Part shown: positions 1 to 64,000 of the stretch, piece by piece
Layout: each line of letters starts with the position of its first letter
Numbering within the stretch: position 1 is the stretch's first letter
DNA from: Dokdonella fugitiva
GTDB taxonomy: Bacteria; Pseudomonadota; Gammaproteobacteria; Xanthomonadales; Rhodanobacteraceae
NCBI RefSeq assembly: GCF_014138265.1
Contig: NZ_JACGXL010000002.1
Coordinates: 434,001 to 498,000, forward strand
Reading direction: 5' to 3'
Length of the DNA: 64,000 nt
The notes under the pieces: model-generated
Seen by the model: the letters and a program-made list of their open reading frames with translations, nothing else
What the model was told of the DNA's origin: nothing
Databases searched by the model: none
Position numbers and translations under genes: made by a program

Positions 1-687
1 GTCGCTGGCGTGGCGCGCGAGCAGGCGCGCGAGCAGCGGCCGCAGCAGGCCGAACGCGATCGCGCAGGCGAGGGCGAGTCCGCCGATCGTGCGCGCGAAC
101 GCGGCGTTGCCGTGCGCGGAGATCGACGCGATCACGAACGCGAGCAGGATCCACACGAGCACGTCGGCGATCGCGGTCGCGGCGAGCGACAGCTGGCCGA
201 CCCGCGAGCGCGTGAGATCGCGGTCCTTGAGGATGCGCGCCATCACCGGGAACGCGGTGATCGCGAGCGCCGCGGCCATGAACAGCGCGAACGGCCACGC
301 GCCGACGCCCGCGGGCGCGAAGCCGTCGTACAGCGCCGGCGCGACCGCGAGGCCGAGCGCGCTCGGCAGCAGCACGCCGGGGATGCCGACCCACGCCGCG
401 GCGACGAAGCGCGCACGTGCGCCGTCGGGTGCGCGCAGCTCGGCGCCGACGATGAACATGAACAGCACGAGGCCGAGCTGGCTCAGTCCCTGCAGCGCGG
501 CGAGGCCGTCCTTCGGGAACAGCGCCGCGTGCCAGTCCGGCGCGAGCGCACCGAACACGATCGGGCCGAGCACGAAGCCGGCGATCATCTCGCCGATCAC
601 GGCTGGCTGGCCGAGCCGGCGCAGCAGCAGCGCGAGCACGCGTGCGGTGGCGAGGATGACGCTGAGCTGCAGCAGCAGGTGCGGCAT
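1..687 (-). CDS. Cation:proton antiporter, CPA2/Kef type (partial, runs off left edge)
   Basis: Only the N-terminal 229 residues lie in the window. The protein begins MPHLLLQLSVILATARVLAL and continues with LGQPAVIGEMIAGFVLGP, the signature of the Na+/H+ exchanger domain of the CPA2 (KefB/KefC) family. Several long hydrophobic helices follow, so it is an inner-membrane ion exchanger. The ATG at 685-687 sits 11 bp after the stop of the glycosyltransferase gene upstream, so it is probably the last visible gene of the same operon. The substrate ion and any C-terminal TrkA-N regulatory domain cannot be judged because the 3' end is missing. Family assignment is firm; a role with the pigment genes is inference. 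Confidence 0.85.
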   Translation of the reverse strand, partial: MPHLLLQLSVILATARVLALLLRRLGQPAVIGEMIAGFVLGPIVFGALAPDWHAALFPKDGLAALQGLSQLGLVLFMFIVGAELRAPDGARARFVAAAWVGIPGVLLPSALGLAVAPALYDGFAPAGVGAWPFALFMAAALAITAFPVMARILKDRDLTRSRVGQLSLAATAIADVLVWILLAFVIASISAHGNAAFARTIGGLALACAIAFGLLRPLLARLLARHASD

Positions 688-698
688 CGACGCTCCGG

Positions 699-1463
699 TC
701 ACGCGCCCGCGGGCGGATCGTAGATCAACGGCGGGCGATCGTGCCCGCGGCGGTAGCTGTCGACGACGCGGCCGTAGTGGACGACGCGGCGGATCGTGTA
801 CAAGGTGATGCGCGTGACGTCGCGCACCGGGCGGAAATGGCTGAGGCGGAACTCGCCCTGGTAGCGCGAGTCGATCGGCACCGAGACGACGCCGAGCTTC
901 TTCTCGCGCGTCGCCGCGATCAGCAGCGCGGCCTCGAATACGAAGTCGTCGGCGGCGAGGTCGGCGAGTTCGAGCGCGGCAAGCGGGTAGTAGCGCTGGC
1001 CGCTCTGCGTGTCGGCGATCGGCAGTGCGCAGCCCCACGAGATGCCCCAGTCGGCGACCGCGTTGGCGCGGCGGCGCGCGGGCGGCTGGTTCTCGCGCGC
1101 GCGGATGCGCGCGCCGATCACGATGTGTTCGGGGTAGCGGCTCGCCGCGGCGAGCAGGCGCGGGATGTCCTCGGCCAGGTGCTGGCCGTCGCCGTCCATC
1201 GCGATCACTGCGTCGAAACCGAGTTCGAGCGCCTTGCGGAACGCGTCGCGCAAGCCCTGCCCCTTGCCGAGCGGCGTGGCGTGGCGGATCAGCGTGTGCG
1301 GCAGGTCGGCGATGCACTCGACCGTGCGGTCGGTCGAGCCGTCGTCGACGACGATCACGTTCGGGCAGATCGCGAGCACCGACTCGACCACGCCACGGAT
1401 CGCGCGCTCCTCGTTGAGCGCGGGGATCACGACGACGATGCGCGCGGGATCGGTCGCGCTCAT
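699..1463 (-). CDS. Family 2 glycosyltransferase (dolichyl-phosphate mannosyltransferase-like)
   Basis: A 254-residue GT-A fold protein. VVVIPALNEERAI opens the nucleotide-binding domain, VVDDGSTDRT and MDGDGQH supply the acidic metal- and sugar-binding residues, and QSGQRYYP follows in the second half. It has no obvious C-terminal membrane anchor. The start ATG overlaps the stop of the preceding chain-length-factor-like gene by 4 bp (ATGA), indicating translational coupling. Glycosyltransferases occur in aryl-polyene and xanthomonadin clusters, so modification of the pigment or its lipid carrier is a reasonable guess; the sugar donor is unknown. Confidence 0.85.
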   Translation of the reverse strand: MSATDPARIVVVIPALNEERAIRGVVESVLAICPNVIVVDDGSTDRTVECIADLPHTLIRHATPLGKGQGLRDAFRKALELGFDAVIAMDGDGQHLAEDIPRLLAAASRYPEHIVIGARIRARENQPPARRRANAVADWGISWGCALPIADTQSGQRYYPLAALELADLAADDFVFEAALLIAATREKKLGVVSVPIDSRYQGEFRLSHFRPVRDVTRITLYTIRRVVHYGRVVDSYRRGHDRPPLIYDPPAGA

Positions 1464-2245
1464 GCGAGCACCTCGATCGCGAGCGCGGTACCGCGGCCGG
1501 CCGGCAGGCGCAGCCGCGCCGAATGGCCGTGCGCGAGCGCCCCGAACAGCGGCAGCAGTGCCACGCCGAACCACGCGCCGCGTGCCTCCGGCACGTCCGC
1601 ACCGTCGCCGTCGCCGTCGTGGCGCAGGCGCAGCGCGGCGACGGTGCGCGCGCCGCGTTCCGGGCTCAGCACGAAGGCGACGCCGTGGCTCGCCTCGGCG
1701 CGCATCGTCTCGGCGAGTGCGCCGCGCGCGCCGGCGTCGTAGGCGGCGAACAGCGTCGACGTGCCGTTCGCGTGCGCTTCGGCGGCGGCTTCGAACAGGC
1801 CCACGGCGAAGCTCGCGCCGGATGCCGACAGCGCGTTCGAGGCGGCGTGGCACTGCGTGGCGACGGTCCAGTAACCGGTCGCCGCGTTGAGCACGGAGTT
1901 GTGGAACTTGGTCGGCGAGAGTTCGAGCGGATTCGCGGCGAGCGTCATGCAGAGATGTTCGGTGATCGCGATGTCGCCATGCATCGAGGCGAACACGCAG
2001 GGAAGTTGCGCCGGTTCGGACGCAGCCATCGCGCAGGCCTGGCCGGCGACGTCGCAGGCGAGCAGTACGGTGTCGGGCGCGCGACGGCGCTCGTTCGGCG
2101 GCAGCAGTGCCGGGCTCGCACCGCTCGCGCCGATCAGCGCGGGCGCGCCGCCGTCGCGCAGCAACGCACGCGCGGCGTCCCAGTCGGCGAGGCCGGGCGA
2201 GCGCCAGCCGATGCCGTCTACGTGCACGGTCAGCACGCCGTTCAT
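1460..2245 (-). CDS. Beta-ketoacyl synthase-like chain-length-factor protein (aryl polyene type)
   Basis: A 261-residue protein resembling the N-terminal half of a ketoacyl synthase (the ketoacyl-synt_2-like family found in aryl-polyene clusters). It has the patterns SPTKFHNSVLNAATGYW and TQCHAASNAL but no canonical active-site Cys-His-His set. It probably pairs with the complete ketosynthase encoded immediately upstream to set polyene chain length, as in other aryl-polyene systems. ATGA overlaps on both sides place it in the middle of one operon. Family recognition is good; the partner role is inference from context. Confidence 0.8.
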   Translation of the reverse strand: MNGVLTVHVDGIGWRSPGLADWDAARALLRDGGAPALIGASGASPALLPPNERRRAPDTVLLACDVAGQACAMAASEPAQLPCVFASMHGDIAITEHLCMTLAANPLELSPTKFHNSVLNAATGYWTVATQCHAASNALSASGASFAVGLFEAAAEAHANGTSTLFAAYDAGARGALAETMRAEASHGVAFVLSPERGARTVAALRLRHDGDGDGADVPEARGAWFGVALLPLFGALAHGHSARLRLPAGRGTALAIEVLA

Positions 2246-3429
2246 GCGGCGCACCCGAACGCGAGCGTGCAGTTGTTGCCGCCGAACCCGAACGAGTTGC
2301 TCAGCGCGACGCGCACGGCGCGCTCCTCGTTGGCGAGCGCGAGTCGCGCGTCGCAGAGCGGATCGCGCGTGTCGGTGTTGAGCGTGCCCGGCACGAAGCC
2401 GTGCTCGATCGCGAGCAGGGTGATCACCGCCTCGAGGATGCCGGCCGCGCCGAGCGTGTGGCCGGTCCAGCCCTTGGTCGAGCTCGCGCGCGTCGTCGGC
2501 GGGAAACTGTCGGCGAGCAGCGCGGCCTCGACCTCGTCGTTCTTCACGGTCGCGGTGCCGTGCAGGTTCACGTAGTCGACCTCGTGCGCGCCGACGCCCG
2601 CGCGCGCGAACGCGTCGGCGAGCGCGAGGCGTGCGCCGAGGCCGTGCGGATGCGGCGTCGACATGTGGTGCGCATCGGACGACTCGCCGTAGCCGAGCAG
2701 GCGCGGCGCGCCCGCGCCGTCGCGTTCGAGCAGGGCGAAGCCGGCGGCCTCGCCGATCGAGATGCCGCGCCGCGCGACGTCGAACGGCCTGCACGCCTCG
2801 GGCGCGACGAGTTCGAGCGCGTTGAAGCCGAACAGGACGCTGCCGCAGAGCGTGTCGACGCCGGCGAGGATCGCCGCGTCGACGATGCCGAGGCGGATCA
2901 GGCGTTCGCCCTGCGCGAAGATCTTCGCGCTCGACGAGCACGCCGTCGCGATCGTCGAGCACGGACCGCGCGTGCCGAGCACGTGCTCGAGGAACAGGCC
3001 GAGCGAGTGCGGCGTGTGCAGTGCGGGCGAGGCGAAGGCCGGCGCGAAGCGGCCGTCCTCGAGCGCGAGATGCGCCTGCTCGGTCGAACCGATGCTCGCG
3101 GTCGACGTGCCGACGAGCAGCGCGACGCGGCTCGCCCCATGGCGGTCGATCGCGGCGCGCGCGGCGTCGAGGAAGCCGTCCGCGCCCAGGCCGAGCCAGG
3201 CGAGGCGATTGTTGCGGCTGTCGTGCTCGGCGAACTCGGCCGGCAACGGCTGCGCCTCGAGGCCGTCGACGCGACCGATCGCACAGGCGAGCGGCGCCGC
3301 CGTGAAATCGTTGTCGCGCAGGCCCGTGCGCCGGTCGCGCAACGCCTCGACGTGTGCGCGGCGTCCGCGGCCGAGCGCGGACGTGGCGGTGTACGCGGTG
3401 ATGGCGAGCGGCGGGATGCGGCTGGGCAC
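2242..3429 (-). CDS. Beta-ketoacyl-ACP synthase (aryl polyene/xanthomonadin type)
   Basis: A 395-residue condensing enzyme with all catalytic residues visible: Cys164 in TACSSSAK, His290 in NLHGTATVKNDEVEA, Lys319 and His324 in KGWTGHTLGAAG, and a Gly-rich end SNSFGFGGNN. It condenses malonyl-ACP with a growing acyl chain. Followed by a chain-length-factor-like protein and a glycosyltransferase, it looks like the edge of an aryl-polyene pigment cluster rather than primary fatty-acid synthesis. Start is a GTG (rendered Met) with only a weak upstream ribosome site. It is divergent from hemF, with 114 bp between them. A FabF-like primary-metabolism role is the alternative but fits the neighbours poorly. 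Confidence 0.85.
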   Translation of the reverse strand: MPSRIPPLAITAYTATSALGRGRRAHVEALRDRRTGLRDNDFTAAPLACAIGRVDGLEAQPLPAEFAEHDSRNNRLAWLGLGADGFLDAARAAIDRHGASRVALLVGTSTASIGSTEQAHLALEDGRFAPAFASPALHTPHSLGLFLEHVLGTRGPCSTIATACSSSAKIFAQGERLIRLGIVDAAILAGVDTLCGSVLFGFNALELVAPEACRPFDVARRGISIGEAAGFALLERDGAGAPRLLGYGESSDAHHMSTPHPHGLGARLALADAFARAGVGAHEVDYVNLHGTATVKNDEVEAALLADSFPPTTRASSTKGWTGHTLGAAGILEAVITLLAIEHGFVPGTLNTDTRDPLCDARLALANEERAVRVALSNSFGFGGNNCTLAFGCAA

Positions 3430-3465
3430 GCGGCGACGGGGTGGATGAATGGCCGGAAATTATGA

Positions 3466-4494
<1,029 letters not shown>

Positions 4495-4542
4495 GGCGAT
4501 CGCGCCGGGCGAACCGGCGGCACGCGCTTTTCGCGTACCGCT

Positions 4543-5022
4543 CTACTTCCACTCGTACAGCGAGTAGTAGACCGGCGATACCGGGCCTTCCTTCGGATCG
4601 CGCACGAGGCGGCCGCTGCCGTCGTTCGCCATGAAGGTCTGGCTCGGGCCGGTGACCGGGATGATCTTGATCATCCAGACATGGCCGTTCTGGCGGTACT
4701 CCTCGACCGTGTCGTCGCCCTGCTTGCGCTTTACGATTTCGCTGCGCGCGATGCGCTCGTCGGTCGCGCCCTTGTCGCGCGACGCCTTGTCGCGCACGAG
4801 GCGCGCGTCCGGCTTCGGCAGCGGCGCGAGCGGATCGTCGCTGGGTGCCGGTGCGGCAGCGGGCTGCTCGGCCGGGACCGACTGCGGCGTGGTCGTCACG
4901 CCGGGCTCGTTCATGCCCGGCGGCGGCGGCACGTCCGCCTTCGCCGGCGTGCGATCCGCGGCGACCGCCGCGCCCATCGCGGTGGCGAGCAGCACGGATG
5001 CGAACGAAACGATCGGCTTCAT
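4543..5022 (-). CDS. DUF2782 family periplasmic protein
   Basis: A 159-residue protein with a signal peptide (MKPIVSFASVLLATAMGAAVAA), a Pro/Ala-rich linker and a C-terminal DUF2782 domain (EEYRQNGHVWMIKIIP). Start chosen at the ATG ending at 5022 because AGGTGA lies 7 bp upstream; a longer reading from 5043 has no such site. Function of the family is unknown. In pseudomonads, as I recall, a DUF2782 gene sits beside polA; here polA is 4.3 kb away with a sigma/kinase cassette and a secreted-protein gene between. It converges on hemF with a 48-bp gap. Confidence 0.8.
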   Translation of the reverse strand: MKPIVSFASVLLATAMGAAVAADRTPAKADVPPPPGMNEPGVTTTPQSVPAEQPAAAPAPSDDPLAPLPKPDARLVRDKASRDKGATDERIARSEIVKRKQGDDTVEEYRQNGHVWMIKIIPVTGPSQTFMANDGSGRLVRDPKEGPVSPVYYSLYEWK

Positions 5023-5107
5023 GGCGTCACCTCGAAAGGTCATGCGTGCAGCCTAGCAGACCTGCATGAACGTGCACGCGAAGCCCGTCGCAACGGATCG
5101 AAAAGGT

Positions 5108-7867
5108 TCAGCCGGACAGGCCGAGCAGGCCCGCGGTGCGCTCGGCCGCGGCGCGGCTGATCTCCTGCGGCAGCATCGCCGCGCGCAACGCCGGCAGCGC
5201 GGCGACGAGCAGCGTGCGCGCCTCGGTGCGGTCGCCCGCGCGCAGGCGCACGGCGGCGAGCTCGCTGCGCGCGATCGACAGGTCGATCGGCTGCGCGCCC
5301 GCGGCTTCGAATCCGTTCACCGCGGCGCGCAGCTCGCGTTCGGCGCCGGCGAGGTCGCCGCGGTCGAGCGCGAACGCGGCGCGCGCGCGCCGCATGTGCA
5401 GGAAGATCGGATGCTCGGCCGGCGCGAGGCCGTGCCAGCGCCGCTCCGCCTCGTCGAGCAGTGGCAATCCGGTGTCGGGCCGATGCATGTTGCGCGCGAG
5501 CACGACCAGTTGCCAGGTCAGCATCGCGTACTCGCCCGAATCCTCGCCGTCGATGCGCGCGGCGCGCCCGCGCAGGTCGGTGAGGCGTTCGAGCGCGCGT
5601 GCGTGCTCGCCGGCGAGGCCGAGCGTGCGCGCCTGCTCGCGCTCGATGCGCCGGCGCACCTGGTGGTCGGCGCCGATGGCGGCGCCGTCGAGCAGCGCGA
5701 ACGCGTTGTCGTAGTGGACGAGCGCGACCGCGTAGTCGCCCGCGTTCTCGAGCACCGCGGCGAGGTTGCCTTCGGAGATCGCGCGATCCGCCGCGCCGTC
5801 GATGCCGGCGCCGGTCATGTGGCGGTCCGACTCGCGCAGCAGGTCGGCCGCCTCGCGGTAGCGGCCGAGGTCGTTGACCGCGATCGCGAGGTCGTTGGTG
5901 AGTTCCATCATGCGCGAGCCGCCCGGATCGACCACGCGCTGCTGCAGCGCAATCGCCTCGCGCAACAGGCGTTCGGACTCGGCGGCATCGCCGCCGGCGC
6001 TCTTCGCGTTCGCCTTCGCGCGCAGCAGCAGCACGTGTTCGGGCGATTCCTTCGGCCGCAGCGCGTCGACGCGCGCGAGGCTTTCTTCGGCGATCGCCAG
6101 CGAGGCGTCGGCGTCGCCCGCGGTCGCGAGCAGCGCGGCGAGTGCCTGCGCGATGTTCGTGTACAGATCGAGCGGCATCCCCGGCAGCGCCTTCGCTTCG
6201 GCCATCGCCTCGCGCAGCAGGGCGATCGCGCGCTCGTCGTCGCCGCTGCGATGATGCACGAGGGCGAGCGACTGGCGGCTGCGCAGCTGTTCGACGCGAT
6301 CGTCGGGCGCGAACTGCGCGCGCCAGTCCGCCGCGCGCTGCGCCGCCGCGAGCGCCTCGCCGACGTCGCCCTTGATGCCGAGCTGGCTCGCGTACTCGTC
6401 GTAGTCCTCGGCGAGGCGCAGGGCTTCGGCGCGATCCGCCGGCGCGGCGTCGCGCACGCCCTCGCGCATGAGCTGCAGGCCGGTGCGGATGTCGCCGAGG
6501 TCGCCGTAGAGGTGCGCGAGCAGGCGCTGCATCGGCCGCACGAGCGCGGGATCGCTGCGCTGCTCGAGCTTCGCGCGGGCGGCGTCGAGCAGGTCGCGCA
6601 CGCTGACCTCGCGGCTCATCGCGACGTCCGGCGCGGCGGCCGCGATCGCGTCGCTGAGGAAATCGAGCGACGCACGCGCGCGGCTCGCCTCGCGTTCGGC
6701 CGCGACCAGTGCCTGCTGCGCCGATGCCTCGGCCGCGCGTGCGCGCGTGCGCTCGCGCTCGAGCCGCCAGACGAACGCGGCCGCGACCAGCACGGCGAGC
6801 GACGCGGCGACGAAACCGACGCGATGGCGCGCGACGAACTTGCGCAGCCGATAGCCGTGCGTCCAGCGCGCGGCACGCACCGGACGCCCCTCGCGATGGC
6901 GGCGCAGATCGTCGCGGAACTCGCTCGCGCTCGCGTAGCGATGCGCGGGATCGGGCTCGGTCGCCTTGGCGAGGATGCCGCGCAGGTCGGCATCGAGGCG
7001 CAGCGGCGCGATCGGCGACGCGCGCACGTCGGTCGCGTCGCGGCGGCCCTCGAGCATTTCGCGCAGCAGCACGCCGAGGCTGTAGATGTCGCTCGCGGTG
7101 GTGATGGCCCGGCCCTGTTCCTGCTCGGGGCTCGCGTAGCCGCGGCTGAACACGCGCGTCGAAGTCTCGCGCTGAGATTCCTCGCCGGCTTCCACGAGGC
7201 GCGCGATGCCGAAGTCGAGCAGCTTGACCGTGCCGTCGGTGGCGACCATCACGTTGGCGGGCTTGATGTCGCGATGCACGACGAGGTGGCTGTGCGCGTG
7301 CGCGACCGCGTCGAGCATCGCCTCGAACAGCGCGAGGCGGTCGCGCAACGCCGGCGCGTGCGTCGCAACGTGCTCGAGCAGCGGCACGCCGTCGACGTAT
7401 TCGAGCGCGAGCCACGGCTGCCCTTCCGCGGTCTCGCCGCCGTCGAGCAGGCGCGCGATGTTCGGGTGGTCGAGGCCGGCGAGGATCTGACGCTCCTGGC
7501 GCAGGCGCCGCGTCGCGTCGCGGGTCGGGAAACCGCGCAGCAACTTGACCGCGACGGCCCGCTCGAACTGGCCGTCGGCGCGTTCGGCGAGGAACACGGT
7601 GCCCATGCCGCCGGCCCCGAGTTCGCGCACGAGGCGCCACGCGCCGAACTCGCGCGGGCCCTCGCCGTGCAGGCGCGCGGCACCGTGCGCGATCGCCTCC
7701 GCGAGCGGGTCGCCGTCGGCGGCGTCGGCCGCGAGCAGGCGCTCGAGGCGCGCGCGCGAGGCGGGATCGAGCGACAGCCTGGCGATCTCCTCCGCGCGCT
7801 GCGCCGGATCGAGCGTGCGCAGGCGCTCGAAATGCGGCGCGAGCGTGTCGAGCGTCGACGCGCTCAT
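5108..7867 (-). CDS. Membrane Ser/Thr protein kinase with TPR sensor half
   Basis: A 919-residue Hanks-type kinase. The kinase domain spans about 75-330: glycine loop LGAGGMGTVF, Lys108, HRDIKPANV (catalytic Asp200), DFG at 218-220 and YASPEQ. One membrane helix follows at about 350-368, then about 550 residues of TPR-like helical repeats with a short coiled stretch. The ATG overlaps the stop of the ECF sigma gene (ATGA), so the two are coupled. This sigma-kinase layout is common in Xanthomonadales, where the kinase is thought to control the sigma factor. A paralogous pair lies at 12643-16192. Substrates are unknown. The start at 7867 was preferred over an in-frame start at 7891 because of the overlap. 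Confidence 0.9.
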   Translation of the reverse strand: MSASTLDTLAPHFERLRTLDPAQRAEEIARLSLDPASRARLERLLAADAADGDPLAEAIAHGAARLHGEGPREFGAWRLVRELGAGGMGTVFLAERADGQFERAVAVKLLRGFPTRDATRRLRQERQILAGLDHPNIARLLDGGETAEGQPWLALEYVDGVPLLEHVATHAPALRDRLALFEAMLDAVAHAHSHLVVHRDIKPANVMVATDGTVKLLDFGIARLVEAGEESQRETSTRVFSRGYASPEQEQGRAITTASDIYSLGVLLREMLEGRRDATDVRASPIAPLRLDADLRGILAKATEPDPAHRYASASEFRDDLRRHREGRPVRAARWTHGYRLRKFVARHRVGFVAASLAVLVAAAFVWRLERERTRARAAEASAQQALVAAEREASRARASLDFLSDAIAAAAPDVAMSREVSVRDLLDAARAKLEQRSDPALVRPMQRLLAHLYGDLGDIRTGLQLMREGVRDAAPADRAEALRLAEDYDEYASQLGIKGDVGEALAAAQRAADWRAQFAPDDRVEQLRSRQSLALVHHRSGDDERAIALLREAMAEAKALPGMPLDLYTNIAQALAALLATAGDADASLAIAEESLARVDALRPKESPEHVLLLRAKANAKSAGGDAAESERLLREAIALQQRVVDPGGSRMMELTNDLAIAVNDLGRYREAADLLRESDRHMTGAGIDGAADRAISEGNLAAVLENAGDYAVALVHYDNAFALLDGAAIGADHQVRRRIEREQARTLGLAGEHARALERLTDLRGRAARIDGEDSGEYAMLTWQLVVLARNMHRPDTGLPLLDEAERRWHGLAPAEHPIFLHMRRARAAFALDRGDLAGAERELRAAVNGFEAAGAQPIDLSIARSELAAVRLRAGDRTEARTLLVAALPALRAAMLPQEISRAAAERTAGLLGLSG

Positions 7868-8430
7868 GCTTCCAGCGCGCTGCGCAGCCATGCGCGCGCG
7901 AGGCGCAGGTCGCGATCGACCGTTCCCTCCGACACCTGCAGCGCCTGAGCGACCTCGATCCGGCTGAGGCCGCCGAAGTAGACGAGCTCGATCATCTGCG
8001 CGCGCCGCGCGTCGCTCTGCTGCAGGTCGCGCAGCGCGTCGTCGATGCGCACCAGCTCGGTGTCGCCGTCGTTCGCGGCGACGCCGAGCGCGGCGTCGAG
8101 TTCGACTTTCTCGGCGCCGCCGCCGCGCTTGGACGCGAGGCGCTGGCGCGCGGCGTCGACGAGGATCTGCCGCGTCGCCTGCGCGGCGACGTGGAAGAAG
8201 TGACGCCGATCGCTCCAGGCAGCGTCGGTGCCGAGCAGGCGGATCAGCGCCTCGTGCGCGAGGTCGGTCGCGCTCAGGGTCGCGCCGGGCATCTGCCGCA
8301 GCGACTGCGCCGCGATCGCGCGCACGTTGGCGTAGACGCGTTCGACCAGCGCCTCGCGCGCGCCTTCGTCGCCGCTGCGCCAGGCGGCGATGAGGCGGGT
8401 GACGTCGTGGTCGCCGGGGCCGTCGTTCAT
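7864..8430 (-). CDS. ECF-type RNA polymerase sigma factor (TIGR02999-like)
   Basis: A 188-residue sigma factor. Region 2 includes HEALIRLL and HFFHVAAQATRQILVDAAR. Region 4 ends with YFGGLSRIEVAQALQVSEGTVDRDLRLARAWL, a helix-turn-helix. The sequence resembles the group of ECF factors (model TIGR02999) that are encoded directly upstream of TPR-linked Ser/Thr kinases instead of with an anti-sigma factor. No anti-sigma gene is present. The first gene of a two-gene operon, it is divergent from a secreted-protein gene at 8501 with 70 bp between, making that gene a candidate target. Confidence 0.9.
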   Translation of the reverse strand: MNDGPGDHDVTRLIAAWRSGDEGAREALVERVYANVRAIAAQSLRQMPGATLSATDLAHEALIRLLGTDAAWSDRRHFFHVAAQATRQILVDAARQRLASKRGGGAEKVELDAALGVAANDGDTELVRIDDALRDLQQSDARRAQMIELVYFGGLSRIEVAQALQVSEGTVDRDLRLARAWLRSALEA

Positions 8431-8500
8431 GCTGCGTCGCCGTTGGGATTTTCGTGGCGGTTCTTCGTAACAGTCATCGAACCGTCCTCGGAGCCATCCC

Positions 8501-9274
8501 ATGATCATACGTCCTCGACACGGTCTGCAGACTGCGGCGTGGTTCGCGCTCGCACTGTCGACCGCCGCGCTCGCGCAGGCGCCCGCGCCGCCGTCGCCGG
8601 CGGGTCCGCTGACCTTGCCCGGTCCGGATCTGGTGACGCCCTGGTACAACGGTGCGTTCACGAGCATCGGCACCGTCCAGTACTGCCTCAGCGATCCGCC
8701 GATCTTCGCGACGCGCGTGATGGGCTACACGGGGTTCAGCCACCCGCCGCCGGACTTCTCGCCGGCGGTCGGCGAAGTGTTCTACACACACCTCGTGCTC
8801 GGCCATCCCGGCAATCCCTGCACCGGCAGTGCGGTCGGCATCGAGTTGATCCTGCCGCCGGGCATGCAGACCGCCGTTTCGGCCGACAACCCGGTGTTCT
8901 GCTTCTCGATGGTGCCCAACCCTTCCAATCACCTCATCGACCTCGACACCGACGCCGATTACGGCTGCCCGACGACGTTCCCGCAGGGGCTGGAAGGGCT
9001 GGCGGTGCGGCCGTTGCGCGGTGGCCTGGGCAACAGCGGCGCGTGGGGCATGGCGATGGGGTTCTATCTGGAAATCCTCATCCCGGTGCGCGCGACGCAG
9101 GTGCAGCTGGGCAACCAGTCGATCGCCTGGCGCGTGAACCCCGACGTCGGCGTGGTCGGTTATCCGCAGGTGCCGGTGTTCGCCAACGGCGACGTGGTCT
9201 TCCGCGACCAGATGGAGAACACGCTGCTCAACCTCGACCTGTGCACGCTCGATCCGCTGCCGCAGGGCTGTTGA
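8501..9274 (+). CDS. Secreted protein of unknown function
   Basis: A 257-residue protein with a Sec signal peptide (residues 1 to about 25, ending AALAQA) and no membrane helix in the mature part. Cys residues (YCLSDPP, NPCTGS, CFSM, YGCP, DLC, QGC) suggest disulfides in the periplasm or outside the cell. GGAG lies 8 bp before the ATG. I do not recognise the family. Near the C-terminus it carries GDVVFRDQMEN, a degenerate relative of the IF-x-x-GFE tail seen in three other secreted proteins of this window. Divergent from the ECF sigma gene, so it may belong to that regulon. Confidence 0.7.
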   Translation: MIIRPRHGLQTAAWFALALSTAALAQAPAPPSPAGPLTLPGPDLVTPWYNGAFTSIGTVQYCLSDPPIFATRVMGYTGFSHPPPDFSPAVGEVFYTHLVLGHPGNPCTGSAVGIELILPPGMQTAVSADNPVFCFSMVPNPSNHLIDLDTDADYGCPTTFPQGLEGLAVRPLRGGLGNSGAWGMAMGFYLEILIPVRATQVQLGNQSIAWRVNPDVGVVGYPQVPVFANGDVVFRDQMENTLLNLDLCTLDPLPQGC

Positions 9275-9357
9275 GCGCGCGAGCCGGCCTTGACGCCGGC
9301 GTTGCAAAGCCGGCGGGCGCGCGCGAAGCTGCGCGCCCGTCGTCCTGCTCGCCCGCC

Positions 9358-12135
9358 ATGCCGCCACGCCTCGTACTCATCGACGGTTCGTCGTACCTCT
9401 ACCGTGCGTTCCACGCGCTGCCGCCGCTGACCAACGCGGCCGGCGAGCCGACCGGCGCGCTGTTCGGCGTCGTCAACATGCTGCGCACGATCCTCAAGCA
9501 GCGGCCCGACTACGCCGCGTTCGTCGCCGACGCGCCCGGGCGCACGTTCCGCGACGACCTCTACGCCGAATACAAGGCGAACCGCCAGGCGATGCCCGAC
9601 GACCTCGTCGCGCAGGTCGAGCCGATGCTCGCGATCGTCGGCGCGCTCGGTTTCCCGATCCTGCGCGTAGACGGCGTCGAGGCCGACGACGTGATCGGCA
9701 CGCTCGCGCGGCGCGCGAACGCGGACGGCATCGACGTCACGATCTCCACCGGCGACAAGGATTTCGCGCAGCTGGTCGTGCCCGGCATCGAACTCGTCAA
9801 CACGATGACGAACACGACGCTCGACGCCGCCGCGGTGATGGAGAAGTTCGGCGTGCGGCCGGAGCAGATCGTCGACTACCTCGCGCTCATGGGCGACAGC
9901 GTCGACAACATCCCCGGCGTGGAGAAGTGCGGACCGAAGACCGCGGCCAAATGGCTGGCCGAGTACGGCAGCCTCGACGGCGTGATCGCGCACGCGGCCG
10001 AGGTCGGTGGCAAGATCGGCGAGAACCTGCGCAAGGCGCTGCCGCAGTTGCCGCTGTCGCGCCAGCTCGCGACGATCCGCACCGACGTGCCGCTCGCCGA
10101 AGGCCCGCGCGACCTGCATCTGCGCGAGCGCGACGCCGACACGCTGCGCACGCTCTATCGCCGCTACGAATTCAACGCGGCGTTGAAGGAACTCGACGCC
10201 GGCAGCGAGCCCGTCGCGCGCGCCGCGCCCGATCTGCCCGCGGCCGAGCTGCCGCAACGGCGCGAATTCGGCGTGCGCGGGATTTCGCCGCCACCGGCAC
10301 CGAGCACGGATCCGCAACTGACGGGGCCCGGCCACTACGAACTCGTCATGACCGAGGCCCAGCTCGACGCCTGGCTCGCGAAGCTCGCCGCGGCCGACCT
10401 CGTCGCGTTCGACAGCGAGACCGATTCACTCGATCCGATGCAGGCGCGCATCGTCGGCGTGTCGATCGCGGCGTCGCCGCGCGAGGGCGCCTACATCCCG
10501 CTCGCGCACGACTACCCCGGCGCGCCCGCGCAACTCGACGCCGCGCACGTGCTCGCGCGCCTCAAGCCGCTGCTCGAGGACGCGACGCGGCCGAAGGTCG
10601 GCCAGCACGCGAAGTACGACATCAACGTGCTGTCGACGCACGGCGTCGCCTTGCGCGGCGTCGCGCACGACACCATGCTCGAATCGTACGTGCTCAATTC
10701 CACCGGGTCGCGGCACGACATGGACACGCTCGCGCGGCGGCACCTCGGTTACGAGACCGTGCCGTACGAACAGGTGACCGGGCGCGGCGCGAAGCAGATC
10801 CCGTTCTCGCAGGTCGACCTCGACACCGCGTGCCGCTACGCCGCCGAGGACGCCGACGTGACCCTGCGCCTGCATCGCGCGTTGTGGCCCAAGCTCGAAG
10901 CCGAGCCGGGCCTGCGCACGGTGTACGAGACGATCGAGATGCCGCTCGTGCCGGTGCTCGCGCGCATGGAACAGCGCGGCGTGCTGATCGACGTCGCGGC
11001 GCTCAAGCGGCAGAGCCACGAGCTCGCGCGGCGCATGCACGAGATCAACGAGCGCGCGCACGCGATCGCCGGTCGCAGCTTCAGCCTCGACTCGCCCAAG
11101 CAGCTGCAGGCGATGCTGTTCGACGAACTGAAACTGCCCGCGCTGATGAAGACGCCGAGCGGGCAGCCGTCGACGAACGAGGAGGCGCTCGAGGCGATCG
11201 CCGACCAGCACGAACTGCCGCGCCTGATCCTCGACTACCGCGGCCTCGCCAAGCTGCGCTCGACCTACACCGAGAAGCTCGCCGACAACGTCAATCCGCG
11301 CACCGGCCGCGTGCACACGAGCTACAACCAGGCGACCGCGGCGACCGGCCGGCTGTCGTCGGTCGAGCCGAACCTGCAGAACATCCCGATCCGCACCGAG
11401 GAAGGGCGGCGCATCCGCCAGGCATTCGTCGCGCCGCCGGGCTGGAAGGTCGTCGCCGCCGACTATTCGCAGATCGAGCTGCGCATCATGGCGCACCTGT
11501 CCGGCGATCCGGGCCTGCTCGCCGCGTTCCACGGCAACCAGGACGTGCATCGCGCGACCGCGGCGGAAGTGTTCGGCCTGCCGCTCGAGCAGGTCGACGG
11601 CAACCAGCGTCGCGCGGCGAAGGCGATCAACTTCGGCCTCATGTACGGCATGAGCGCGTTCGGGCTCGCGCGCCAGCTCGGTGTCGGTCGTGGCGAGGCG
11701 CAGGACTACATGGCGCGCTACTTCTCCCGCTACCCGGGCGTGCGCGACTTCATGGAGCGCGTGCGCGAGCAGGCGCACCGCGACGGTTACGTCGAGACCG
11801 TGTTCGGTCGCCGCCTCCACCTCGACTACATCCACTCGCGCAACGCGGCGCAGCGCGCGGGAGCCGAGCGCGCCGCGATCAACGCGCCGATGCAGGGCAC
11901 CGCGGCCGACATCATCAAGCGCGCGATGATCACGGTCGACGCCTGGCTGCTCGAGCGCCAGGACGCCGCGCACATGCTCATGCAGGTGCACGACGAACTC
12001 GTGTTCGAGGTGCGCGAGGACGCGGTCGAGGCGATCGTCGCCGGCGTGCGCGAGCGCATGGCCGGTGCGGTCGAACTCGATGTCCCGCTCGTGGTCGATG
12101 TCGGCGTCGGCGCGAACTGGGACGAAGCGCACTGA
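9358..12135 (+). CDS. polA: DNA polymerase I
   Basis: A 925-residue three-domain polymerase I for Okazaki-fragment processing and repair. The 5'-3' exonuclease domain is at 1 to about 300 (LIDGSSYLYRAFHA, EADDVIGTLA, STGDKDFAQLV, GDSVDNIPGV). The proofreading domain keeps its catalytic acids (Asp352 and Glu354 in FDSETDS, KYDINVL, YAAEDADV). The polymerase domain has AADYSQIELRIMAH near 701, RRAAKAINFGLMYG and QVHDELVFEV near 878. Length matches the family. The ATG at 9358 is the only start consistent with the conserved N-terminus. Flanked by two sigma/kinase cassettes and followed by a small RNA candidate. Confidence 0.98.
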   Translation: MPPRLVLIDGSSYLYRAFHALPPLTNAAGEPTGALFGVVNMLRTILKQRPDYAAFVADAPGRTFRDDLYAEYKANRQAMPDDLVAQVEPMLAIVGALGFPILRVDGVEADDVIGTLARRANADGIDVTISTGDKDFAQLVVPGIELVNTMTNTTLDAAAVMEKFGVRPEQIVDYLALMGDSVDNIPGVEKCGPKTAAKWLAEYGSLDGVIAHAAEVGGKIGENLRKALPQLPLSRQLATIRTDVPLAEGPRDLHLRERDADTLRTLYRRYEFNAALKELDAGSEPVARAAPDLPAAELPQRREFGVRGISPPPAPSTDPQLTGPGHYELVMTEAQLDAWLAKLAAADLVAFDSETDSLDPMQARIVGVSIAASPREGAYIPLAHDYPGAPAQLDAAHVLARLKPLLEDATRPKVGQHAKYDINVLSTHGVALRGVAHDTMLESYVLNSTGSRHDMDTLARRHLGYETVPYEQVTGRGAKQIPFSQVDLDTACRYAAEDADVTLRLHRALWPKLEAEPGLRTVYETIEMPLVPVLARMEQRGVLIDVAALKRQSHELARRMHEINERAHAIAGRSFSLDSPKQLQAMLFDELKLPALMKTPSGQPSTNEEALEAIADQHELPRLILDYRGLAKLRSTYTEKLADNVNPRTGRVHTSYNQATAATGRLSSVEPNLQNIPIRTEEGRRIRQAFVAPPGWKVVAADYSQIELRIMAHLSGDPGLLAAFHGNQDVHRATAAEVFGLPLEQVDGNQRRAAKAINFGLMYGMSAFGLARQLGVGRGEAQDYMARYFSRYPGVRDFMERVREQAHRDGYVETVFGRRLHLDYIHSRNAAQRAGAERAAINAPMQGTAADIIKRAMITVDAWLLERQDAAHMLMQVHDELVFEVREDAVEAIVAGVRERMAGAVELDVPLVVDVGVGANWDEAH

Positions 12136-12259
12136 GGCGCGGAAAGGGCGCGTCCGCGCCCATATAGGCCATTCGTCATGCCCGCGCCGAAGCATGAATG
12201 CCCGCTAAACGGGACCGAAAGCGGGCTGGAAACTTTCGCACCGAATCCCGATCTATCTT

Positions 12260-12386
12260 TCCGGGTGCACGCAACGGCACCCCCGGTTGGCTCACCTCCC
12301 TGAGTGCAACCCGCGAAGCCCGATCCCTCCCCAGATCGGCCTTCCCCGCCCCGAGGGCTCCCCCTGGCCCTCGGGGCTTTTCTTTT
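12260..12386 (+). ncRNA. Candidate small regulatory RNA with C-rich hairpin loops (sX13-like, downstream of polA)
   Basis: About 125 nt beginning 125 bp after polA fold on paper into successive hairpins and end in a strong intrinsic terminator. Hairpin 12286-12310 (GTTG..CTCA/TGAG..CAAC) has loop CCTCCC. Hairpin 12320-12339 (CCGATC/GATCGG) has loop CCTCCCCA. The terminator hairpin 12348-12377 has loop TCCCCCTG. An additional imperfect stem lies at 12261-12286. C-rich loops facing G-rich ribosome sites are the hallmark of sX13 of Xanthomonas. As far as I recall, Spot 42 of E. coli and sX13 occupy this same post-polA site. A possible -10 (TATCTT, 12254-12259) would give a start near 12266. There is no open reading frame of note. 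Identification is structural inference. Confidence 0.6.
12348..12386 (+). terminator. Rho-independent terminator of the small RNA candidate
   Basis: Perfect 11-bp inverted repeat GCCCCGAGGGC (12348-12358) and GCCCTCGGGGC (12367-12377) with an 8-nt C-rich loop, followed by TTTTCTTTT. This is the strongest terminator in the window. It lies 212 bp past polA, too far to be needed for polA alone. Confidence 0.9.
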
Positions 12387-12642
12387 GTGCGTTCGTCCGT
12401 GAACGCTGCGATCTGGCAGGTCCTTCCGAGCACCCGTACGGGTCGGCTTCGGATGGTCCAGAGCGGCCATCCATGGCCGCACTCCTCAAATGAAGCATGC
12501 TTCGATCGAAAGGCGCGAGTTGCATCTCGTCGGCCGACGCGTTCGGGCGAAGCGCGCTTGCGGGAGGGACATTCCCTGAACGGGATCATCGGCGCAGGGC
12601 TTGCACCTATACTGACTGCAGGGTGTTTGCCGGGATAGGGGC

Positions 12643-13212
12643 ATGGCCGGGGATGTCACCGCGCTCATCGAGGCTGCCAGCGGCGGAGGGGACGCTTGCG
12701 CGTTGCAGGCGTTGTTCGAGCGCGTCTACGACGAACTGAAGGTGCTCGCCCGGCGGCAGCTCGCGAGTTCGGGCTCGTCGACCCTGAACACCACGGCGCT
12801 CGTCCACGAGGCCTACGTCAAGCTCGCCGGGTCGCGCGAGCGCGAACTGCACGGGCGTGCGCATTTCTTCGCGCTCACCGCCAAGGCGATGCGGCAGATC
12901 GTCATCGATCACGCACGCGCACGGGCGACCGAGAAGCGCGGCGGCCATCCGGCCAACATCCTCGAACTCGATGCGGCAGCCGACGTCATCGCCGGCGAAA
13001 TGCCTGCGGACGAGCTGTTGCGGCTCGACCGCGCGCTGACCTTGCTCGAAAGCGAGGAGCCGCGCCTGGCGAAGCTGGTGGAGCTGCGCTTCTTCGGCGG
13101 CCTCGGCATCGCCGAGATATCCCTGCTGCAGGCGATCAGCCCGCGCACCCTGAATCGCGACTGGCGGCGCGCGAAGGCGCACCTCTACGTCCACATGCAC
13201 CCCGACGTATGA
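12643..13212 (+). CDS. ECF-type RNA polymerase sigma factor (TIGR02999-like), second copy
   Basis: A 189-residue sigma factor clearly paralogous to the one at 7864-8430: TALVHEAYVKLAG, HFFALTAKAMRQIVIDHARA in region 2, and ELRFFGGLGIAEISLLQAISPRTLNRDWRRAKAHL in region 4. AGGGG lies just before the ATG and a TATACT hexamer at 12608-12613 may be its -10. No anti-sigma gene follows; instead a TPR-kinase gene starts 82 bp downstream. The region 12387-12642 before it contains no gene that I can recognise. Confidence 0.9.
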   Translation: MAGDVTALIEAASGGGDACALQALFERVYDELKVLARRQLASSGSSTLNTTALVHEAYVKLAGSRERELHGRAHFFALTAKAMRQIVIDHARARATEKRGGHPANILELDAAADVIAGEMPADELLRLDRALTLLESEEPRLAKLVELRFFGGLGIAEISLLQAISPRTLNRDWRRAKAHLYVHMHPDV

Positions 13213-13294
13213 AGCGGCCGCGCGGCGCCGACCTGGCGGCGGATTCCTTCGGCGCCCGGCGCGGGCGGCGCGACGGCGCCGGCGGTCGCCGCGG

Positions 13295-16192
13295 ATGAAC
13301 CGCGCGCGCGTCGATGCGTTGTTCGCGCACGCGATCGACCTGCGCGAGGACGAACGCGCGGACTGGCTCGCGCGCGAGTGCGCCGACGATGCCGAGCGCG
13401 CGCACGTCGAACGGCTGCTGCGCGCCGACGCAAGCGCCGGCGATTTCCTCGAACAACCACCCGCGCTGGTCGCGGCCGCCGTGAGCGGCGTCGTGCAGGA
13501 GCGCGGCAGTCCGACCGTGTTCGGCGCCTATCGCGTCGTGCGGTCGATCGGCGTCGGCGGCATGGGCGAGGTGTGGCTCGCCGAGCGCGACGACGGCGAG
13601 TTCCAGCAACGCGTCGCGATCAAGCGCCTCGCCTACCCGACGCCGGGATTGCTGCACCGGTTCCGCCAGGAACGGCAGATCCTCGCCCGGCTCGAGCACG
13701 CGCACATCGCACGGCTCATCGACGGCGGCCTCGACGCGGGCGGCATGCCGTACCTGGCGATGGAATACGTCGACGGCGTGCCGATCACGCGCCACGTCGC
13801 CGACGCGGCGCCGGACCTGAAGGCGCTGCTCGAGCTCTTCCTGCGCGTCTGCGACGCGGTGCAGTACGCGCACCAGAACCTCGTCGTCCACCGCGACCTC
13901 AAGCCGTCGAACATCTTCGTCACCGCCGACGGCACGCCGAAGCTGCTCGACTTCGGCATCGCCAAGGTGCTGAGCGCCGATACGACCGATGCGCCGACGC
14001 AGACGGTCGCGCGCCTGCTGACGCCCGACTACGCCGCGCCCGAACAGTTCGACGGCGGCGCGATCACCACCGCGACCGACGTCTACGCGCTCGGTGTCGT
14101 GTTGTACGAGTTGCTGACCGGCAGGCATCCGTATCGCCATGCGCGTGGCGGCGCCAGCGCGGGTGACGTTCCCGACCCGCTGCCGCCGAGCGCCGCGAGT
14201 CGCGATCGCCGTGCCGCGCGCACGACCGGCCGCGTGCCGCGCGGCGACCTCGATCGCATCGTCCTCGTCGCGATCGCGCGCGATGCGTCGCGCCGCTACG
14301 CCTCGGCCGAGGCATTCGCGACCGACATCCGCCGTTACCTCGACGGTCGCCCGGTCAGCGCGAACCCGGGCAGCCTCGGTTACCGCTTGCGCAAGTTCGC
14401 CGCGCGCAACCGCTACCCGCTCGGCGCCGCACTGGTCGTGGTCGCGGCGTGCGTCGCGGCGACCGCGGTGGGCTGGCGCCAGATGCAGCGCGCGAACGAA
14501 CAGGCAGCGCGCGCGCAGGCGGCGCGGCAGTTCCTCGCCGGTGTCTTCGAGCAGGCCGGCCCGAATCGGAGCCAGGGCAAGCCGATGACGGCGCACGAAC
14601 TGTTGGAACGCGGCGAACAGCAACTGGGCCGTTTCGGCGGGGAACCGGCCATCGAAGCGGATCTGACCGGCCTGATCGCCGGGCTGTACTGGGACATCGG
14701 AGACGCCGAGCGTGCGCTGGCCTTGCTCAAGCAGGCGGACGCCGCGATCGACGATCCGCGCGTACCGGACGAGATCAAGGCGCGCAACCTGGTCAGGCGG
14801 GCGATGATCGAGAGACGCAACAAGAACAACGATGTCGCCGTGGTGCATGCACGACAGGCGCTGGATCGTGCCGAGCGTGCCGGAGCCGTCGCGGCGCGCG
14901 AGCGCTCGGACGCCCGCCGCGCGATCATGCTGGCGACGGAGGGAGCCGCCGGCGTCGACTACACGGCGGTCGCGCGCGACGCGCAAGCATTGCTGGCCGA
15001 AGACGAAGCGCGGTTCGGCGGGCGCAGCGACATGGTCGCCAAGGATCTCGGTCTTCTCGTCGTCGCGCTGCTGAATGCCGGTCAATACCGCGCGGGCGTC
15101 GATGCGTCGCGTCGCGCGCTGGAGATCGATGGCGCGCTGTACGGCGAACGCAGCGCTGCGGTCAGCGACGACCTGTTCTACATCGGCATGGGCCTGCTCC
15201 AGATGGCGGATTTTGCCGGCGCCGAGGCCGCGCTGGAACACTGCGCGGCCGTCCGCACCGACGTGTACGGCGCCGACAACATCGAAACGATCGACGCCCG
15301 CACTTTCGTGCTGCTGGTCGAGGAATTGTTGGGCCGCTACGCCGAAGTGCTGCCGAAACGATTGCAACTGCTCGAGGATCAGCGTCGTTTCCGCGACAGC
15401 AACCCGGGCATGCTGGCGGACGCATACAACATGCTCGGCGACAGCTACGTCATACTCGGCCGGTTCGCCGAAGCCGAGAGCGCGCAGCGCGAGTCGCTGG
15501 CGATACGGGCCGGCAAGGACGGCACCAATGACAGCATCGCCAGTCGGCGGGCGCTCAGCAGTCTGAGCGACGCGCTGCAACTCGAGGGACGCTACTCCGA
15601 GGCGGAAGCGGCGCGCCGCAAGACGCTCGCGCTCGCCGTCGCCGCCTATCCCACCGGCGGCGACGTGCCCAACGCCGAGCGCGGCGAGCTGGGCAACATC
15701 CTGCGCCTGCAGCATCGCCACGCGGAAGCGCTCGATGAGTTGCGCCAGGCGGCGACTGCGCTCGAAGGCGGCAGCAAGGTCCATGCGTCGATGGTGCAGG
15801 CCCAGCTGGCGGAAGCCGAGCTGGACGCAGGCCATCCCGACCTTGCCTTCGCCGCGGCGACACGCGGCCTCGAACTCGGGCGCGCGAGCATGCCTCGCGG
15901 CCAGCGCCGGCTCGCCTATCCGTTGTTCGCGCTGGCCCGGGCTGAACTCGCGCGCGAGCACCCGGCCGAGGCCGAGCCGCTGCTGCGCGAAGCGCTCGCC
16001 GTGCGCAGCCCGCCGTATCCTGCGCACGATCCACGCGTGCTCGAAGTGAAGGTCGCGCTCGTCGATGCGCTGACCGGGCTCGGCCGGCCGGCGGAAGCAC
16101 AGGCGCTGCGCGCCGAGATCGAGCCGCTGCTGAAGGCGTCGGCGACACCGTATGCGAAGGACCTGCTCGAACGACTGGGCGCGCGGCGGTAG
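13295..16192 (+). CDS. Membrane Ser/Thr protein kinase with TPR sensor half, second copy
   Basis: A 965-residue homologue of the kinase at 5108-7867 with the same order: short N-terminal helical region, kinase domain about 75-350 (IGVGGMGEVW, Lys110, HRDLKPSN at 199-206, DFG 219-221, YAAPEQ), one membrane helix (YPLGAALVVVAACVAATAVG), then TPR-like repeats to the end. All catalytic residues are present. It probably senses a periplasmic or envelope state through the TPR half and acts on the sigma factor encoded just upstream; that link is inference from gene order. Downstream come two secreted-protein genes on the same strand. Confidence 0.9.
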   Translation: MNRARVDALFAHAIDLREDERADWLARECADDAERAHVERLLRADASAGDFLEQPPALVAAAVSGVVQERGSPTVFGAYRVVRSIGVGGMGEVWLAERDDGEFQQRVAIKRLAYPTPGLLHRFRQERQILARLEHAHIARLIDGGLDAGGMPYLAMEYVDGVPITRHVADAAPDLKALLELFLRVCDAVQYAHQNLVVHRDLKPSNIFVTADGTPKLLDFGIAKVLSADTTDAPTQTVARLLTPDYAAPEQFDGGAITTATDVYALGVVLYELLTGRHPYRHARGGASAGDVPDPLPPSAASRDRRAARTTGRVPRGDLDRIVLVAIARDASRRYASAEAFATDIRRYLDGRPVSANPGSLGYRLRKFAARNRYPLGAALVVVAACVAATAVGWRQMQRANEQAARAQAARQFLAGVFEQAGPNRSQGKPMTAHELLERGEQQLGRFGGEPAIEADLTGLIAGLYWDIGDAERALALLKQADAAIDDPRVPDEIKARNLVRRAMIERRNKNNDVAVVHARQALDRAERAGAVAARERSDARRAIMLATEGAAGVDYTAVARDAQALLAEDEARFGGRSDMVAKDLGLLVVALLNAGQYRAGVDASRRALEIDGALYGERSAAVSDDLFYIGMGLLQMADFAGAEAALEHCAAVRTDVYGADNIETIDARTFVLLVEELLGRYAEVLPKRLQLLEDQRRFRDSNPGMLADAYNMLGDSYVILGRFAEAESAQRESLAIRAGKDGTNDSIASRRALSSLSDALQLEGRYSEAEAARRKTLALAVAAYPTGGDVPNAERGELGNILRLQHRHAEALDELRQAATALEGGSKVHASMVQAQLAEAELDAGHPDLAFAAATRGLELGRASMPRGQRRLAYPLFALARAELAREHPAEAEPLLREALAVRSPPYPAHDPRVLEVKVALVDALTGLGRPAEAQALRAEIEPLLKASATPYAKDLLERLGARR

Positions 16193-16390
16193 GGCGTCTT
16201 CGAGCGAGCAAGGCGGAGTTCTGGCGTGCGCGCTTGCGTCGTGCGGGCATTCCTCGTCCGGATGCGCGTGCGACCGCGAAGCGCCGCTGCGACGGTTCGC
16301 GCGGCGCCGCCGACCCGATGGCGTCGTTTTGCGCGCCTTCCCGTACGAGGCAGTGAGGGAGCATCCCCTCGCCACGCTTCGGGAACCGTC

Positions 16391-17767
16391 ATGAATCGTT
16401 GGACATGGCTCGTCGCGCTCGCCGCAGCGCTCGGCGTCGGCGCGACCGCGGCACGCGCGCAAAGCTTCACCTACCACGGCTCGCTACAGGACGCGGGCAA
16501 GGCCGCCGACGGCCGCTACGACATGCAGCTCACGCTCTACTCGCAGCGCAACGGCGGCACGATCGTCGCCGGACCCGTCACGCTGTTCGGCGTCGTCGTG
16601 ACGGAAGGCCGGTTCGTCACTCAGGTCGACTTCGGCACGTTGCCGCACGCGCTCGCGCAGGGCTGGGTCGAAGTCAAGGTGAAGGCGGCCGCCGATACCG
16701 CGTTCACGTCGCTCGACGCGCGCTCGCCGGTCACGCCGGACGGCGGCTGCCCGGGCTCGTGGGCGCTCGATGGCAACGTCGGCACGTCCTCGAGCAGCTT
16801 CCTGGGCACGCTCGACGCGATGCCCGTGTGGATCGAAGCGAACAACACCCTCAACACCGTATTCCGCCCGAACGGTGCGGTCGGCCTGGCGCATCCGGAC
16901 GGAGAGAACGGCGCGTATTCGGTCGCGATCGGCTTTCACGCGAAGACCAACAACGCCGGTTCCACGATGGTCGGCGGTTACCAGGACGGCGGCCTGTCGC
17001 AGGCGATCGGCGGCGATTCGGCGCCCAACCAGTTCATCGTCGGTGCGGCCGGTGGCATGGGCATCAACACCGCGCATGCGCCCGACGGCAACGCATTGCG
17101 CGACGAGCTGACCATCGCGCCGTCCGCCGTGCTGCCCGGCACCAACGCCGACCTCACGCTCGAAACGAGCACGACGGACGGCTACTCCGGCTTCCATTTC
17201 GAGGCCGCACCGAACGGATTCCTCACGCTCCACGGCCTGTACACCGCGAGCGGCGTGCTCGACTACGACAACCTGCTGCGGGTGAACTACAGCCACAACA
17301 TCGGCGGCTATTTCGCGTTCAACGGCAGTACCTACACCGGTCCGATCACGGTCGGCAATGCCGGCGGAGGCTTCGGCAACGGCGCCTACGTGTCGACCGG
17401 CGGCGTCTGGACCAACGCATCGAGCCGCTCGTTCAAGGAAGGTTTCGCCGCGGTCGATGCCGCGGCGGTGCTCGACAAGCTCGTCGCGCTGCCGTTGCAG
17501 ACCTGGGTCTACAAGGCGTCGCACGAGGAAGGGCAGCACATGGGGCCGTTCGCCGAGGACTTCGCGCGCACGTTCGGCCTCGGCAACGACGAGCAGCACA
17601 TCGCGACCGTCGACGAGAGCGGCGTCGCGTTCGCGGCGATCCAGGGACTCAACCGCAAGGTGGAGCGCGAGAACGCGGCGCTGCGCACGCAGAACGCCGA
17701 GTTGCGTGAACGGCTGGAGCGGATCGCCGCGCGGCTCGATGCGCTGGACGCCCGCGGGGAGAAGTGA
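16391..17767 (+). CDS. Secreted protein with C-terminal S74-type (tail-fibre) chaperone domain
   Basis: A 458-residue protein. A signal peptide ends at about residue 24 (ARAQ), and the mature form opens SFTYHGSLQDAGKAADGRYD, an N-terminal pattern seen in many secreted proteins of xanthomonads and planctomycetes. The middle is Gly/Asn-rich and beta-like. The C-terminal 110 residues (ASSRSFKEGF, VYKASHEEGQHMGPFAEDF, then coiled coil KVERENAALRTQNAELRERL) match the intramolecular chaperone/peptidase S74 domain of phage tail fibres, which drives trimer assembly and can self-cleave. No phage genes surround it, so it is a chromosomal cell-surface or secreted trimer. Start 16391 was chosen because it yields the signal peptide. 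Confidence 0.75.
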   Translation: MNRWTWLVALAAALGVGATAARAQSFTYHGSLQDAGKAADGRYDMQLTLYSQRNGGTIVAGPVTLFGVVVTEGRFVTQVDFGTLPHALAQGWVEVKVKAAADTAFTSLDARSPVTPDGGCPGSWALDGNVGTSSSSFLGTLDAMPVWIEANNTLNTVFRPNGAVGLAHPDGENGAYSVAIGFHAKTNNAGSTMVGGYQDGGLSQAIGGDSAPNQFIVGAAGGMGINTAHAPDGNALRDELTIAPSAVLPGTNADLTLETSTTDGYSGFHFEAAPNGFLTLHGLYTASGVLDYDNLLRVNYSHNIGGYFAFNGSTYTGPITVGNAGGGFGNGAYVSTGGVWTNASSRSFKEGFAAVDAAAVLDKLVALPLQTWVYKASHEEGQHMGPFAEDFARTFGLGNDEQHIATVDESGVAFAAIQGLNRKVERENAALRTQNAELRERLERIAARLDALDARGEK

Positions 17768-17768
17768 C

Positions 17769-18083
17769 ATGTCGACCTTCAACCCGGTGATCCGCGGCGG
17801 GCCGACCTGGCTCGCGTTCCTCGTGCTGGCCGGCATCGGCGCGACGCCGGTGCCAGGCAGTGCCGAATCGCCGCGCTACACGCTGCGTGGCAGTTTCGAG
17901 TCGAGTCCGCGGTCGCAGGACGGTGCCGCGTCGATGCAGCTCAGCGCGCGCCTGTCGTCGCCGGCACGCGGCGCGGTCCTGCAGGCAGGCGGCGACTTCG
18001 TCGTCGTCGCGGGCATCGCCTCGTCGCCGCTCGGCTGCGCCGACGACACGATCTTCGTCAACGGCTTCGAGACGCCCGGATGA
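17769..18083 (+). CDS. Small secreted protein ending in an IF-x-x-GFE tail
   Basis: A 104-residue protein with a signal peptide (membrane-spanning LAFLVLAGIGATPVPG) and a short mature part. It begins 1 bp after the stop of the S74-domain gene, so the two are surely co-transcribed. It ends CADDTIFVNGFETPG, close to the end of the subtilisin-like protease at 43638-45632 (DGNDTIFDDGFDGP). No family is recognised. The shared tail suggests a common sorting or processing fate, which is inference. Confidence 0.65.
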   Translation: MSTFNPVIRGGPTWLAFLVLAGIGATPVPGSAESPRYTLRGSFESSPRSQDGAASMQLSARLSSPARGAVLQAGGDFVVVAGIASSPLGCADDTIFVNGFETPG

Positions 18084-18111
18084 TCGTCGCGCGCGCGGCG
18101 GGATCGGCGGC

Positions 18112-19479
18112 TCAGGGGCGGCCGAGCGCGGCGAGCAGCGCCGCGCGCGGCAGCTTGCCCGTTTCGTTGCGCGGCAGCGCCGCGATCTTGCGCAGCGGCC
18201 GCGGCAGGAACGCGGCGTCGATCATCTCGCGCAGTTCCTGCAGCAGGTCCGCTTCGCTGCGCGTCGGCGCGACGACGAGCGCGGCGATGCGCCGCACGCC
18301 GGTCGCGTCGGCGTCGTCGAGCTGCAGCACGACCGCGTCTTCGACGCCGCGCAGCGTGCTCACGCGGCGCGTGAGGTCGCCGAGCGAGGCGCGCTTGCCC
18401 GCGATCTCGACCAGGTCGGCGTGGCGGCCGCGCAGGCGGAACGCGTGATCGGGCAGGAGCTCGACCAGATCGGCAAGCACGACCGGCGCCGCGAAATGCG
18501 GCGCATCGACGAGCGTGCCGTCCGGCTGCGGACGCAGCGTGACTTCGGGATAGAGGTGCCAGTCCTCGTCGATCGCGCAGCGGCGCTGCGCGATCACGCA
18601 GGTTTCGGTCGAACCGAACAGCTCGAGTACGGGTGCGCCGTAGCGCGCCTCCGCTTCCGCCGCGAGGTCCTGCGGCAGCGGTGCGGTCGCCGAGGTGATC
18701 GCGGCGAGCGGCGGCAGCGCGAGCCGTTCGCGCAGCAGCGCGCGCAGGTGCACGGGCGTCGTCACGAGCACGCGCGGCGCAGGCACCGCGGCGAGCGCGT
18801 CGGCGACGTCGGCCGGGAACAGCGGCCGGCCCGCGTGCACGCCGAACGGGCCGAGCAGCGGCAGCAGGACCGACAGCTCGATGCCGTACATGTGCTGCGG
18901 CGGCACGGTCGCGACGATCTGCGCGCAGTCCGACCCGTCGAGCCCGGGCAGCGCGGCGAACGCGCGCACGTTGAGCGCCGTGCTCGCACGGAACGAGCCC
19001 CAGGTCTTGGCGTTCGGTTTCGGCTGGCCGGTGCTGCCCGAGGTGTAGCCGACGACGACGACCTGGTCGGCGGGAATCACGGGAACCTCGTGCCGCTCGC
19101 CGTGCACGCCGAGCGGCGGCAGGCGCATGCCGCGCCCATCCAGCGACGGCGGCTCGACATCGGACAGCGCGTAGCTGCCCGGGTGGCCGGCGAGGATCTC
19201 GCCGATCGCCTGCGGCGTGCGTGCGGAAGGCAGCAGGTTGGTGCGGCCACGGCAGGCGACCGCGCAGAGCGCAACGAGGAAGGCGTAGCGGTCCTCGCAG
19301 AGGTTGATCGCGTCCGCGTGCGGCGGCAGGGTCGCGGCGACCGCGGCGACGTCGGCGAGGAACCCGCCCACGCTGACCGCGTGGCCGTCACGCCAGGCGA
19401 GTATTCGTGACGGTTCGGCGCGCACGAGCAGCGGCAATGCCGCGCGTGCTGCGACGCGACCTTCGGGTACCGCTGACAT
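18112..19479 (-). CDS. AMP-dependent acyl/aryl acid ligase (aryl polyene/xanthomonadin-type)
   Basis: A 455-residue adenylate-forming enzyme: phosphate loop YTSGSTGQPKPNAKTWGS, PPQHMYGIE, ELFGSTETC (adenine pocket), RLRGRHADLVEIAGKR and the C-terminal catalytic Lys in RNETGKLPR. It activates a carboxylic acid to an acyl-adenylate. Aryl-polyene clusters carry such a ligase to prime the chain, and the ketosynthase pair of that pathway sits 15 kb away at 1460-3429. Very good ribosome site (GGAGG) before the ATG. It lies 20 bp after tsaC, so it may be read from the topA-tsaC transcript. The substrate is inferred. Confidence 0.8.
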   Translation of the reverse strand: MSAVPEGRVAARAALPLLVRAEPSRILAWRDGHAVSVGGFLADVAAVAATLPPHADAINLCEDRYAFLVALCAVACRGRTNLLPSARTPQAIGEILAGHPGSYALSDVEPPSLDGRGMRLPPLGVHGERHEVPVIPADQVVVVGYTSGSTGQPKPNAKTWGSFRASTALNVRAFAALPGLDGSDCAQIVATVPPQHMYGIELSVLLPLLGPFGVHAGRPLFPADVADALAAVPAPRVLVTTPVHLRALLRERLALPPLAAITSATAPLPQDLAAEAEARYGAPVLELFGSTETCVIAQRRCAIDEDWHLYPEVTLRPQPDGTLVDAPHFAAPVVLADLVELLPDHAFRLRGRHADLVEIAGKRASLGDLTRRVSTLRGVEDAVVLQLDDADATGVRRIAALVVAPTRSEADLLQELREMIDAAFLPRPLRKIAALPRNETGKLPRAALLAALGRP

Positions 19480-19499
19480 GGATTCCTCCCCCTCCGGGC

Positions 19500-20066
19500 C
19501 TAGTTCCGCAGACTCTCCCCGGTGATAGCGTCGCGGATCGGCGTCGGCCGCTCAAGTCCCCCGGTTTCGCCGTTCAGGATCGCATCGATGCCGGTGGGGA
19601 AGGCATGCCGCACGTCCTCGCTTCGGCGCGCGGGCGGCTCGCCGTGGCGGTTGGCGCTGGTCGACACCAGCGCACCGCCGAAGGCGCGGCACAGCGCGGC
19701 TGCGGGTGCGTGCGCGGTCACGCGCAGGGCGATCCCGGCATGGCCGCCGGCGATCCATTCCGGCACGCCGGCGGCGCGCGGGAAGATCCAGGTGTGCGGG
19801 CCGGGCCAGGTCGCGAGCGCGCGCGAAAGCGCATCCGCCGGCGTCGCGGCGAGGTCGATGTACGGCGCCACGTGCGCGAATTCGGCGCCGATCAGCAGAA
19901 CGCCTTGCGTCGGCGGACGCTGCTTGAGCGCGAACAGGCGTTCGAACGCCGCGTGGTCGTGCGGATCGCAACCGAATCCGAACACGGCTTCGGTCGGATA
20001 GGCGACGACGCCACCGCGGCGCAACGCGGCGACGGCCTGCGCGAGATCATCGTGATCGGTGTTCAT
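19500..20066 (-). CDS. tsaC: L-threonylcarbamoyladenylate synthase
   Basis: A 188-residue Sua5/YciO/YrdC-family protein that makes threonylcarbamoyl-AMP from threonine, bicarbonate and ATP for the t6A37 modification of ANN-decoding tRNAs. Seen: GGVVAYPTEAVFGFGCDP, ALKQRPPTQG, a central Thr-binding WIFP segment and STSANRHGEP. Length equals that of the short TsaC form (about 190), without a Sua5 extension. Its ATG overlaps the stop of the 109-residue protein upstream (ATGA), linking it to topA. Confidence 0.93.
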   Translation of the reverse strand: MNTDHDDLAQAVAALRRGGVVAYPTEAVFGFGCDPHDHAAFERLFALKQRPPTQGVLLIGAEFAHVAPYIDLAATPADALSRALATWPGPHTWIFPRAAGVPEWIAGGHAGIALRVTAHAPAAALCRAFGGALVSTSANRHGEPPARRSEDVRHAFPTGIDAILNGETGGLERPTPIRDAITGESLRN

Positions 20067-20392
20067 CCGTACAGTGGCAGGTGGCAGTGCGCGCACGCCT
20101 TGCCGGCGTCGGCGCGCAAGCCGGCGCCATCGAGAACGCGGCCATTGAAGCGCTTGCCGCAGCGCGGGCAGGCGAATCGCGCGACTTGAACATTGGCGAT
20201 GATCATCGTTGCGACGAACAGCAGCACGAGCGGCCACTGCGCCGCCGTGAAGACGGGCTCCAGCGCAGGCCATCGGCCTGCCGCGATCGCGAATACCATC
20301 CCCGCGCCGATCACGGACAGCGGCAGCCATCGCCAGCGTCGATGGCTGCGCCAGGCGTCGGCGTAGTCGCGATGCGCGGCCGGCGGCGTCAT
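20063..20392 (-). CDS. Small membrane protein with C-terminal zinc ribbon
   Basis: A 109-residue protein with two membrane helices (LPLSVIGAGMVFAIAAG and WPLVLLFVATMIIANV) and a C-terminal pair of Cys motifs (FACPRCGKRFNG and ACAHC) that would bind zinc as a ribbon. Function unknown. It starts 7 bp after topA ends and overlaps tsaC by 4 bp, so it lies inside a tight topA operon. Confidence 0.75.
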   Translation of the reverse strand: MTPPAAHRDYADAWRSHRRWRWLPLSVIGAGMVFAIAAGRWPALEPVFTAAQWPLVLLFVATMIIANVQVARFACPRCGKRFNGRVLDGAGLRADAGKACAHCHLPLYG

Positions 20393-20399
20393 CGCCGCC

Positions 20400-22898
20400 T
20401 CAGCCCGGCGTCTTCTTCGCCGCGGTCTTCCTGGCCGCCGCCTTCTTCGCAGGGGCCTTCTTCGCTGCGGTCTTCTTCGCCGCCGCCTTCTTCGCGGGCG
20501 CCTTCTTCACTGCGGCTTTCTTCGGCGCGTCGGCAGCAGGTGCCTTCGTCGACCTGGCGGTCTTCGCGGCTTTCGCCGGCGCCTTCTTGCCGAAGCGGCC
20601 ACCGCGCTTGGGCCGGTTCGGCGCCGCCGCGAGCAGCTCGACGCATTCGGCCTCGGTCAGCTCGCGGGGCTCCTTGTCCTTCGGGATGCGCGCGTTCTTG
20701 TCGCCGTCGCTGATGTACGGGCCGTAGCGGCCATTCAGCACCTGGATGCCGTTGCCGAAGTCCTTGATGATGCGGTTGGCGATGAGCTCGGCCTTTTCGC
20801 GCACGAGTTCGAGCGCGCGCGGCAGTTCGATCGTGTACGGATCGTCCTCGGGCTTGAGCGAGGCGTACATCGATCCGTGCTTGACGAACGGGCCGAAGCG
20901 GCCGACACCGACGGTGATTTCCTCGCCGTCGTCGGTCTGGCCGAGCTTGCGCGGCAGCTTGAACAGCTCGAGCGCTTCCGCGAGCGTGATCGTGTGCATG
21001 CTCTGGCCCGGGCGCAGCGAGGCGAACGTCGGCTTGTCCTCGTCGTCCTTGCTGCCGATCTGCGCGAACGGTCCGTACCGGCCGAGGCGCACCTGCACCG
21101 GCTTGCCGCTCTTCGGATCGATGCCGAGTTCGCGCGCGCCGGTCGCCTCGGAGCGGTCGACCGTCTCGCTCTTCTCGTCGACGGTCGCCTTGAACGGCTT
21201 CCAGAACTTCTCGAGCAGCGGCACCCAGTCTTCCTCGCCGCGGCTGACCGCGTCGAGTTCGTCCTCGAGCTTCGCGGTGAAATCGTAGTCGACGTACTGG
21301 GTGAAGTGGCCGGACAGGAACTTGGCGACCGCGCGACCGACGTCGGTCGGGCGGAAACGACGGCTGTCGAGCGTGACGTACTCGCGGTTGAGCAGCACCT
21401 GGATGATGCTCGCGTAGGTCGACGGCCGGCCGATGCCGTATTCCTCGAGCGCCTTCACCAGCGATGCCTCCGAGTAGCGCGGCGGCGGCTCGGTGAAGTG
21501 CTGGTCGGCGTCGATCGCGGCGAGCGGCACCGCTTCGCCGATCTCCATCTTCGGCAGCTTGCGGCCCTCGTCGTCGTCTTCCGCATTCTTCGCGTCGCGG
21601 CCTTCCTCGTACACGGCGAGGAACCCGGGGTCGACCACGGTCGTGCCGCTCGCGCGGAACAGCGAATCGCCGCCGGCGTCGAGGTCGACGCTGACCGTGT
21701 TCAGGGTCGCGTGCTGCATCTGGCAGGCGACCGCGCGCTTCCAGATCAGCTCGTACAGCTTGCGCTGTTCGTCGTTGAGGTAGGCGGCGACCGCGCGCGG
21801 GCGATGCAGCGCCGAGGTCGGGCGGATCGCCTCGTGCGCTTCCTGCGCGTTCTTCGACTTGTTGCGGTAGTAGTGCGGCGCCTCCGGCAGTGCCTGCGGG
21901 CCGTAGTCCTTGGCGATGACGTCGCGCAGTTCGTGGATCGCCTCGGCCGACAGGTGCACCGCGTCGGTACGCATGTAGGTGATGAGGCCGACCACGCCCT
22001 CGTCGCCGAGCGCGACGCCTTCGTACAGGCCCTGCGCGATCTTCATCGTGCGGCTGGTCGAGAAGCCGAGCTTGCGCGCGGCTTCCTGCTGCAGGGTCGA
22101 GGTCGTGAACGGCGGCGCCGGGCGGCGCTTGCGCTCCTTCGACTCGATGTTGGCGACGACCAGGCGACCCTGCGCGGAGCGCTCGAGCGCGCTGCGCGCG
22201 GCCATCGCGTCGGCTTCGTTGGTGAGGTCGAACTGCTCGAACTTCTTGCCGCGCAGCTTCAGCAGGCGCGCCTTGAAGCGCGTGTCCGGGTGCGCGCAGT
22301 CGGCTTCGATCGTCCAGTATTCGCGCGCCTTGAACGCTTCGATCTCCTCCTCGCGCTCGGCGATCATGCGCAGCGCGGGCGACTGCACGCGGCCCGCGGA
22401 GAGGCCGCGCTGCACCTTGCGCCAGAGCACCGGCGACAGGTTGAAGCCGACCAGGTAGTCGAGCGCGCGGCGCGCCTGCTGCGCGTTGACGAGATCCATC
22501 GACAGCTGGCGCGGATGCGCGACCGCTTCCTTGATCGCGCGCGGCGTGATCTCGCTGAATACGACGCGATGCAGCGTCTTGCCTTCGAGCAGCTTGCGCT
22601 GCTTGAGGATCTCGGCGATGTGCCAGGAGATCGCCTCGCCTTCGCGGTCCAAGTCGGTCGCGAGGTAGAGCGAATCGGCCACCTTGGCCGCCTTGGCGAT
22701 CGCGTCGACGTGCTTCTCGTTGCGGTCGATGACCTCGTAATTCATCTGGAAGTGGCGATCGGGGTCGACCGCGCCCTCCTTCGGCACGAGGTCGCGCACG
22801 TGGCCGTAGGACGCCAGCACGTGGAAGTCCTTGCCGAGGTACTTGTTGATCGTCTTCGCCTTCGCGGGCGACTCGACGATCAGGAGGTTCTTTGCCAT
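20400..22898 (-). CDS. topA: DNA topoisomerase I with histone-H1-like Lys/Ala tail
   Basis: An 832-residue type IA topoisomerase that relaxes negative supercoils. It has a Toprim domain at 1-150 (LLIVESPAKAKTINKYLG, ATDLDREGEAISWH) and the active-site Tyr308 in TYMRTDAVHLS. Its C-terminal Toprim_C-type repeats (RYGPFAQIG, RFGPFVKHG, RYGPYISDG) replace the Cys4 zinc ribbons of the E. coli enzyme; no zinc motif remains. The last 62 residues are nearly pure Lys/Ala/Pro. The start at 22898 has AAGGA 6-7 bp upstream; a reading from 22970 adds an Arg/Pro-rich leader with no homology. First gene of the topA–109 aa–tsaC–ligase string. Confidence 0.97.
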   Translation of the reverse strand: MAKNLLIVESPAKAKTINKYLGKDFHVLASYGHVRDLVPKEGAVDPDRHFQMNYEVIDRNEKHVDAIAKAAKVADSLYLATDLDREGEAISWHIAEILKQRKLLEGKTLHRVVFSEITPRAIKEAVAHPRQLSMDLVNAQQARRALDYLVGFNLSPVLWRKVQRGLSAGRVQSPALRMIAEREEEIEAFKAREYWTIEADCAHPDTRFKARLLKLRGKKFEQFDLTNEADAMAARSALERSAQGRLVVANIESKERKRRPAPPFTTSTLQQEAARKLGFSTSRTMKIAQGLYEGVALGDEGVVGLITYMRTDAVHLSAEAIHELRDVIAKDYGPQALPEAPHYYRNKSKNAQEAHEAIRPTSALHRPRAVAAYLNDEQRKLYELIWKRAVACQMQHATLNTVSVDLDAGGDSLFRASGTTVVDPGFLAVYEEGRDAKNAEDDDEGRKLPKMEIGEAVPLAAIDADQHFTEPPPRYSEASLVKALEEYGIGRPSTYASIIQVLLNREYVTLDSRRFRPTDVGRAVAKFLSGHFTQYVDYDFTAKLEDELDAVSRGEEDWVPLLEKFWKPFKATVDEKSETVDRSEATGARELGIDPKSGKPVQVRLGRYGPFAQIGSKDDEDKPTFASLRPGQSMHTITLAEALELFKLPRKLGQTDDGEEITVGVGRFGPFVKHGSMYASLKPEDDPYTIELPRALELVREKAELIANRIIKDFGNGIQVLNGRYGPYISDGDKNARIPKDKEPRELTEAECVELLAAAPNRPKRGGRFGKKAPAKAAKTARSTKAPAADAPKKAAVKKAPAKKAAAKKTAAKKAPAKKAAARKTAAKKTPG
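20403..20588 (-). repeat. Lys/Ala-rich repeat coding the topA tail
   Basis: About 62 codons built from units such as AAKKAPAKKA and KKTAAKKTP, with matching DNA repetition of GCCGCCTTCTTCGC on the plus strand. The unit resembles eukaryotic and bacterial histone-H1-like tails. Copy number is likely to vary between strains by slippage (inference). Confidence 0.8.
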
Positions 22899-23004
22899 GT
22901 GGAGTCCTTGGCGGGTGCGGGCGCGGCGCCGGCGGGGCGCGGATCGGGTCGCCGGCGCGGGCCGGGACATGGGCGCGCCGACGGCACGCAGTCGTTCTCT
23001 CTTT

Positions 23005-23037
23005 TTAGTGGAAACACGTCGCGTGCCGGCCTGTCAA
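23005..23037 (-). promoter_or_regulatory. Possible topA promoter
   Basis: The minus strand carries a perfect -35 hexamer TTGACA (23037-23032), followed by an A/T-rich patch (CCACTAAAAA) about 20 bp on, in an otherwise very GC-rich gap. No good -10 sits at exactly 17 bp, so confidence is low. Confidence 0.35.
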
Positions 23038-23122
23038 GCCGAACCCAGCCCCCGGTGGTGGTGGACGGCCCGCCGCGTGGATGCGGTCGGATCGGTGCAA
23101 CACAAGGCGCCGCCTCGGTTTT

Positions 23123-24289
23123 TCAGGCCGCGGGACCGGCGCGGCGCGCATAGCCGCCGCGTTCGGCGACGACCTCTCCCTCGAGTTCGAGCATCAGCAG
23201 CATCGATGACAGGGCCGCCACCGGCAGGCCGCTGCGCTCGGCGAGCGCGTCGATGCCGAGCGCGTCGTGGCCGAGCGCCGCGTACAGGCGAGCGTAGTCG
23301 GGATCACCCGCGCGCGAGGACGCGGTGCTCGGCGACCTCTCCGGCAGGCCGGCCGCCTCCGGCCCGTGCAGGCGTTCGCGCAGGCTCGCGCCGAGGCGCA
23401 GTGCGAGCGGGGCGAGCTCGGCGACGATCTCTTCGGCCGTTTCGACGAGCTTGGCGCCGGTGCGGATCAGCTGGTGGCAGCCGCGCGCGAGTGGGTTGTG
23501 GATCGAGCCGGGGATCGCGAACACTTCGCGCCCGGCTTCCGCGGCCTGGCGTGCAGTGAGCAGCGAGCCCGAGCGCAGGCCCGCCTCGACCACGAGCGCG
23601 CCGAGCGCGAGCCCGGCGATGATGCGGTTGCGGCGCGGGAAATGCGTCGGATGCGGCGGCGTGCCGAGCGGGAACTCGCTGACCAGCGCGCCACCGTTGT
23701 CGACGATCCGCGCGGCGAGGTCGCGGTGGCGCGGCGGGTAGACGAGGTCGGCCCCGGTGCCGAGCACGGCGATCGTCGCGCCGCCGGCGTCGAGCGCGGC
23801 CGCATGGGCGGCACCGTCGATGCCCTCGGCGAGGCCGCTGGTGATCGCGAAGCCCGCGACGGCGAGCGCACGCGCGAACGCGGTCGCGTTCGCATGGCCG
23901 CCCTGGCTCGCGCTACGGCTGCCGACGATCGCGACCTGAGGCCGCCACAAGGCATCGGAGGCGCCGGCGACGAACAGTGCCGCGGGTGGTGTCGCGGTGT
24001 CGTCGAGCAGGGCAGGGAAGTCCGCCTCGTCGCAGGCGAGCAGCGCATGCCGCGGCTGCGCGAGCCAGGCGAGGTCGGCTTCGACGAGCGCGGCGTCGGG
24101 CGCACGCAACCAGTCGCGGCAGGCGGCCTCGCGCGTGCGTTCGTAGCTGCCGCGGCGCGCGGCCGCGAGCGCACCGGGCGCGTCGCCGGCGTCGGCGAGC
24201 AGCTCGCGCAAGGTGGCGGGGCCGAGGCCGGGTGCGCGCAGCAACACGAGCCAGGCCTCGAGCCGTGTCCGGTTCGCCGCGATGTCCAT
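23123..24289 (-). CDS. dprA: DNA-processing protein, single-strand-DNA-binding RecA loader
   Basis: A 388-residue DprA/Smf protein. An N-terminal helical SAM-like part precedes the extended Rossmann fold at about 110-300 (AIVGSRSASQGG, SGLAEGIDGAAH, LGTGADLVYPPRH, SEFPLGTPPHPTHFPRRNRIIAGL, VVEAGLRSGSLLTAR), and a C-terminal winged helix follows (LGHDALGIDALAERSGLP). It protects incoming single strands and loads RecA during natural transformation. In this order LysM gene, dprA and topA run in one direction; the 224-bp gap to topA holds the candidate topA promoter. Confidence 0.95.
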   Translation of the reverse strand: MDIAANRTRLEAWLVLLRAPGLGPATLRELLADAGDAPGALAAARRGSYERTREAACRDWLRAPDAALVEADLAWLAQPRHALLACDEADFPALLDDTATPPAALFVAGASDALWRPQVAIVGSRSASQGGHANATAFARALAVAGFAITSGLAEGIDGAAHAAALDAGGATIAVLGTGADLVYPPRHRDLAARIVDNGGALVSEFPLGTPPHPTHFPRRNRIIAGLALGALVVEAGLRSGSLLTARQAAEAGREVFAIPGSIHNPLARGCHQLIRTGAKLVETAEEIVAELAPLALRLGASLRERLHGPEAAGLPERSPSTASSRAGDPDYARLYAALGHDALGIDALAERSGLPVAALSSMLLMLELEGEVVAERGGYARRAGPAA

Positions 24290-24414
24290 GCGCGGAGTCT
24301 AGCGGGCGCGCAAAGGCACGCGGCGCGATGTTGCCATCGCGCCGCGTGAGAGATTGCCGATGGGCGTGCGTTGCACGCGGTCGATCGTTGGGGCGTGCCG
24401 TGCACGCCGCCGGA

Positions 24415-25575
24415 TCAGGGCGTCTTGTCCGGATCGAACAGGAACTGGCCGATGTTCACCGGCTTCACCGCGTCCATGACGAGGCCGTAGCTCACGCGCT
24501 GGAACGTGCGGAACACCATCACGTGGCCGATGAATTCCGGCGGCAGCGTCGGGCGCGCGTCGTGCGGATGGAAGAACCGCTTCACGCTGCCTTCCGGATA
24601 GTCGGTGTCGTCGACGACCTGCTCGCCATCGGCGTAGACGCTGAAGGTCTGGCCGTTCTCGATGCCGTCCTCGCTGCCGCGCGAGAGCGCGACGACCTGG
24701 CGCGGGCCGACCGCGTCGAGCGCATCGCTGAATGCGATCACGCGCATGTTCTCGGGCACCTTCGCCGGCGCGTGCGGCACGTACTGGTCGTCGTACGGGC
24801 GCGGGTCGATCGGCAGCACGTAGTCGCCCGCCTTGACCTCGAAATCCGAGCTGACCACGAGCGCGGACGACACGTCCGCGCTGCGCGTGACTTCGGCGAC
24901 GCCGAAATCGCGCACTTCGTAGCCGAGGAAACGCACGTTGCCGGTGAGCGAGAATTCGTTCGGGCCGTGGCGCCAGAGGATGTCCGGGCGACGGTCGTGG
25001 AAATCGTCCTTGGCCTGGCGATAGACCTCGCGCGGGCGACCGTCGTCTTCCGGCGGCATGTCGTAGTAGCGGCCGCTCGGGCGCACGAGTGCGAGGCGCG
25101 TGCCCGGCTGGGCGGAGAGGCCGCGGATGTAGACGAGCTGGCCCGGCGAGCCGCGCAGCTGGTTTTCCTCGATGCCGACCACGTGCGGTGCATCGCGCAG
25201 GTCGTCCTCGCCGATGATGCGCGTGTTCTTCAGCCACTGCTTGAGCGCGGACAGCGGGATCGGCGGGATCGCGTCTTCGTACGCCGACGAGCGCACGTGC
25301 GGCCCGAAGCCGCCTTCGGTGCCGAGGCGATGGTCGTTGATCACGAGCACGTCACCCGGATAGATCAAGTGTGGATTCTTGATCTGCCCGTTGTCCTGCC
25401 AGATCTCGGGCCAGTGCCACGGCTTCTTCAGGAAGCGCGCGGAGATGTCCCAGAGGGTGTCGCCCTTCTTGACGACGTACCGGTCCGGGTGGTTGTCCGC
25501 CCACTCCGTCGTCGCGGCGTAAACCGTCAGCGTCAGCAGCAGGCCCGCCGAAACCGAAAGGAGTTTTTTAAGCAT
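24415..25575 (-). CDS. Periplasmic LysM-domain protein
   Basis: A 386-residue protein with a signal peptide (MLKKLLSVSAGLLLTLTVYA) and one LysM peptidoglycan-binding domain at about 32-80 (YVVKKGDTLWDISARFLKKP, LIYPGDVLVI). About 300 residues of a conserved but uncharacterised domain with several short beta motifs follow. It most likely binds the cell wall. Divergent from def, as is usual for this neighbourhood in xanthomonads. A -10-like TACACT with TTCCTG 16 bp upstream lies on the minus strand at about 25611-25638. Confidence 0.85.
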   Translation of the reverse strand: MLKKLLSVSAGLLLTLTVYAATTEWADNHPDRYVVKKGDTLWDISARFLKKPWHWPEIWQDNGQIKNPHLIYPGDVLVINDHRLGTEGGFGPHVRSSAYEDAIPPIPLSALKQWLKNTRIIGEDDLRDAPHVVGIEENQLRGSPGQLVYIRGLSAQPGTRLALVRPSGRYYDMPPEDDGRPREVYRQAKDDFHDRRPDILWRHGPNEFSLTGNVRFLGYEVRDFGVAEVTRSADVSSALVVSSDFEVKAGDYVLPIDPRPYDDQYVPHAPAKVPENMRVIAFSDALDAVGPRQVVALSRGSEDGIENGQTFSVYADGEQVVDDTDYPEGSVKRFFHPHDARPTLPPEFIGHVMVFRTFQRVSYGLVMDAVKPVNIGQFLFDPDKTP

Positions 25576-25789
25576 GACTGCCAATCCCCCGATCCCCAAA
25601 GGTTTTCCCGAGTGTAATGGAAAAGTTAGGTACAGGAAAACGAACTGCGTCGCAGCTGCGGAAGGCGGCCCACGGGCGCCTGCAGCAGGTTCCGGCCGGC
25701 CCGCGGGGCTGCCGCCGGCCCGGGACGGCGGGTAGAATGACTGGCCCGGCCCTTGCACCCGACTGCCCCGGCCGCATACTGGGACCGCC

Positions 25790-26293
25790 ATGGCCTTGCT
25801 TCCGATCCTCGAATTCCCCGACCCGCGCCTGCGCACGAAGGCGCAGCCGGTCGCCGTGTTCGACGCCGCCCTCAAGCAGCTCGTCGCCGACATGTTCGAG
25901 ACGATGTACGCGGCGCCGGGCGTCGGTCTCGCCGCCACCCAGGTCAACGTGCACCAGCAGCTGCTCGTCGCCGACATGTCGGAGAACTCCGACCAGCCGC
26001 TCGTGCTGATCAATCCGCGCATCCTGACCAAGGACGGCGTGCAGGTGTTCCAGGAAGGCTGCCTGTCGTTCCCCGGCATCTTCGCCGACGTCGAGCGCGC
26101 GCTGCACGTGAAGGTCGCGGCGCAGGACGGCGACGGCAACGCGTTCGAGCGCGAGTTCGAAGGCCCGCTCGCGGTCTGCATCCAGCACGAGATGGATCAT
26201 CTCGTCGGCAAGGTCTTCGTCGACCACCTGTCGCCGCTGAAGCGCTCGCTGCTGCTCAAGCGCCTCGAGAAGAAGCGCCGCCAGAGCGCCTGA
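25790..26293 (+). CDS. def: Peptide deformylase
   Basis: A 167-residue metalloenzyme that removes the formyl group from new proteins. All three family motifs are present: [16 protein letters not shown] (metal Cys) and HEMDH (metal His pair plus catalytic Glu). Length is standard. A TAGAAT hexamer at 25733-25738 may be the -10. It is followed by fmt, the enzyme that adds the formyl group, but the two are separated by a palindromic repeat. Confidence 0.97.
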
Positions 26294-26322
26294 CGCCGTC
26301 CGGCCCGAGTCAAAAGCCTTCG

Positions 26323-26390
26323 ACACGAAGGACACGAAGAACACGAAGGAGAAATCTGGTTTCCCTTCGTGTTCTTCGTGTCCTTCGTGT
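26323..26390. repeat. Perfect 27-bp palindrome made of ACACGAAG units
   Basis: Left arm 26323-26349 is three tandem copies of a 9-mer (ACACGAAGG, ACACGAAGA, ACACGAAGG). The right arm 26364-26390 is its exact reverse complement. The 14-nt loop itself contains GAAA and TTTC that can extend the stem. The patch is much richer in A/T than its neighbours and lies between def and fmt. It has no coding sense: readings through it give low-complexity peptides. It looks like a dispersed, probably mobile, intergenic repeat that may also act as a transcription hairpin. Confidence 0.85.
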
Positions 26391-26432
26391 TTCAATCTTT
26401 CAATCCTTCTCTAGTCTCCTCCGCCACTCGCC

Positions 26433-27371
26433 ATGTCAAAACCGCTGCGCCTCGTCTTCGCCGGCACGCCCGAGTTCGCCGTGCCTTCGCTCGCGGCGTG
26501 CCTGGCGAGCGGTGCCGAGGTCGTCGCGGCCTACACGCAGCCGGACCGGCCGGCCGGGCGTGGGCGCAAGATTGCGGCGAGCCCGGTGAAGCAGGCTGCG
26601 CTCGCCGCGAACGTGCCGGTCGAGCAACCGGAGACCTTGCGTGACCCGGCCGCGCGCGCGCGCCTTGCGGCGTACGCCCCCGATCTCGTCGTCGTCGTCG
26701 CCTACGGACTGATCCTGCCCAAGGCCGTGCTCGCGCTGCCGCGACTCGGTTGCTGGAACGTGCACGCGTCGCTGCTGCCGCGCTGGCGCGGCGCGGCGCC
26801 GATCCAGCGCGCGATCCTCGCCGGCGACGCCGAAACCGGGGTCGACCTCATGCAGATGGAAGCCGGCCTCGACACGGGGCCGGTGTTGCTCGAAGCGCGC
26901 ACGCCGATCGCGCCGGACGACACCGGCGGACGCCTGCACGACCGCCTGGCCACGCTCGGCGCGGCGACGCTCGCCGACGGCCTCGCACGCGTGCGGCGCG
27001 GCGACACGCTCGCGCCGACCGCGCAGCGCGAGGACGGCGTCGCCTACGCGCACAAGCTCGACAAGGCCGAGGCGCGTCTCGACTGGAACGAGCCGGCCGT
27101 CGCGCTCGCGCGCAAGGTGCGTGCATTCGATCCGTGGCCGGTCGCCGAAGCCGTCATCGACGGCGAGCGCCTGCGCATCTGGTCGGCACAGGCGCTCGAC
27201 GCCGACACCGGCGGTGCCGCGCCGGGCCGCGTGGTCGCGACGCAGCGCGACGCGATCGACGTCGCGACCGGCGCCGGCGTGTTGCGCATCACCGAACTGC
27301 AGCGCGAAGGTGGCCGCCGCATGGCGGTGCGCGACTGGCTCAACGCGCGCCGCGACGGCGTCGCCGCGTGA
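26433..27371 (+). CDS. fmt: Methionyl-tRNA formyltransferase
   Basis: A 312-residue enzyme that formylates initiator Met-tRNA with 10-formyl-tetrahydrofolate. It has the N-terminal formyltransferase fold ([25 protein letters not shown]), the catalytic region [20 protein letters not shown] with Asn/His and AGLDTGPVL, then a C-terminal OB-like domain. Length matches the family. The stop overlaps the GTG start of rsmB (GTGA). Confidence 0.97.
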
Positions 27372-28720
27372 GTCGCCCGCCCGCTCCGCCGCGGCGTGCG
27401 CGCTCGAACCCGGTGCCGCCCGGCGCCGCGTTGCGCGCCGACGCCGCACGTGCGCTCGCGCGCATCGCGCTCGACGGCGTCTCGCTGCGCAGCGCGCTCG
27501 CCGAAGCGAATCAGCGCGTCGCTGATCCGCGCGACCGCGCGCTGCTCGCCGCGTCGCTGTTCGAATCCTCGCGCTGGTGGCTGCGCTTCGACGCCGCGCT
27601 CGCGCGCCTGCTCGAAAAGCCGCTGCCGCCGAAGGCGCGCGACGTGCGCGCGCTGCTCGTGCTCGCGTTCGCCCAGCTCGCCGTGCTCGGCCTGCCCGAG
27701 TACGCGGTCGTGGCCGCCTCGGTCGAGGCGGTGCGCGCACTCGGCCAGCCGCAGTTCGCCGGACTCGCGAACGCGTTGCTGCGGCGCTTCCTGCGCGAAC
27801 GCGCCGCGCTCGACGCCGAACTCGATCGCGATGCGTCGTTGCGCCATGCGCATCCGCGCTGGCTCATCGAAGCGATCGAGCGCGACTGGCCGGAGCAGGC
27901 CACGGCGATCCTCGCCGCGAACAACCGCGAGGCGCCGCTGACGCTGCGCGTCAATCGGCGCCGCACGACGCGCGAGGCGTTGCTCGCGCGTTTCGTCGAA
28001 GCCGGCATCGCCGCACGCGCGCCGGACGGACTCGCCGACGCGCTCGTGCTCGACGACAGCACCGACGTGACGCGCCTGCCCGGCTACGCCGACGGCGCAT
28101 TCTCGGTCCAGGACGGCGCCGCTCAGCGTGTCGCCGAGCTGCTCGCGCCTGCCGCCGGCATGCGCGTGCTCGACGCCTGCGCCGCGCCGGGCGGCAAGAG
28201 CGCGCACCTGCTCGAGCGCGCCGACGTCGACCTGCTCGCGCTCGACGCCGATCCGGCGCGCCTGCCGCGCGTGCGCGAGAATCTCGAGCGCCTCGGCCTC
28301 GCCGCGACGGTCGTCGTCGGCGACGCGGGCGAACCTGCGGCGTGGTGGGACGGCCGGCCGTTCCAGCGCATCCTCGTCGACGCGCCGTGTTCGGCGACGG
28401 GCATCGTACGCCGCCAGCCCGACATCAAGCTGCACCGCCGCGGCGCCGACGTCGCGCCGCTCGTCGCCGGCCAGCTGCGCCTGCTCGCCGCGCTGTGGCC
28501 GCTGCTCGCCCCCGGTGGCCGCCTGCTCTACGCGACCTGTTCGTTGTTGCGCGCGGAAAACGAAGGCGTGCTTGCCGAGTTCCTGCGTGGCCGTGATGAT
28601 GCGCGCGCGATGCCGTTGGACGAACGCTGCGGCCATGCCGCAGGGATCGGCCGCCAGAACCTGCCGGGCGAAGGCGGCATGGATGGCTTCTACTATGCGC
28701 TGGTCGAAAAGCAGGCGTGA
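27368..28720 (+). CDS. rsmB: 16S rRNA m5C967 methyltransferase
   Basis: A 450-residue enzyme with an N-terminal NusB-like RNA-binding domain (about 30-150) and a C-terminal SAM-methyltransferase domain. It shows [30 protein letters not shown], the catalytic Cys pair in DAPCSATG and YATCSLL, and the ending [13 protein letters not shown]. The GTG start overlaps the fmt stop, giving the usual fmt-rsmB pair. The 3' end overlaps the DUF4390 gene by 26 bp. Confidence 0.96.
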
Positions 28721-29276
28721 GCGATTCCGGCGCGGCGCGCGCGCGTTCGCGGCTGCCGCGTTCGCCTGCGCGCTCGCCGCGTGCGGCATGCTCGCGCCAC
28801 CGGGTTCGCTCGGCGTGCGCGGCGTGCAGCTGTACTCGACCGCCGGCACGGCGGTGCTCGAACTCGGCCTCGACTGCCGCTTGAGCGGGCCGATGCAGGA
28901 CGCGCTCGACCGCGGCATCCCGATCACGTTCGCGATCGACGTGCGCGCCGGCGACTGGCCGCGCCGGCAGGCGCGCGCGACGCGGGCGATCGAGCTGCGC
29001 TACTACCCGCTGTCGCGCCGCTACCAGCTGCGCCTGGGCGACAACCCCGACGACGTGCGCAGCTTCACGACGCAGGCCTATCTCGTTTCCGCGCTCGGCT
29101 CGCTGCGCCTCGGCCTGCCGGCCGAATTCGCGCACCTCGCGCCGGCCACGCCGCTGCATGTGCGCGCGGCGATCGACCCGACCGCGCTGCCGGGCGCGCT
29201 GCGCCTGCCGGCGCTGTTCGAACCGGCCTGGCGACTCGCTTCCGCGGACAGCAGATGGCCCGCCGCGACGCGCTGA
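28695..29276 (+). CDS. DUF4390 family lipoprotein-like protein
   Basis: A 193-residue protein of the DUF4390 family. The ATG chosen lies within the rsmB end. It yields a basic N-terminus ([18 protein letters not shown]), a short hydrophobic stretch and a lipobox LAAC, so it is probably a lipoprotein. Conserved features are LDCRLSGPMQDALDRGIPITF, RYYPLSRRYQL and the closing PALFEPAWRL. DUF4390 genes sit between rsmB and ntrY-type kinases in related bacteria and may act in the periplasm with the kinase (inference). It overlaps ntrY by 22 bp. Confidence 0.8.
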   Translation: MRWSKSRRERFRRGARAFAAAAFACALAACGMLAPPGSLGVRGVQLYSTAGTAVLELGLDCRLSGPMQDALDRGIPITFAIDVRAGDWPRRQARATRAIELRYYPLSRRYQLRLGDNPDDVRSFTTQAYLVSALGSLRLGLPAEFAHLAPATPLHVRAAIDPTALPGALRLPALFEPAWRLASADSRWPAATR

Positions 29277-31429
29277 ACTTCCTGTTCCGCCGCGTGCTGC
29301 CCGCGCTCGCGGTCGCGGTGCTGCTGGTCGCGTCGCTCAAGCTCGCCGAGGACGCCGCAGCCGACAGCGCGCGCTTCGCCGCGCACTACCGCTGGGTGCT
29401 CGGCGCGGCGCTCGTCGCGCTCGTCATGCTGGTCGGCGCGATCGGCCTGCGCCTGTGGCGCCTGCGCGCGGACGTGCTGCGCGGCGTGCCCGGCGCGCGC
29501 CTCAACCGGCGCCTGCTGCGCCTGCTGATCCTGCTCGCGCTGCCGGCCAGCGTCGTCGTCTACGGCTTCGCGTTGCGCTTCCTCGACGCGACGATCGACA
29601 ACTGGTTCAACCTGCGCCTCGAGCAAGCGCTCGACGACGCGCTCGAACTCGGCCGCGTCGTCATCGACGAACACCTGCATCGCGACGAAGGCGCGAGCAC
29701 GCAACTCGCGGTACGCCTCGGCGAAGAGCCGGCCGAACGCGCGCAGGCACTGCTCGACGAAGCGATCGAGGGCCTCGGCGCGATCCAGCTCAGCGTGCTC
29801 GGCGCGGACGGCCGCATCGAGGCGAGCGCGAGTTCCGATCCGCGCTACCTCGATCCGCCGATTCCCGACGGCGCCGTGCTGCTGCGCGTGCAGGGCGATC
29901 GCCGCTACGCCGCGGCGGAACCGTTCGGCAGCGGCCTCGCCCTGCGCGTGGTGCTGCCGATCGCGCCCGCGGCGCGCCCCGCGCAGGCGGCGCAGGAGCG
30001 CCTGCTGCAGGGCCTGTTCCCGCTGCCCGCGCGACTGCAGCCGCTGGCCGCGCGGATCGAACGCGCGAGCTTCGACTTCCAGCGGCTGAAGTTCCTGCGC
30101 GGCTCGCTCAAGCTCACGTTCGCGTTGATCCTCACCTTCGTGTTGCTGCTGTCGGTGCTCGTCGTCGTGCTGGCCGCGTTCGGCCTCGCGCGCCGGCTGG
30201 TCGCGCCGGTCGGCCGACTCGCCGCGGCGACGCGCGCGGTCGGCGCAGGGCGTTACGACACGCCGCTGCCGGCGCCGAGCGACGACGAACTCGGTTTCCT
30301 CGTCGCCTCGTTCGCGAAGATGACGCGCGAACTCGAGTTCGCCGGCGCGCGCGCGCAGAAGAGCGCGCGCGAGACCGAGCAGCAGCGTGCCTGGCTGGAA
30401 GCGGTGCTCGAGCGGCTCTCGGCGGGCGTGCTCGGTTTCGATCGCGATGGCCGCCTGCGCGTCGCCAACCGCGCAGCCGACACGATCCTCGACGTCGACT
30501 TCGAGCAACACCTCGGCGCGAGCGCGGTCGAGATCGGCACGCTGCACGCCGCGCTCGCGCCGTTCACCGACCCGCTCGCGCGCCACCTGCGCGAGGACGT
30601 GCGCGAATGGCGCGAGGAGGTCGTGCTCGACACCGCGCAGGGGCGACGCAGCCTCATGGTGCGCGGCACCGCGCTGCCGGGGCAGGCCGGTTACGTCGCC
30701 GTGTTCGACGACCTCACCGTGCTCAACCGCGCGCAGCGCGACGCCGCCTGGGGCGAGGTCGCGCGACGCCTCGCGCACGAGGTGAAGAACCCGCTCACGC
30801 CGATCCAGCTCGCCGCCGAGCGCCTGCGCCGGCGCTTCCTCGGTCGGCTTGCGCCGGAAGAGGGCGAACTCATCGATCGCGCCACGCACACGATCGTGAG
30901 CCAGGTCGAGGCGCTCAAGACGATGGTCAATGCGTTCGGCGACTACGCGCGGCCGCCGCAGCTCGCGCCGCGTCCGCTCGCGCTGCACGCGCTGCTCGGC
31001 GAAGTGCTCGACCTGTACGAGAACGACCAGCGCCTGAGCCTCGCACGTCGGTTCGCAGCGGGCGAGCCGCGCGTGCGCGTCGACGCGGTGCGCCTGCGCC
31101 AGGCGCTGCACAACCTCATCAAGAACGCGCTCGAGGCGATCGGCGAAGTGCACAAGCCGCAGCTCGTCGTCGCCACGCGCGTGTTCGAGGAGGACGGCGA
31201 AGCGTGGGTCGAGCTGTCGGTCGCCGACAACGGTCCGGGCCTGCCGGCCGACTTCGGCGAGCGCTGGTTCGAGCCGTACACGACGAGCAAGTCGCGCGGC
31301 ACCGGGCTCGGCCTCGCCGTGGTCAAGAAGATCGCCGAGGAACACGGCGGCAGCGTACGTGCGGAAAACCGCGCCGAGGGCGGCGCGCGATTCAGCGTGC
31401 GCCTGCCGCTCGACACCGCGCCGGACTGA
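29255..31429 (+). CDS. ntrY: NtrY-type sensor histidine kinase
   Basis: A 724-residue membrane kinase. Two to three N-terminal helices (LPALAVAVLLVASLKLA, WVLGAALVALVMLVGAIG, LRLLILLALPASVVVYG), a periplasmic region, a further helix near 290-310, then HAMP (LVAPVGRLAAATRAVG), PAS, phosphoacceptor His508 in RLAHEVKNPLTP, and ATPase boxes N (NLIKNALEAIG), G1 (DNGPGLP) and G2 (GTGLGLAVV). It would phosphorylate an NtrX-like regulator; the likely partner at 34919-36301 is 3.5 kb away beyond a glycosyltransferase insert. The ATG lies inside the DUF4390 gene, indicating coupling. Confidence 0.92.
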   Translation: MARRDALNFLFRRVLPALAVAVLLVASLKLAEDAAADSARFAAHYRWVLGAALVALVMLVGAIGLRLWRLRADVLRGVPGARLNRRLLRLLILLALPASVVVYGFALRFLDATIDNWFNLRLEQALDDALELGRVVIDEHLHRDEGASTQLAVRLGEEPAERAQALLDEAIEGLGAIQLSVLGADGRIEASASSDPRYLDPPIPDGAVLLRVQGDRRYAAAEPFGSGLALRVVLPIAPAARPAQAAQERLLQGLFPLPARLQPLAARIERASFDFQRLKFLRGSLKLTFALILTFVLLLSVLVVVLAAFGLARRLVAPVGRLAAATRAVGAGRYDTPLPAPSDDELGFLVASFAKMTRELEFAGARAQKSARETEQQRAWLEAVLERLSAGVLGFDRDGRLRVANRAADTILDVDFEQHLGASAVEIGTLHAALAPFTDPLARHLREDVREWREEVVLDTAQGRRSLMVRGTALPGQAGYVAVFDDLTVLNRAQRDAAWGEVARRLAHEVKNPLTPIQLAAERLRRRFLGRLAPEEGELIDRATHTIVSQVEALKTMVNAFGDYARPPQLAPRPLALHALLGEVLDLYENDQRLSLARRFAAGEPRVRVDAVRLRQALHNLIKNALEAIGEVHKPQLVVATRVFEEDGEAWVELSVADNGPGLPADFGERWFEPYTTSKSRGTGLGLAVVKKIAEEHGGSVRAENRAEGGARFSVRLPLDTAPD

Positions 31430-31443
31430 GCCGCCTGGCTCAG
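31426..31443. terminator. Hairpin between convergent ntrY and glycosyltransferase genes
   Basis: A perfect 7-bp stem CTGAGCC/GGCTCAG with a 4-nt loop, covering the ntrY stop region, followed by CCCTTTC. It lies in the 19-bp gap between convergent genes, so it may end both transcripts. There is no long T-run. Confidence 0.5.
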
Positions 31444-31448
31444 CCCTT

Positions 31449-32273
31449 TCAGTCGCGCGCGTCGCGCAGATCCGGCGGCGGCGCGCGGAATTCGTCGAGA
31501 TGGCCGTCGAGGCCGTGTTCGCAGCGCACGAGGCCGCGCGCGAGCGTGTCGGCGAGCAGGCCGTCGTTCGCTTCGTGCAGCGTGCGCGTGCGGTGCCACA
31601 GGTGCAGCGCGAGGCCGCCGAAGCGCAGGTCGCGGCGCTGCAGGCCCGCGTTGAACGCGCGCGCGGCCAGTTCGTTGTCCTCGCGGCCCCAGCCCGTCAT
31701 CGCTTCGTTGAATCCGTTGATCGCGACGAGGTCGTCGCGCCAGAAGCCCCAGTTGCAGCTCTTGATGCCGCGCTGGCTGCGATGCGGCCGCGCGTACAGG
31801 CGTGCGAGCAGCGGGATGCGCAGCGTGTGGCGGCGGCGCTCGATCGCCGGTTCGAAGAAGCCGATGTCCAAGCGGCGTTCGGCCAGCACGCGCGTGCTGC
31901 ACGCTTGCGAGGTGAGCACGCGCGAGCCCTGCACGAAGCAGCCGCGGCGCGCGAAGGAGCGATGCTCGGCGATGCAGTGGCGCTCGGCGACCATGTCGCC
32001 GTCGAAGAACACGATGTAGTCGCCTTGCGCGGCGGCGATGCCGCGGTTGCGCGCGCGGCTCATGCGCGCGCCGTCGTCGGGCTGCCACAGGTGCACGAGC
32101 CGCGTCGGGTAGTCGCGCGCGAGTCCGCGCAGCAGCACCGCGGTGTCCTCGCGCGACCCGTCGTCGGTGACGATGACCTCGTCCGGCAGCACGGTCTGGC
32201 GCGCGAGCGCACGCAACACGAGGTCGAGCGCCTGCGGCCAGTTGTAGGTGATGACGACGACGCTGAGGCGCAT
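31449..32273 (-). CDS. Family 2 glycosyltransferase with galactosyltransferase-like C-terminal part
   Basis: A 274-residue GT-A enzyme: VVVITYNWPQALD, DDGSRED, FFDGDMV (metal-binding acid), then GWGREDNELAARAFNAG, the motif of the Glyco_transf_7C/chondroitin-type C-terminal domain. No membrane helix. It probably adds a sugar to a surface polysaccharide or glycolipid. It is the only gene of the ntrY-ntrX insert on the minus strand, divergent from the decarboxylase gene with about 180 bp between. Confidence 0.85.
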   Translation of the reverse strand: MRLSVVVITYNWPQALDLVLRALARQTVLPDEVIVTDDGSREDTAVLLRGLARDYPTRLVHLWQPDDGARMSRARNRGIAAAQGDYIVFFDGDMVAERHCIAEHRSFARRGCFVQGSRVLTSQACSTRVLAERRLDIGFFEPAIERRRHTLRIPLLARLYARPHRSQRGIKSCNWGFWRDDLVAINGFNEAMTGWGREDNELAARAFNAGLQRRDLRFGGLALHLWHRTRTLHEANDGLLADTLARGLVRCEHGLDGHLDEFRAPPPDLRDARD

Positions 32274-32455
32274 GCCGGCTCCGTCCGCTGCGGGCGCGCA
32301 TGGTAGCAGGCGCGCGACGGTGCCTCGCGCCACGCCGTCTCCGGTCCCGTGCACCGGCGCGCGCGCCCACGGCCGATGCGCCATAATCCGCGCCCCGCGA
32401 CCGGGTCCGAGCGCGCATCGCGGCGAACGGCACCGTCCGGCGGGACGGCTTGGGC

Positions 32456-33415
32456 ATGGACACTGGGACGGTATCGATGGACAGCGTGCTGGTCACCGGC
32501 GGCGCCGGGTTTCTCGGGTCGCACCTGTGCGACCGCCTGGTCGAGCGCGGCCACGACGTGCTGTGCGTCGACAACTTCTTCACCGGCAGCAAGCGCAACA
32601 TCGCGCACCTGATCGGCCGGCCGTACTTCGAGCTCATGCGCCACGACGTGACGTTCCCGCTCTACGTCGAGGTCGAGCGCATCTTCAACCTCGCCTGTCC
32701 GGCCTCGCCGATCCATTACCAGTTCGATCCGGTGCAGACGACGAAGACGAGCGTGCACGGCGCGATCAACATGCTCGGCCTCGCCAAGCGCGTGAAGGCG
32801 CGCATCCTGCAGGCATCGACGAGCGAGGTCTATGGCGATCCCGAGATCCATCCGCAGACCGAGGACTACTGGGGGCGGGTCAACCCGATCGGCCTGCGCT
32901 CGTGCTACGACGAAGGCAAGCGCTGCGCCGAGACGCTGTTCTTCGACTACCACCGCCAGCACGCGCTCGACGTCAAGGTCGTGCGCATCTTCAACACGTA
33001 CGGTCCGCGCATGCATCCGAATGACGGCCGCGTAGTCAGCAACTTCATCGTGCAGGCGCTGCGCGGCGAGGACATCACGATCTACGGCGACGGCAGCCAG
33101 ACGCGCAGCTTCTGCTACGTCGACGACCTGATCGAGGCGATGCTGCGCATGATGGACACCGAGGCCGGCTTCACCGGTCCGATCAACATCGGCAACCCGG
33201 GCGAGTTCACGATCCGCGAACTCGCCGAGAAGGTCGTCGCGCTCGTCGGCGGTCGCTCGAAGCTCGTGTTCAAGCCGTTGCCCGCCGACGATCCGCGCCA
33301 GCGCCAGCCCGACATCGCGCTGGCGAAGGGAAAGCTCGACTGGCAGCCGCGCGTGGCGCTCGAGGACGGCCTCGGCGAGACGATCCGCTATTTCCGCGAC
33401 CTGCTCGCGGCCTGA
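32456..33415 (+). CDS. NAD-dependent UDP-glucuronate decarboxylase-like epimerase (SDR)
   Basis: A 319-residue extended short-chain dehydrogenase: [18 protein letters not shown] (NAD loop), [23 protein letters not shown], the [20 protein letters not shown] and [11 protein letters not shown] segment holding the Ser/Tyr/Lys triad, NTYGPRM and [14 protein letters not shown]. The combination YDEGKR plus NPIG and HYQ typifies UDP-xylose synthase (UDP-glucuronate decarboxylase) more than GalE or dTDP-glucose dehydratase. Alternative starts are a TTG at 32450 and an ATG at 32477 directly before the NAD loop. It is followed 8 bp on by a glycosyltransferase that could use its product. Confidence 0.85.
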
Positions 33416-33423
33416 GGCGCACG

Positions 33424-34332
33424 ATGACGGGTACGAGCTTCGCGGTCGTCGTCACCTGCTACAACTATCGCGACTTCGTCGCCGAGGCGGTCGACGCCGC
33501 GCTCGCACAGACGCGCGCGGCGGCACAGGTGATCGTCGTCGACGACGGCTCGCGCGACGGTTCGCCCGAGCTGCTGTGCGAGCGCTACGGCGACGATCCG
33601 CGCGTGACCGTGCTGTGCGTCGCCAACGGCGGCCAGCTGTCGGCGTTCCAGCAGGGCCTCGCGCGCGTCGACGCCGACGTCGTCTGCTTCCTCGACGCCG
33701 ACGATCGCTGGAGCGCGGACTACCTCGCACGCATGGCCACCGTGTTCGATGCCGAGCGCGAGGTCGACTTCGTGTTCTCCGACGTCGAGTTGTTCGGCCA
33801 CGAACAGCGCCGGCTCGGCTATGCCGACGCGCCGGTCGACTTCGGCTACACCGCGATCGCGACCTACCTCGACGCGCACTGGTACGGCGCGCCGACCTCC
33901 GCGCTCGCTCTGCGCACGCCGCTCGCACGGCGCGTGCTCGACCTGCCCGGCGAGCTGCTCGCGACCTGGCGCCTGAGCGCCGACAACTGCCTCGTCTACG
34001 GCGCGAGCGTGCTCGGCGCGCGCAAGCGCTTCCTGCCGACCGGCGCGGTGCACTACCGCATCCACGGCAACAACGGCTGGTGGGGCAAGCAGAGCGCGCA
34101 GACGAAGTTCCTCAACCGCTACCGCTCGCGCTGCCTCATCGAGCAGTATGCGCGGCGCGTCGGCCTCACCGATGCGTGCGCCGAGGACATCAAGCTCGAG
34201 TACCGCAGCAAGCCGGCGCCGTCGTGGCGCGAGACGCGCCGCTACGCGCGCCTCGCGATGCACGGACGCGTGTCGAGCCTGCTCAACCTGTCGCGCGCGC
34301 TGTCGATCCTGCTCGCGCGCATGCGTGGCTAG
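33424..34332 (+). CDS. Family 2 glycosyltransferase
   Basis: A 302-residue GT-A enzyme: VVVTCYNYRDFVAEAVDAAL, IVVDDGSRDGSPEL, ANGGQLSAFQQGL, FLDADDRW (metal-binding acids), then a less conserved acceptor half with HGNNGWWGK. No clear membrane helix. Its spacing of 8 bp from the UDP-sugar gene suggests they act together on one glycan. Acceptor unknown. Confidence 0.85.
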   Translation: MTGTSFAVVVTCYNYRDFVAEAVDAALAQTRAAAQVIVVDDGSRDGSPELLCERYGDDPRVTVLCVANGGQLSAFQQGLARVDADVVCFLDADDRWSADYLARMATVFDAEREVDFVFSDVELFGHEQRRLGYADAPVDFGYTAIATYLDAHWYGAPTSALALRTPLARRVLDLPGELLATWRLSADNCLVYGASVLGARKRFLPTGAVHYRIHGNNGWWGKQSAQTKFLNRYRSRCLIEQYARRVGLTDACAEDIKLEYRSKPAPSWRETRRYARLAMHGRVSSLLNLSRALSILLARMRG

Positions 34333-34336
34333 GCGC

Positions 34337-34840
34337 ATGCATCGCGCGCCATTCATCGCACTGCTCGGGCTGCTCGGCGGCTGCGCCGGCTTCCATCCTG
34401 TCGCGATGGACGAGCTCGCCGCGGGCCATGCGAGCCGCATCCACGGCGTGCGCATCGCGCACGAGTCGCCCGGCCATCTCGACCTCGAAGTCGACTACAC
34501 CTACGACGGCGCGGTCGGCACCTGCGCGTTCGCCGGCGCGACGAGCCGTTGCAGCGGCGCCGACGCTTGCCGCGACGCGCCGCCCGCGCCGTGGGCGTAA
34601 ACGCCGGCGCCGCTCGAGCCGGGGCGGCATGTCGCGCACGTGCTGGTGTCGATGAACGACGACGCGCCGCGCATGTACGCGAGCGACGAGCTGCACATCG
34701 AGCTCTACGAGGGCGGCAGGAGCGAGTTCGCGACGGCGACGTTCGCGTATCCGAAACTCTGGCGGCGCGAGCGCGCCTCGCCACGCTGGGTCGGCGACTG
34801 GGCCTGGTGCAAGGCGCCCGCCGCGCGCACCTGCGACTGA
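34337..34840 (+). pseudogene. Small lipoprotein gene interrupted by one in-frame stop
   Basis: The reading frame opens with MHRAPFIALLGLLGGCAG, a short lipoprotein signal with Cys16 after LLGG. It runs for 87 codons, meets TAA at 34598-34600, then continues in the same frame without another stop for 79 codons (…HVAHVLVSMNDDAPRMYASD…WVGDWAWCKAPAARTCD) to a TGA at 34838-34840. Codon use and GC bias are alike on both sides, so this looks like a single nonsense change in a formerly whole protein of about 167 residues. Paired Cys residues occur in both halves. A sequencing error or true truncation cannot be told apart here. Family not recognised. Confidence 0.7.
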
Positions 34841-34918
34841 CCGGCGAAAATCGGCGTCGCACTGCCGGCGCGGTCGCGCTATCCTCGCTGTCTCCTTTTC
34901 GCAACGCTGGAACGAGCG

Positions 34919-36301
34919 ATGGCGGCAGCCGCACGCGTACTCGTGGTCGACGACGAGCCGGACATCCGCTCGACGATCCGAGACATCCTCGAGGACGAAG
35001 GCTACGCGGTCGATCTCGCCGACTCCGCCGCGGCCGCGCGCGAGGCGCGCCGGCGCCAGCGGCCCGACGTGGTCCTGCTCGACATCTGGATGCCCGACCT
35101 CGACGGCATCAGCCTGCTGCGCGAATGGAACGAGCGCGGCGGCCTGCCGTGCCCGGTCATCATGATCAGCGGCCACGGTACGGTGGAAACCGCGGTCGAG
35201 GCGACCCGCCTTGGCGCCTGGGACTTCATCGAGAAACCCATTTCGCTGGCCAAGCTGCTGCTCGTCGTCGGACATGCGCTCGAGGCGGGCCGGCTCAAGC
35301 GCGAGAACGAAGGCCTGCGCCGCCAATTGCCCGCACCCGGTGACCTCGTCGGTTCCGGTCGCGCGATGCAGGCCTTGCGCGCGCAGATCGACAAGATCGC
35401 CGCGCACGACACCGGAGTTCTCGTCGCCGGGGAGCCGGGCACGGGCAAGGAAACGATCGCGCGCGCACTGCACGATCGCAGCGCGCGCCGCGCCGGCCCG
35501 TTCGTGACCGTGGCCGCCGGCGCGATCGCGCGCGCGACCGCCGCGCTCGCGCTGTTCGGCGCCGAGGACGCGAACGGCGTGCAGCACGGCCTGTTCGAGC
35601 AGGCGAACGGCGGCACGCTCTACCTCGACGAGGTCGCCGAACTCGATCCCGAGCTACAACTGCGCCTGTCGAGCGTGATCGAGCGGCGCGCGCTGATCCG
35701 CTGCGGCGGGCATGAACCGGTCGCGCTCGATGCGCGCGTGATCGCCGCGACCGCGCACGATCTCGGCGCGCTCGTCGCGGCCGGACGCTTCCGCGAAGAG
35801 CTCTACTACCAGCTCAAGATCGTGCCGCTCGCGGTGCCGTCGCTGCGCGAGCGCGGCGACGACATCCCCGAACTGCTGCGCTATCACACGGACTGGTTCG
35901 CCAACCGCGACCAGTTGCCGTACCGCAATTTCCCGGTCGCGGTGCAGAACCGCCTGCGCCACTACGCGTGGCCGGGCAACTTGCGCGAGTTGCGCAACCT
36001 CGTGCAACGCCTGCTCGTGCTCGGCGCCACGAGCGAGGTCACGCTCGAGGAAGTCGAGGCCGCGCTCGGCTCCGCCGGCGCGGTGGCGACGCCCGTGGCG
36101 GGCGCGTCCGGGGTCGACTTTTCGCTGCCGCTGCGCGAGGCGCGCGAGCAGTTCGAGCGTGCCTACCTGCTGCACCAGCTCGATGCGGCCGGCGGCAGCG
36201 TCGGCAAGCTCGCCAAGGCGGTCGGCATGGAACGCACGCACCTGTACCGCAAGCTCAAGGACCTCGACATCGACCCGCGCCGGGTCGACCAGGCCGGTTG
36301 A
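34919..36301 (+). CDS. ntrX: NtrX-type response regulator with altered sigma54 loop
   Basis: A 460-residue regulator: receiver domain 1-120 (VVDDEPDI, phosphoacceptor Asp55 in LLDIWMPDLDG, switch Lys in FIEKPIS), AAA+ domain about 145-370 with Walker A GEPGTGKET and Walker B NGGTLYLDEVAEL, and a Fis-type DNA-binding helix at the end (GGSVGKLAKAVGMERTHLYRKLKDL). The GAFTGA loop that contacts sigma54 is absent: the stretch reads LFGAEDANGVQHGLFEQANG. NtrX proteins of other groups also lack it. It probably controls transcription without sigma54 or as a repressor. Presumed partner of the NtrY kinase at 29255-31429. Confidence 0.9.
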   Translation: MAAAARVLVVDDEPDIRSTIRDILEDEGYAVDLADSAAAAREARRRQRPDVVLLDIWMPDLDGISLLREWNERGGLPCPVIMISGHGTVETAVEATRLGAWDFIEKPISLAKLLLVVGHALEAGRLKRENEGLRRQLPAPGDLVGSGRAMQALRAQIDKIAAHDTGVLVAGEPGTGKETIARALHDRSARRAGPFVTVAAGAIARATAALALFGAEDANGVQHGLFEQANGGTLYLDEVAELDPELQLRLSSVIERRALIRCGGHEPVALDARVIAATAHDLGALVAAGRFREELYYQLKIVPLAVPSLRERGDDIPELLRYHTDWFANRDQLPYRNFPVAVQNRLRHYAWPGNLRELRNLVQRLLVLGATSEVTLEEVEAALGSAGAVATPVAGASGVDFSLPLREAREQFERAYLLHQLDAAGGSVGKLAKAVGMERTHLYRKLKDLDIDPRRVDQAG

Positions 36302-36558
36302 GGCAGGGCCACCGGTTCAACCGCAGCTGAACGGACTGGTATTTTCGTGCTGCAATGCGGAAACTTCGGCGTCATGCGCGGGTCATATCCAGCAGCTTCA
36401 TTCACACTCCAACTGGGCGCCGCCGCGCAAGCAGCAGCGCCATTTTTTTGTCCGGGAATCGGCGCAGGCGAATCGGGCACCCGTGCGGGCGACCGGCGCC
36501 GCCCGTGACCTCCCCACCTGCGGCCCGCCCGTGACCGCGATCAGCTAGAGGAACCCCC

Positions 36559-37341
36559 ATGCGACTCGATGGCAAAGTGGCAATCGTGACCGGCGCGGCG
36601 AGCGGCATCGGCAAGCGCATCGCCGAGGTGTACGCGGCGAACGGTGCCGCGGTCGCGATCGCCGACCTCAACCTCGACGGCGCGCAGGCGACCGCGAAGG
36701 AGCTGGCCGACAAGGGCGCCAAGGCCGTCGGCATCGCGATGGACGTGACCGACGAAGTCGCGGTGGACGCCGGCGTCGACGCGGTCGTGAAGGAACTCGG
36801 CGCGGTCGACATCCTCGTCTCCAACGCAGGCATCCAGATCGTCAACCCGGTCGACACGTTCGCCTACGCCGACTGGAAGAAGCTCATGGCGATCCACGTC
36901 GACGGCGCGTTCCTCACCACGCGCGCGTGCCTACGCCACATGTACGCGCGCGGCAAGGGCGGCGCGATCATCTACATGGGTTCGGTGCATTCGAAGGAAG
37001 CGTCTAAGCTGAAGGCGCCGTACGTGACCGCCAAGCACGGCCTGATCGGCCTCGCCAAGGTCGTCGCGAAGGAAGGCGCCGAGCACGGCGTGCGCGCGAA
37101 CGTGATCTGCCCCGGCTTCGTGCGCACGCCGCTGGTCGAGAGGCAGATACCCGAGCAGGCGAAGGAGTTCGGCATCTCCGAGGACGACGTGGTGAAAAAG
37201 ATCATGCTCAAGGACACCGTCGACGGCGAGTTCACCACGGTCGACGACGTGGCCGCGTGCGCGCTGTTCTTCGCCGGCTTCGAGACCAACGCGCTGACCG
37301 GGCAGAGCATCGTCGTCAGCCACGGCTGGTGCATGCAATGA
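36559..37341 (+). CDS. bdhA: 3-hydroxybutyrate dehydrogenase
   Basis: A 260-residue classical SDR that interconverts 3-hydroxybutyrate and acetoacetate with NAD, the last step in using poly-hydroxybutyrate stores. NAD loop [17 protein letters not shown] in [11 protein letters not shown], catalytic Ser in [16 protein letters not shown] (Tyr/Lys pair), [20 protein letters not shown] and the closing [13 protein letters not shown] are all typical of BdhA. GAGGAA lies 6 bp before the ATG. The 257 bp upstream, with a T-run near 36440, hold no other gene. The stop overlaps a patatin gene. Confidence 0.95.
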
Positions 37342-38579
37342 GCACGCGTCGGCGCGGTGCCGCGGAACGCCGCGTCGCGCGCGGCCGCGCGCTCACGCGA
37401 CCGGCGGCGCGCACGTTGTCGGCGCCGGCCGAATCGGCGGGCGCGTACGAAACCGTCGCGCTCGTGTTGCAAGGCGGCGGTGCGCTCGGCGCCTACCAGT
37501 GCGGCGTGTACGAGGCGCTGCATGAGGCGGGCATCCGGCCGGCGTGGTTCGCCGGCACGTCGATCGGCGCGATCAACGCGGCGATCCTCGCCGGCAACGC
37601 GCCCGAGCGGCGCGTCGAGCGCCTGCATGAATTCTGGGACACGATCTGCGCGCCCGCGGGCGCGGTCGCATGGCCGCTCGTCGCGCTCGCCGGGATCTCC
37701 GACTGGCTGCCGCCGAGCACGCCGTTGAGCGCGTGGCTCAATGCGCTCGGCGCCTGGGGTGCGCTCGCGCACGGCCAGCAGGGTTTCTTCACGCCGCGCC
37801 TGCCGCCGCCGTACGCGTTCAGCGACGGCAGCGCCGCGGCGACGAGCTTCTACGACACCGCGCCGCTCAAGGCCACGCTCGAGCGCCTCGTCGACTTCGA
37901 CCGGATCAACGCGGACGGCGTGCGCCTGTCGGTCGGCGCGACCAACGTCGCGACCGGCAACTTCCGCTACTTCGATTCCGCACGCGAGCGCATCCGCCCC
38001 GAGCACGTGCTCGCCTCGGGTGCGCTGCCGCCCGCGTTCCCCGCCGTGGTCGTCGACGGCGAGCCGTACTGGGACGGCGGCCTCGTCTCGAACACGCCGC
38101 TCGAGTACGTGCTCGAGTCGGTGCCGCGGCGCGACACGCTCGTGCTGCAGGTCGACCTGTGGAGCGCGCGCGGGCCGCTGCCGAAGACCGTGCTCGACGT
38201 GCTCGAGCGGCAGAAGGACATCCAGTACTCGAGCCGCACGCGCCAGGGCACCGACCAGATCGCCGCGCGCCAGCGCCTGCGCAACGCACTCGGCCTGCTG
38301 CTCGAGCGCGTGCCGGACGGCAGCCTGCCGGCCGAACTCGGCGCCGAACTCGAACCGTGGTTGTGCGATCGCGTGTTCAACATCGTGCACCTGATCTACC
38401 GCGCGAAGTCCTACGAGGAGCAGTACAAGGACTACGCGTTCGCCGCCGCGACGATGCGCGAACACTGGGCGAGCGGCCACGACGACATGCGCCGCAGCCT
38501 CGCGCGGCCGGAGTACTTCATGCTGCCGCAGCGCGGCCTCGGCGTGGTCACGCACGACATCCACCGCGCGCGCGGATAG
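37338..38579 (+). CDS. Patatin-like phospholipase (DUF3734 type)
   Basis: A 413-residue lipase-fold protein. Patatin domain about 35-230: oxyanion loop [12 protein letters not shown], nucleophile Ser in [11 protein letters not shown], catalytic Asp in [11 protein letters not shown] (DGG). The C-terminal half ([40 protein letters not shown]) matches the DUF3734 extension. The N-terminal 30 residues are Arg/Ala-rich. The ATGA overlap with bdhA shows coupling; this pairing is recurrent in proteobacteria and suggests a role in storage polyester or lipid turnover (inference). Confidence 0.9.
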
Positions 38580-38689
38580 CGCGGGCCCGCGGCAGGGGCT
38601 CCCGCCTCGCGCGCCAATTCCGGCCCCTCGCGTCATCCGGATCCGCTCCCGCGCGTTGCAAGGAAACGTTCGCGAATCGAGGAATTTCG

Positions 38690-39073
38690 ATGGATTCGGC
38701 CGTGCCGCGTGTATCCGTCACGCCGACGCGCGATGATGCGCGGATGGAACCGGACTTCATCGCCCGCCTGCGTACGCAGCTCGGTGGCCCGCGCGACGGC
38801 GCGCTGCTGCGCTTCTCGCTCGGCAATGCGCTGCTCGGGCAGGGCGATGCCGCGGGCGCTGCCGTCGCATTGCGCGAGGCGATCGCGTTCGATCCGCACT
38901 ACTCGGCCGCGTGGAAGCTGCTCGGCCGCGCCCTCGCCGAAGGCGGCGACCCCGCCGCGGCGGCGGACGCGTTCGAACGCGGGATCGCGGTCGCGCGCGA
39001 GCGCGGCGACGAACAGGCCGCGAAGGAAATGGGCGTGTTCCTGCGGCGCCTGCAGAAGCCGGCGGCGTCCTGA
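38690..39073 (+). CDS. Small TPR protein
   Basis: A 127-residue cytoplasmic protein with about three TPR-like helix pairs (ALLRFSLGNALLGQGDAAGA, SAAWKLLGRALAEGGDPAAA, AFERGIAVARERGDEQAAKE). Strong ribosome site GAGGA before the ATG. Function unknown; such short TPR proteins usually act as adaptors. The next gene begins within 6 bp of its stop. Confidence 0.75.
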   Translation: MDSAVPRVSVTPTRDDARMEPDFIARLRTQLGGPRDGALLRFSLGNALLGQGDAAGAAVALREAIAFDPHYSAAWKLLGRALAEGGDPAAAADAFERGIAVARERGDEQAAKEMGVFLRRLQKPAAS

Positions 39074-39078
39074 ACCGA

Positions 39079-39687
39079 TTGCATGCCCTGCTGCTGCTGT
39101 CGATCGCACTGCTCGCGTTCGGCGGCCTGCGCTGGGCGATGCATCGACCGGTCGCGCATGCCGCGGGCGTGCTCGTCGACGCGGTGCCGCGACAGACCGA
39201 TCCGAGCGACCGCTCGCTCGTGCAGCACGGCGACTATGCCTTGCAGCCGCTCGCCGATTTCGACATCGAGGCGCGCGTGCTGTCGCGCGCGGACTATTCC
39301 TTCGATGCCGGCGCGGCACTTTCGCCGACCGATCTCGCGCTCGGCTGGGGACGGATGTCCGACACGGCGGTCATCGACGCGCTCGACATCGAGCAGTCGG
39401 TGCGTTACTTCAGCTACCGCTGGCGCGACGCACCGCCGATCCCGCCCGCGGAAATCGTGCGCTCGGCGACCAACCTGCACGCGATCCCGACCGATGCCGC
39501 GACCGCCCGCGCGCTCGCGCGCGTGCGCGTCGGCGACGTCGTCGAATTGCGCGGACGCCTGGTCGAGGCGAGTCGCGCCGACGGCTGGCACTGGCGCAGC
39601 TCGCTCAGCCGCGAGGACAGCGGCGCGGGCGCATGCGAACTCATGCTGGTCGAGTCGATCGACCGGCGACCGGCGCGATCCGACTGA
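39079..39687 (+). CDS. Conserved membrane-anchored periplasmic protein
   Basis: A protein of about 202 residues with an N-terminal anchor (ALLLLSIALLAFGGL) and a mature domain with the run SPTDLALGWGRMSDTAVID and FSYRWRD. I recognise this pattern from uncharacterised proteobacterial proteins but cannot name the family. No ATG precedes the anchor: TTG at 39079 is the best start (CTG at 39070 is possible), and the first ATG would remove the anchor. Co-directional with the TPR gene, so probably one operon. Confidence 0.65.
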   Translation: MHALLLLSIALLAFGGLRWAMHRPVAHAAGVLVDAVPRQTDPSDRSLVQHGDYALQPLADFDIEARVLSRADYSFDAGAALSPTDLALGWGRMSDTAVIDALDIEQSVRYFSYRWRDAPPIPPAEIVRSATNLHAIPTDAATARALARVRVGDVVELRGRLVEASRADGWHWRSSLSREDSGAGACELMLVESIDRRPARSD

Positions 39688-39703
39688 GCGCGCAAGCCGG
39701 TCG

Positions 39704-39768
39704 TCCCGTGAGGCGGGATTGGCTCCCCGTGCATCCGGAGCGACAGGGATTCCCGCGTTCGCGGGAAT
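39704..39768. repeat. REP-like palindromic element
   Basis: Two small inverted repeats lie in a 96-bp convergent gap: TCCCG/CGGGA (39704-39718) and ATTCCCGC-GTTC-GCGGGAAT (39749-39768). The second core followed by GACGGG is a form commonly scattered through proteobacterial genomes as REP-type sequence. It separates convergent genes and could also end transcription. Confidence 0.6.
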
Positions 39769-39783
39769 GACGGGCACCTTGGC

Positions 39784-40689
39784 CTATGGAACGGCCGCGG
39801 CCGCCGTGGGCGCCAGCGCGTTCGGCCAGCGCTTGTAGGTCCACTGGTATTGAGCGAACGCGAGCCGCACGCAGTCCTCGACACCACGGTTGAGCGCGGT
39901 GCAGGCGACGCCGATGTCCGGGTCGGCGATGCCGGCCGGCGCGGGCAGGAAGTGCACGCGGAAACCCGCGCCGTGCGGCAGGCGTTCGACGAAGCTGAAG
40001 AGCACGCATGCGCCGGTGCGCTCGGCCAGGCGCGGCAACAACACCATCGTCGGTGCGGGCACGCCGAAGAAGGGCGCCTGCGCGCCTTCGCCCTGGCGCG
40101 GCTGCTGGTCGGGCAGGATGCCGACCACGCCGCCGGCGGCGAGGCGCTTGTACAGCGTACGCACGCCGGCTCCTTCCGCGCGCACCTGCTCGACCGGCAG
40201 CGCGCCGCGCGCGCGCAGCAGCAGCGGCTCGAGCACGGCATGGCGGGGGGCGCGGTAGAGGATCGCGAGCGGCGTCTGCGCGGCGAGCCAATAGTTGAGC
40301 AGTTCCCAGCAGCCCAGGTGCGGCGCCGCGACGATCAGGCCGCGGCCGGCCGCGAGTGCCGCGTCGAACAGCTCGCGGCCGCGCACCTCGCGCACGAGCG
40401 CGAGCGCGTCCTCGGGCCGGTTGCCCCAGATCGCGGCGACCTCGGCGAGCGCCTTGCCGGTCTCGACGAGGCTCGCACGGGCGAGGCGTTGTCTGTTTTC
40501 GGCGCTCTCTTGCGTCAATACGAGGGAGAGGTTGCGTTCGGCGATGCGGCGGGTGCGCCCGTCGCGCAGCCACGACAGCCAGCCGAACGCACCGCCGAGC
40601 GCGTGCACGAGGCGGAGCGGACAACGGCCGACGAGGCGCAGGCTGCCGTAGAGCAGCGCGACCGGCCAGGACAAGGCGGGAGACGGCAT
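39784..40689 (-). CDS. Lipid A lauroyl/acyl acyltransferase family protein
   Basis: A 301-residue LpxL/HtrB-family acyltransferase with an N-terminal hydrophobic segment. It has the catalytic H-x4-E motif in APHLGCWE, followed by LYRAPRHAVLEPLLLRARG and GILPDQQPRQGEG, as in this family. It transfers a fatty acyl chain from ACP to lipid A or a related lipid at the inner membrane. Acyltransferases of this family also occur in aryl-polyene clusters, but this gene is 36 kb away and stands alone, divergent from dtd. Lipid A modification is the more likely role. Confidence 0.88.
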   Translation of the reverse strand: MPSPALSWPVALLYGSLRLVGRCPLRLVHALGGAFGWLSWLRDGRTRRIAERNLSLVLTQESAENRQRLARASLVETGKALAEVAAIWGNRPEDALALVREVRGRELFDAALAAGRGLIVAAPHLGCWELLNYWLAAQTPLAILYRAPRHAVLEPLLLRARGALPVEQVRAEGAGVRTLYKRLAAGGVVGILPDQQPRQGEGAQAPFFGVPAPTMVLLPRLAERTGACVLFSFVERLPHGAGFRVHFLPAPAGIADPDIGVACTALNRGVEDCVRLAFAQYQWTYKRWPNALAPTAAAAVP

Positions 40690-40787
40690 GGCGGCGGCGA
40701 TTGTAAAGGCGCGACGGGTGCGGTGCGGACGGATTGACCGTCACGGGTCGCACGGCGAGCATGCTGGGCTTTGCAGTGGAGGCCGGG

Positions 40788-41228
40788 ATGATCGCCCTGA
40801 TCCAGCGCGTCGGCGAGGCGCGTGTCGAAGTCGACGGCGCGGTCGTCGGCGCGATCGATGCCGGCCTGCTCGCGTTCGTCGCGGTGCAGCCGGGCGATGG
40901 CGAGGCGCAGGTGCAGCGCCTGCTCGAGCGGCTGCTCGGCTACCGCGTGTTCGCCGATGCGCAGGGGCGCATGAACCGCTCGCTCGCCGACACCGGTGGC
41001 GGCCTCCTGCTGGTGTCGCAGTTCACCTTGGCCGCCGATACGCGTTCCGGTACCCGACCGGGGTTTTCGACCGCGGCCGCGCCGGCCGAAGCGGAACGCT
41101 GGTTCGCGCGCCTGGTCGAATTGTCAACTTTGCGCCACGCGAGGGTGGAAACCGGGCGTTTCGGGGCCCATATGAAGGTCCATCTGGTCAACGACGGGCC
41201 GGTCACGTTCTGGCTCGAGACGCGCTGA
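40788..41228 (+). CDS. dtd: D-aminoacyl-tRNA deacylase
   Basis: A 146-residue enzyme that removes D-amino acids wrongly charged to tRNA. It begins MIALIQRVGEARVEV and contains VSQFTLAADTRSGTRPGFS and VNDGPVTFWLE, the two cross-subunit active-site motifs. The usual RPSF reads RPGF here. Start 40788 has GGAGG 6-9 bp upstream; a reading from 40734 adds residues with no homology. It lies 217 bp before rpoD. Confidence 0.95.
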   Translation: MIALIQRVGEARVEVDGAVVGAIDAGLLAFVAVQPGDGEAQVQRLLERLLGYRVFADAQGRMNRSLADTGGGLLLVSQFTLAADTRSGTRPGFSTAAAPAEAERWFARLVELSTLRHARVETGRFGAHMKVHLVNDGPVTFWLETR

Positions 41229-41444
41229 GCGACGCCGGCGTGATCCACGCGGGCGGCGTTTTACGTATTAGGAGTAATGGGCCCGCCGGCGCACGGGCTC
41301 CCGCGGCCGGACGCCGCCTGCAGGACGCCGGATCCCGCTCGCTTGCGTGGGGCCCGGCGGCGACGCCGCGAGCCGGCCGGCCGCGCCCTTGACGCGGCTC
41401 CTATACTCAATTTCCTTTGCCGTACAGAATCTTCCGGAACCGAC

Positions 41445-43292
41445 ATGGCCGCAGAGCACAACCAGGAGCAGCAGTCCGAGATCAAGACCCTGATCATCAA
41501 GGGCAAGGAGCAGGGCTACCTGACCTATGCCGAAGTCAACGACCACCTGCCCGACGACATCGTCGATCCGGAGCAGATCGAAGACATCATCGGCATGATC
41601 AACGACATGGGCATCGAGGTGCATGAAGTCGCACCCGATACCGAGACGCTGCTGCCGGAGACGCCGGTCGCGACCGACGACGACACCGCGACCGAGGAAG
41701 CGGTCGCCGTACTCAGCGCGGTCGACGCCGAAGTCGGTCGCACCACCGACCCCGTGCGCATGTACATGCGCGAGATGGGCACGGTCGAGCTGCTCACCCG
41801 CGAGGGCGAGATCGCGATCGCCAAGCGCATCGAGGAAGGCCTGAACCAGGTGCAGGGCGCCCTGGCGAGCTTCCCGTGGTCGATCCAGCTGCTGCTCGAG
41901 GAATACGACCAGCACACGGAGGGCAAGAAGCGCCTGTCCGAGGTGCTCGCCGGCTTCGCCGACATGGAGCAGCCGGACGTGGTCGTCGCCGAGGCGTCCG
42001 TGGACGCCGAGGCGGTCGCCGAGGAAGACGAGGAAGAGACGGAGGGCGGCGGCGACGAGTCCGATCCGGCCGACGTCGGCCTCGACCTCGCCGAGGTCGC
42101 GCGCCGCATGGACGAACTGCGGCAGATCTATGCGAAGTTCCAGAAGACCGCCGACAAGTACGGCACCGCCGACCGCAAGTCGCAGAAGCTGCGCGACGAG
42201 ATGGCCGAGGCGTTCCTCAAGCTGAAGCTGCCGGCGATCATGATCGACGGCTTCGTCAAGAAGCTGCGCGACGTCGTCAACAACATCCGCAACCACGAGC
42301 GGGTCATCGGCGACCTGTGCATCAAGCACGCACGCATGCCGCGCAAGGATTTCCTCAAGCTGTTCCCGTCCAACGAGACCAACCTAGAGTGGGCGGACGA
42401 ACTCGCGCGCAAGCGCCAGAAGTGGTCGCCCGCGGTCAAGGTGCAGCGCGACGCGATCGTCGCCGAGCAGGAGAAGCTCATCTCGATCGAGCAGGCGCTC
42501 TACCTCGGCGTCGCCGACATCAAGGAGATCAACCGCGCGATGTCGATCGGCGAGGCGAAGGCCCGCCGCGCGAAGAAGGAGATGGTCGAGGCGAACCTGC
42601 GCCTGGTGATCTCCATCGCGAAGAAGTACACCAACCGCGGCCTGCAGTTCCTCGACCTAATCCAGGAAGGCAACATCGGCCTGATGAAGGCGGTCGACAA
42701 ATTCGAATACCGCCGCGGCTACAAGTTCTCGACCTACGCGACGTGGTGGATCCGCCAGGCGATCACGCGTTCGATCGCCGACCAGGCGCGCACGATCCGC
42801 ATCCCCGTGCACATGATCGAGACGATCAACAAGCTCAACCGCATCAGCCGCCAGATGCTGCAGGAGATGGGGCGCGAGCCGACCCCGGACGAACTCGCGG
42901 TGAAGATGGAGATGCCCGAGGACAAGATCCGCAAGGTGCTCAAGATCGCCAAGGAACCGATCTCGATGGAAACGCCGATCGGCGACGACGAGGATTCGCA
43001 CCTCGGCGACTTCATCGAGGACTCGACCATCGTTTCGCCGATCGAGTCGTCGACGAACATCGGCCTGATGGAAACGGTGAGGGACGTGCTCGCCGGCCTC
43101 ACGCCGCGCGAGGCGAAGGTGCTGCGCATGCGCTTCGGCATCGACATGAACACCGACCACACGCTGGAAGAGGTCGGCAAGCAGTTCGACGTCACGCGCG
43201 AGCGCATCCGCCAGATCGAGGCGAAGGCGCTGCGCAAGCTGCGCCATCCGAGCCGTTCGGAGCAGTTGCGCTCGTTCCTCGACATCGACTGA
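41445..43292 (+). CDS. rpoD: Primary RNA polymerase sigma factor (sigma70)
   Basis: A 615-residue housekeeping sigma factor. Region 1.1 spans 1-80 ([21 protein letters not shown]). Region 1.2 includes [22 protein letters not shown] non-conserved acidic insert sits around 180-210 ([14 protein letters not shown]). Region 2 has [20 protein letters not shown] and [20 protein letters not shown], with regions 3 and 4 following ([20 protein letters not shown]). TATACT at 41402-41407 is a likely -10, and no standard -35 is visible. An in-frame ATG at 41277 with a ribosome-site-like AGGAG would add 56 unconserved residues; it is not favoured. Confidence 0.98.
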
Positions 43293-43312
43293 TCCGCGCT
43301 CCATTCGCCGCG

Positions 43313-43341
43313 AAACGCCCGCGCCTGTCGCGGGCGTTTTT
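43313..43341 (+). terminator. Rho-independent terminator of rpoD
   Basis: Stem AAACGCCCGCG/CGCGGGCGTTT with loop CCTGT and a T5 run, starting 20 bp after the rpoD stop. Classic form and position. Confidence 0.9.
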
Positions 43342-43637
43342 CGTTTCCACGCCCGCATCACGCCCACACGTGCAACCGCGCGCTGCGATCCCGTTCACGC
43401 GCTCGCGGGGTGTCCGCCGTCGCCCATCCGCGCCGGCGGCTTCGGGCCGTGCCGACGATCCCGCGGCGTACGGCGGGGCGCCTGCGCGAAACCGCCGCGT
43501 CGGGGTAGACTCGGGCGTTCGGTCGGAGCGGAGACACCCGCGAGGCGCCCGGGGTGGGAGGGACCCCGGTCCGCCTGCGTCGCCGCCCGCGCCGCGTCCC
43601 GACCTGTGCGTCGCCACCATGTTGCTGGGGAGAGTCC
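43342..43637. other. Intergenic region before the protease gene, no gene seen
   Basis: About 300 bp of GC-rich sequence. Short open frames exist on both strands but none has a ribosome site or recognisable protein. A GTAGACT patch near 43505 is a weak candidate -10. The last 20 bp carry GGGGAGAG as the ribosome site of the protease. Confidence 0.5.
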
Positions 43638-45632
43638 ATGAAGCGTCCTGCCGTTCCTTCGATCCGTCGTTCCACGCGCGGCTTCGCGCTGTGCGCCCTC
43701 GCGTTCGCCTGCAGCCAGGTGCTCGCCGCCGAGATCAGCCCGTCGCTCGCCGTCGAGGCCGATGCCGCCGGTCGCGTCGAGGCGCTGATCGTGTTGCCGG
43801 ACCAGGCGACGCCCGTGCTGTCGCCGCTCGGCGGCGACGCCGACTACCTCGTGCGCCGCCGCGCGCTCGTCGATGCCTTGCGCGCCCGCGCGACCGCGCA
43901 GCAGGCCGGCGTGGTCGACTGGCTGCGCGCCCGCGGCATCGAGCATCGCGCGTACTGGATCTCCAACCTCGTCTGGGCGCGGCTGTCGAGCGCGGATCTC
44001 GCCGAACTTGCGACGCGCACCGACGTCGCGCGCGTCGAGGCGAACCCGCACGTCCAGCAGGCGTTGCCGGTCGACGAAGTCGCGCCCGCGCAGCCGGCAT
44101 CGATCGAGGCGATCGAGTACGGCGTCAACAAGATCAATGCGCCGGGCGTGTGGGCACTCGGCTACACCGGCCAGGGTGTCGTCATCGCCGGCGAGGACAC
44201 CGGCTACCGCTGGGATCATGCCGCGCTGAAGTCGCACTATCGCGGCTGGAACGGCAGCAGCGCCGACCACAACTACAACTGGCACGACTCGATCCACGAT
44301 TCGGTCGGCAACGTCTGCGGCAACGATGCGCCGGCACCGTGCGACGACAACAGCCATGGCACGCACACCGCGGGCACGTTCGCCGGCGACGACGGCGGCA
44401 GCAACCAGATCGGTGTCGCGCCCGGTGCGAAGTGGATCGGTTGCCGCAACATGAACGCAGGCGACGGCACGCCCGCGCGCTACATCGAGTGCATGCAGTG
44501 GATGCTCGCGCCGACCGACCTCGCCGGGCAGAACCCCGATCCGGACAAGGCGCCCGACGTGGTCAGCAACTCGTGGGGCTGCATCCCGTCGGAAGGCTGC
44601 ACCACCGGCACCGAGATCAAGACCGCGGTCGACAACGTCGTCGCGGGCGGCATCTTCTTCGCCGCCGCCGCCGCCAACGACGGCCCCGGTTGCGGCTCGA
44701 TCACCGATCCGCCGGCGATCTACGATTCCGCGTTCGTCGTCGGCGCGACCGACAGCCAGGATCGCATGGCCTCGTTCTCGAGCCGCGGCCCGGTCAGCGG
44801 CGTCACGCGCATCCGTCCGGACGCGTCCGCACCCGGCGTGAGCACGCGTTCGGCGACCAACGCGAGCACGACCAGCTACGGCACCAAGAGCGGCACGAGC
44901 ATGGCGACGCCGCACGTCGCCGGCGCGGCCGCATTGTTGATGTCGGTGAACCCGGCGCTCAAGGGTCATCCCGACCAGGTCGGCGACCTGCTGCGCAACA
45001 CCGCGGTCACCGCCGGCGTGACCGATCCGTCGAACTCCGGTTGCGGCGGCCTCACGATGGCCGATCATCCGAACTACCAGGTCGGCTGGGGTCGCATCGA
45101 CGTGCTCGCCGCGGCGCAGGCCGCGATGGGCTCGAACCACACGGTGACGCCGAGCGTGGCCGGCGGCAACGGCGCGATCTCGCCGTCGACCGCGCAATCG
45201 GTCGCCGACGGCGCGACGATCGCGTTCACGCTCACTCCGGTCGCCGACTACCACCTCGTCACGCCGATCGGCGGCACCTGCGCGGCGGGCTCGCTCGCGG
45301 GCAACGTCTACACCACCGGCGCGATCACCGCGGACTGCACGGTCGTCGCGAGCTTCGCGATCGACACCTGGACGGTCGACGCGAGTGCAGGCGCGAACGG
45401 CACGATCACGCCGGCGTCGCAGACGATCGATGCCGGCACGAGCGCGACCTTGACCGTCACGCCCGACGCCGGATACACCGTCGCCGCCGTCGTCGGCGAC
45501 ACCTGCAGCGTCGCCCCGAGTGGTGCAGGCACCTACGCGACCGGTGCGATCCACGCCGATTGCGCGATCAGCGCGACGTTCGCGCCCGACGGCAACGACA
45601 CGATCTTCGACGACGGCTTCGACGGTCCCTGA
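43638..45632 (+). CDS. Secreted subtilisin-like serine protease (S8) with IFDDGFD tail
   Basis: A 664-residue protease. Signal peptide 1 to about 31; an inhibitor-I9-like propeptide to about 150 (LIVLPDQATP, NPHVQQALP). The S8 catalytic domain at about 160-475 has Asp187 (GEDTGY), His240 (SHGTHTAG) and Ser421 (GTSMATPHVAG), plus the oxyanion Asn near 347. Two similar beta-rich repeats of about 75 residues follow (HTVTPSVAGGNGAISPSTAQ and WTVDASAGANGTITPASQTI, each with GxxYTTGAI or TYATGAIHADC). The end is DGNDTIFDDGFDGP. It degrades extracellular protein. It converges on a large secreted protein whose coding strand is opposite; the two share the GFD motif. Confidence 0.92.
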   Translation: MKRPAVPSIRRSTRGFALCALAFACSQVLAAEISPSLAVEADAAGRVEALIVLPDQATPVLSPLGGDADYLVRRRALVDALRARATAQQAGVVDWLRARGIEHRAYWISNLVWARLSSADLAELATRTDVARVEANPHVQQALPVDEVAPAQPASIEAIEYGVNKINAPGVWALGYTGQGVVIAGEDTGYRWDHAALKSHYRGWNGSSADHNYNWHDSIHDSVGNVCGNDAPAPCDDNSHGTHTAGTFAGDDGGSNQIGVAPGAKWIGCRNMNAGDGTPARYIECMQWMLAPTDLAGQNPDPDKAPDVVSNSWGCIPSEGCTTGTEIKTAVDNVVAGGIFFAAAAANDGPGCGSITDPPAIYDSAFVVGATDSQDRMASFSSRGPVSGVTRIRPDASAPGVSTRSATNASTTSYGTKSGTSMATPHVAGAAALLMSVNPALKGHPDQVGDLLRNTAVTAGVTDPSNSGCGGLTMADHPNYQVGWGRIDVLAAAQAAMGSNHTVTPSVAGGNGAISPSTAQSVADGATIAFTLTPVADYHLVTPIGGTCAAGSLAGNVYTTGAITADCTVVASFAIDTWTVDASAGANGTITPASQTIDAGTSATLTVTPDAGYTVAAVVGDTCSVAPSGAGTYATGAIHADCAISATFAPDGNDTIFDDGFDGP

Positions 45633-45644
45633 GCGTGCCACGCA

Positions 45645-45671
45645 GGCGGCGCCGCGCGATGCGGCGCCGCC
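45645..45671. terminator. Bidirectional hairpin between convergent secreted-protein genes
   Basis: A perfect 11-bp stem GGCGGCGCCGC/GCGGCGCCGCC around loop GCGAT fills the 45-bp gap between the protease stop and the stop of the gene on the other strand. No T-run, so it may slow both polymerases or act with Rho. Confidence 0.6.
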
Positions 45672-45677
45672 CGGGCG

Positions 45678-48017
45678 TCAGTTCACCGTGAGCGTGACCG
45701 GCACCGGCACGCGCCGGTTCGTGAGGTCGTTGTTGGCGATGCAGACGTTCGCATGGTACGTGCCCGGAGCGAGCGTCGACGCGTCGAAGCCGACCGTGAC
45801 CGGCGTCGTCGCGCCCGCGGCGGTCGAGCCGCGCGTGGTCGAGTAGGCGAGCCACGGCACGTCGTTCGGGTACGCGCACACGCCGGCGAGCCGTGCGACC
45901 GCGAACGCCGCGAGCTGCGTCCGCGTCGGGTCGGCGCCGCTCGCGCCGACCAGCATCAACGCGCCGGTCGACGGCTCGATCGTGTACATCTGCGCTTCGC
46001 CGACGCTGTTGTTGAACGCGGCGTAGTAGAGCTGACCGGTGTAGTCGTCGAAGTCGAGGCCCTGGGCGAAGTTGGCGTCGAAGCCGAGCGAGGAAACCAC
46101 CGCCGCTTCCCCGTTCGCCTTGTCGATCGCGACGAAGTCGTCCGCGACGATGTCCACGCCGTACATGTGGCCGTCCGCGTCGACCGCGATGTCGACGACG
46201 AGCGTGCCGTTGGCCGGATCCCCGATGCCGCCGATGCGCCCGACCAGGGTCGCCGCCGCGGTGAGCGGATCGATCGTGTAGAGGAACGAATCGATGCCGA
46301 AGCGCCCCTGCGCGTAGGCGGATGCGTACAAGGTGCCGGTCGACGCGTCCCAGGCGAGGCCGCTCCAGTTGATCCCGGCGCCGTTCTGCAGCACTGCGGT
46401 GCCGACGACGGTGCTGGTGCCGTCACGCGTGTTGAGCGTGAGCAGATGCCAGCTGTAGTAGTCGATCGCGTACAGCTGCGTGAAATCTTCGTCGACGAAC
46501 TCTCCCGCGGTGAGGATGAGGTCGCCGACGCTCGCGACCGGCGTGATCGTTTCCGGGTGCGTCGCGTCGAGGCCGACCAGCGAGGACGTGTCCAGGTCGA
46601 TCGCGAACGCCGACACGCCTTCGGCTTGCGGCGCCTGCGCGGGTGGGGTCTTCGGCGGATGCGCCTTGCGCGGCGGCGCCGGCATCGCGGTGGTCGCCGC
46701 GGGATCGCCGAGCGGAACGGTGTAGCGCGAGGTCGCGGGAAGGTGCGAGGCGGTACCGAACGAACCGATGTTCCAGGTCAGCGGCCGGTTGCCGATGTTG
46801 CCGATGTCGAGCGTCGCGCTGGTCGAGCCGCCCGCGGCGGCCGCGACGTCGAACTGCGCCGGCGTGACGGTGATCTTCGGTACGCCGACGTCGAGCGTGA
46901 CCTGCGCGCTCGCGCTGTAGGCGACCGGCGTCGTCGGCGAGAACAGGATCGCCTTGCCCGCGGAGACCGAGGCGCTCTTGTACGAGTACTGCAGCGCGGC
47001 GTCGACGCCGGCCGGCGCGTTGAGGCCGATCGTCGCGCTGATGCCGTCGTTGCGCAGCGGATCGCCGACATCGGTGTCGGCGTACTGGAACAGGATCGCG
47101 TTGCTACCTTCGTAGATCACCGTCTCGAACGTCGCGCTGTCCTGCTGGATGCCGCCGATCATGATCGGCAGGTTGAACCACTCGACCACGAAGCGCCGGT
47201 TCGGCGCGCTGCCGAGCGTGGCGACGTAGATGTCGCCGTCGCCGGGCTGCTGGTAGTAGATGTCGGTCCAGTACGGCAGGATCGCCGCGCCGACGTCGGT
47301 CGTGGGCAGAGGCACGTTCTGCGGCGTGAACCAGCCGGCCTCGAGATCGAACAGGATGCCGCCGTTGTAGGCGACGCGCAGGCGGTCGGCGGTGAGGCCG
47401 TAGTAGGTGAACGGGAAGCCGACGTCGACTTCCGCCGTGCTGTCGTCGTCCTCGAGGCCGAGCGGCGTGCCGACGCCGGTGATGTCGACGAAATCGTAGA
47501 CCGGCTCGCCGTTGCCGGCGCCGTCGAAGCCGTCGTCGAAGACGCGTTCGCCGGCGAGCACGTTCGCGGCGAGGGCGTAGCCCGGGTGCACGTCGTACGC
47601 GGTCCAGTGCGTGTCCGGCGCCTGCGACTCGCGGGCGGTGACGATGCGGTTGTATTGCCGGCTCGCGCCCGGCGGCAGGTTGATGGGCGCCGCGCTGAGC
47701 AGCACGCCGGAGACGTCGTCTGCGAGCGTGTGCCAGGCGAGCGTCGTCGACGAATGGTTGGTCACGACATAGCAGAAGTTGACCTGATCGAGCCGGGTCA
47801 CGTCGAGCTGCGTGTCGCCGCCGCAGGCACCGTCGGCGAGGTCGGTGCCGAGCGTGACCGAAAGGTCGATGCCGGCGCCATGCGGTGCGGCGGCGGCCAT
47901 CGTCGCCGCGCCGGCCATGGCGAAGGCGGTGCACAACGCGACGGCGGTGCGCAGGCGAAGCCGCGCGTGAACGGATTGCCGCGGCTCGGTCGTCCGTCGG
48001 TGCTTGCGAAATGGCAT
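45678..48017 (-). CDS. Large secreted beta-rich protein with internal VFDDGFDG motif
   Basis: A 779-residue protein. The signal peptide ends near AAAAP (residue 45), after a long basic n-region. Residues 50-155 resemble a DUF11-like/CARDB beta domain (DLSVTLGTDLADG). ERVFDDGFDG lies at 157-166, followed by an adhesin-like beta domain (VGFPFTYYGLTADRLRVAYNGGI, VEWFNLPIMIGG), an ASH/NEW3-like segment (ITVTPAQFDVAAAAGGSTSATLDIGNIG), a Pro/Lys linker and then a six-bladed-propeller-like half (LYAIDYYSWHLLTLNTRDG, GLAWDASTGTLYA, LDFDDYTGQLYYAAF). The start at 48017 has GAGGGGA upstream; 48047 is possible. No enzyme motif seen. Probably extracellular or surface-bound. Confidence 0.75.
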   Translation of the reverse strand: MPFRKHRRTTEPRQSVHARLRLRTAVALCTAFAMAGAATMAAAAPHGAGIDLSVTLGTDLADGACGGDTQLDVTRLDQVNFCYVVTNHSSTTLAWHTLADDVSGVLLSAAPINLPPGASRQYNRIVTARESQAPDTHWTAYDVHPGYALAANVLAGERVFDDGFDGAGNGEPVYDFVDITGVGTPLGLEDDDSTAEVDVGFPFTYYGLTADRLRVAYNGGILFDLEAGWFTPQNVPLPTTDVGAAILPYWTDIYYQQPGDGDIYVATLGSAPNRRFVVEWFNLPIMIGGIQQDSATFETVIYEGSNAILFQYADTDVGDPLRNDGISATIGLNAPAGVDAALQYSYKSASVSAGKAILFSPTTPVAYSASAQVTLDVGVPKITVTPAQFDVAAAAGGSTSATLDIGNIGNRPLTWNIGSFGTASHLPATSRYTVPLGDPAATTAMPAPPRKAHPPKTPPAQAPQAEGVSAFAIDLDTSSLVGLDATHPETITPVASVGDLILTAGEFVDEDFTQLYAIDYYSWHLLTLNTRDGTSTVVGTAVLQNGAGINWSGLAWDASTGTLYASAYAQGRFGIDSFLYTIDPLTAAATLVGRIGGIGDPANGTLVVDIAVDADGHMYGVDIVADDFVAIDKANGEAAVVSSLGFDANFAQGLDFDDYTGQLYYAAFNNSVGEAQMYTIEPSTGALMLVGASGADPTRTQLAAFAVARLAGVCAYPNDVPWLAYSTTRGSTAAGATTPVTVGFDASTLAPGTYHANVCIANNDLTNRRVPVPVTLTVN

Positions 48018-48155
48018 TGGGGGTCCCCTCTGTTCGGTCGTGTCCACGCGGCGGCGCGCAGCACGAGCCGGCGCCGTCGGCGAGCATGGGCGCCGGCGAC
48101 ATTGCGGGCATTAGTCGAGCATGAGTGATCCGTTGCGCGGCGATGAATCGCGCGC

Positions 48156-50540
48156 TCAGGCGGGCCCGGCCGGCGCCGATCCGGCCGCGGCGGCCTCGGC
48201 CGCGATCCCGGCCGACCAGCGCTCCCCCGCAAGGCCGTGCGCACGAGCGAACCAGCTGCGCGCGAGTGCCGGGTCGCCCACCTGCGCGGCGACGCGCGCG
48301 AGCAGCAGGGCGCTCGCGAAATCGTGTTCGGCATACGGGCCGAGCACGCTCGCGGTGCGACGTGCTCCGTCCGCATCGCCGTGCGAAAGCAGGAACTGCG
48401 CGTAGGGTACGGCCGCGTCGCGCAGGATGACCGGGGTCGCGAATGCCTGCGCGAGCTCGAACGCCTGCGTGAACGCCGCCGCGGCGGCCGCGTCGTCGCC
48501 GCGTCGCGCCTGCCAGCGTGCCCGTGCGACGAGCGCATGCACGCGCGAGGGTGCGAGCGCGTTCGCCGGTTGCCACAGCGCGGCATCGGCGCCGAGCGCG
48601 TCGGCGGCCGCATCGTCCGCCTGCAGGTGCAGCTGCAGCAACACGGCCGCGGTCTCGAGGCGCAGGTCCGCTGCGCCGTCATGGCCGAGTCCGTTCCTGA
48701 CCGCTTCGGCGCGCCGCAAGCCGGCGGCGATGTCGCCGATCGCGAGCAGCACCTGTGCCTCGTCGAGGCGCACGTCGACGACGGCATCATCGACGGCGCC
48801 CGCGCCCGCCTCGGCGTCGAGTCCGGCGAGCACCTCGCGCGCGGCGCCGAACGCGCCGCTCTCGGCGAGCATGCCGGCGTAGGCGACCATGCCGAAGCGG
48901 TGCAGCGCGGGGTAGTCGAGGCCGCGCAGGCGCGGCAGCAGCTCGCGCATGCGCTCCAGTGCCACCGCGTGGTGCAGGAGGAACTCGTGCGCCTGGGCGA
49001 TGTTGAGGCGCGATCCGAGCTCGGTCTCGTTCGCGCCGAAGGCGGCGGCCATCGAGGCCGCCTGCTCGTACGACAACAATGCATCGGCCATCCGACCGCG
49101 CCGTGTCGCGATGTAGCCGAGGCCGTCGGTGATGCGTGCGAGGACGAGGCGGTCGCCGGTCGACTCGAGCTCGACGCGCGCGTGCAGGTAGCTCTGCTCG
49201 GCATCGTCGAGATCGTTGCGCACGACCTGCGCGATACCGAGCCCGCGCCACGCGAGCCCGGCCGCGCGCCGGTCGCCGCTGGATCCGAGCAACTCGAGGC
49301 TGCGTCGGAAGTGCGCTTCGGCGATCGCGGGACGCCCGCGCGCGAGTTCGCAATCGCCGAGCGCGCTCCAGGCCGGGCCGAGCCAGCGCGTCGCCGGCGC
49401 CGCGTTCGCCTGCTCGATGAACGCTTGCAGCGCGGCCGCGGCGTCGTCGGCGCGTCCGAGCTGGATCAGCGCTTCGCTGCGCAGCAGGATCAGCGCGGGT
49501 GCCGCGGCCGCGTCGGCCGGCGCGGCGTCGTAGAGCGCGAGCGCGCGGCCGTTCTGGCCTTCGAGGATCGCCGCGCGCATGCGCGCGCGCAGGGCGACGA
49601 CGTCGGGCGGCAGTGGCTCCGCCTCTTCGTGGCCCTCGCCGTCGGCGAGCAGCTGGCGCACGTCGCGCGCGAGCGCGCCGCCCGCGCTGACCGCATCGGT
49701 GGAACGGCTGCCGACCATCTGCGTGTTGCCGTCGGCGCCGAACAGCGTCGCGCCGAGCGACCAACCGTCGCCGCTGCGCACCGCTTCCGAGGTGATCACG
49801 ATCGTCGCGCCGGTCTCGGCACGCAGGCGCGCGAGGTCGTCCGGGCCCGACTGCGCGATCGCGGCCAGCGCCGTCTCGTCGGGTACCACCGCATGCCCGG
49901 GCAGGTCGCGCAGCGCCTGCGCGAGCAGCGACATCACGCCGAGGCGCATCCAGCCGTCGTCGCCCGTGTTGCCTTGCACGCGCGTCGGCACGACGAGCAC
50001 GAGGCCGGCGACGGGCTTCGTCGTGCTCGCCACTGCAGCGGGCGGCGCCGGAGCCTTCGAGGAAAGACCATCGCGCTGCGCGAACAGCGCGACGAGCACG
50101 CCGAGCGCGAGCACAAGCGCCGCAGCGGCGGCGATCGGGCGCCGGCTCATGCGCGCGGCCGGCGGCGGCGCCGCTCCTCGTGCGTCGTCCTCGCGTGCGG
50201 TGTCGGAAACGGGAACCGACGGCGCGTCGAGCATGCGCGTGTCAGCCACCCACTGGTAGCCGAAGCGCGTCACGGTGCGGATGTGGTGCTGCGCATTGCC
50301 GTCGTCACCGAAGGTACGGCGCGCCTTGAGCACGGCTTGCGCGAGCAGCGCGTCACCCGCCTCGGTGCGGCCCCAGACCGCGGAGATGAGTTCGTCGCGC
50401 CCGACCGCGCGGTCGCGATGCTCGATCAGGTAGACGATCAGGTCGAACACGCGCAGGCCGACGACGACGTCGGCGCCGTCGCGGACCAGGCGACGCGACT
50501 CGGGTAGCAGTTCGTAGTGGTCGAAGCGGAACGATGGCAT
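48156..50540 (-). CDS. CadC-like membrane transcription regulator with TPR periplasmic half
   Basis: A 794-residue one-component regulator. N-terminal OmpR/PhoB-type winged helix (FRFDHYELLPESRRLVRDG, VFDLIVYLIEHRDRAVGRDELISAVWG, IRTVTRFGYQWVAD), one membrane helix at about 136-152 (PIAAAAALVLALGVLVALFA), then a periplasmic domain with TPR-like repeats to the end (AWSALGDCELARGRP, AWRGLGIAQVVRNDLDDAEQ). It binds DNA at the membrane in response to an outside signal. It faces the gene for the large secreted protein as the next gene on the same strand, with 138 bp between, and may control that gene (inference). Confidence 0.88.
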   Translation of the reverse strand: MPSFRFDHYELLPESRRLVRDGADVVVGLRVFDLIVYLIEHRDRAVGRDELISAVWGRTEAGDALLAQAVLKARRTFGDDGNAQHHIRTVTRFGYQWVADTRMLDAPSVPVSDTAREDDARGAAPPPAARMSRRPIAAAAALVLALGVLVALFAQRDGLSSKAPAPPAAVASTTKPVAGLVLVVPTRVQGNTGDDGWMRLGVMSLLAQALRDLPGHAVVPDETALAAIAQSGPDDLARLRAETGATIVITSEAVRSGDGWSLGATLFGADGNTQMVGSRSTDAVSAGGALARDVRQLLADGEGHEEAEPLPPDVVALRARMRAAILEGQNGRALALYDAAPADAAAAPALILLRSEALIQLGRADDAAAALQAFIEQANAAPATRWLGPAWSALGDCELARGRPAIAEAHFRRSLELLGSSGDRRAAGLAWRGLGIAQVVRNDLDDAEQSYLHARVELESTGDRLVLARITDGLGYIATRRGRMADALLSYEQAASMAAAFGANETELGSRLNIAQAHEFLLHHAVALERMRELLPRLRGLDYPALHRFGMVAYAGMLAESGAFGAAREVLAGLDAEAGAGAVDDAVVDVRLDEAQVLLAIGDIAAGLRRAEAVRNGLGHDGAADLRLETAAVLLQLHLQADDAAADALGADAALWQPANALAPSRVHALVARARWQARRGDDAAAAAAFTQAFELAQAFATPVILRDAAVPYAQFLLSHGDADGARRTASVLGPYAEHDFASALLLARVAAQVGDPALARSWFARAHGLAGERWSAGIAAEAAAAGSAPAGPA

Positions 50541-50696
50541 GTCGGCTCGCGCGCGCGGCGGCGTCGACGCCGTGGCGCGGCGGACCTCCGCATGCGCGCG
50601 GGCGGCGATCGTCGCCTAGGATGCCAGAAGCGCACGCGCCGGGGTCACCGCGGGCTCGTCGCCGCGCCCGCGCACGGTTACACTCGCGGGCCTTTC

Positions 50697-50772
50697 GGGC
50701 CTGTAGCACAGCGGTTAGTGCAGGGGACTCATAATCCCTTGGTCCTCGGTTCGAATCCGAGCGGGCCCACCA
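50697..50772 (+). tRNA. tRNA with CAU anticodon (elongator Met, or Ile2 read through lysidine)
   Basis: A 76-nt cloverleaf with encoded CCA. Acceptor GGGCCTG pairs with CGGGCCC, D-arm GCAC..GTGC, anticodon stem GGGA/TCCC around loop CTCATAA, T-arm CTCGG-TTCGAAT-CCGAG. The anticodon CAT fits elongator Met or the minor Ile2 tRNA; the CTTGGTC variable region is like E. coli Ile2, so the identity is left open. TTACACT at 50678-50684 may be the -10. Confidence 0.92.
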
Positions 50773-50907
50773 TCCATCGATCGGGGGGACACGGACCACG
50801 CCTACAGGGTCCGGCGCCCGCCCGCACCTTGCATGGCCGGAACGAATCGCGCCAGGCGACCGGGCCCGGACGCCCGATGCGGCGCTTCGTCGCATCCCGT
50901 GGCCGAG

Positions 50908-50921
50908 TTGACGTGCATCAA
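50908..50921 (+). promoter_or_regulatory. FNR/ANR-type site before ompW
   Basis: TTGACGTGCATCAA differs at one position from the FNR/ANR consensus TTGAT-N4-ATCAA. Its centre lies about 75 bp before the ompW ATG, which would place a class II start near 50956 with a leader of about 34 nt. ompW is a known FNR-controlled gene in enteric bacteria. Confidence 0.7.
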
Positions 50922-50989
50922 GTGCGCGACGGCGCGCACTCCGAAGATTCCGTTCGACGAACGTCTTCCCACTCGAACGGAGCATCAAC

Positions 50990-51601
50990 ATGTTGCGCAA
51001 GTTGACACTGGCGATCGTGGTCGCGATCGGTGCCGCTACCGCCGCGCACGCGGAACAGGGCGACTGGCAGGTCAAGATCGGCGCCCACGCGGTCGATCCG
51101 AAGTCAAACAACGGCCACCTCGCGGGCGGCACGCTCGCGGCCGGCGTGGATTCGGCATGGAGCCCGACCGTGACGCTCGAATACTCGGTGACGAAGAACC
51201 TCGGCATCGAGGTGCTCGCCGCGCTGCCGTTCGAGCACGACGTCAAGCTCAACGGCGCCAAGGCGGCGACGGTCAAGCAATTGCCGCCGACGGTATCGCT
51301 GCAATGGCACTTCGTGCCCGACGCGAAGGTGAGCCCGTTCATCGGCGTCGGCGTCAACTACACGCGCTTCTTCTCGATCGACGAAACCGGGCCGCTCGCC
51401 GGAGCGAAGCTCGACCTCGGCGATTCGTGGGGCCTCGCGGCGCACGCGGGCGTCGACGTCGCACTCGCGCCACGCTGGTCGCTCACCGTCGACGCGCGCT
51501 GGATCGATATCGACACCGACGCCAAGGTCGGCGGGGTGAAGGTCGGTTCGGTCGCGATCGATCCGTTCGTGTACGGCGTCGCGCTCGGCTACCGGTTCTG
51601 A
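50990..51601 (+). CDS. ompW: Outer-membrane protein OmpW
   Basis: A 203-residue eight-stranded beta-barrel protein. Signal peptide MLRKLTLAIVVAIGAATAAHA; mature barrel with WQVKIGAHAVDPKSN, SPTVTLEYSVTKNLGIEVLAALPFEHD, PSPF-like VSPFIGVGVNYTRFF and a terminal aromatic GVALGYRF, the outer-membrane insertion signal. OmpW forms a small hydrophobic channel. It sits behind an FNR-type site and is followed 1 bp later by a ferredoxin-NADP reductase, so both are probably induced when oxygen falls. Confidence 0.94.
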   Translation: MLRKLTLAIVVAIGAATAAHAEQGDWQVKIGAHAVDPKSNNGHLAGGTLAAGVDSAWSPTVTLEYSVTKNLGIEVLAALPFEHDVKLNGAKAATVKQLPPTVSLQWHFVPDAKVSPFIGVGVNYTRFFSIDETGPLAGAKLDLGDSWGLAAHAGVDVALAPRWSLTVDARWIDIDTDAKVGGVKVGSVAIDPFVYGVALGYRF

Positions 51602-51602
51602 A

Positions 51603-52670
51603 ATGGACGGGGGCCACGACGCGGGTCGACCGATCGTCACCGACGCGGTCATCGTCGGTGCCGGTCCGGTCGGCCTGTTCCAGGTGTTCGAGCTCGGCCT
51701 GCTCGGCCTGCGCGCGCACGTGATCGACGCGATGCCGCAGGCCGGCGGGCAATGCGTGGAGCTTTATCCGGACAAGCCGATCTACGACATCCCGGCGCTG
51801 CCGCGCTGCGACGCGCGCGAACTCGTCGAGCGCCTGCTCGAGCAGGCGCGCCCGTTCGCGCCCGAGTTCCATTTCGGTCACGTCGCCAGCGGGCTCGAGC
51901 GGAGCGCGGACGGCCTCTGGCGGGTCACCACGCATCGCGGCCTCGTGTTCGACGCCGCCGTCGTCATCCTCGCCGCCGGCCTCGGTGCCTTCATGCCGCG
52001 CAAGCTCGACCTCGACGAAGCACGCCGTCTCGAAGGCGTCGCGGTGCATTACAAGGTCGCCGACGCGCACGCGCTCGCCGGGCGCGAGATCGTCGTCGCC
52101 GGCGGCGGCGACTCGGCGCTCGACTGGGCGGCCGAACTCGCCGGGCTCGGTGCGTCGGTCGTGCTCGTCCATCGCAGCGCCAGGTTCCGCGCCGCGCCGG
52201 CGAGCGTCGCGCGCATGCACGCGCTCTGCGACCAGGCGCGCATGCAGTTCCTCGAAGGCGACATCGTCGGCCTCGACGCCGACGGCGAGGCGTTGCGCGC
52301 GGTGCGCGTGCGCGCGCGCAGCGGCATCGTCCAGCGCGTCGGTGCGGAACAGCTGCTCGTGTTCTGGGGCTTGCACCCGGCGTTGGGGCCGATCGCGGAT
52401 TGGGGACTGGATCTCGAGAAGAACCAGATCGCCGTCGACACGGCGACCTTCGGCACCGGCGTGCCCGGCGTGTACGCGGTCGGCGACGTCAACACGTATC
52501 CCGGGAAGAAGAAGCTCATCCTCAGCGGCTTTCACGAGGCTGCGCTCGCCGCGTTCGCGGCGAAGGAATACCTCAGCCCCGGGCAGAAGGTCCCGCTGCA
52601 GTACACGACCACGAGTCCGGCGATGCATCGACGGCTCGGCGTCTCCCCGGATCTCTCCGATCTCGCCTGA
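51603..52670 (+). CDS. Ferredoxin-NADP reductase, thioredoxin-reductase-like type
   Basis: A 355-residue flavoprotein: FAD loop VIVGAGPVGLFQVFELGLLG, VIDAMPQAGGQCVELYPDKPIYDIPA, NADPH loop VVAGGGDSALDWAAELA, and FAD-closing GVYAVGDVNTYPGKKKLILSGFHEAALAA. The CxxC disulfide of thioredoxin reductase is absent, matching the YumC-type ferredoxin/flavodoxin-NADP reductases. It begins 1 bp after ompW and shares its promoter. The 160 bp after it hold no gene that I can see. Confidence 0.92.
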   Translation: MDGGHDAGRPIVTDAVIVGAGPVGLFQVFELGLLGLRAHVIDAMPQAGGQCVELYPDKPIYDIPALPRCDARELVERLLEQARPFAPEFHFGHVASGLERSADGLWRVTTHRGLVFDAAVVILAAGLGAFMPRKLDLDEARRLEGVAVHYKVADAHALAGREIVVAGGGDSALDWAAELAGLGASVVLVHRSARFRAAPASVARMHALCDQARMQFLEGDIVGLDADGEALRAVRVRARSGIVQRVGAEQLLVFWGLHPALGPIADWGLDLEKNQIAVDTATFGTGVPGVYAVGDVNTYPGKKKLILSGFHEAALAAFAAKEYLSPGQKVPLQYTTTSPAMHRRLGVSPDLSDLA

Positions 52671-52830
52671 AGCTTGCTCGAGCGCTCCGACGGCGGTCGA
52701 GCCGCTTCGTGCTACGCATGTGCCGCATCGACATGGCGAACTCTCGCGCGCGAGTTCGATGCCTTTCACGCCGCTGCCGAGCATGACGTCGGTGAACCAG
52801 CAGCGCGTCCGCGCGCAGCGCGGCGAACGC

Positions 52831-53559
52831 TCAGCGCGCGGGCGCGATGCAGTCGAACGACAGCCACGCGTGCGCGGGCAGGTACGGTGCGAGCCACGGC
52901 CCGATCGCCACGAGCATGCCGCAGGCGAGCAGGACGAGACCGGCGGCTCGACGCACGTGCGTGCGCGCCATCGCGCGCGCGACGCGCGGGAATCCCCACG
53001 CGGTCGCGAGCATCGCCGGCGCGGTACCGAGGCCGAATGCGAGCATGGTCGCCGACGCGTCGAGCGCCGAACCGGCGAGCGCGGCGACGAGCAGCATCGA
53101 ATAGGCGAGGCCGCACGGCATCCAGCCCCAGATCGTGCCGAACGCGAACGCGCGCGACGGGTCCGTCACGGGCAGAAGGCGCACCCCGAGGCGCGAAAGA
53201 CGTGGCCATAAGCGCAGGCCGAGCGCGAGCCCGGGTGCGCGCCGGCGCCACAGCAGCGACAGCGCGGTCGCGGCGATCGCCGCCGCGGTGGCGAGGCGCA
53301 ACGCCACGCGCACGCGGTCGGCGTCGAGCCAGTGCAACAGGCCGTCCCCGATGGCACCGGCGACGAAGCCGGCGAGCGCGTACGAGGCGATTCGCCCCGC
53401 CTGGTAGGCGACGAGCAGGTCGCGTCGCGCGCGACCGTCCGCGCCGCGTGCACTGACCATGCCGAGCGCGCCGGCGATGCCGCCGCACATCGCGACGCAG
53501 TGCGCGCTCGCGACGAGGCCGGCGAACGCCGCGGCACCGATCGTGATCGATGCGCTCAT
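52831..53559 (-). CDS. Sulfite exporter TauE/SafE-like membrane protein
   Basis: A 242-residue polytopic protein with about six helices. AHCVAMCGGIAGAL and WGWMPCGLAYSML are the paired Cys motifs of the cco-linked SafE-like group, which resembles transporters of copper or thiol compounds. It closes the cbb3 maturation operon, overlapping ccoS by 4 bp (ATGA). A role in copper supply to the oxidase is inferred from its position. Confidence 0.85.
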   Translation of the reverse strand: MSASITIGAAAFAGLVASAHCVAMCGGIAGALGMVSARGADGRARRDLLVAYQAGRIASYALAGFVAGAIGDGLLHWLDADRVRVALRLATAAAIAATALSLLWRRRAPGLALGLRLWPRLSRLGVRLLPVTDPSRAFAFGTIWGWMPCGLAYSMLLVAALAGSALDASATMLAFGLGTAPAMLATAWGFPRVARAMARTHVRRAAGLVLLACGMLVAIGPWLAPYLPAHAWLSFDCIAPAR

Positions 53560-53726
53560 CGGCGCGCGGGCTCGTCGGTGCGCGTGGCGTCGTCGTCGAC
53601 GAGCGGCGCGAGCGCGGGCGTGTCGAGGTCGTCGTACTGCGCATCGTCGACGGCCCAGAAGAATGCGGCGACGCCGACGCCGAGCAGGACGAGGCTGACC
53701 GGGATCAGGGCGAGGATGATGTTCAT
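53556..53726 (-). CDS. ccoS: cbb3-oxidase assembly protein CcoS
   Basis: A 56-residue single-helix protein (MNIILALIPVSLVLLGVGVA, then FFWAVDDAQYDDLDTPA), the usual CcoS pattern. It is needed for cofactor insertion into cbb3 oxidase. ATGA overlaps on both sides. Confidence 0.93.
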   Translation of the reverse strand: MNIILALIPVSLVLLGVGVAAFFWAVDDAQYDDLDTPALAPLVDDDATRTDEPARR

Positions 53727-56146
53727 GCGGCCTGCACGCGGGCGAGCGGCACGGACGCCGCAGCCGGCGGCGCGGGGCGCGCGGCGGCGCGCGTGCGGCC
53801 GATCGCGAACGTGTTGGCGACGACGACCAGCGAACTCGCCGACATGCCGATCGCGGCGAGCCATGGCGGCACCAGGCCGAGTGCCGCGAGCGGTATCGCG
53901 AGCAGGTTGTAGGCGAATGTCCAGCGCAGGTTGCGCCGGACCACGGCGAGCATGGAGCGCGCGACGCCGCGCGCATCGACGATGCCGCCGAGGTCGCTGC
54001 CGGCGAGGACGATGCCGCTCGCGGCCTGGGCGAGCGCAGCGCCCTCCCCGAGCGTGATCGCGACGTCGGCGCCGCCGAGCGCCGGCGCGTCGTTGACGCC
54101 GTCGCCGACCGCGGCCACGGCGTCGCCGCGTGTGCGCAGCGAGGCGAGGTGGGCGAGCTTCGCCTCCGGCGTCGCGCGCGCGCGCCATTCGGCGACGCCG
54201 AGCGCCACCGCGACGCGCTGGACGCGCTCGGCATGGTCGCCGCTGACGATCTCGCAGGCGACGCCCGCGGCCTGCAGCGCGTCGATAGCTTCGCGCGCGC
54301 CGGCGCGCACGCGTTCGACGATCGGGAAGCGCGCGATCTCGCCGGCGTCGTCGGCGAGCACGAGCGCGTCGCCGTCGCCGTCGACGAGCGCGAAGTCGGG
54401 CCGGCCCAGGCGAAGCGTATGGCCGTCGAACCGGCCGAGTACGCCGCCGCCGGTCTCGCGCACGTCGGCGATCGCGGGCAGGGCGAGGCCGCGCGCGGCG
54501 TCTCGCAGCGCGCGCGCATACGGGTGCGTGCTCGCCTGCTCGAGTGCCGCTGCGAGGGCGAGCGCGCCCTCGCGCGACCCGCGCGCGACGCGCAGGCTCG
54601 CGACGTCGATCGCCGGCTCGGTCAGCGTGCCGGTCTTGTCGAACACGATGCGGTCGACGCCGGCGAACGCTTCGAGCGCATCGGCGTCGACGACCATCAC
54701 GCCGCGCCGCGCGAGCACACCGACCGCGCGCGTCAGCGCCGACGGCGCCGCGAGCGCGAACGCGCACGGGCAGCTGATCACGAGCACGGCGACCGCGCTG
54801 GCGAACGCGCGCGTCGGATCGATCGCGGCCCAGGTGAGCGCGACTACGCCGGTCGCGGCGAGCACGCGCACGACGAAGCGCGCCGCCGCCGCGTCGGCGA
54901 GCCGGGCGATGCGCGGCCGCGCTGCGGCGGCGCGCTCGACCATGCGCGCGAGCGCCGACAGCACGGTCGCCGGGCCGACCCGCCGCACCTCGACCTCGAC
55001 GGGTCCGTCCAGCGCGACGCTGCCCGCGACGACCTCGTCGCCGACCTCGCGCAGGCACGCGGCGGATTCGCCGGTCAGCAACGATTCGTCGACGCGGCAG
55101 CGTGCGCCGCGCAGCACGCCGTCGACGGGGAACGTCGCGCCGGCGCCGACGCGCACGACCTGGCCCGGTTCGAGCTCGTGCACGCCGATCGTCTCGCAAG
55201 CGCCTTCGGTGCAGCGCTCCGCGGTCGCCGGCTGCAGCCGCACGAGCGCGTCGGCGACCTCGCCCGCGCGCTGGCGCGCGCGCAGCTCGACGTAGCGCCC
55301 GAGCAGCAACAGGAACACGAACATGCAGACCGAATCGAAATACACTTCGGCCCCGCCGAATACCGTGGCGACGACACTGCCGGTGTAGATCGCGCCGATC
55401 GCGAGCGCGACCGGCGTGTCCATCGACAGGCGGCGCGCGCGCCACTCGCGCACTGCGCCGGCGAAGAACGGTCGCGCCGCATACAGCACGACCGGCGTCG
55501 CGACGAGCATGCCCATCCAGCGCAGGAACGCGCGCACCGCCGGATCGATGCCGTCGAAGGCGCCTGCGTACAGCGCGACCGCGTACATCATCGCCTGCAT
55601 CGCGCCGAAGCCGGCGACGACGAGGCGCTTGAGCGCCGCGCGCCGCTCGCCCGTGCGCAGCGCGTCGATGCGATCGCCCTCGAGCGGGTGCGGGCGGTAG
55701 CCGAGCCGCGCGAGCGTCGCCAGCAAGGCCGGGAGGCGCACGCGACTCGGGTCGAACACGATGCGCACGCGCTGTACCAGCGGCGACACGGTCGCCTCGT
55801 GCACGCCGTCGCGGCGCGCGAGCGCGCGCTCGATCAGCCAGGCGCACGCGGCGCAGCGCATGCCTTCGACGAGCACGGTCGCTTCGGCGCGGTCCGCGCC
55901 GAGCTCGCGCACGTGCCGGCGCGCGAGGCGCGGCCGGTCCCATTCGGCGTAGTCGTCGGCGGGCGCGGCGCGCTCGCCGGTGACCTCGCGCAGGCGGTAA
56001 TAGTCGGCGAGGCCGAGGCCGTCGATCCATTCGACCGCGGCGCGGCAGCCGATGCAGCAGACCGGGTGCGACTGCGTGCCGATCGTCGCGAGCAGCGGGA
56101 CGCCGCCACCGATCGGTTCGCCGCAGTGGAAGCAGGCGCCGGGCAT
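53723..56146 (-). CDS. ccoI: Copper-exporting P1B ATPase of the cbb3 operon (CcoI/FixI)
   Basis: An 807-residue pump. It has an N-terminal Cys cluster (CFHCGEP, CCIGC), a heavy-metal domain with GMRCAACAW, eight predicted helices, the CPC metal site in VISCPCAFALA, the phosphorylation site FDKTGTLTEP, STHPYA (HP motif) and GDGVNDAPAL. It moves Cu+ to the periplasm for the binuclear centre of CcoN. The start at 56146 puts the Cys cluster at the N-terminus. It lies 4 bp after ccoH and overlaps ccoS. Confidence 0.95.
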   Translation of the reverse strand: MPGACFHCGEPIGGGVPLLATIGTQSHPVCCIGCRAAVEWIDGLGLADYYRLREVTGERAAPADDYAEWDRPRLARRHVRELGADRAEATVLVEGMRCAACAWLIERALARRDGVHEATVSPLVQRVRIVFDPSRVRLPALLATLARLGYRPHPLEGDRIDALRTGERRAALKRLVVAGFGAMQAMMYAVALYAGAFDGIDPAVRAFLRWMGMLVATPVVLYAARPFFAGAVREWRARRLSMDTPVALAIGAIYTGSVVATVFGGAEVYFDSVCMFVFLLLLGRYVELRARQRAGEVADALVRLQPATAERCTEGACETIGVHELEPGQVVRVGAGATFPVDGVLRGARCRVDESLLTGESAACLREVGDEVVAGSVALDGPVEVEVRRVGPATVLSALARMVERAAAARPRIARLADAAAARFVVRVLAATGVVALTWAAIDPTRAFASAVAVLVISCPCAFALAAPSALTRAVGVLARRGVMVVDADALEAFAGVDRIVFDKTGTLTEPAIDVASLRVARGSREGALALAAALEQASTHPYARALRDAARGLALPAIADVRETGGGVLGRFDGHTLRLGRPDFALVDGDGDALVLADDAGEIARFPIVERVRAGAREAIDALQAAGVACEIVSGDHAERVQRVAVALGVAEWRARATPEAKLAHLASLRTRGDAVAAVGDGVNDAPALGGADVAITLGEGAALAQAASGIVLAGSDLGGIVDARGVARSMLAVVRRNLRWTFAYNLLAIPLAALGLVPPWLAAIGMSASSLVVVANTFAIGRTRAAARPAPPAAASVPLARVQAA

Positions 56147-56150
56147 CGCG

Positions 56151-56378
56151 TCAGCGCCGTGGCGGCGCCGCGCCGGCCGTGCGCGCGGGCGGCTGGTGGC
56201 CGGGCCGCGGCGCGTCGTCCGGCACGACGATGTGCGCATCCGGATGGCGCACCGCGGTGGCGACCAGCGACAGCGAGCCGGCCACGGTCGCGCCGAGCAG
56301 CACGAGCATGAGCCAGACCTCGCCGACGCGATACCAGCGCATCGGCGCGGCGGGGGCGGATTCGGCGGGTGTGTTCAT
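56151..56378 (-). CDS. ccoH: Short CcoH/FixH-like protein
   Basis: A 75-residue protein with a single membrane helix at about 20-45 (VWLMLVLLGATVAGSLSLVATA) and a short His/Pro-rich tail (VPDDAPRPGHQPPA). It takes the place of ccoH between ccoG and ccoI, with an ATGA overlap to ccoG. Usual CcoH/FixH is about twice as long with a periplasmic beta domain, which is missing here, so this is a minimal form. Identification rests on position and topology. Confidence 0.7.
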   Translation of the reverse strand: MNTPAESAPAAPMRWYRVGEVWLMLVLLGATVAGSLSLVATAVRHPDAHIVVPDDAPRPGHQPPARTAGAAPPRR

Positions 56379-57796
56379 GGGGACTCCGGGGCGAAGAACT
56401 GCGCCTTGGCGCGCGCGAGCTCGCGGCCGTCGGCGGCGACGACGACGATCGTGATGGGATTGCGTCCGCGCACCGCGCCGCGATCGGCACGCAGGGTCAG
56501 CGGCAGCGAGAACACTTCGCCCGGGTCGAGCAGCACGCTCGCGTTGCCGATCGCGTGCAGCGCCAGTGGCGTGTCGGGGCGCAACGACAGCGCGACTGCA
56601 TGGTCGGACTTGTTGGCGAGCTTGACCGCGTAGCTGTTCTCGATCGCGCCGCCGGGGAGCGGACGGAACAGCCCGTTGCGGTCGTGCAGCACTTCGGCGA
56701 TCAGCGGCGCGCGCGCGACGACGCCCCACGCGAACGCGGCGACGAGCGCACCCAGCAGGGCGGCGTAGGCGTACACGCGCGGGCGCAGGATCTGCCGCGG
56801 CGAGCCGGCCAGTTCGTTCTCGGTGGTGTAGCGGATCAGCCCGCGCGCGAGGCCGACCTTGTCCATCACGTCGTCGCAGGCGTCGATGCACGCGGCGCAG
56901 GCGATGCAGTCGATCTGCAGGCCTTCGCGGATGTCGATGCCGGTCGGGCAGACCTGCACGCAGGCGCGGCAGTCGATGCAGTCGCCGAGCGCCTTCGGCG
57001 CGGACACCGCCGCGCCGACGCTGCGCAGCTGCGCGCGCGAGCGGTGCCCGCGCGGCTCGCCGCGCGCGACGTCGTAGCTGATCACCAGCGTGTCGCGGTC
57101 GAACATCGCGCTCTGGAAGCGCGCGTAGGGGCACATGTACTTGCACACCTGTTCGCGCAGCAGGCCCGCGTTGCCCCAGGTCGCGAACGAGTAGAACACG
57201 ATCCAGAAGGCTTCCCAGCCACCGAGGCGCCACTGCGCGACTTCCGCGCCGAGTTCGCGGATCGGCGTGAAGAAGCCGACGAAGGTGAAGCCCGTCCACA
57301 GCGCGAACACGACCCAGGCGGCGTGCTTGGCCGTCTTGCGCAGGAGCTTGGTCCGGCTCCACGGGTCCTTGTCCAGACGCATGCGCGCATTGCGATCGCC
57401 CTCGATGCGCCGCTCGATCCACAGGAACACTTCCGTCCACACGGTCTGTGGACAGGCGTAGCCGCACCACAGGCGACCGGCGAGCGCGGTGAAGAAGAAC
57501 AGGCTCAGCGCGGCGATGACGAGCAGCAGCGTGAGCAGGTAGAAGTCCTGCGGCCAGAACGTGAGGCCGAACACGTGGAAGCGGCGCGCCGGCAGGTCGA
57601 ACAACACGAGCTGCTGGCCGCCGATGCTGATCCACGGGAACGCGTAGAACATGCCGAGCAGCCAGAACACCGCGGCGATGCGCAGCCGCTGGAAACGTCC
57701 GTCGGTCTCGCGTGGATACACCTTCGGCTGCTTCGCGTAGAGCGCGCCGCCGCCGTCGACGACGCGCACGTCGATCTTGCGCGAGTCCGCATTCAC
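56375..57796 (-). CDS. ccoG: cbb3-oxidase accessory iron-sulfur protein CcoG
   Basis: A 473-residue membrane protein with five helices, two [4Fe-4S] ferredoxin motifs (CIDCRACVQVCP and CIACAACIDAC), CGYACPQTVWTEVFLWIERR and a C-terminal Ig-like periplasmic domain. CcoG reduces Cu2+ for transfer to the oxidase. The start is GTG, overlapping the stop of the 86-residue membrane protein (GTGA). Confidence 0.95.
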   Translation of the reverse strand: MNADSRKIDVRVVDGGGALYAKQPKVYPRETDGRFQRLRIAAVFWLLGMFYAFPWISIGGQQLVLFDLPARRFHVFGLTFWPQDFYLLTLLLVIAALSLFFFTALAGRLWCGYACPQTVWTEVFLWIERRIEGDRNARMRLDKDPWSRTKLLRKTAKHAAWVVFALWTGFTFVGFFTPIRELGAEVAQWRLGGWEAFWIVFYSFATWGNAGLLREQVCKYMCPYARFQSAMFDRDTLVISYDVARGEPRGHRSRAQLRSVGAAVSAPKALGDCIDCRACVQVCPTGIDIREGLQIDCIACAACIDACDDVMDKVGLARGLIRYTTENELAGSPRQILRPRVYAYAALLGALVAAFAWGVVARAPLIAEVLHDRNGLFRPLPGGAIENSYAVKLANKSDHAVALSLRPDTPLALHAIGNASVLLDPGEVFSLPLTLRADRGAVRGRNPITIVVVAADGRELARAKAQFFAPESP

Positions 57797-58053
57797 CGCG
57801 TCGCTCCGTCGCGCGCAGGCGCGCGCAGCAGCAGCGCGGTGAACAGGCTCGACGACGCGGTGCAGAGCCAGAACATGAAGAAGCCGATCGAGTAGCCGAG
57901 CTCGCGCGAGAACGCGAAGCGCGGCCAGGTGATCGTCGCGAGATCGAGCGGGTCGACGACGGCGAAGAACACCATCGTCGCCACTCCCGCGGCGAAGAAC
58001 GACGGCCACAGGATCGCGCCGAGCCAACGCACGCTCGCGCCGTGCATCGTCAT
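57793..58053 (-). CDS. Small membrane protein inside the cco operon
   Basis: An 86-residue protein with two membrane helices (ILWPSFFAAGVATMVFFAV and LGYSIGFFMFWLCTASSSL). It lies between ccoP and ccoG with 4-bp overlaps on both sides. It is too long and of the wrong pattern to be CcoQ, which has its own gene at 58985. Function unknown; its coupling suggests a role in oxidase assembly. Confidence 0.8.
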   Translation of the reverse strand: MTMHGASVRWLGAILWPSFFAAGVATMVFFAVVDPLDLATITWPRFAFSRELGYSIGFFMFWLCTASSSLFTALLLRAPARDGATR

Positions 58054-58988
58054 TGCGTCGCTCCAGCGGGTGCGCCGGCCGAAGCGCCCGCGTCGTGCGG
58101 GTTCTGCGCGAGCAGCCAGGCGACCGCGAGGCGCGCGCGATCCTCGCCGAGCACGGAGGCCCACGCCGGCATCGTGCCGCTGCGGCCGTCGACGATCGCG
58201 GTGCGCACCGCCGCGACGTCGCCGCCGCCGTGCAGCCAGACGTCGTCGGTGAGGTTGGGGGCGCCGAGCGCGTGGTTGCCCTTGCCGTCCTTGCCGTGGC
58301 ACGCGGCGCAGATCGTCTCGAAGCGCGGCTTGCCGAGCTCGGCGAGGCGCGCGTCGTGCGGTCGGCCGGACAGGCCCATCACGTAGTTCGCGACGTCGTC
58401 GACGCCGCCGTCGGGCAGCGTCGCGGCGAGCGGCGGCATCACGCCGTGGCGGCCGTGCAGCACGCTCGCGAGCATCGTGTCGCCGTCGCTGCCGTAGAGC
58501 GCGTCGTCGTCGACGAGGTTCGGGTAGCCGACCGCGCCGCGTGCATCCGACCCATGGCAGGCGGCGCAGGTGTTGGCGAACACGTTGCGACCGATCTTCA
58601 CGGCCTTCGGGTCGCGCGCGAGGTCGGCGAGCGGCCGACCGCGGAAGCCCGCGTAGAGCGCTTCGAGCTTCGCGTTGGTTTCGCGCAGTTCGTCGGCGGC
58701 GGCGCCGTTCGAGGTCCAGCCGAGCCGGCCGGCGAAGTTGCCCATGCCCGGATACAGCACGAGGTAACCGATGGCGAAGATCACGGTCAGCACGAACAGC
58801 CCGAACCACCAGCGCGGCAGCGGGTTGTTGAGCTCCTCGAGGTCACCGTCCCAGACGTGGCCGGTGGTCGCGCGGGCGTCGCCGGCGTCGCCGCGGCGAC
58901 GGCGCGCGGTCGCGAACAGCAGCACGACGAGGCCGACGATGTTGGCCACGACGAGCAGGATGATGAACCAGCTCCAGGACGCGCTCAT
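58050..58988 (-). CDS. ccoP: cbb3-oxidase subunit III, di-haem cytochrome c
   Basis: A 312-residue subunit with two N-terminal helices, HVWDGDLEELNNPLPRWW (family hallmark) and two c-type haem sites, NTCAACHG near 150 and ICAACHG near 235, with axial Met in VMPP and TMPAW. It passes electrons to CcoO/CcoN. ATGA overlap with ccoQ. Confidence 0.96.
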   Translation of the reverse strand: MSASWSWFIILLVVANIVGLVVLLFATARRRRGDAGDARATTGHVWDGDLEELNNPLPRWWFGLFVLTVIFAIGYLVLYPGMGNFAGRLGWTSNGAAADELRETNAKLEALYAGFRGRPLADLARDPKAVKIGRNVFANTCAACHGSDARGAVGYPNLVDDDALYGSDGDTMLASVLHGRHGVMPPLAATLPDGGVDDVANYVMGLSGRPHDARLAELGKPRFETICAACHGKDGKGNHALGAPNLTDDVWLHGGGDVAAVRTAIVDGRSGTMPAWASVLGEDRARLAVAWLLAQNPHDAGASAGAPAGATQ

Positions 58989-59140
58989 CGGGAATCCTCC
59001 GCAGGCAGGGTGTCGACCGCGGGCTCGAGGGCGAGTGCGGCGGCTTGGTCGAATGCTTCGCGGCGGCGCGTGCTCCAAGCCCACGCGACGAGCGCGGGGA
59101 ACAGCACGAGCATCGCGGCGATGAGGATTCCCGAGGTCAT
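58985..59140 (-). CDS. ccoQ: cbb3-oxidase subunit CcoQ
   Basis: A 51-residue single-helix protein ([18 protein letters not shown], then [12 protein letters not shown]), typical of CcoQ/FixQ, which stabilises the complex. ATGA overlaps with ccoO and ccoP. Confidence 0.9.
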
Positions 59141-59760
59141 TTCGCAGCCTCCGGTGCGGGCGGCTGCACGTTCGTGCCCAGTCCCTGCAGGTAGGCGACG
59201 AGTGCGTCCATTTCGGTCTGGCCGGTGACCGCCGTGCGCACGCCCGCGAAGTCGGCGTCGGTGTAGGGCGTACCGAGCAGCTTCAGCGCGTGCATCTTCT
59301 TCGCGACGAGGTCGGGATCGACGAGCGCCTGCGACAGCCACGGGTAGCCCGGCATGTTCGATTCGGGCACGACATTGCGCGGGTTCTTCAGGTGTACGCG
59401 GTGCCAATCGTCCGAGTAGCGGCCGCCGACGCGCGCGAGGTCCGGTCCGGTGCGCTTGGAGCCCCACTGGAACGGCCGGTCGTACACCGATTCGCCCGCG
59501 GCCGAATACGGTCCATAGCGCAACGTTTCGGAAGCCAGCGTGCGGATCATCTGCGAGTGGCAGCCGTAGCAGCCCTCGCGCACGTAGACGTCGCGACCGG
59601 CGAGGCGCAGCGGCGAGTACGGCTTGACCCCGGGCGCGGGTTCGACCGCCTGCGCCTGGAACATCAGCGGCACGATCTCCGCGAGGCCGCCGCTGAGGAT
59701 CACGACGAGGATGAGGGCGGCCATCAGGCCGACGTTCTTTTCGATGAAGGCATGCAGCAT
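59137..59760 (-). CDS. ccoO: cbb3-oxidase subunit II, mono-haem cytochrome c
   Basis: A 207-residue protein with one N-terminal helix and the haem site [13 protein letters not shown], then [23 protein letters not shown] and the axial Met in [10 protein letters not shown]. Starts 11 bp after ccoN stops. Confidence 0.96.
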
Positions 59761-59771
59761 GGGGGGCGACC

Positions 59772-61196
59772 TCAGGCGTGGACCGGCAGCGGAACGGGGA
59801 CGACCGGCAGCGCGCGCCGCGGCATGCACGTCTTCCACGCGTTCCAGCACATGATCACCATGCCGGTGAAGAACATGAGGCCACCGAGAACGCGCGTGAC
59901 GTAGTAGGGGTAGGTCTGGCGCAGCGACTCGATGAACGTGTACGTGAGCGTTCCGTCCGGGTTCGTCGCGCGCCACATCAGGCCCTGCATGACGCCGGCG
60001 ATCCACATCGCGGCGATGTACAGCACGACGCCGATCGTGGCGATCCAGAAATGCACGTCGATGGCGCGCGTCGAATGCATGCGCTCGGCGCCGAACAGCT
60101 TCGGCAGCATGCTGTAGACCGCGCCGATCGTGATGAAGGCGACCCAGCCGAGCGCGCCCGCGTGCACGTGGCCGATGGTCCAGTCGGTGTAGTGCGACAG
60201 CGAATTGACCGTCTTGATCGACATCATCGGCCCCTCGAAGGTCGACATGCCGTAGAACGACAGCGAGACGATCATGAACTTGAGGATCGGGTCGGTGCGC
60301 AGCTTCTGCCACGCGCCCGACAGCGTCATGATGCCGTTGATCATGCCGCCCCAGCTCGGCGCGAGCAGGATCAGCGAGAACACCATGCCGAGCGACTGCG
60401 CCCAGTCCGGCAGCGCGGTGTAGTGCAGGTGGTGTGGGCCGGCCCACATGTAGACGGCGATGAGCGCCCAGAAATGCACCACCGACAGGCGGTACGAATA
60501 AATCGGCCGCTGCGCCTGCTTGGGGACGTAGTAGTACATGATCCCCAGGAAGCCCGCGGTCAGGAAGAAGCCGACCGCGTTGTGCCCGTACCACCACTGA
60601 ACCATCGCGTCGACCGCGCCGGAATAGATCGGATACGAATCGGTCAGCGTCACGGGGATCGCCAGGCTGTTGACGATGTGCAGCACGGCGACGGTGAGGA
60701 TGTACGCGCCGAAGAACCAGTTCGCGACGTAGATGTGCTTGACCTTGCGCTTCACGATCGTGCCGAAGAAGACGATCGCGTAGACCACCCAGACCACCGC
60801 GATGAGCACGTCGATCGGCCAGATCAGCTCCGCATATTCCTTGCTCTGCGTATAGCCGAGCGGGAGCGTGACCACGGCGAGCAGGATCACCGCCTGCCAG
60901 CCCCAGAACGTGAACGCGGCGAGGCGGTCGCCGAACAGGCGCGCCTGGCAGGTGCGCTGCACGACGTAGTAGGAAGTCGCGAATAGGCCGCAGCCGCCGA
61001 ACGCGAAGATCACCGCATTCGTGTGCAGCGGCCGCAGGCGACTGTAGGTCAGCCACGGGACGTCGAAATTGAGCGCCGGCCACGCCAGCTGCGCCGCGAT
61101 CAGCAGGCCGACGGCCATGCCGACGACGCCCCAGACGATCGTCGCCACGGTGAATTGGCGCACGACCCGGTCGTTGTACGTTTCCACATTCTGCAT
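59772..61196 (-). CDS. ccoN: cbb3-oxidase catalytic subunit I
   Basis: A 474-residue haem-copper oxidase with 12 predicted helices: [16 protein letters not shown] (haem b His), [19 protein letters not shown] (CuB His and the cross-linked Tyr region), [15 protein letters not shown] (CuB His pair) and [15 protein letters not shown] (haem ligands). High-affinity terminal oxidase for low oxygen. First gene of the cco operon; an FNR-type site is centred about 61 bp upstream. Confidence 0.97.
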
Positions 61197-61250
61197 CGGA
61201 GGCCCCTGGGTAGTTCCGCGCGCAGTGTCCCCGGACGTCGTCGCGGACAA

Positions 61251-61264
61251 TTGATCGAAGTCAA
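61251..61264 (-). promoter_or_regulatory. FNR/ANR-type site before ccoN
   Basis: TTGATCGAAGTCAA on the plus strand, one mismatch from TTGAT-N4-ATCAA. The site is near-symmetric and serves the minus-strand cco operon. Centre at 61257.5 would give a class II start near 61216, 20 nt before the ccoN ATG. FNR/ANR control of cbb3 genes is well known. Confidence 0.75.
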
Positions 61265-61354
61265 ATCCGAGAGCGGCGACACCCTCGTGCGGCATTTCGT
61301 CACGGCTCGCCGCGCATGCGCGAGGCGAGCCCCTGTCGCGAACCGCTCGGGCGA

Positions 61355-61918
61355 TCAGAGCTTGAGCGAATGGATCACCTGGCTCGCGTCGAGCGGGTCC
61401 GCGCGACGCATGAAGCCGAGGTACGCGGCCAGGTCGCGCATCTCCGGGTTGTCGGCCGCGTCGAGCGAAACCATTTCGTGGATGCCGCGCGCGCGCGCGA
61501 CCGCGATGAGGTGGCGCATCAGCAACGTGCCGAGCCCCTTGTGCTGCCATTCGTCGGCAACGGTGACCGCGCATTCGCACGACTTGCGGTCGGCGCCGAG
61601 GCTGAAGCGGCTGACGCCGATCAGGTGCTTCTCGCCCTCGCGCGCGATCAGCGCCGCGAACGCGACTTCGCGGCGGAAGTCGAGCTGGGTGAGCTGGCGC
61701 ACGAGCGCGTCGCTCGGCGAGCCGATCAGGCCGAGGAAGCGCAGCCGTTTCGAGCGTGCCGACAGGTGTTCGATGAACTCGCGTTCGAGCGCGGCGTCGT
61801 CCGCGTGCAGCGGGCGGATCAGCACGCGCGTGCCGTCGAGCAACTCTTCGTGCCAGTGCTGCACTTCTTCGCCGGCATGCATGGTCGCGGATGGAATCGT
61901 TCCGGTTTGCGGTTGCAT
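61355..61918 (-). CDS. GNAT family N-acetyltransferase
   Basis: A 187-residue GNAT enzyme: [24 protein letters not shown], acetyl-CoA loop [16 protein letters not shown] and AYLGFMRR. This layout resembles the GNAT domain of protein-lysine acetyltransferases (Pat-like) that precede stress genes. Start 61918 has AGGAG 8 bp upstream; 61945 is less likely. An FNR-type site lies 63 bp upstream. The substrate cannot be told. Confidence 0.85.
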
Positions 61919-61974
61919 TGACCGATCTCCTGGGGGATGACGCATTCATCCTGATCCGGCCGCGCACGCGCGCG

Positions 61975-61988
61975 TTGATCTGGATCAC
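61975..61988 (-). promoter_or_regulatory. FNR/ANR-type site before the GNAT gene
   Basis: TTGATCTGGATCAC, one mismatch from TTGAT-N4-ATCAA. It lies 57-70 bp before the GNAT ATG; a class II start would fall near 61940. Confidence 0.7.
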
Positions 61989-62021
61989 CTTGCGCGCGGA
62001 TCGCACGAGGTGCGGCGGTGG

Positions 62022-62035
62022 TTGATCGGGATCAA
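62022..62035 (+). promoter_or_regulatory. Perfect FNR/ANR-type site before the phasin-like gene
   Basis: TTGATCGGGATCAA matches the FNR/ANR consensus TTGAT-N4-ATCAA exactly and is palindromic. Its centre lies 53 bp before the GTG at 62082. A start at about 62070 would leave a 12- to 24-nt leader. It faces the GNAT site 34 bp away on the other side of the divergent region. Confidence 0.8.
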
Positions 62036-62081
62036 TCGGTCGGCGGGCGCGCAGCGCTAGCGTGGCAACCGACGAAGGCGA

Positions 62082-62390
62082 GTGGAGACCATCGTGCAGC
62101 CTCGACACCCCGCTTGCGCAGCGACCGATCCGGCGGCGACCCGCGTCGCCACGGACCTGCTGTACAACGTCGCGGGCCTGGACGCAGCCATCCTCGATTT
62201 CGCCGCCGAGCGCTGGCGCAAGAATCTCGATGCCTTCGCGCGCCTCGTCGCCTGCGGATCACCGCTAGCACTCGTGTTGCTGTCGATCGACCTCGCCACG
62301 GAGGCGACCGCCGACGGCTTCGCGTTCGCGCAGCGCCTGTGCGGCGTGCTCGACCCGGCCGTCGTCGACAGCTCGCTCGCCGTGTCCTGA
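62082..62390 (+). CDS. Small phasin-like protein
   Basis: A 102-residue helical protein. [47 protein letters not shown] resembles the phasin pattern (repeat of helix, CxSP-type turn, helix), as in proteins coating polyhydroxybutyrate granules. Start GTG at 62082, or GTG at 62094 with a better-placed GGAG. A perfect FNR site precedes it. A link with the bdhA-patatin pair at 36.5 kb is inference; without a database search it remains a small unknown protein. Confidence 0.6.
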
Positions 62391-62405
62391 CCCCGGAGAA
62401 CGAAC

Positions 62406-63230
62406 ATGCGTGACATCATGGTCCATACCGGCCGCTACGACGCCTGGAGCACCGGCGTCGAATACGCCGCCGATCTCGCCGCGCGCCTCGACGGCGCGCT
62501 CACCGGCGTCTTCGTGCATCCGTCGCCGCTCTACATGATGCCGCCGTACGTGTCGGGCGACGTCGTCCAGGCCGTGTTCGAGACGGCGCGCGAGGTCGAG
62601 CGGTCGGCCTACGCCGCGCACGACGCCTTCGCGGCGTGGGCGTCGCGGATCGGCGTTCGACAGGCGTCCTGGCAGGTCGCCGAAGGCCGTACGCCGGAAA
62701 CGCTCGCGCACATCGGCAACTGGCACGACCTGCTCGTGCTGGAGCGCAACCCCGCTGTCCCGTGGGGCGCCCCGCCGGACCTCGGCGCGGTCGTGCTCGC
62801 CTCGCGGCTGCCGTGCGTCGTGGTGCCCCCGGGTTGCCGCGAAGCCGCGCTCGGCCGCATCGCGATCGCCTGGAACGGCTCGGCGGAGGCGGTACGCGCG
62901 CTGCACAGCGCACTGCCGCTCCTGCATCACGCCTCGAACATCGTGCTGCTCGACGGTCCGCGGCGCGCGCCGGAGATCGAAATAGGGTGGCTGCCACCGT
63001 TCGACGTGCAAGCGTGGCTCGCGCGGCACGACGTGCGCGTGGTGGCGAAGCCGATCCTCGCTCCCGACGACCGCGCCGGGGAGGCGATCCTCGCCGCCGC
63101 GGGCGAGGTCGGCGCAGATCTGCTCGTGATGGGCGCGTACGGACGCTCGCGCTTCAGCGAGTGGGCGTTCGGCGGCGCAACACGCACGGTCCTGCACGAA
63201 GCGACGCTGCCCGTGCTCATGCGAAATTGA
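62406..63230 (+). CDS. Tandem universal stress protein
   Basis: A 274-residue protein of two Usp domains. The first (1-145) is degenerate; the second (about 150-274) has IAIAWNGSAEAVRALHSALP and the ATP-binding G-2x-G-9x-G(S/T) motif in MGAYGRSRFSEWAFGGATRT. GGAG precedes the ATG. Co-directional with the phasin-like gene (15-bp gap) and thus probably FNR-controlled. Tandem Usp proteins under ANR aid survival without oxygen in Pseudomonas. Confidence 0.9.
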   Translation: MRDIMVHTGRYDAWSTGVEYAADLAARLDGALTGVFVHPSPLYMMPPYVSGDVVQAVFETAREVERSAYAAHDAFAAWASRIGVRQASWQVAEGRTPETLAHIGNWHDLLVLERNPAVPWGAPPDLGAVVLASRLPCVVVPPGCREAALGRIAIAWNGSAEAVRALHSALPLLHHASNIVLLDGPRRAPEIEIGWLPPFDVQAWLARHDVRVVAKPILAPDDRAGEAILAAAGEVGADLLVMGAYGRSRFSEWAFGGATRTVLHEATLPVLMRN

Positions 63231-63241
63231 GGAGCGAAGCC

Positions 63242-63430
63242 ATGGACCACGCGAACGAAGTACTTCTGCTCGTCGCCGCGCTCGTCGCGGTGCCGTCGCT
63301 CGTTGCCGGCACGATGTACTGGACGCACCGCCGCGGCCTCGGTGTGGTCAAGGGATGGGGTGGGACATTGTTCATCCTGCTGGGCTGGATCGCCGCGCTG
63401 GCGCTGATCCTCTATCGCACCGCACACTGA
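63242..63430 (+). CDS. Small two-helix membrane protein
   Basis: A 62-residue protein with two membrane helices (VLLLVAALVAVPSLVAGTMY and GGTLFILLGWIAALALILY) joined by a basic loop. It starts 11 bp after the Usp gene with GAGGAG upstream, so it belongs to that operon. No family recognised. Confidence 0.75.
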   Translation: MDHANEVLLLVAALVAVPSLVAGTMYWTHRRGLGVVKGWGGTLFILLGWIAALALILYRTAH

Positions 63431-63464
63431 CGGGCGCGCGCCACGGCGGCGCCCGTCGCGGGAC

Positions 63465-64000
63465 TCAGCGCAGGTCGAACACGACGCGACCGTCGACCTT
63501 GCCCGCCTTGAGGTTCGAGAGCACCACGTTGACGTCCTCGAGCCGCGCCGCGTGCACGCGCGTGCGTACCTTGCCTTCCGCGGCGAACGCGAGTGCCTCG
63601 GCGAGATCGCGGCGCGTGCCGACGATCGAGCCGCGCAGCGTGATGCGTTTGAGCACGACGTCGAACACCGGCGTCGGGAAATGTCCCGGCGGCAGGCCGA
63701 CGAGGCTGATCGTGCCGCGCCGCCGCACGACGGCGAGCGCCTGCTCGAACGCCGGCAAGGAGACGGCCGTCACGAGCACGCCGTGCGCGCCGCCGCCAGT
63801 CGCCTGCAAGGTGCGCGCGACCGCATCCGACGCGGTCGCATCGAGCGCGAGGTCGGCGCCGCATTCGCGTGCGAGCGCGAGCTTGTCCGCGGCGATATCG
63901 AATGCGACGACGTGCAGGCCCATCGCCTTCGCGTACTGGATCGCGACGTGGCCGAGGCCGCCTACGCCGTAGATGGCGATCCATTCGCCCGGCCGCGTCT
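63465..64000 (-). CDS. Zinc-type alcohol dehydrogenase (partial, runs off right edge)
   Basis: The C-terminal 178 residues of a medium-chain dehydrogenase: NAD loop IAIYGVGGLGHVAIQYAKAMG, ADLALDATASD, LVTAVSLPAFEQALAVVRRRGTISLVG, LRGSIVGTRRDLAEALAFAAEGKV and LEDVNVVLSNLKAGKVDGRVV. The pattern is that of AdhA/AdhP-type ethanol dehydrogenases. The catalytic zinc-binding half lies outside. It converges on the small membrane protein gene and may be part of the same low-oxygen response. Confidence 0.9.
   Translation of the reverse strand, partial: TRPGEWIAIYGVGGLGHVAIQYAKAMGLHVVAFDIAADKLALARECGADLALDATASDAVARTLQATGGGAHGVLVTAVSLPAFEQALAVVRRRGTISLVGLPPGHFPTPVFDVVLKRITLRGSIVGTRRDLAEALAFAAEGKVRTRVHAARLEDVNVVLSNLKAGKVDGRVVFDLR

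Follow-up and report, generated by a model that had tools for sequence, protein, structure and literature searches.

RESULTS

A cluster of hairpins downstream of polA

The window, by which we mean the whole 64-kb stretch of DNA that was analyzed, contains polA (DNA polymerase I), an anchor gene identified from its open reading frame and translation at positions 9358 to 12135 of the plus strand. Among named sequences, the polA of D. fugitiva A3 is the closest, with 94% identity in the best segment. Genes read from their translations as ECF-type sigma factors flank the region on both sides (7864 to 8673 and 12643 to 13212), and the second of these is followed by a Ser/Thr kinase-like gene. The original prediction placed three consecutive hairpins in the gap after polA, the last of them a terminator with a T-tract, and this is where we found them, all on the plus strand: HP1 (12285 to 12311; loop CCUCCC) and HP2 (12315 to 12344; loop CCUCCCCA), both identified by fold, covariation, and loop conservation, and HP3 (12348 to 12377; loop CCCCCU), identified by fold, covariation, and a terminator prediction that calls it along with its T-tract, TTTTCTTTT (12378 to 12386). 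The HP3 stem had been described as 11 bp and perfect. It does hold 11 Watson-Crick pairs, and one extra U-G pair brings the stem to 12. There are four consecutive C's in loop 2, five in loop 3, and no run of four in loop 1; the loop and stem of HP1 read UCACCUCC, a sequence that also occurs at the 3' end of 16S rRNA. Covariation marks another hairpin, HP0 (12263 to 12283, plus strand), with a conserved CGCAACG loop. From a match to the Rfam sX13 family, a match to our own model, and a start inferred from the promoter motif and HP0, we assign a putative sX13-type small RNA to positions 12262 to 12386 of the plus strand, with a predicted transcript of about 122 to 125 nt.

The fold of this region is unusually stable. 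A 146-nt stretch had a folding energy of -66.2 kcal/mol (z = -5.6), and none of 200 dinucleotide shuffles did as well. When folded singly, HP2 and HP3 were better than all 200 shuffles and HP1 was better than 198 of 200; the HP0 stretch was unremarkable, with 65 of 200 shuffles as good. A hairpin scan of the 64-kb window counted 35 hairpins with C-rich loops on the plus strand and 39 on the minus strand, and a triplet of such hairpins within 130 nt was found at a single place on either strand, the sX13 site. No such triplet was found in eight Markov resamplings of the plus strand. We ruled out a coding region, given that the RNA contains no ATG and that indels and compensating changes occur among relatives.

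Matches of the RNA to the sX13 family

The Rfam sX13 model (RF02232) matched positions 12273 to 12383 over its full length (49.3 bits, E = 3.4e-8, 701 bases searched), starting 137 nt past the polA stop codon. The score falls 0.7 bits short of the 50-bit cut-off; at curated Rfam thresholds the window yields tRNA alone, and sX13 appears once the threshold is lowered. In a search of the whole genome, the site was the sole strong match (E = 5.5e-8). Among 61 relative genomes, 46 had a match at an E value of at most 0.01 and 22 passed the cut-off; the 22 include 14 of the genus's other 15 genomes. In 200 genomes of the order, the corresponding numbers were 75 matches and 37 passes. Most loci recovered in these first sX13 searches carry polA (89 of 110, counting weak and second hits).

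We also trained a covariance model, R1, on 16 sequences from the window's own genus and family, with no Xanthomonas sequence among them. R1 detected the sX13-type RNA at 77 of the 80 named polA loci, including those of Xanthomonas; 74 of the hits had E values below 1e-10, and 6 of the 77 loci had also contributed to the model. No R1 match was found at the remaining three polA loci (L134, L144, and L183). For Xanthomonas sX13 itself, E values ranged from 6e-17 to 6e-16 at nine named loci and reached 3e-14 at a tenth. Our own model matched positions 12259 to 12388 at 142 bits; the sequence of this RNA is included in that model. Because R1 finds Xanthomonas sX13 at about 1e-16 and the RNA keeps its place behind polA, the window RNA is, as judged from sequence, an sX13 ortholog just below the Rfam line and more than a look-alike, in keeping with its original description as the local sX13 member. 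The same genome holds a further match 3' of a Gly/Tyr/His-rich open reading frame (L192, 1501 to 1632), with C-rich-loop hairpins that score 33.4 bits with R1 and 32.9 bits with Rfam ar7, and another at 19 bits (L002).

Xanthomonas sX13 is reported to be a 115-nt RNA, 175 bp behind polA, with loops of 4C, 4C, and 5C on three stable stem-loops, and to repress mRNAs that carry 4G motifs (PMC3771888). Common to it and the window RNA are the site behind polA, the three C-rich-loop hairpins, the terminator, a similar length, and GGGG at position +9 of hfq. The window RNA differs in its first loop, CCUCCC, which lacks four C's in a row; in its promoter motif, which is clearly of the sigmaE type where that of Xanthomonas has drifted; and in the 5' hairpin recognized here.

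Covariation and loop conservation in relatives

In an alignment of 16 sequences, 15 of 38 base pairs had pair-keeping changes on both sides, and none of the measures was reached in 500 shuffles; this alignment was taken from 26 sequences, with 10 left out and the structure supplied by hand. When RNAalifold was run on a plain MAFFT alignment of the 26 sequences, HP1 did not appear. In an alignment of 87 sequences, double-sided changes were present at 34 of 38 pairs, with 93.9% of cells paired. This alignment, like the one of 33 RNAs described below, was fitted to a model, toward which its pair counts lean, and since the compared sequences are related, the counts are of non-independent events. 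HP0 had double-sided changes at all six of its pairs and 98.4% of its cells paired in the same fitted alignment of 87 sequences, and HP1 aligned poorly.

The loops are C-rich in relatives with few exceptions: L073 and L081 lack a C-rich loop 1, and that of L090 is long. G-T pairs outnumber A-C pairs in HP0 (18 versus 2), HP2 (49 versus 16), and HP3 (57 versus 4), as would be expected of an RNA, but not in HP1, where the counts are 30 versus 38. Both covariation and loop conservation, whose absence would have counted against the original prediction, were thus found in relatives. One relative has an sX13 with an apparent extra hairpin, as read from its sequence, for four C-rich loops altogether (L031, 1455 to 1624).

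A sigmaE-type promoter motif upstream of the RNA

Motif comparison placed a sigmaE-type -35 element, GGAAACTTT, at 12228 to 12236 and a -10 element, TCTATC, at 12252 to 12257 of the plus strand, 5 nt before HP0. Similar motifs recur upstream of sX13, with GGAACTT or near variants separated by a gap of 15 to 16 from TCTAA, TCTAT, or GTCATA, mostly ending 5 to 6 nt before HP0. Our promoter counts cover 86 of the 87 sX13 upstream regions, one being too short, and 27 of 30 rpoE loci. For scoring, we used the sigmaE consensus GGAACTT-N15/16-GTCTAA. Of the 52 regions that are not of the Xanthomonadaceae type, 50 scored at least 10/13 (0.7 expected); of the 34 Xanthomonadaceae-type regions, defined by the presence of TTCACG, 6 did so (0.55 expected). 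The same score was reached in 18 of 27 rpoE upstream regions from the same genomes (0.28 expected). As controls, hfq gave 0 of 23, and stretches 300 to 400 nt behind polA gave 2 of 167 (0.64 expected).

We also scored the upstream regions with a matrix trained on rpoE (24 of 27 regions), for which the rpoE site pattern was picked after inspection of the sX13 upstream regions. The best hit ended 3 to 7 nt short of HP0 in 73 of the 86 regions and had a P value below 0.05 in 63 of 86 (single-base shuffling). A sigma-70 promoter scan found nothing, which fits sigmaE without proving it. Judging from these comparisons, the sX13-type RNA is probably transcribed from a promoter of the sigmaE (RpoE) type.

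It is possible that the RNA is of the sX13 type and that another sigma factor or an activator reads the upstream motif, with no link to envelope stress. With RpoE-profile matches at 19 places in the window's own genome, another ECF factor could be meant, and in Xanthomonas proper the promoter has drifted to GATCCAT..GTGTTATAT. There is also a second conserved tandem site farther upstream. In the window, the pattern is TGAAT-N6-TAAAC (12195 to 12210, plus strand), upstream of the promoter and a possible response-regulator site; TGAAY-N6-TRAAY occurs, at a few fixed positions, in 64 of 86 upstream regions from the Xanthomonadales (0.2 expected) and in 1 of the 27 loci from outside the order. Its 11-bp period is that of sites for OmpR/PhoB-type regulators. 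We nevertheless consider this explanation unlikely, since in these genomes the regions upstream of rpoE have the motif and spacing of the sX13 regions, in 24 of 27 cases by pattern as well as by the consensus count given above, and since ErsA, an RNA of Pseudomonas, is reported to depend on sigma22 (PMC7565897).

Independence from polA

In a comparison locus from D. fugitiva, the promoter and the RNA are inverted together behind polA, which speaks for an autonomous unit. Three loci (L030, L087, and L016) contain sX13-type RNAs with no polA within the stretch examined; a sigmaE-like motif lies directly before HP0 in L030 and L087, and a weak one does so in L016. Inversion recurs in a genome from the class-level search (G461), whose sX13-like RNA begins or ends 156 nt past polA and points the other way.

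The position behind polA, on the same strand and with a strong terminator, could also be that of a polA 3' UTR whose loops are C-rich by chance in a GC-rich genome. We rejected this reading as highly implausible. The covariation and loop conservation, the promoter motif upstream, the inverted copy in D. fugitiva, the copies without polA in the stretch examined, and the absence of any other C-rich-loop triplet from the 64-kb window all argue against it. The original prediction had held the RNA to be independent of any annotated gene, and the RNA's own promoter motif and the inverted promoter-RNA unit support this.

A conserved hairpin at the probable 5' end

HP0 appears to be a fourth hairpin that is absent from the published outline of sX13; the original prediction had named neither it nor the promoter. 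In PMC3771888, the first 14 nt of Xanthomonas sX13 are described as unstructured and dispensable. The sequence AACGCC, with which the Rfam consensus starts, lies 159 to 175 nt past the polA stop codon in nine named Xanthomonas loci and in two others with nearly the same RNA. The start of Xanthomonas sX13 has reportedly been mapped in an earlier study. Judged by distance, the published 5' end seems to fall in the loop of HP0. In L174, the 10 nt that precede AACGCC close a hairpin of 9 bp whose loop is CAA, and their addition changes the folding energy to -71.0 kcal/mol from -57.2 kcal/mol for the shorter RNA. From this closure and the distance of AACGCC to polA, we infer that the primary sX13 transcript is longer than annotated.

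HP0 might instead be a DNA operator across the transcription start and outside the RNA, which would then begin at AACG as in the Xanthomonas annotation. This would agree with the reported lack of structure at the 5' end and with a start inside HP0 both for the Rfam model and, judged by distance, for the published RNA. We regard it as quite unlikely. The HP0 arms diverge widely across lineages yet still pair, and about 5 nt separate the end of the -10 element from HP0. The excess of G-T over A-C in HP0 is also RNA-like, although this test is unclean, since HP1, a sure RNA hairpin, fails to show such an excess.

sX13-like RNAs outside the order

A second covariance model, R2, was built from the 87 sequences. 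At an E value of 0.001, it matched 55 of 274 genomes of the Gammaproteobacteria, 52 of them among the 271 outside the order. In 32 of these 52 genomes, a match was found downstream of polA at a distance of at most 2.5 kb, and in 29 it was on the same strand and within 1 kb; in the remaining 20, either the match was at another site or no position could be assigned to polA. We counted upstream motifs, tandem copies, and covariation at the 27 loci with the highest scores in the 52 genomes. Among these loci, a sigmaE-type motif of at least 10/13 was present in 23 (0.46 expected), the best promoter match ended 4 to 8 nt before HP0 in 24, and the 33 RNAs that they contain had double-sided changes at 36 of 38 pairs in the fitted alignment. 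With filters off, R2 scored at least 28 bits behind polA in 7 of 10 polA loci of the class, and no match was found at the other three (L284, L288, and L289). In a sample of the phylum, 13 of 299 genomes matched; the four outside the class were weak, and none of these had polA in the stretch examined. These searches suggest, from sequence and predicted structure, that the sX13 family is wider than described.

Some of the best 27 loci hold several copies. L258 has four tandem sX13-like RNAs directly behind polA (1501 to 2260, minus strand), and L260, L269, and L271 have two each. One L258 copy scored 48.3 bits with Rfam sX13, and another scored 37.1 bits with Rfam ErsA and 29.8 bits with sX13, all below the cut-offs.

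Part of the window's own family has a second RNA, which carries two C-rich loops and a promoter resembling GAACTC/GAACTT..CTAAG (L105, 1996 to 2126; also L069, L078, L097, L106, and L072). In five of these six loci it lies upstream of a gene that resembles nicotinate phosphoribosyltransferase in translation. A model of this RNA, R3, also finds sX13 at lower scores, and so the second RNA may be a paralog of sX13. R3 matched 28 genomes of the family, in two or more cases at the very locus of sX13, and found no match in the genome of the window.

Relation to ErsA, Spot 42, and other RNAs

ErsA is reported to be a sigma22-dependent RNA of 132 nt in the polA-engB gap, with three stem-loops and a U-rich domain between the first two (PMC7565897, PMC8575079). 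One genome in our set, G383, is a Pseudomonas according to its CrcZ (306.8 bits). It has an Rfam ErsA match of 121.3 bits directly behind polA, with GAACTT..GTCATA upstream, and R2 scored 29.0 bits at this site (E = 1e-4; 10 polA loci, filters off). In the whole-genome search at an E value of 0.001, R2 missed G383 and likewise G538, G542, and G546 of the same family. ErsA/Pseudomon-1 (RF01719) resembles the sX13-type RNA in its polA-linked gap, its reported length, and a similar promoter motif; its reported control by sigma22, a sigmaE homolog, would match the sigmaE-type motif before the window RNA. It differs by the U-rich domain between its first two stem-loops. According to published reports, Hfq is needed for one effect of ErsA, whereas it is dispensable for sX13. 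RF01719 had no match in the window up to an E value of 10. Within a limited collection of literature, available in part, we found no paper with both ErsA and sX13 and a single one with sX13 and RpoE, which does not link the two.

The original prediction had described an RNA at the sX13/Spot 42 position; kinship with Spot 42 found no support. Spot 42 occupies the same gene position, a parallel that PMC3771888 itself draws, along with one to the alphaproteobacterial ar7 RNAs. The E. coli spf gene was also the top-scoring place of R2 in the 4.4 kb of E. coli searched, yet the score was 11.9 bits, with an E value of 0.033 in that stretch alone, and the Spot 42 model (RF00021) had no match in the window up to an E value of 10. 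With gene position shared and no significant match in sequence or structure, we rejected kinship and consider it very unlikely that the window RNA belongs with Spot 42, which is not known to be under sigmaE control. Anti-hemB of Burkholderia (RF02837) and the alphaproteobacterial ar7 and ar14 RNAs (RF02342 and RF02344) gave weak matches to several sX13-type RNAs or second hits, all below the cut-offs.

DISCUSSION

We propose, with a probability of roughly 0.8, that the locus encodes an autonomous ortholog of sX13 whose RpoE-type promoter would respond to envelope stress and whose C-rich loops would block G-rich translation starts. The gene would occupy the gap behind polA and produce an RNA that opens with a 5' hairpin and closes with a terminator hairpin; the two hairpins between them would present C-rich loops resembling anti-Shine-Dalgarno sequences, and the terminator hairpin would add a third C-rich loop. 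Envelope stress would free RpoE and lead to synthesis of the RNA. By analogy with Xanthomonas, the loops may then base-pair with target mRNAs, hfq included, where G-rich segments lie on or close to the start codon, and prevent translation.

The 4G motif of Xanthomonas hfq is reported at +9 (PMC3771888), and hfq of the window's own genome (L212) has GGGG at the same position. We examined 23 of 30 hfq loci, drawn from the window's own family and the Xanthomonadaceae. GGGG was present at +9 in 14, four or more G's were present in the leader in 6 more, and GGGG was absent from the vicinity of the start in the other 3. The +9 site falls on adjacent codons for Lys and Gly.

A broader reading is that sX13, ErsA, and many undescribed RNAs form one ancient gammaproteobacterial family, linked to polA, driven by sigmaE, masking G-rich translation starts, and serving as a counterpart of the enteric envelope-stress RNAs. 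The primary transcript of this family would open with a conserved hairpin that is missing from published sX13 because the annotated 5' end sits in the hairpin loop. We lean toward this reading with some reserve, which reflects the occurrence of the two top L258 scores in different copies and the failure of whole-genome searches to recover the Pseudomonas genome.

sX13 has been described as exclusive to Xanthomonadaceae (PMC3771888). The main text of that paper names no sigma factor for sX13, the word "sigma" appearing once, for RpoS, and it asks whether polA loci elsewhere encode such RNAs. If our interpretation is true, it would answer that question, provide sX13 with a signal, and correct both the sX13 5' end and the Rfam model. 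A single family under a single stress promoter would also link sX13 and ErsA, virulence-related regulators that have been studied separately.
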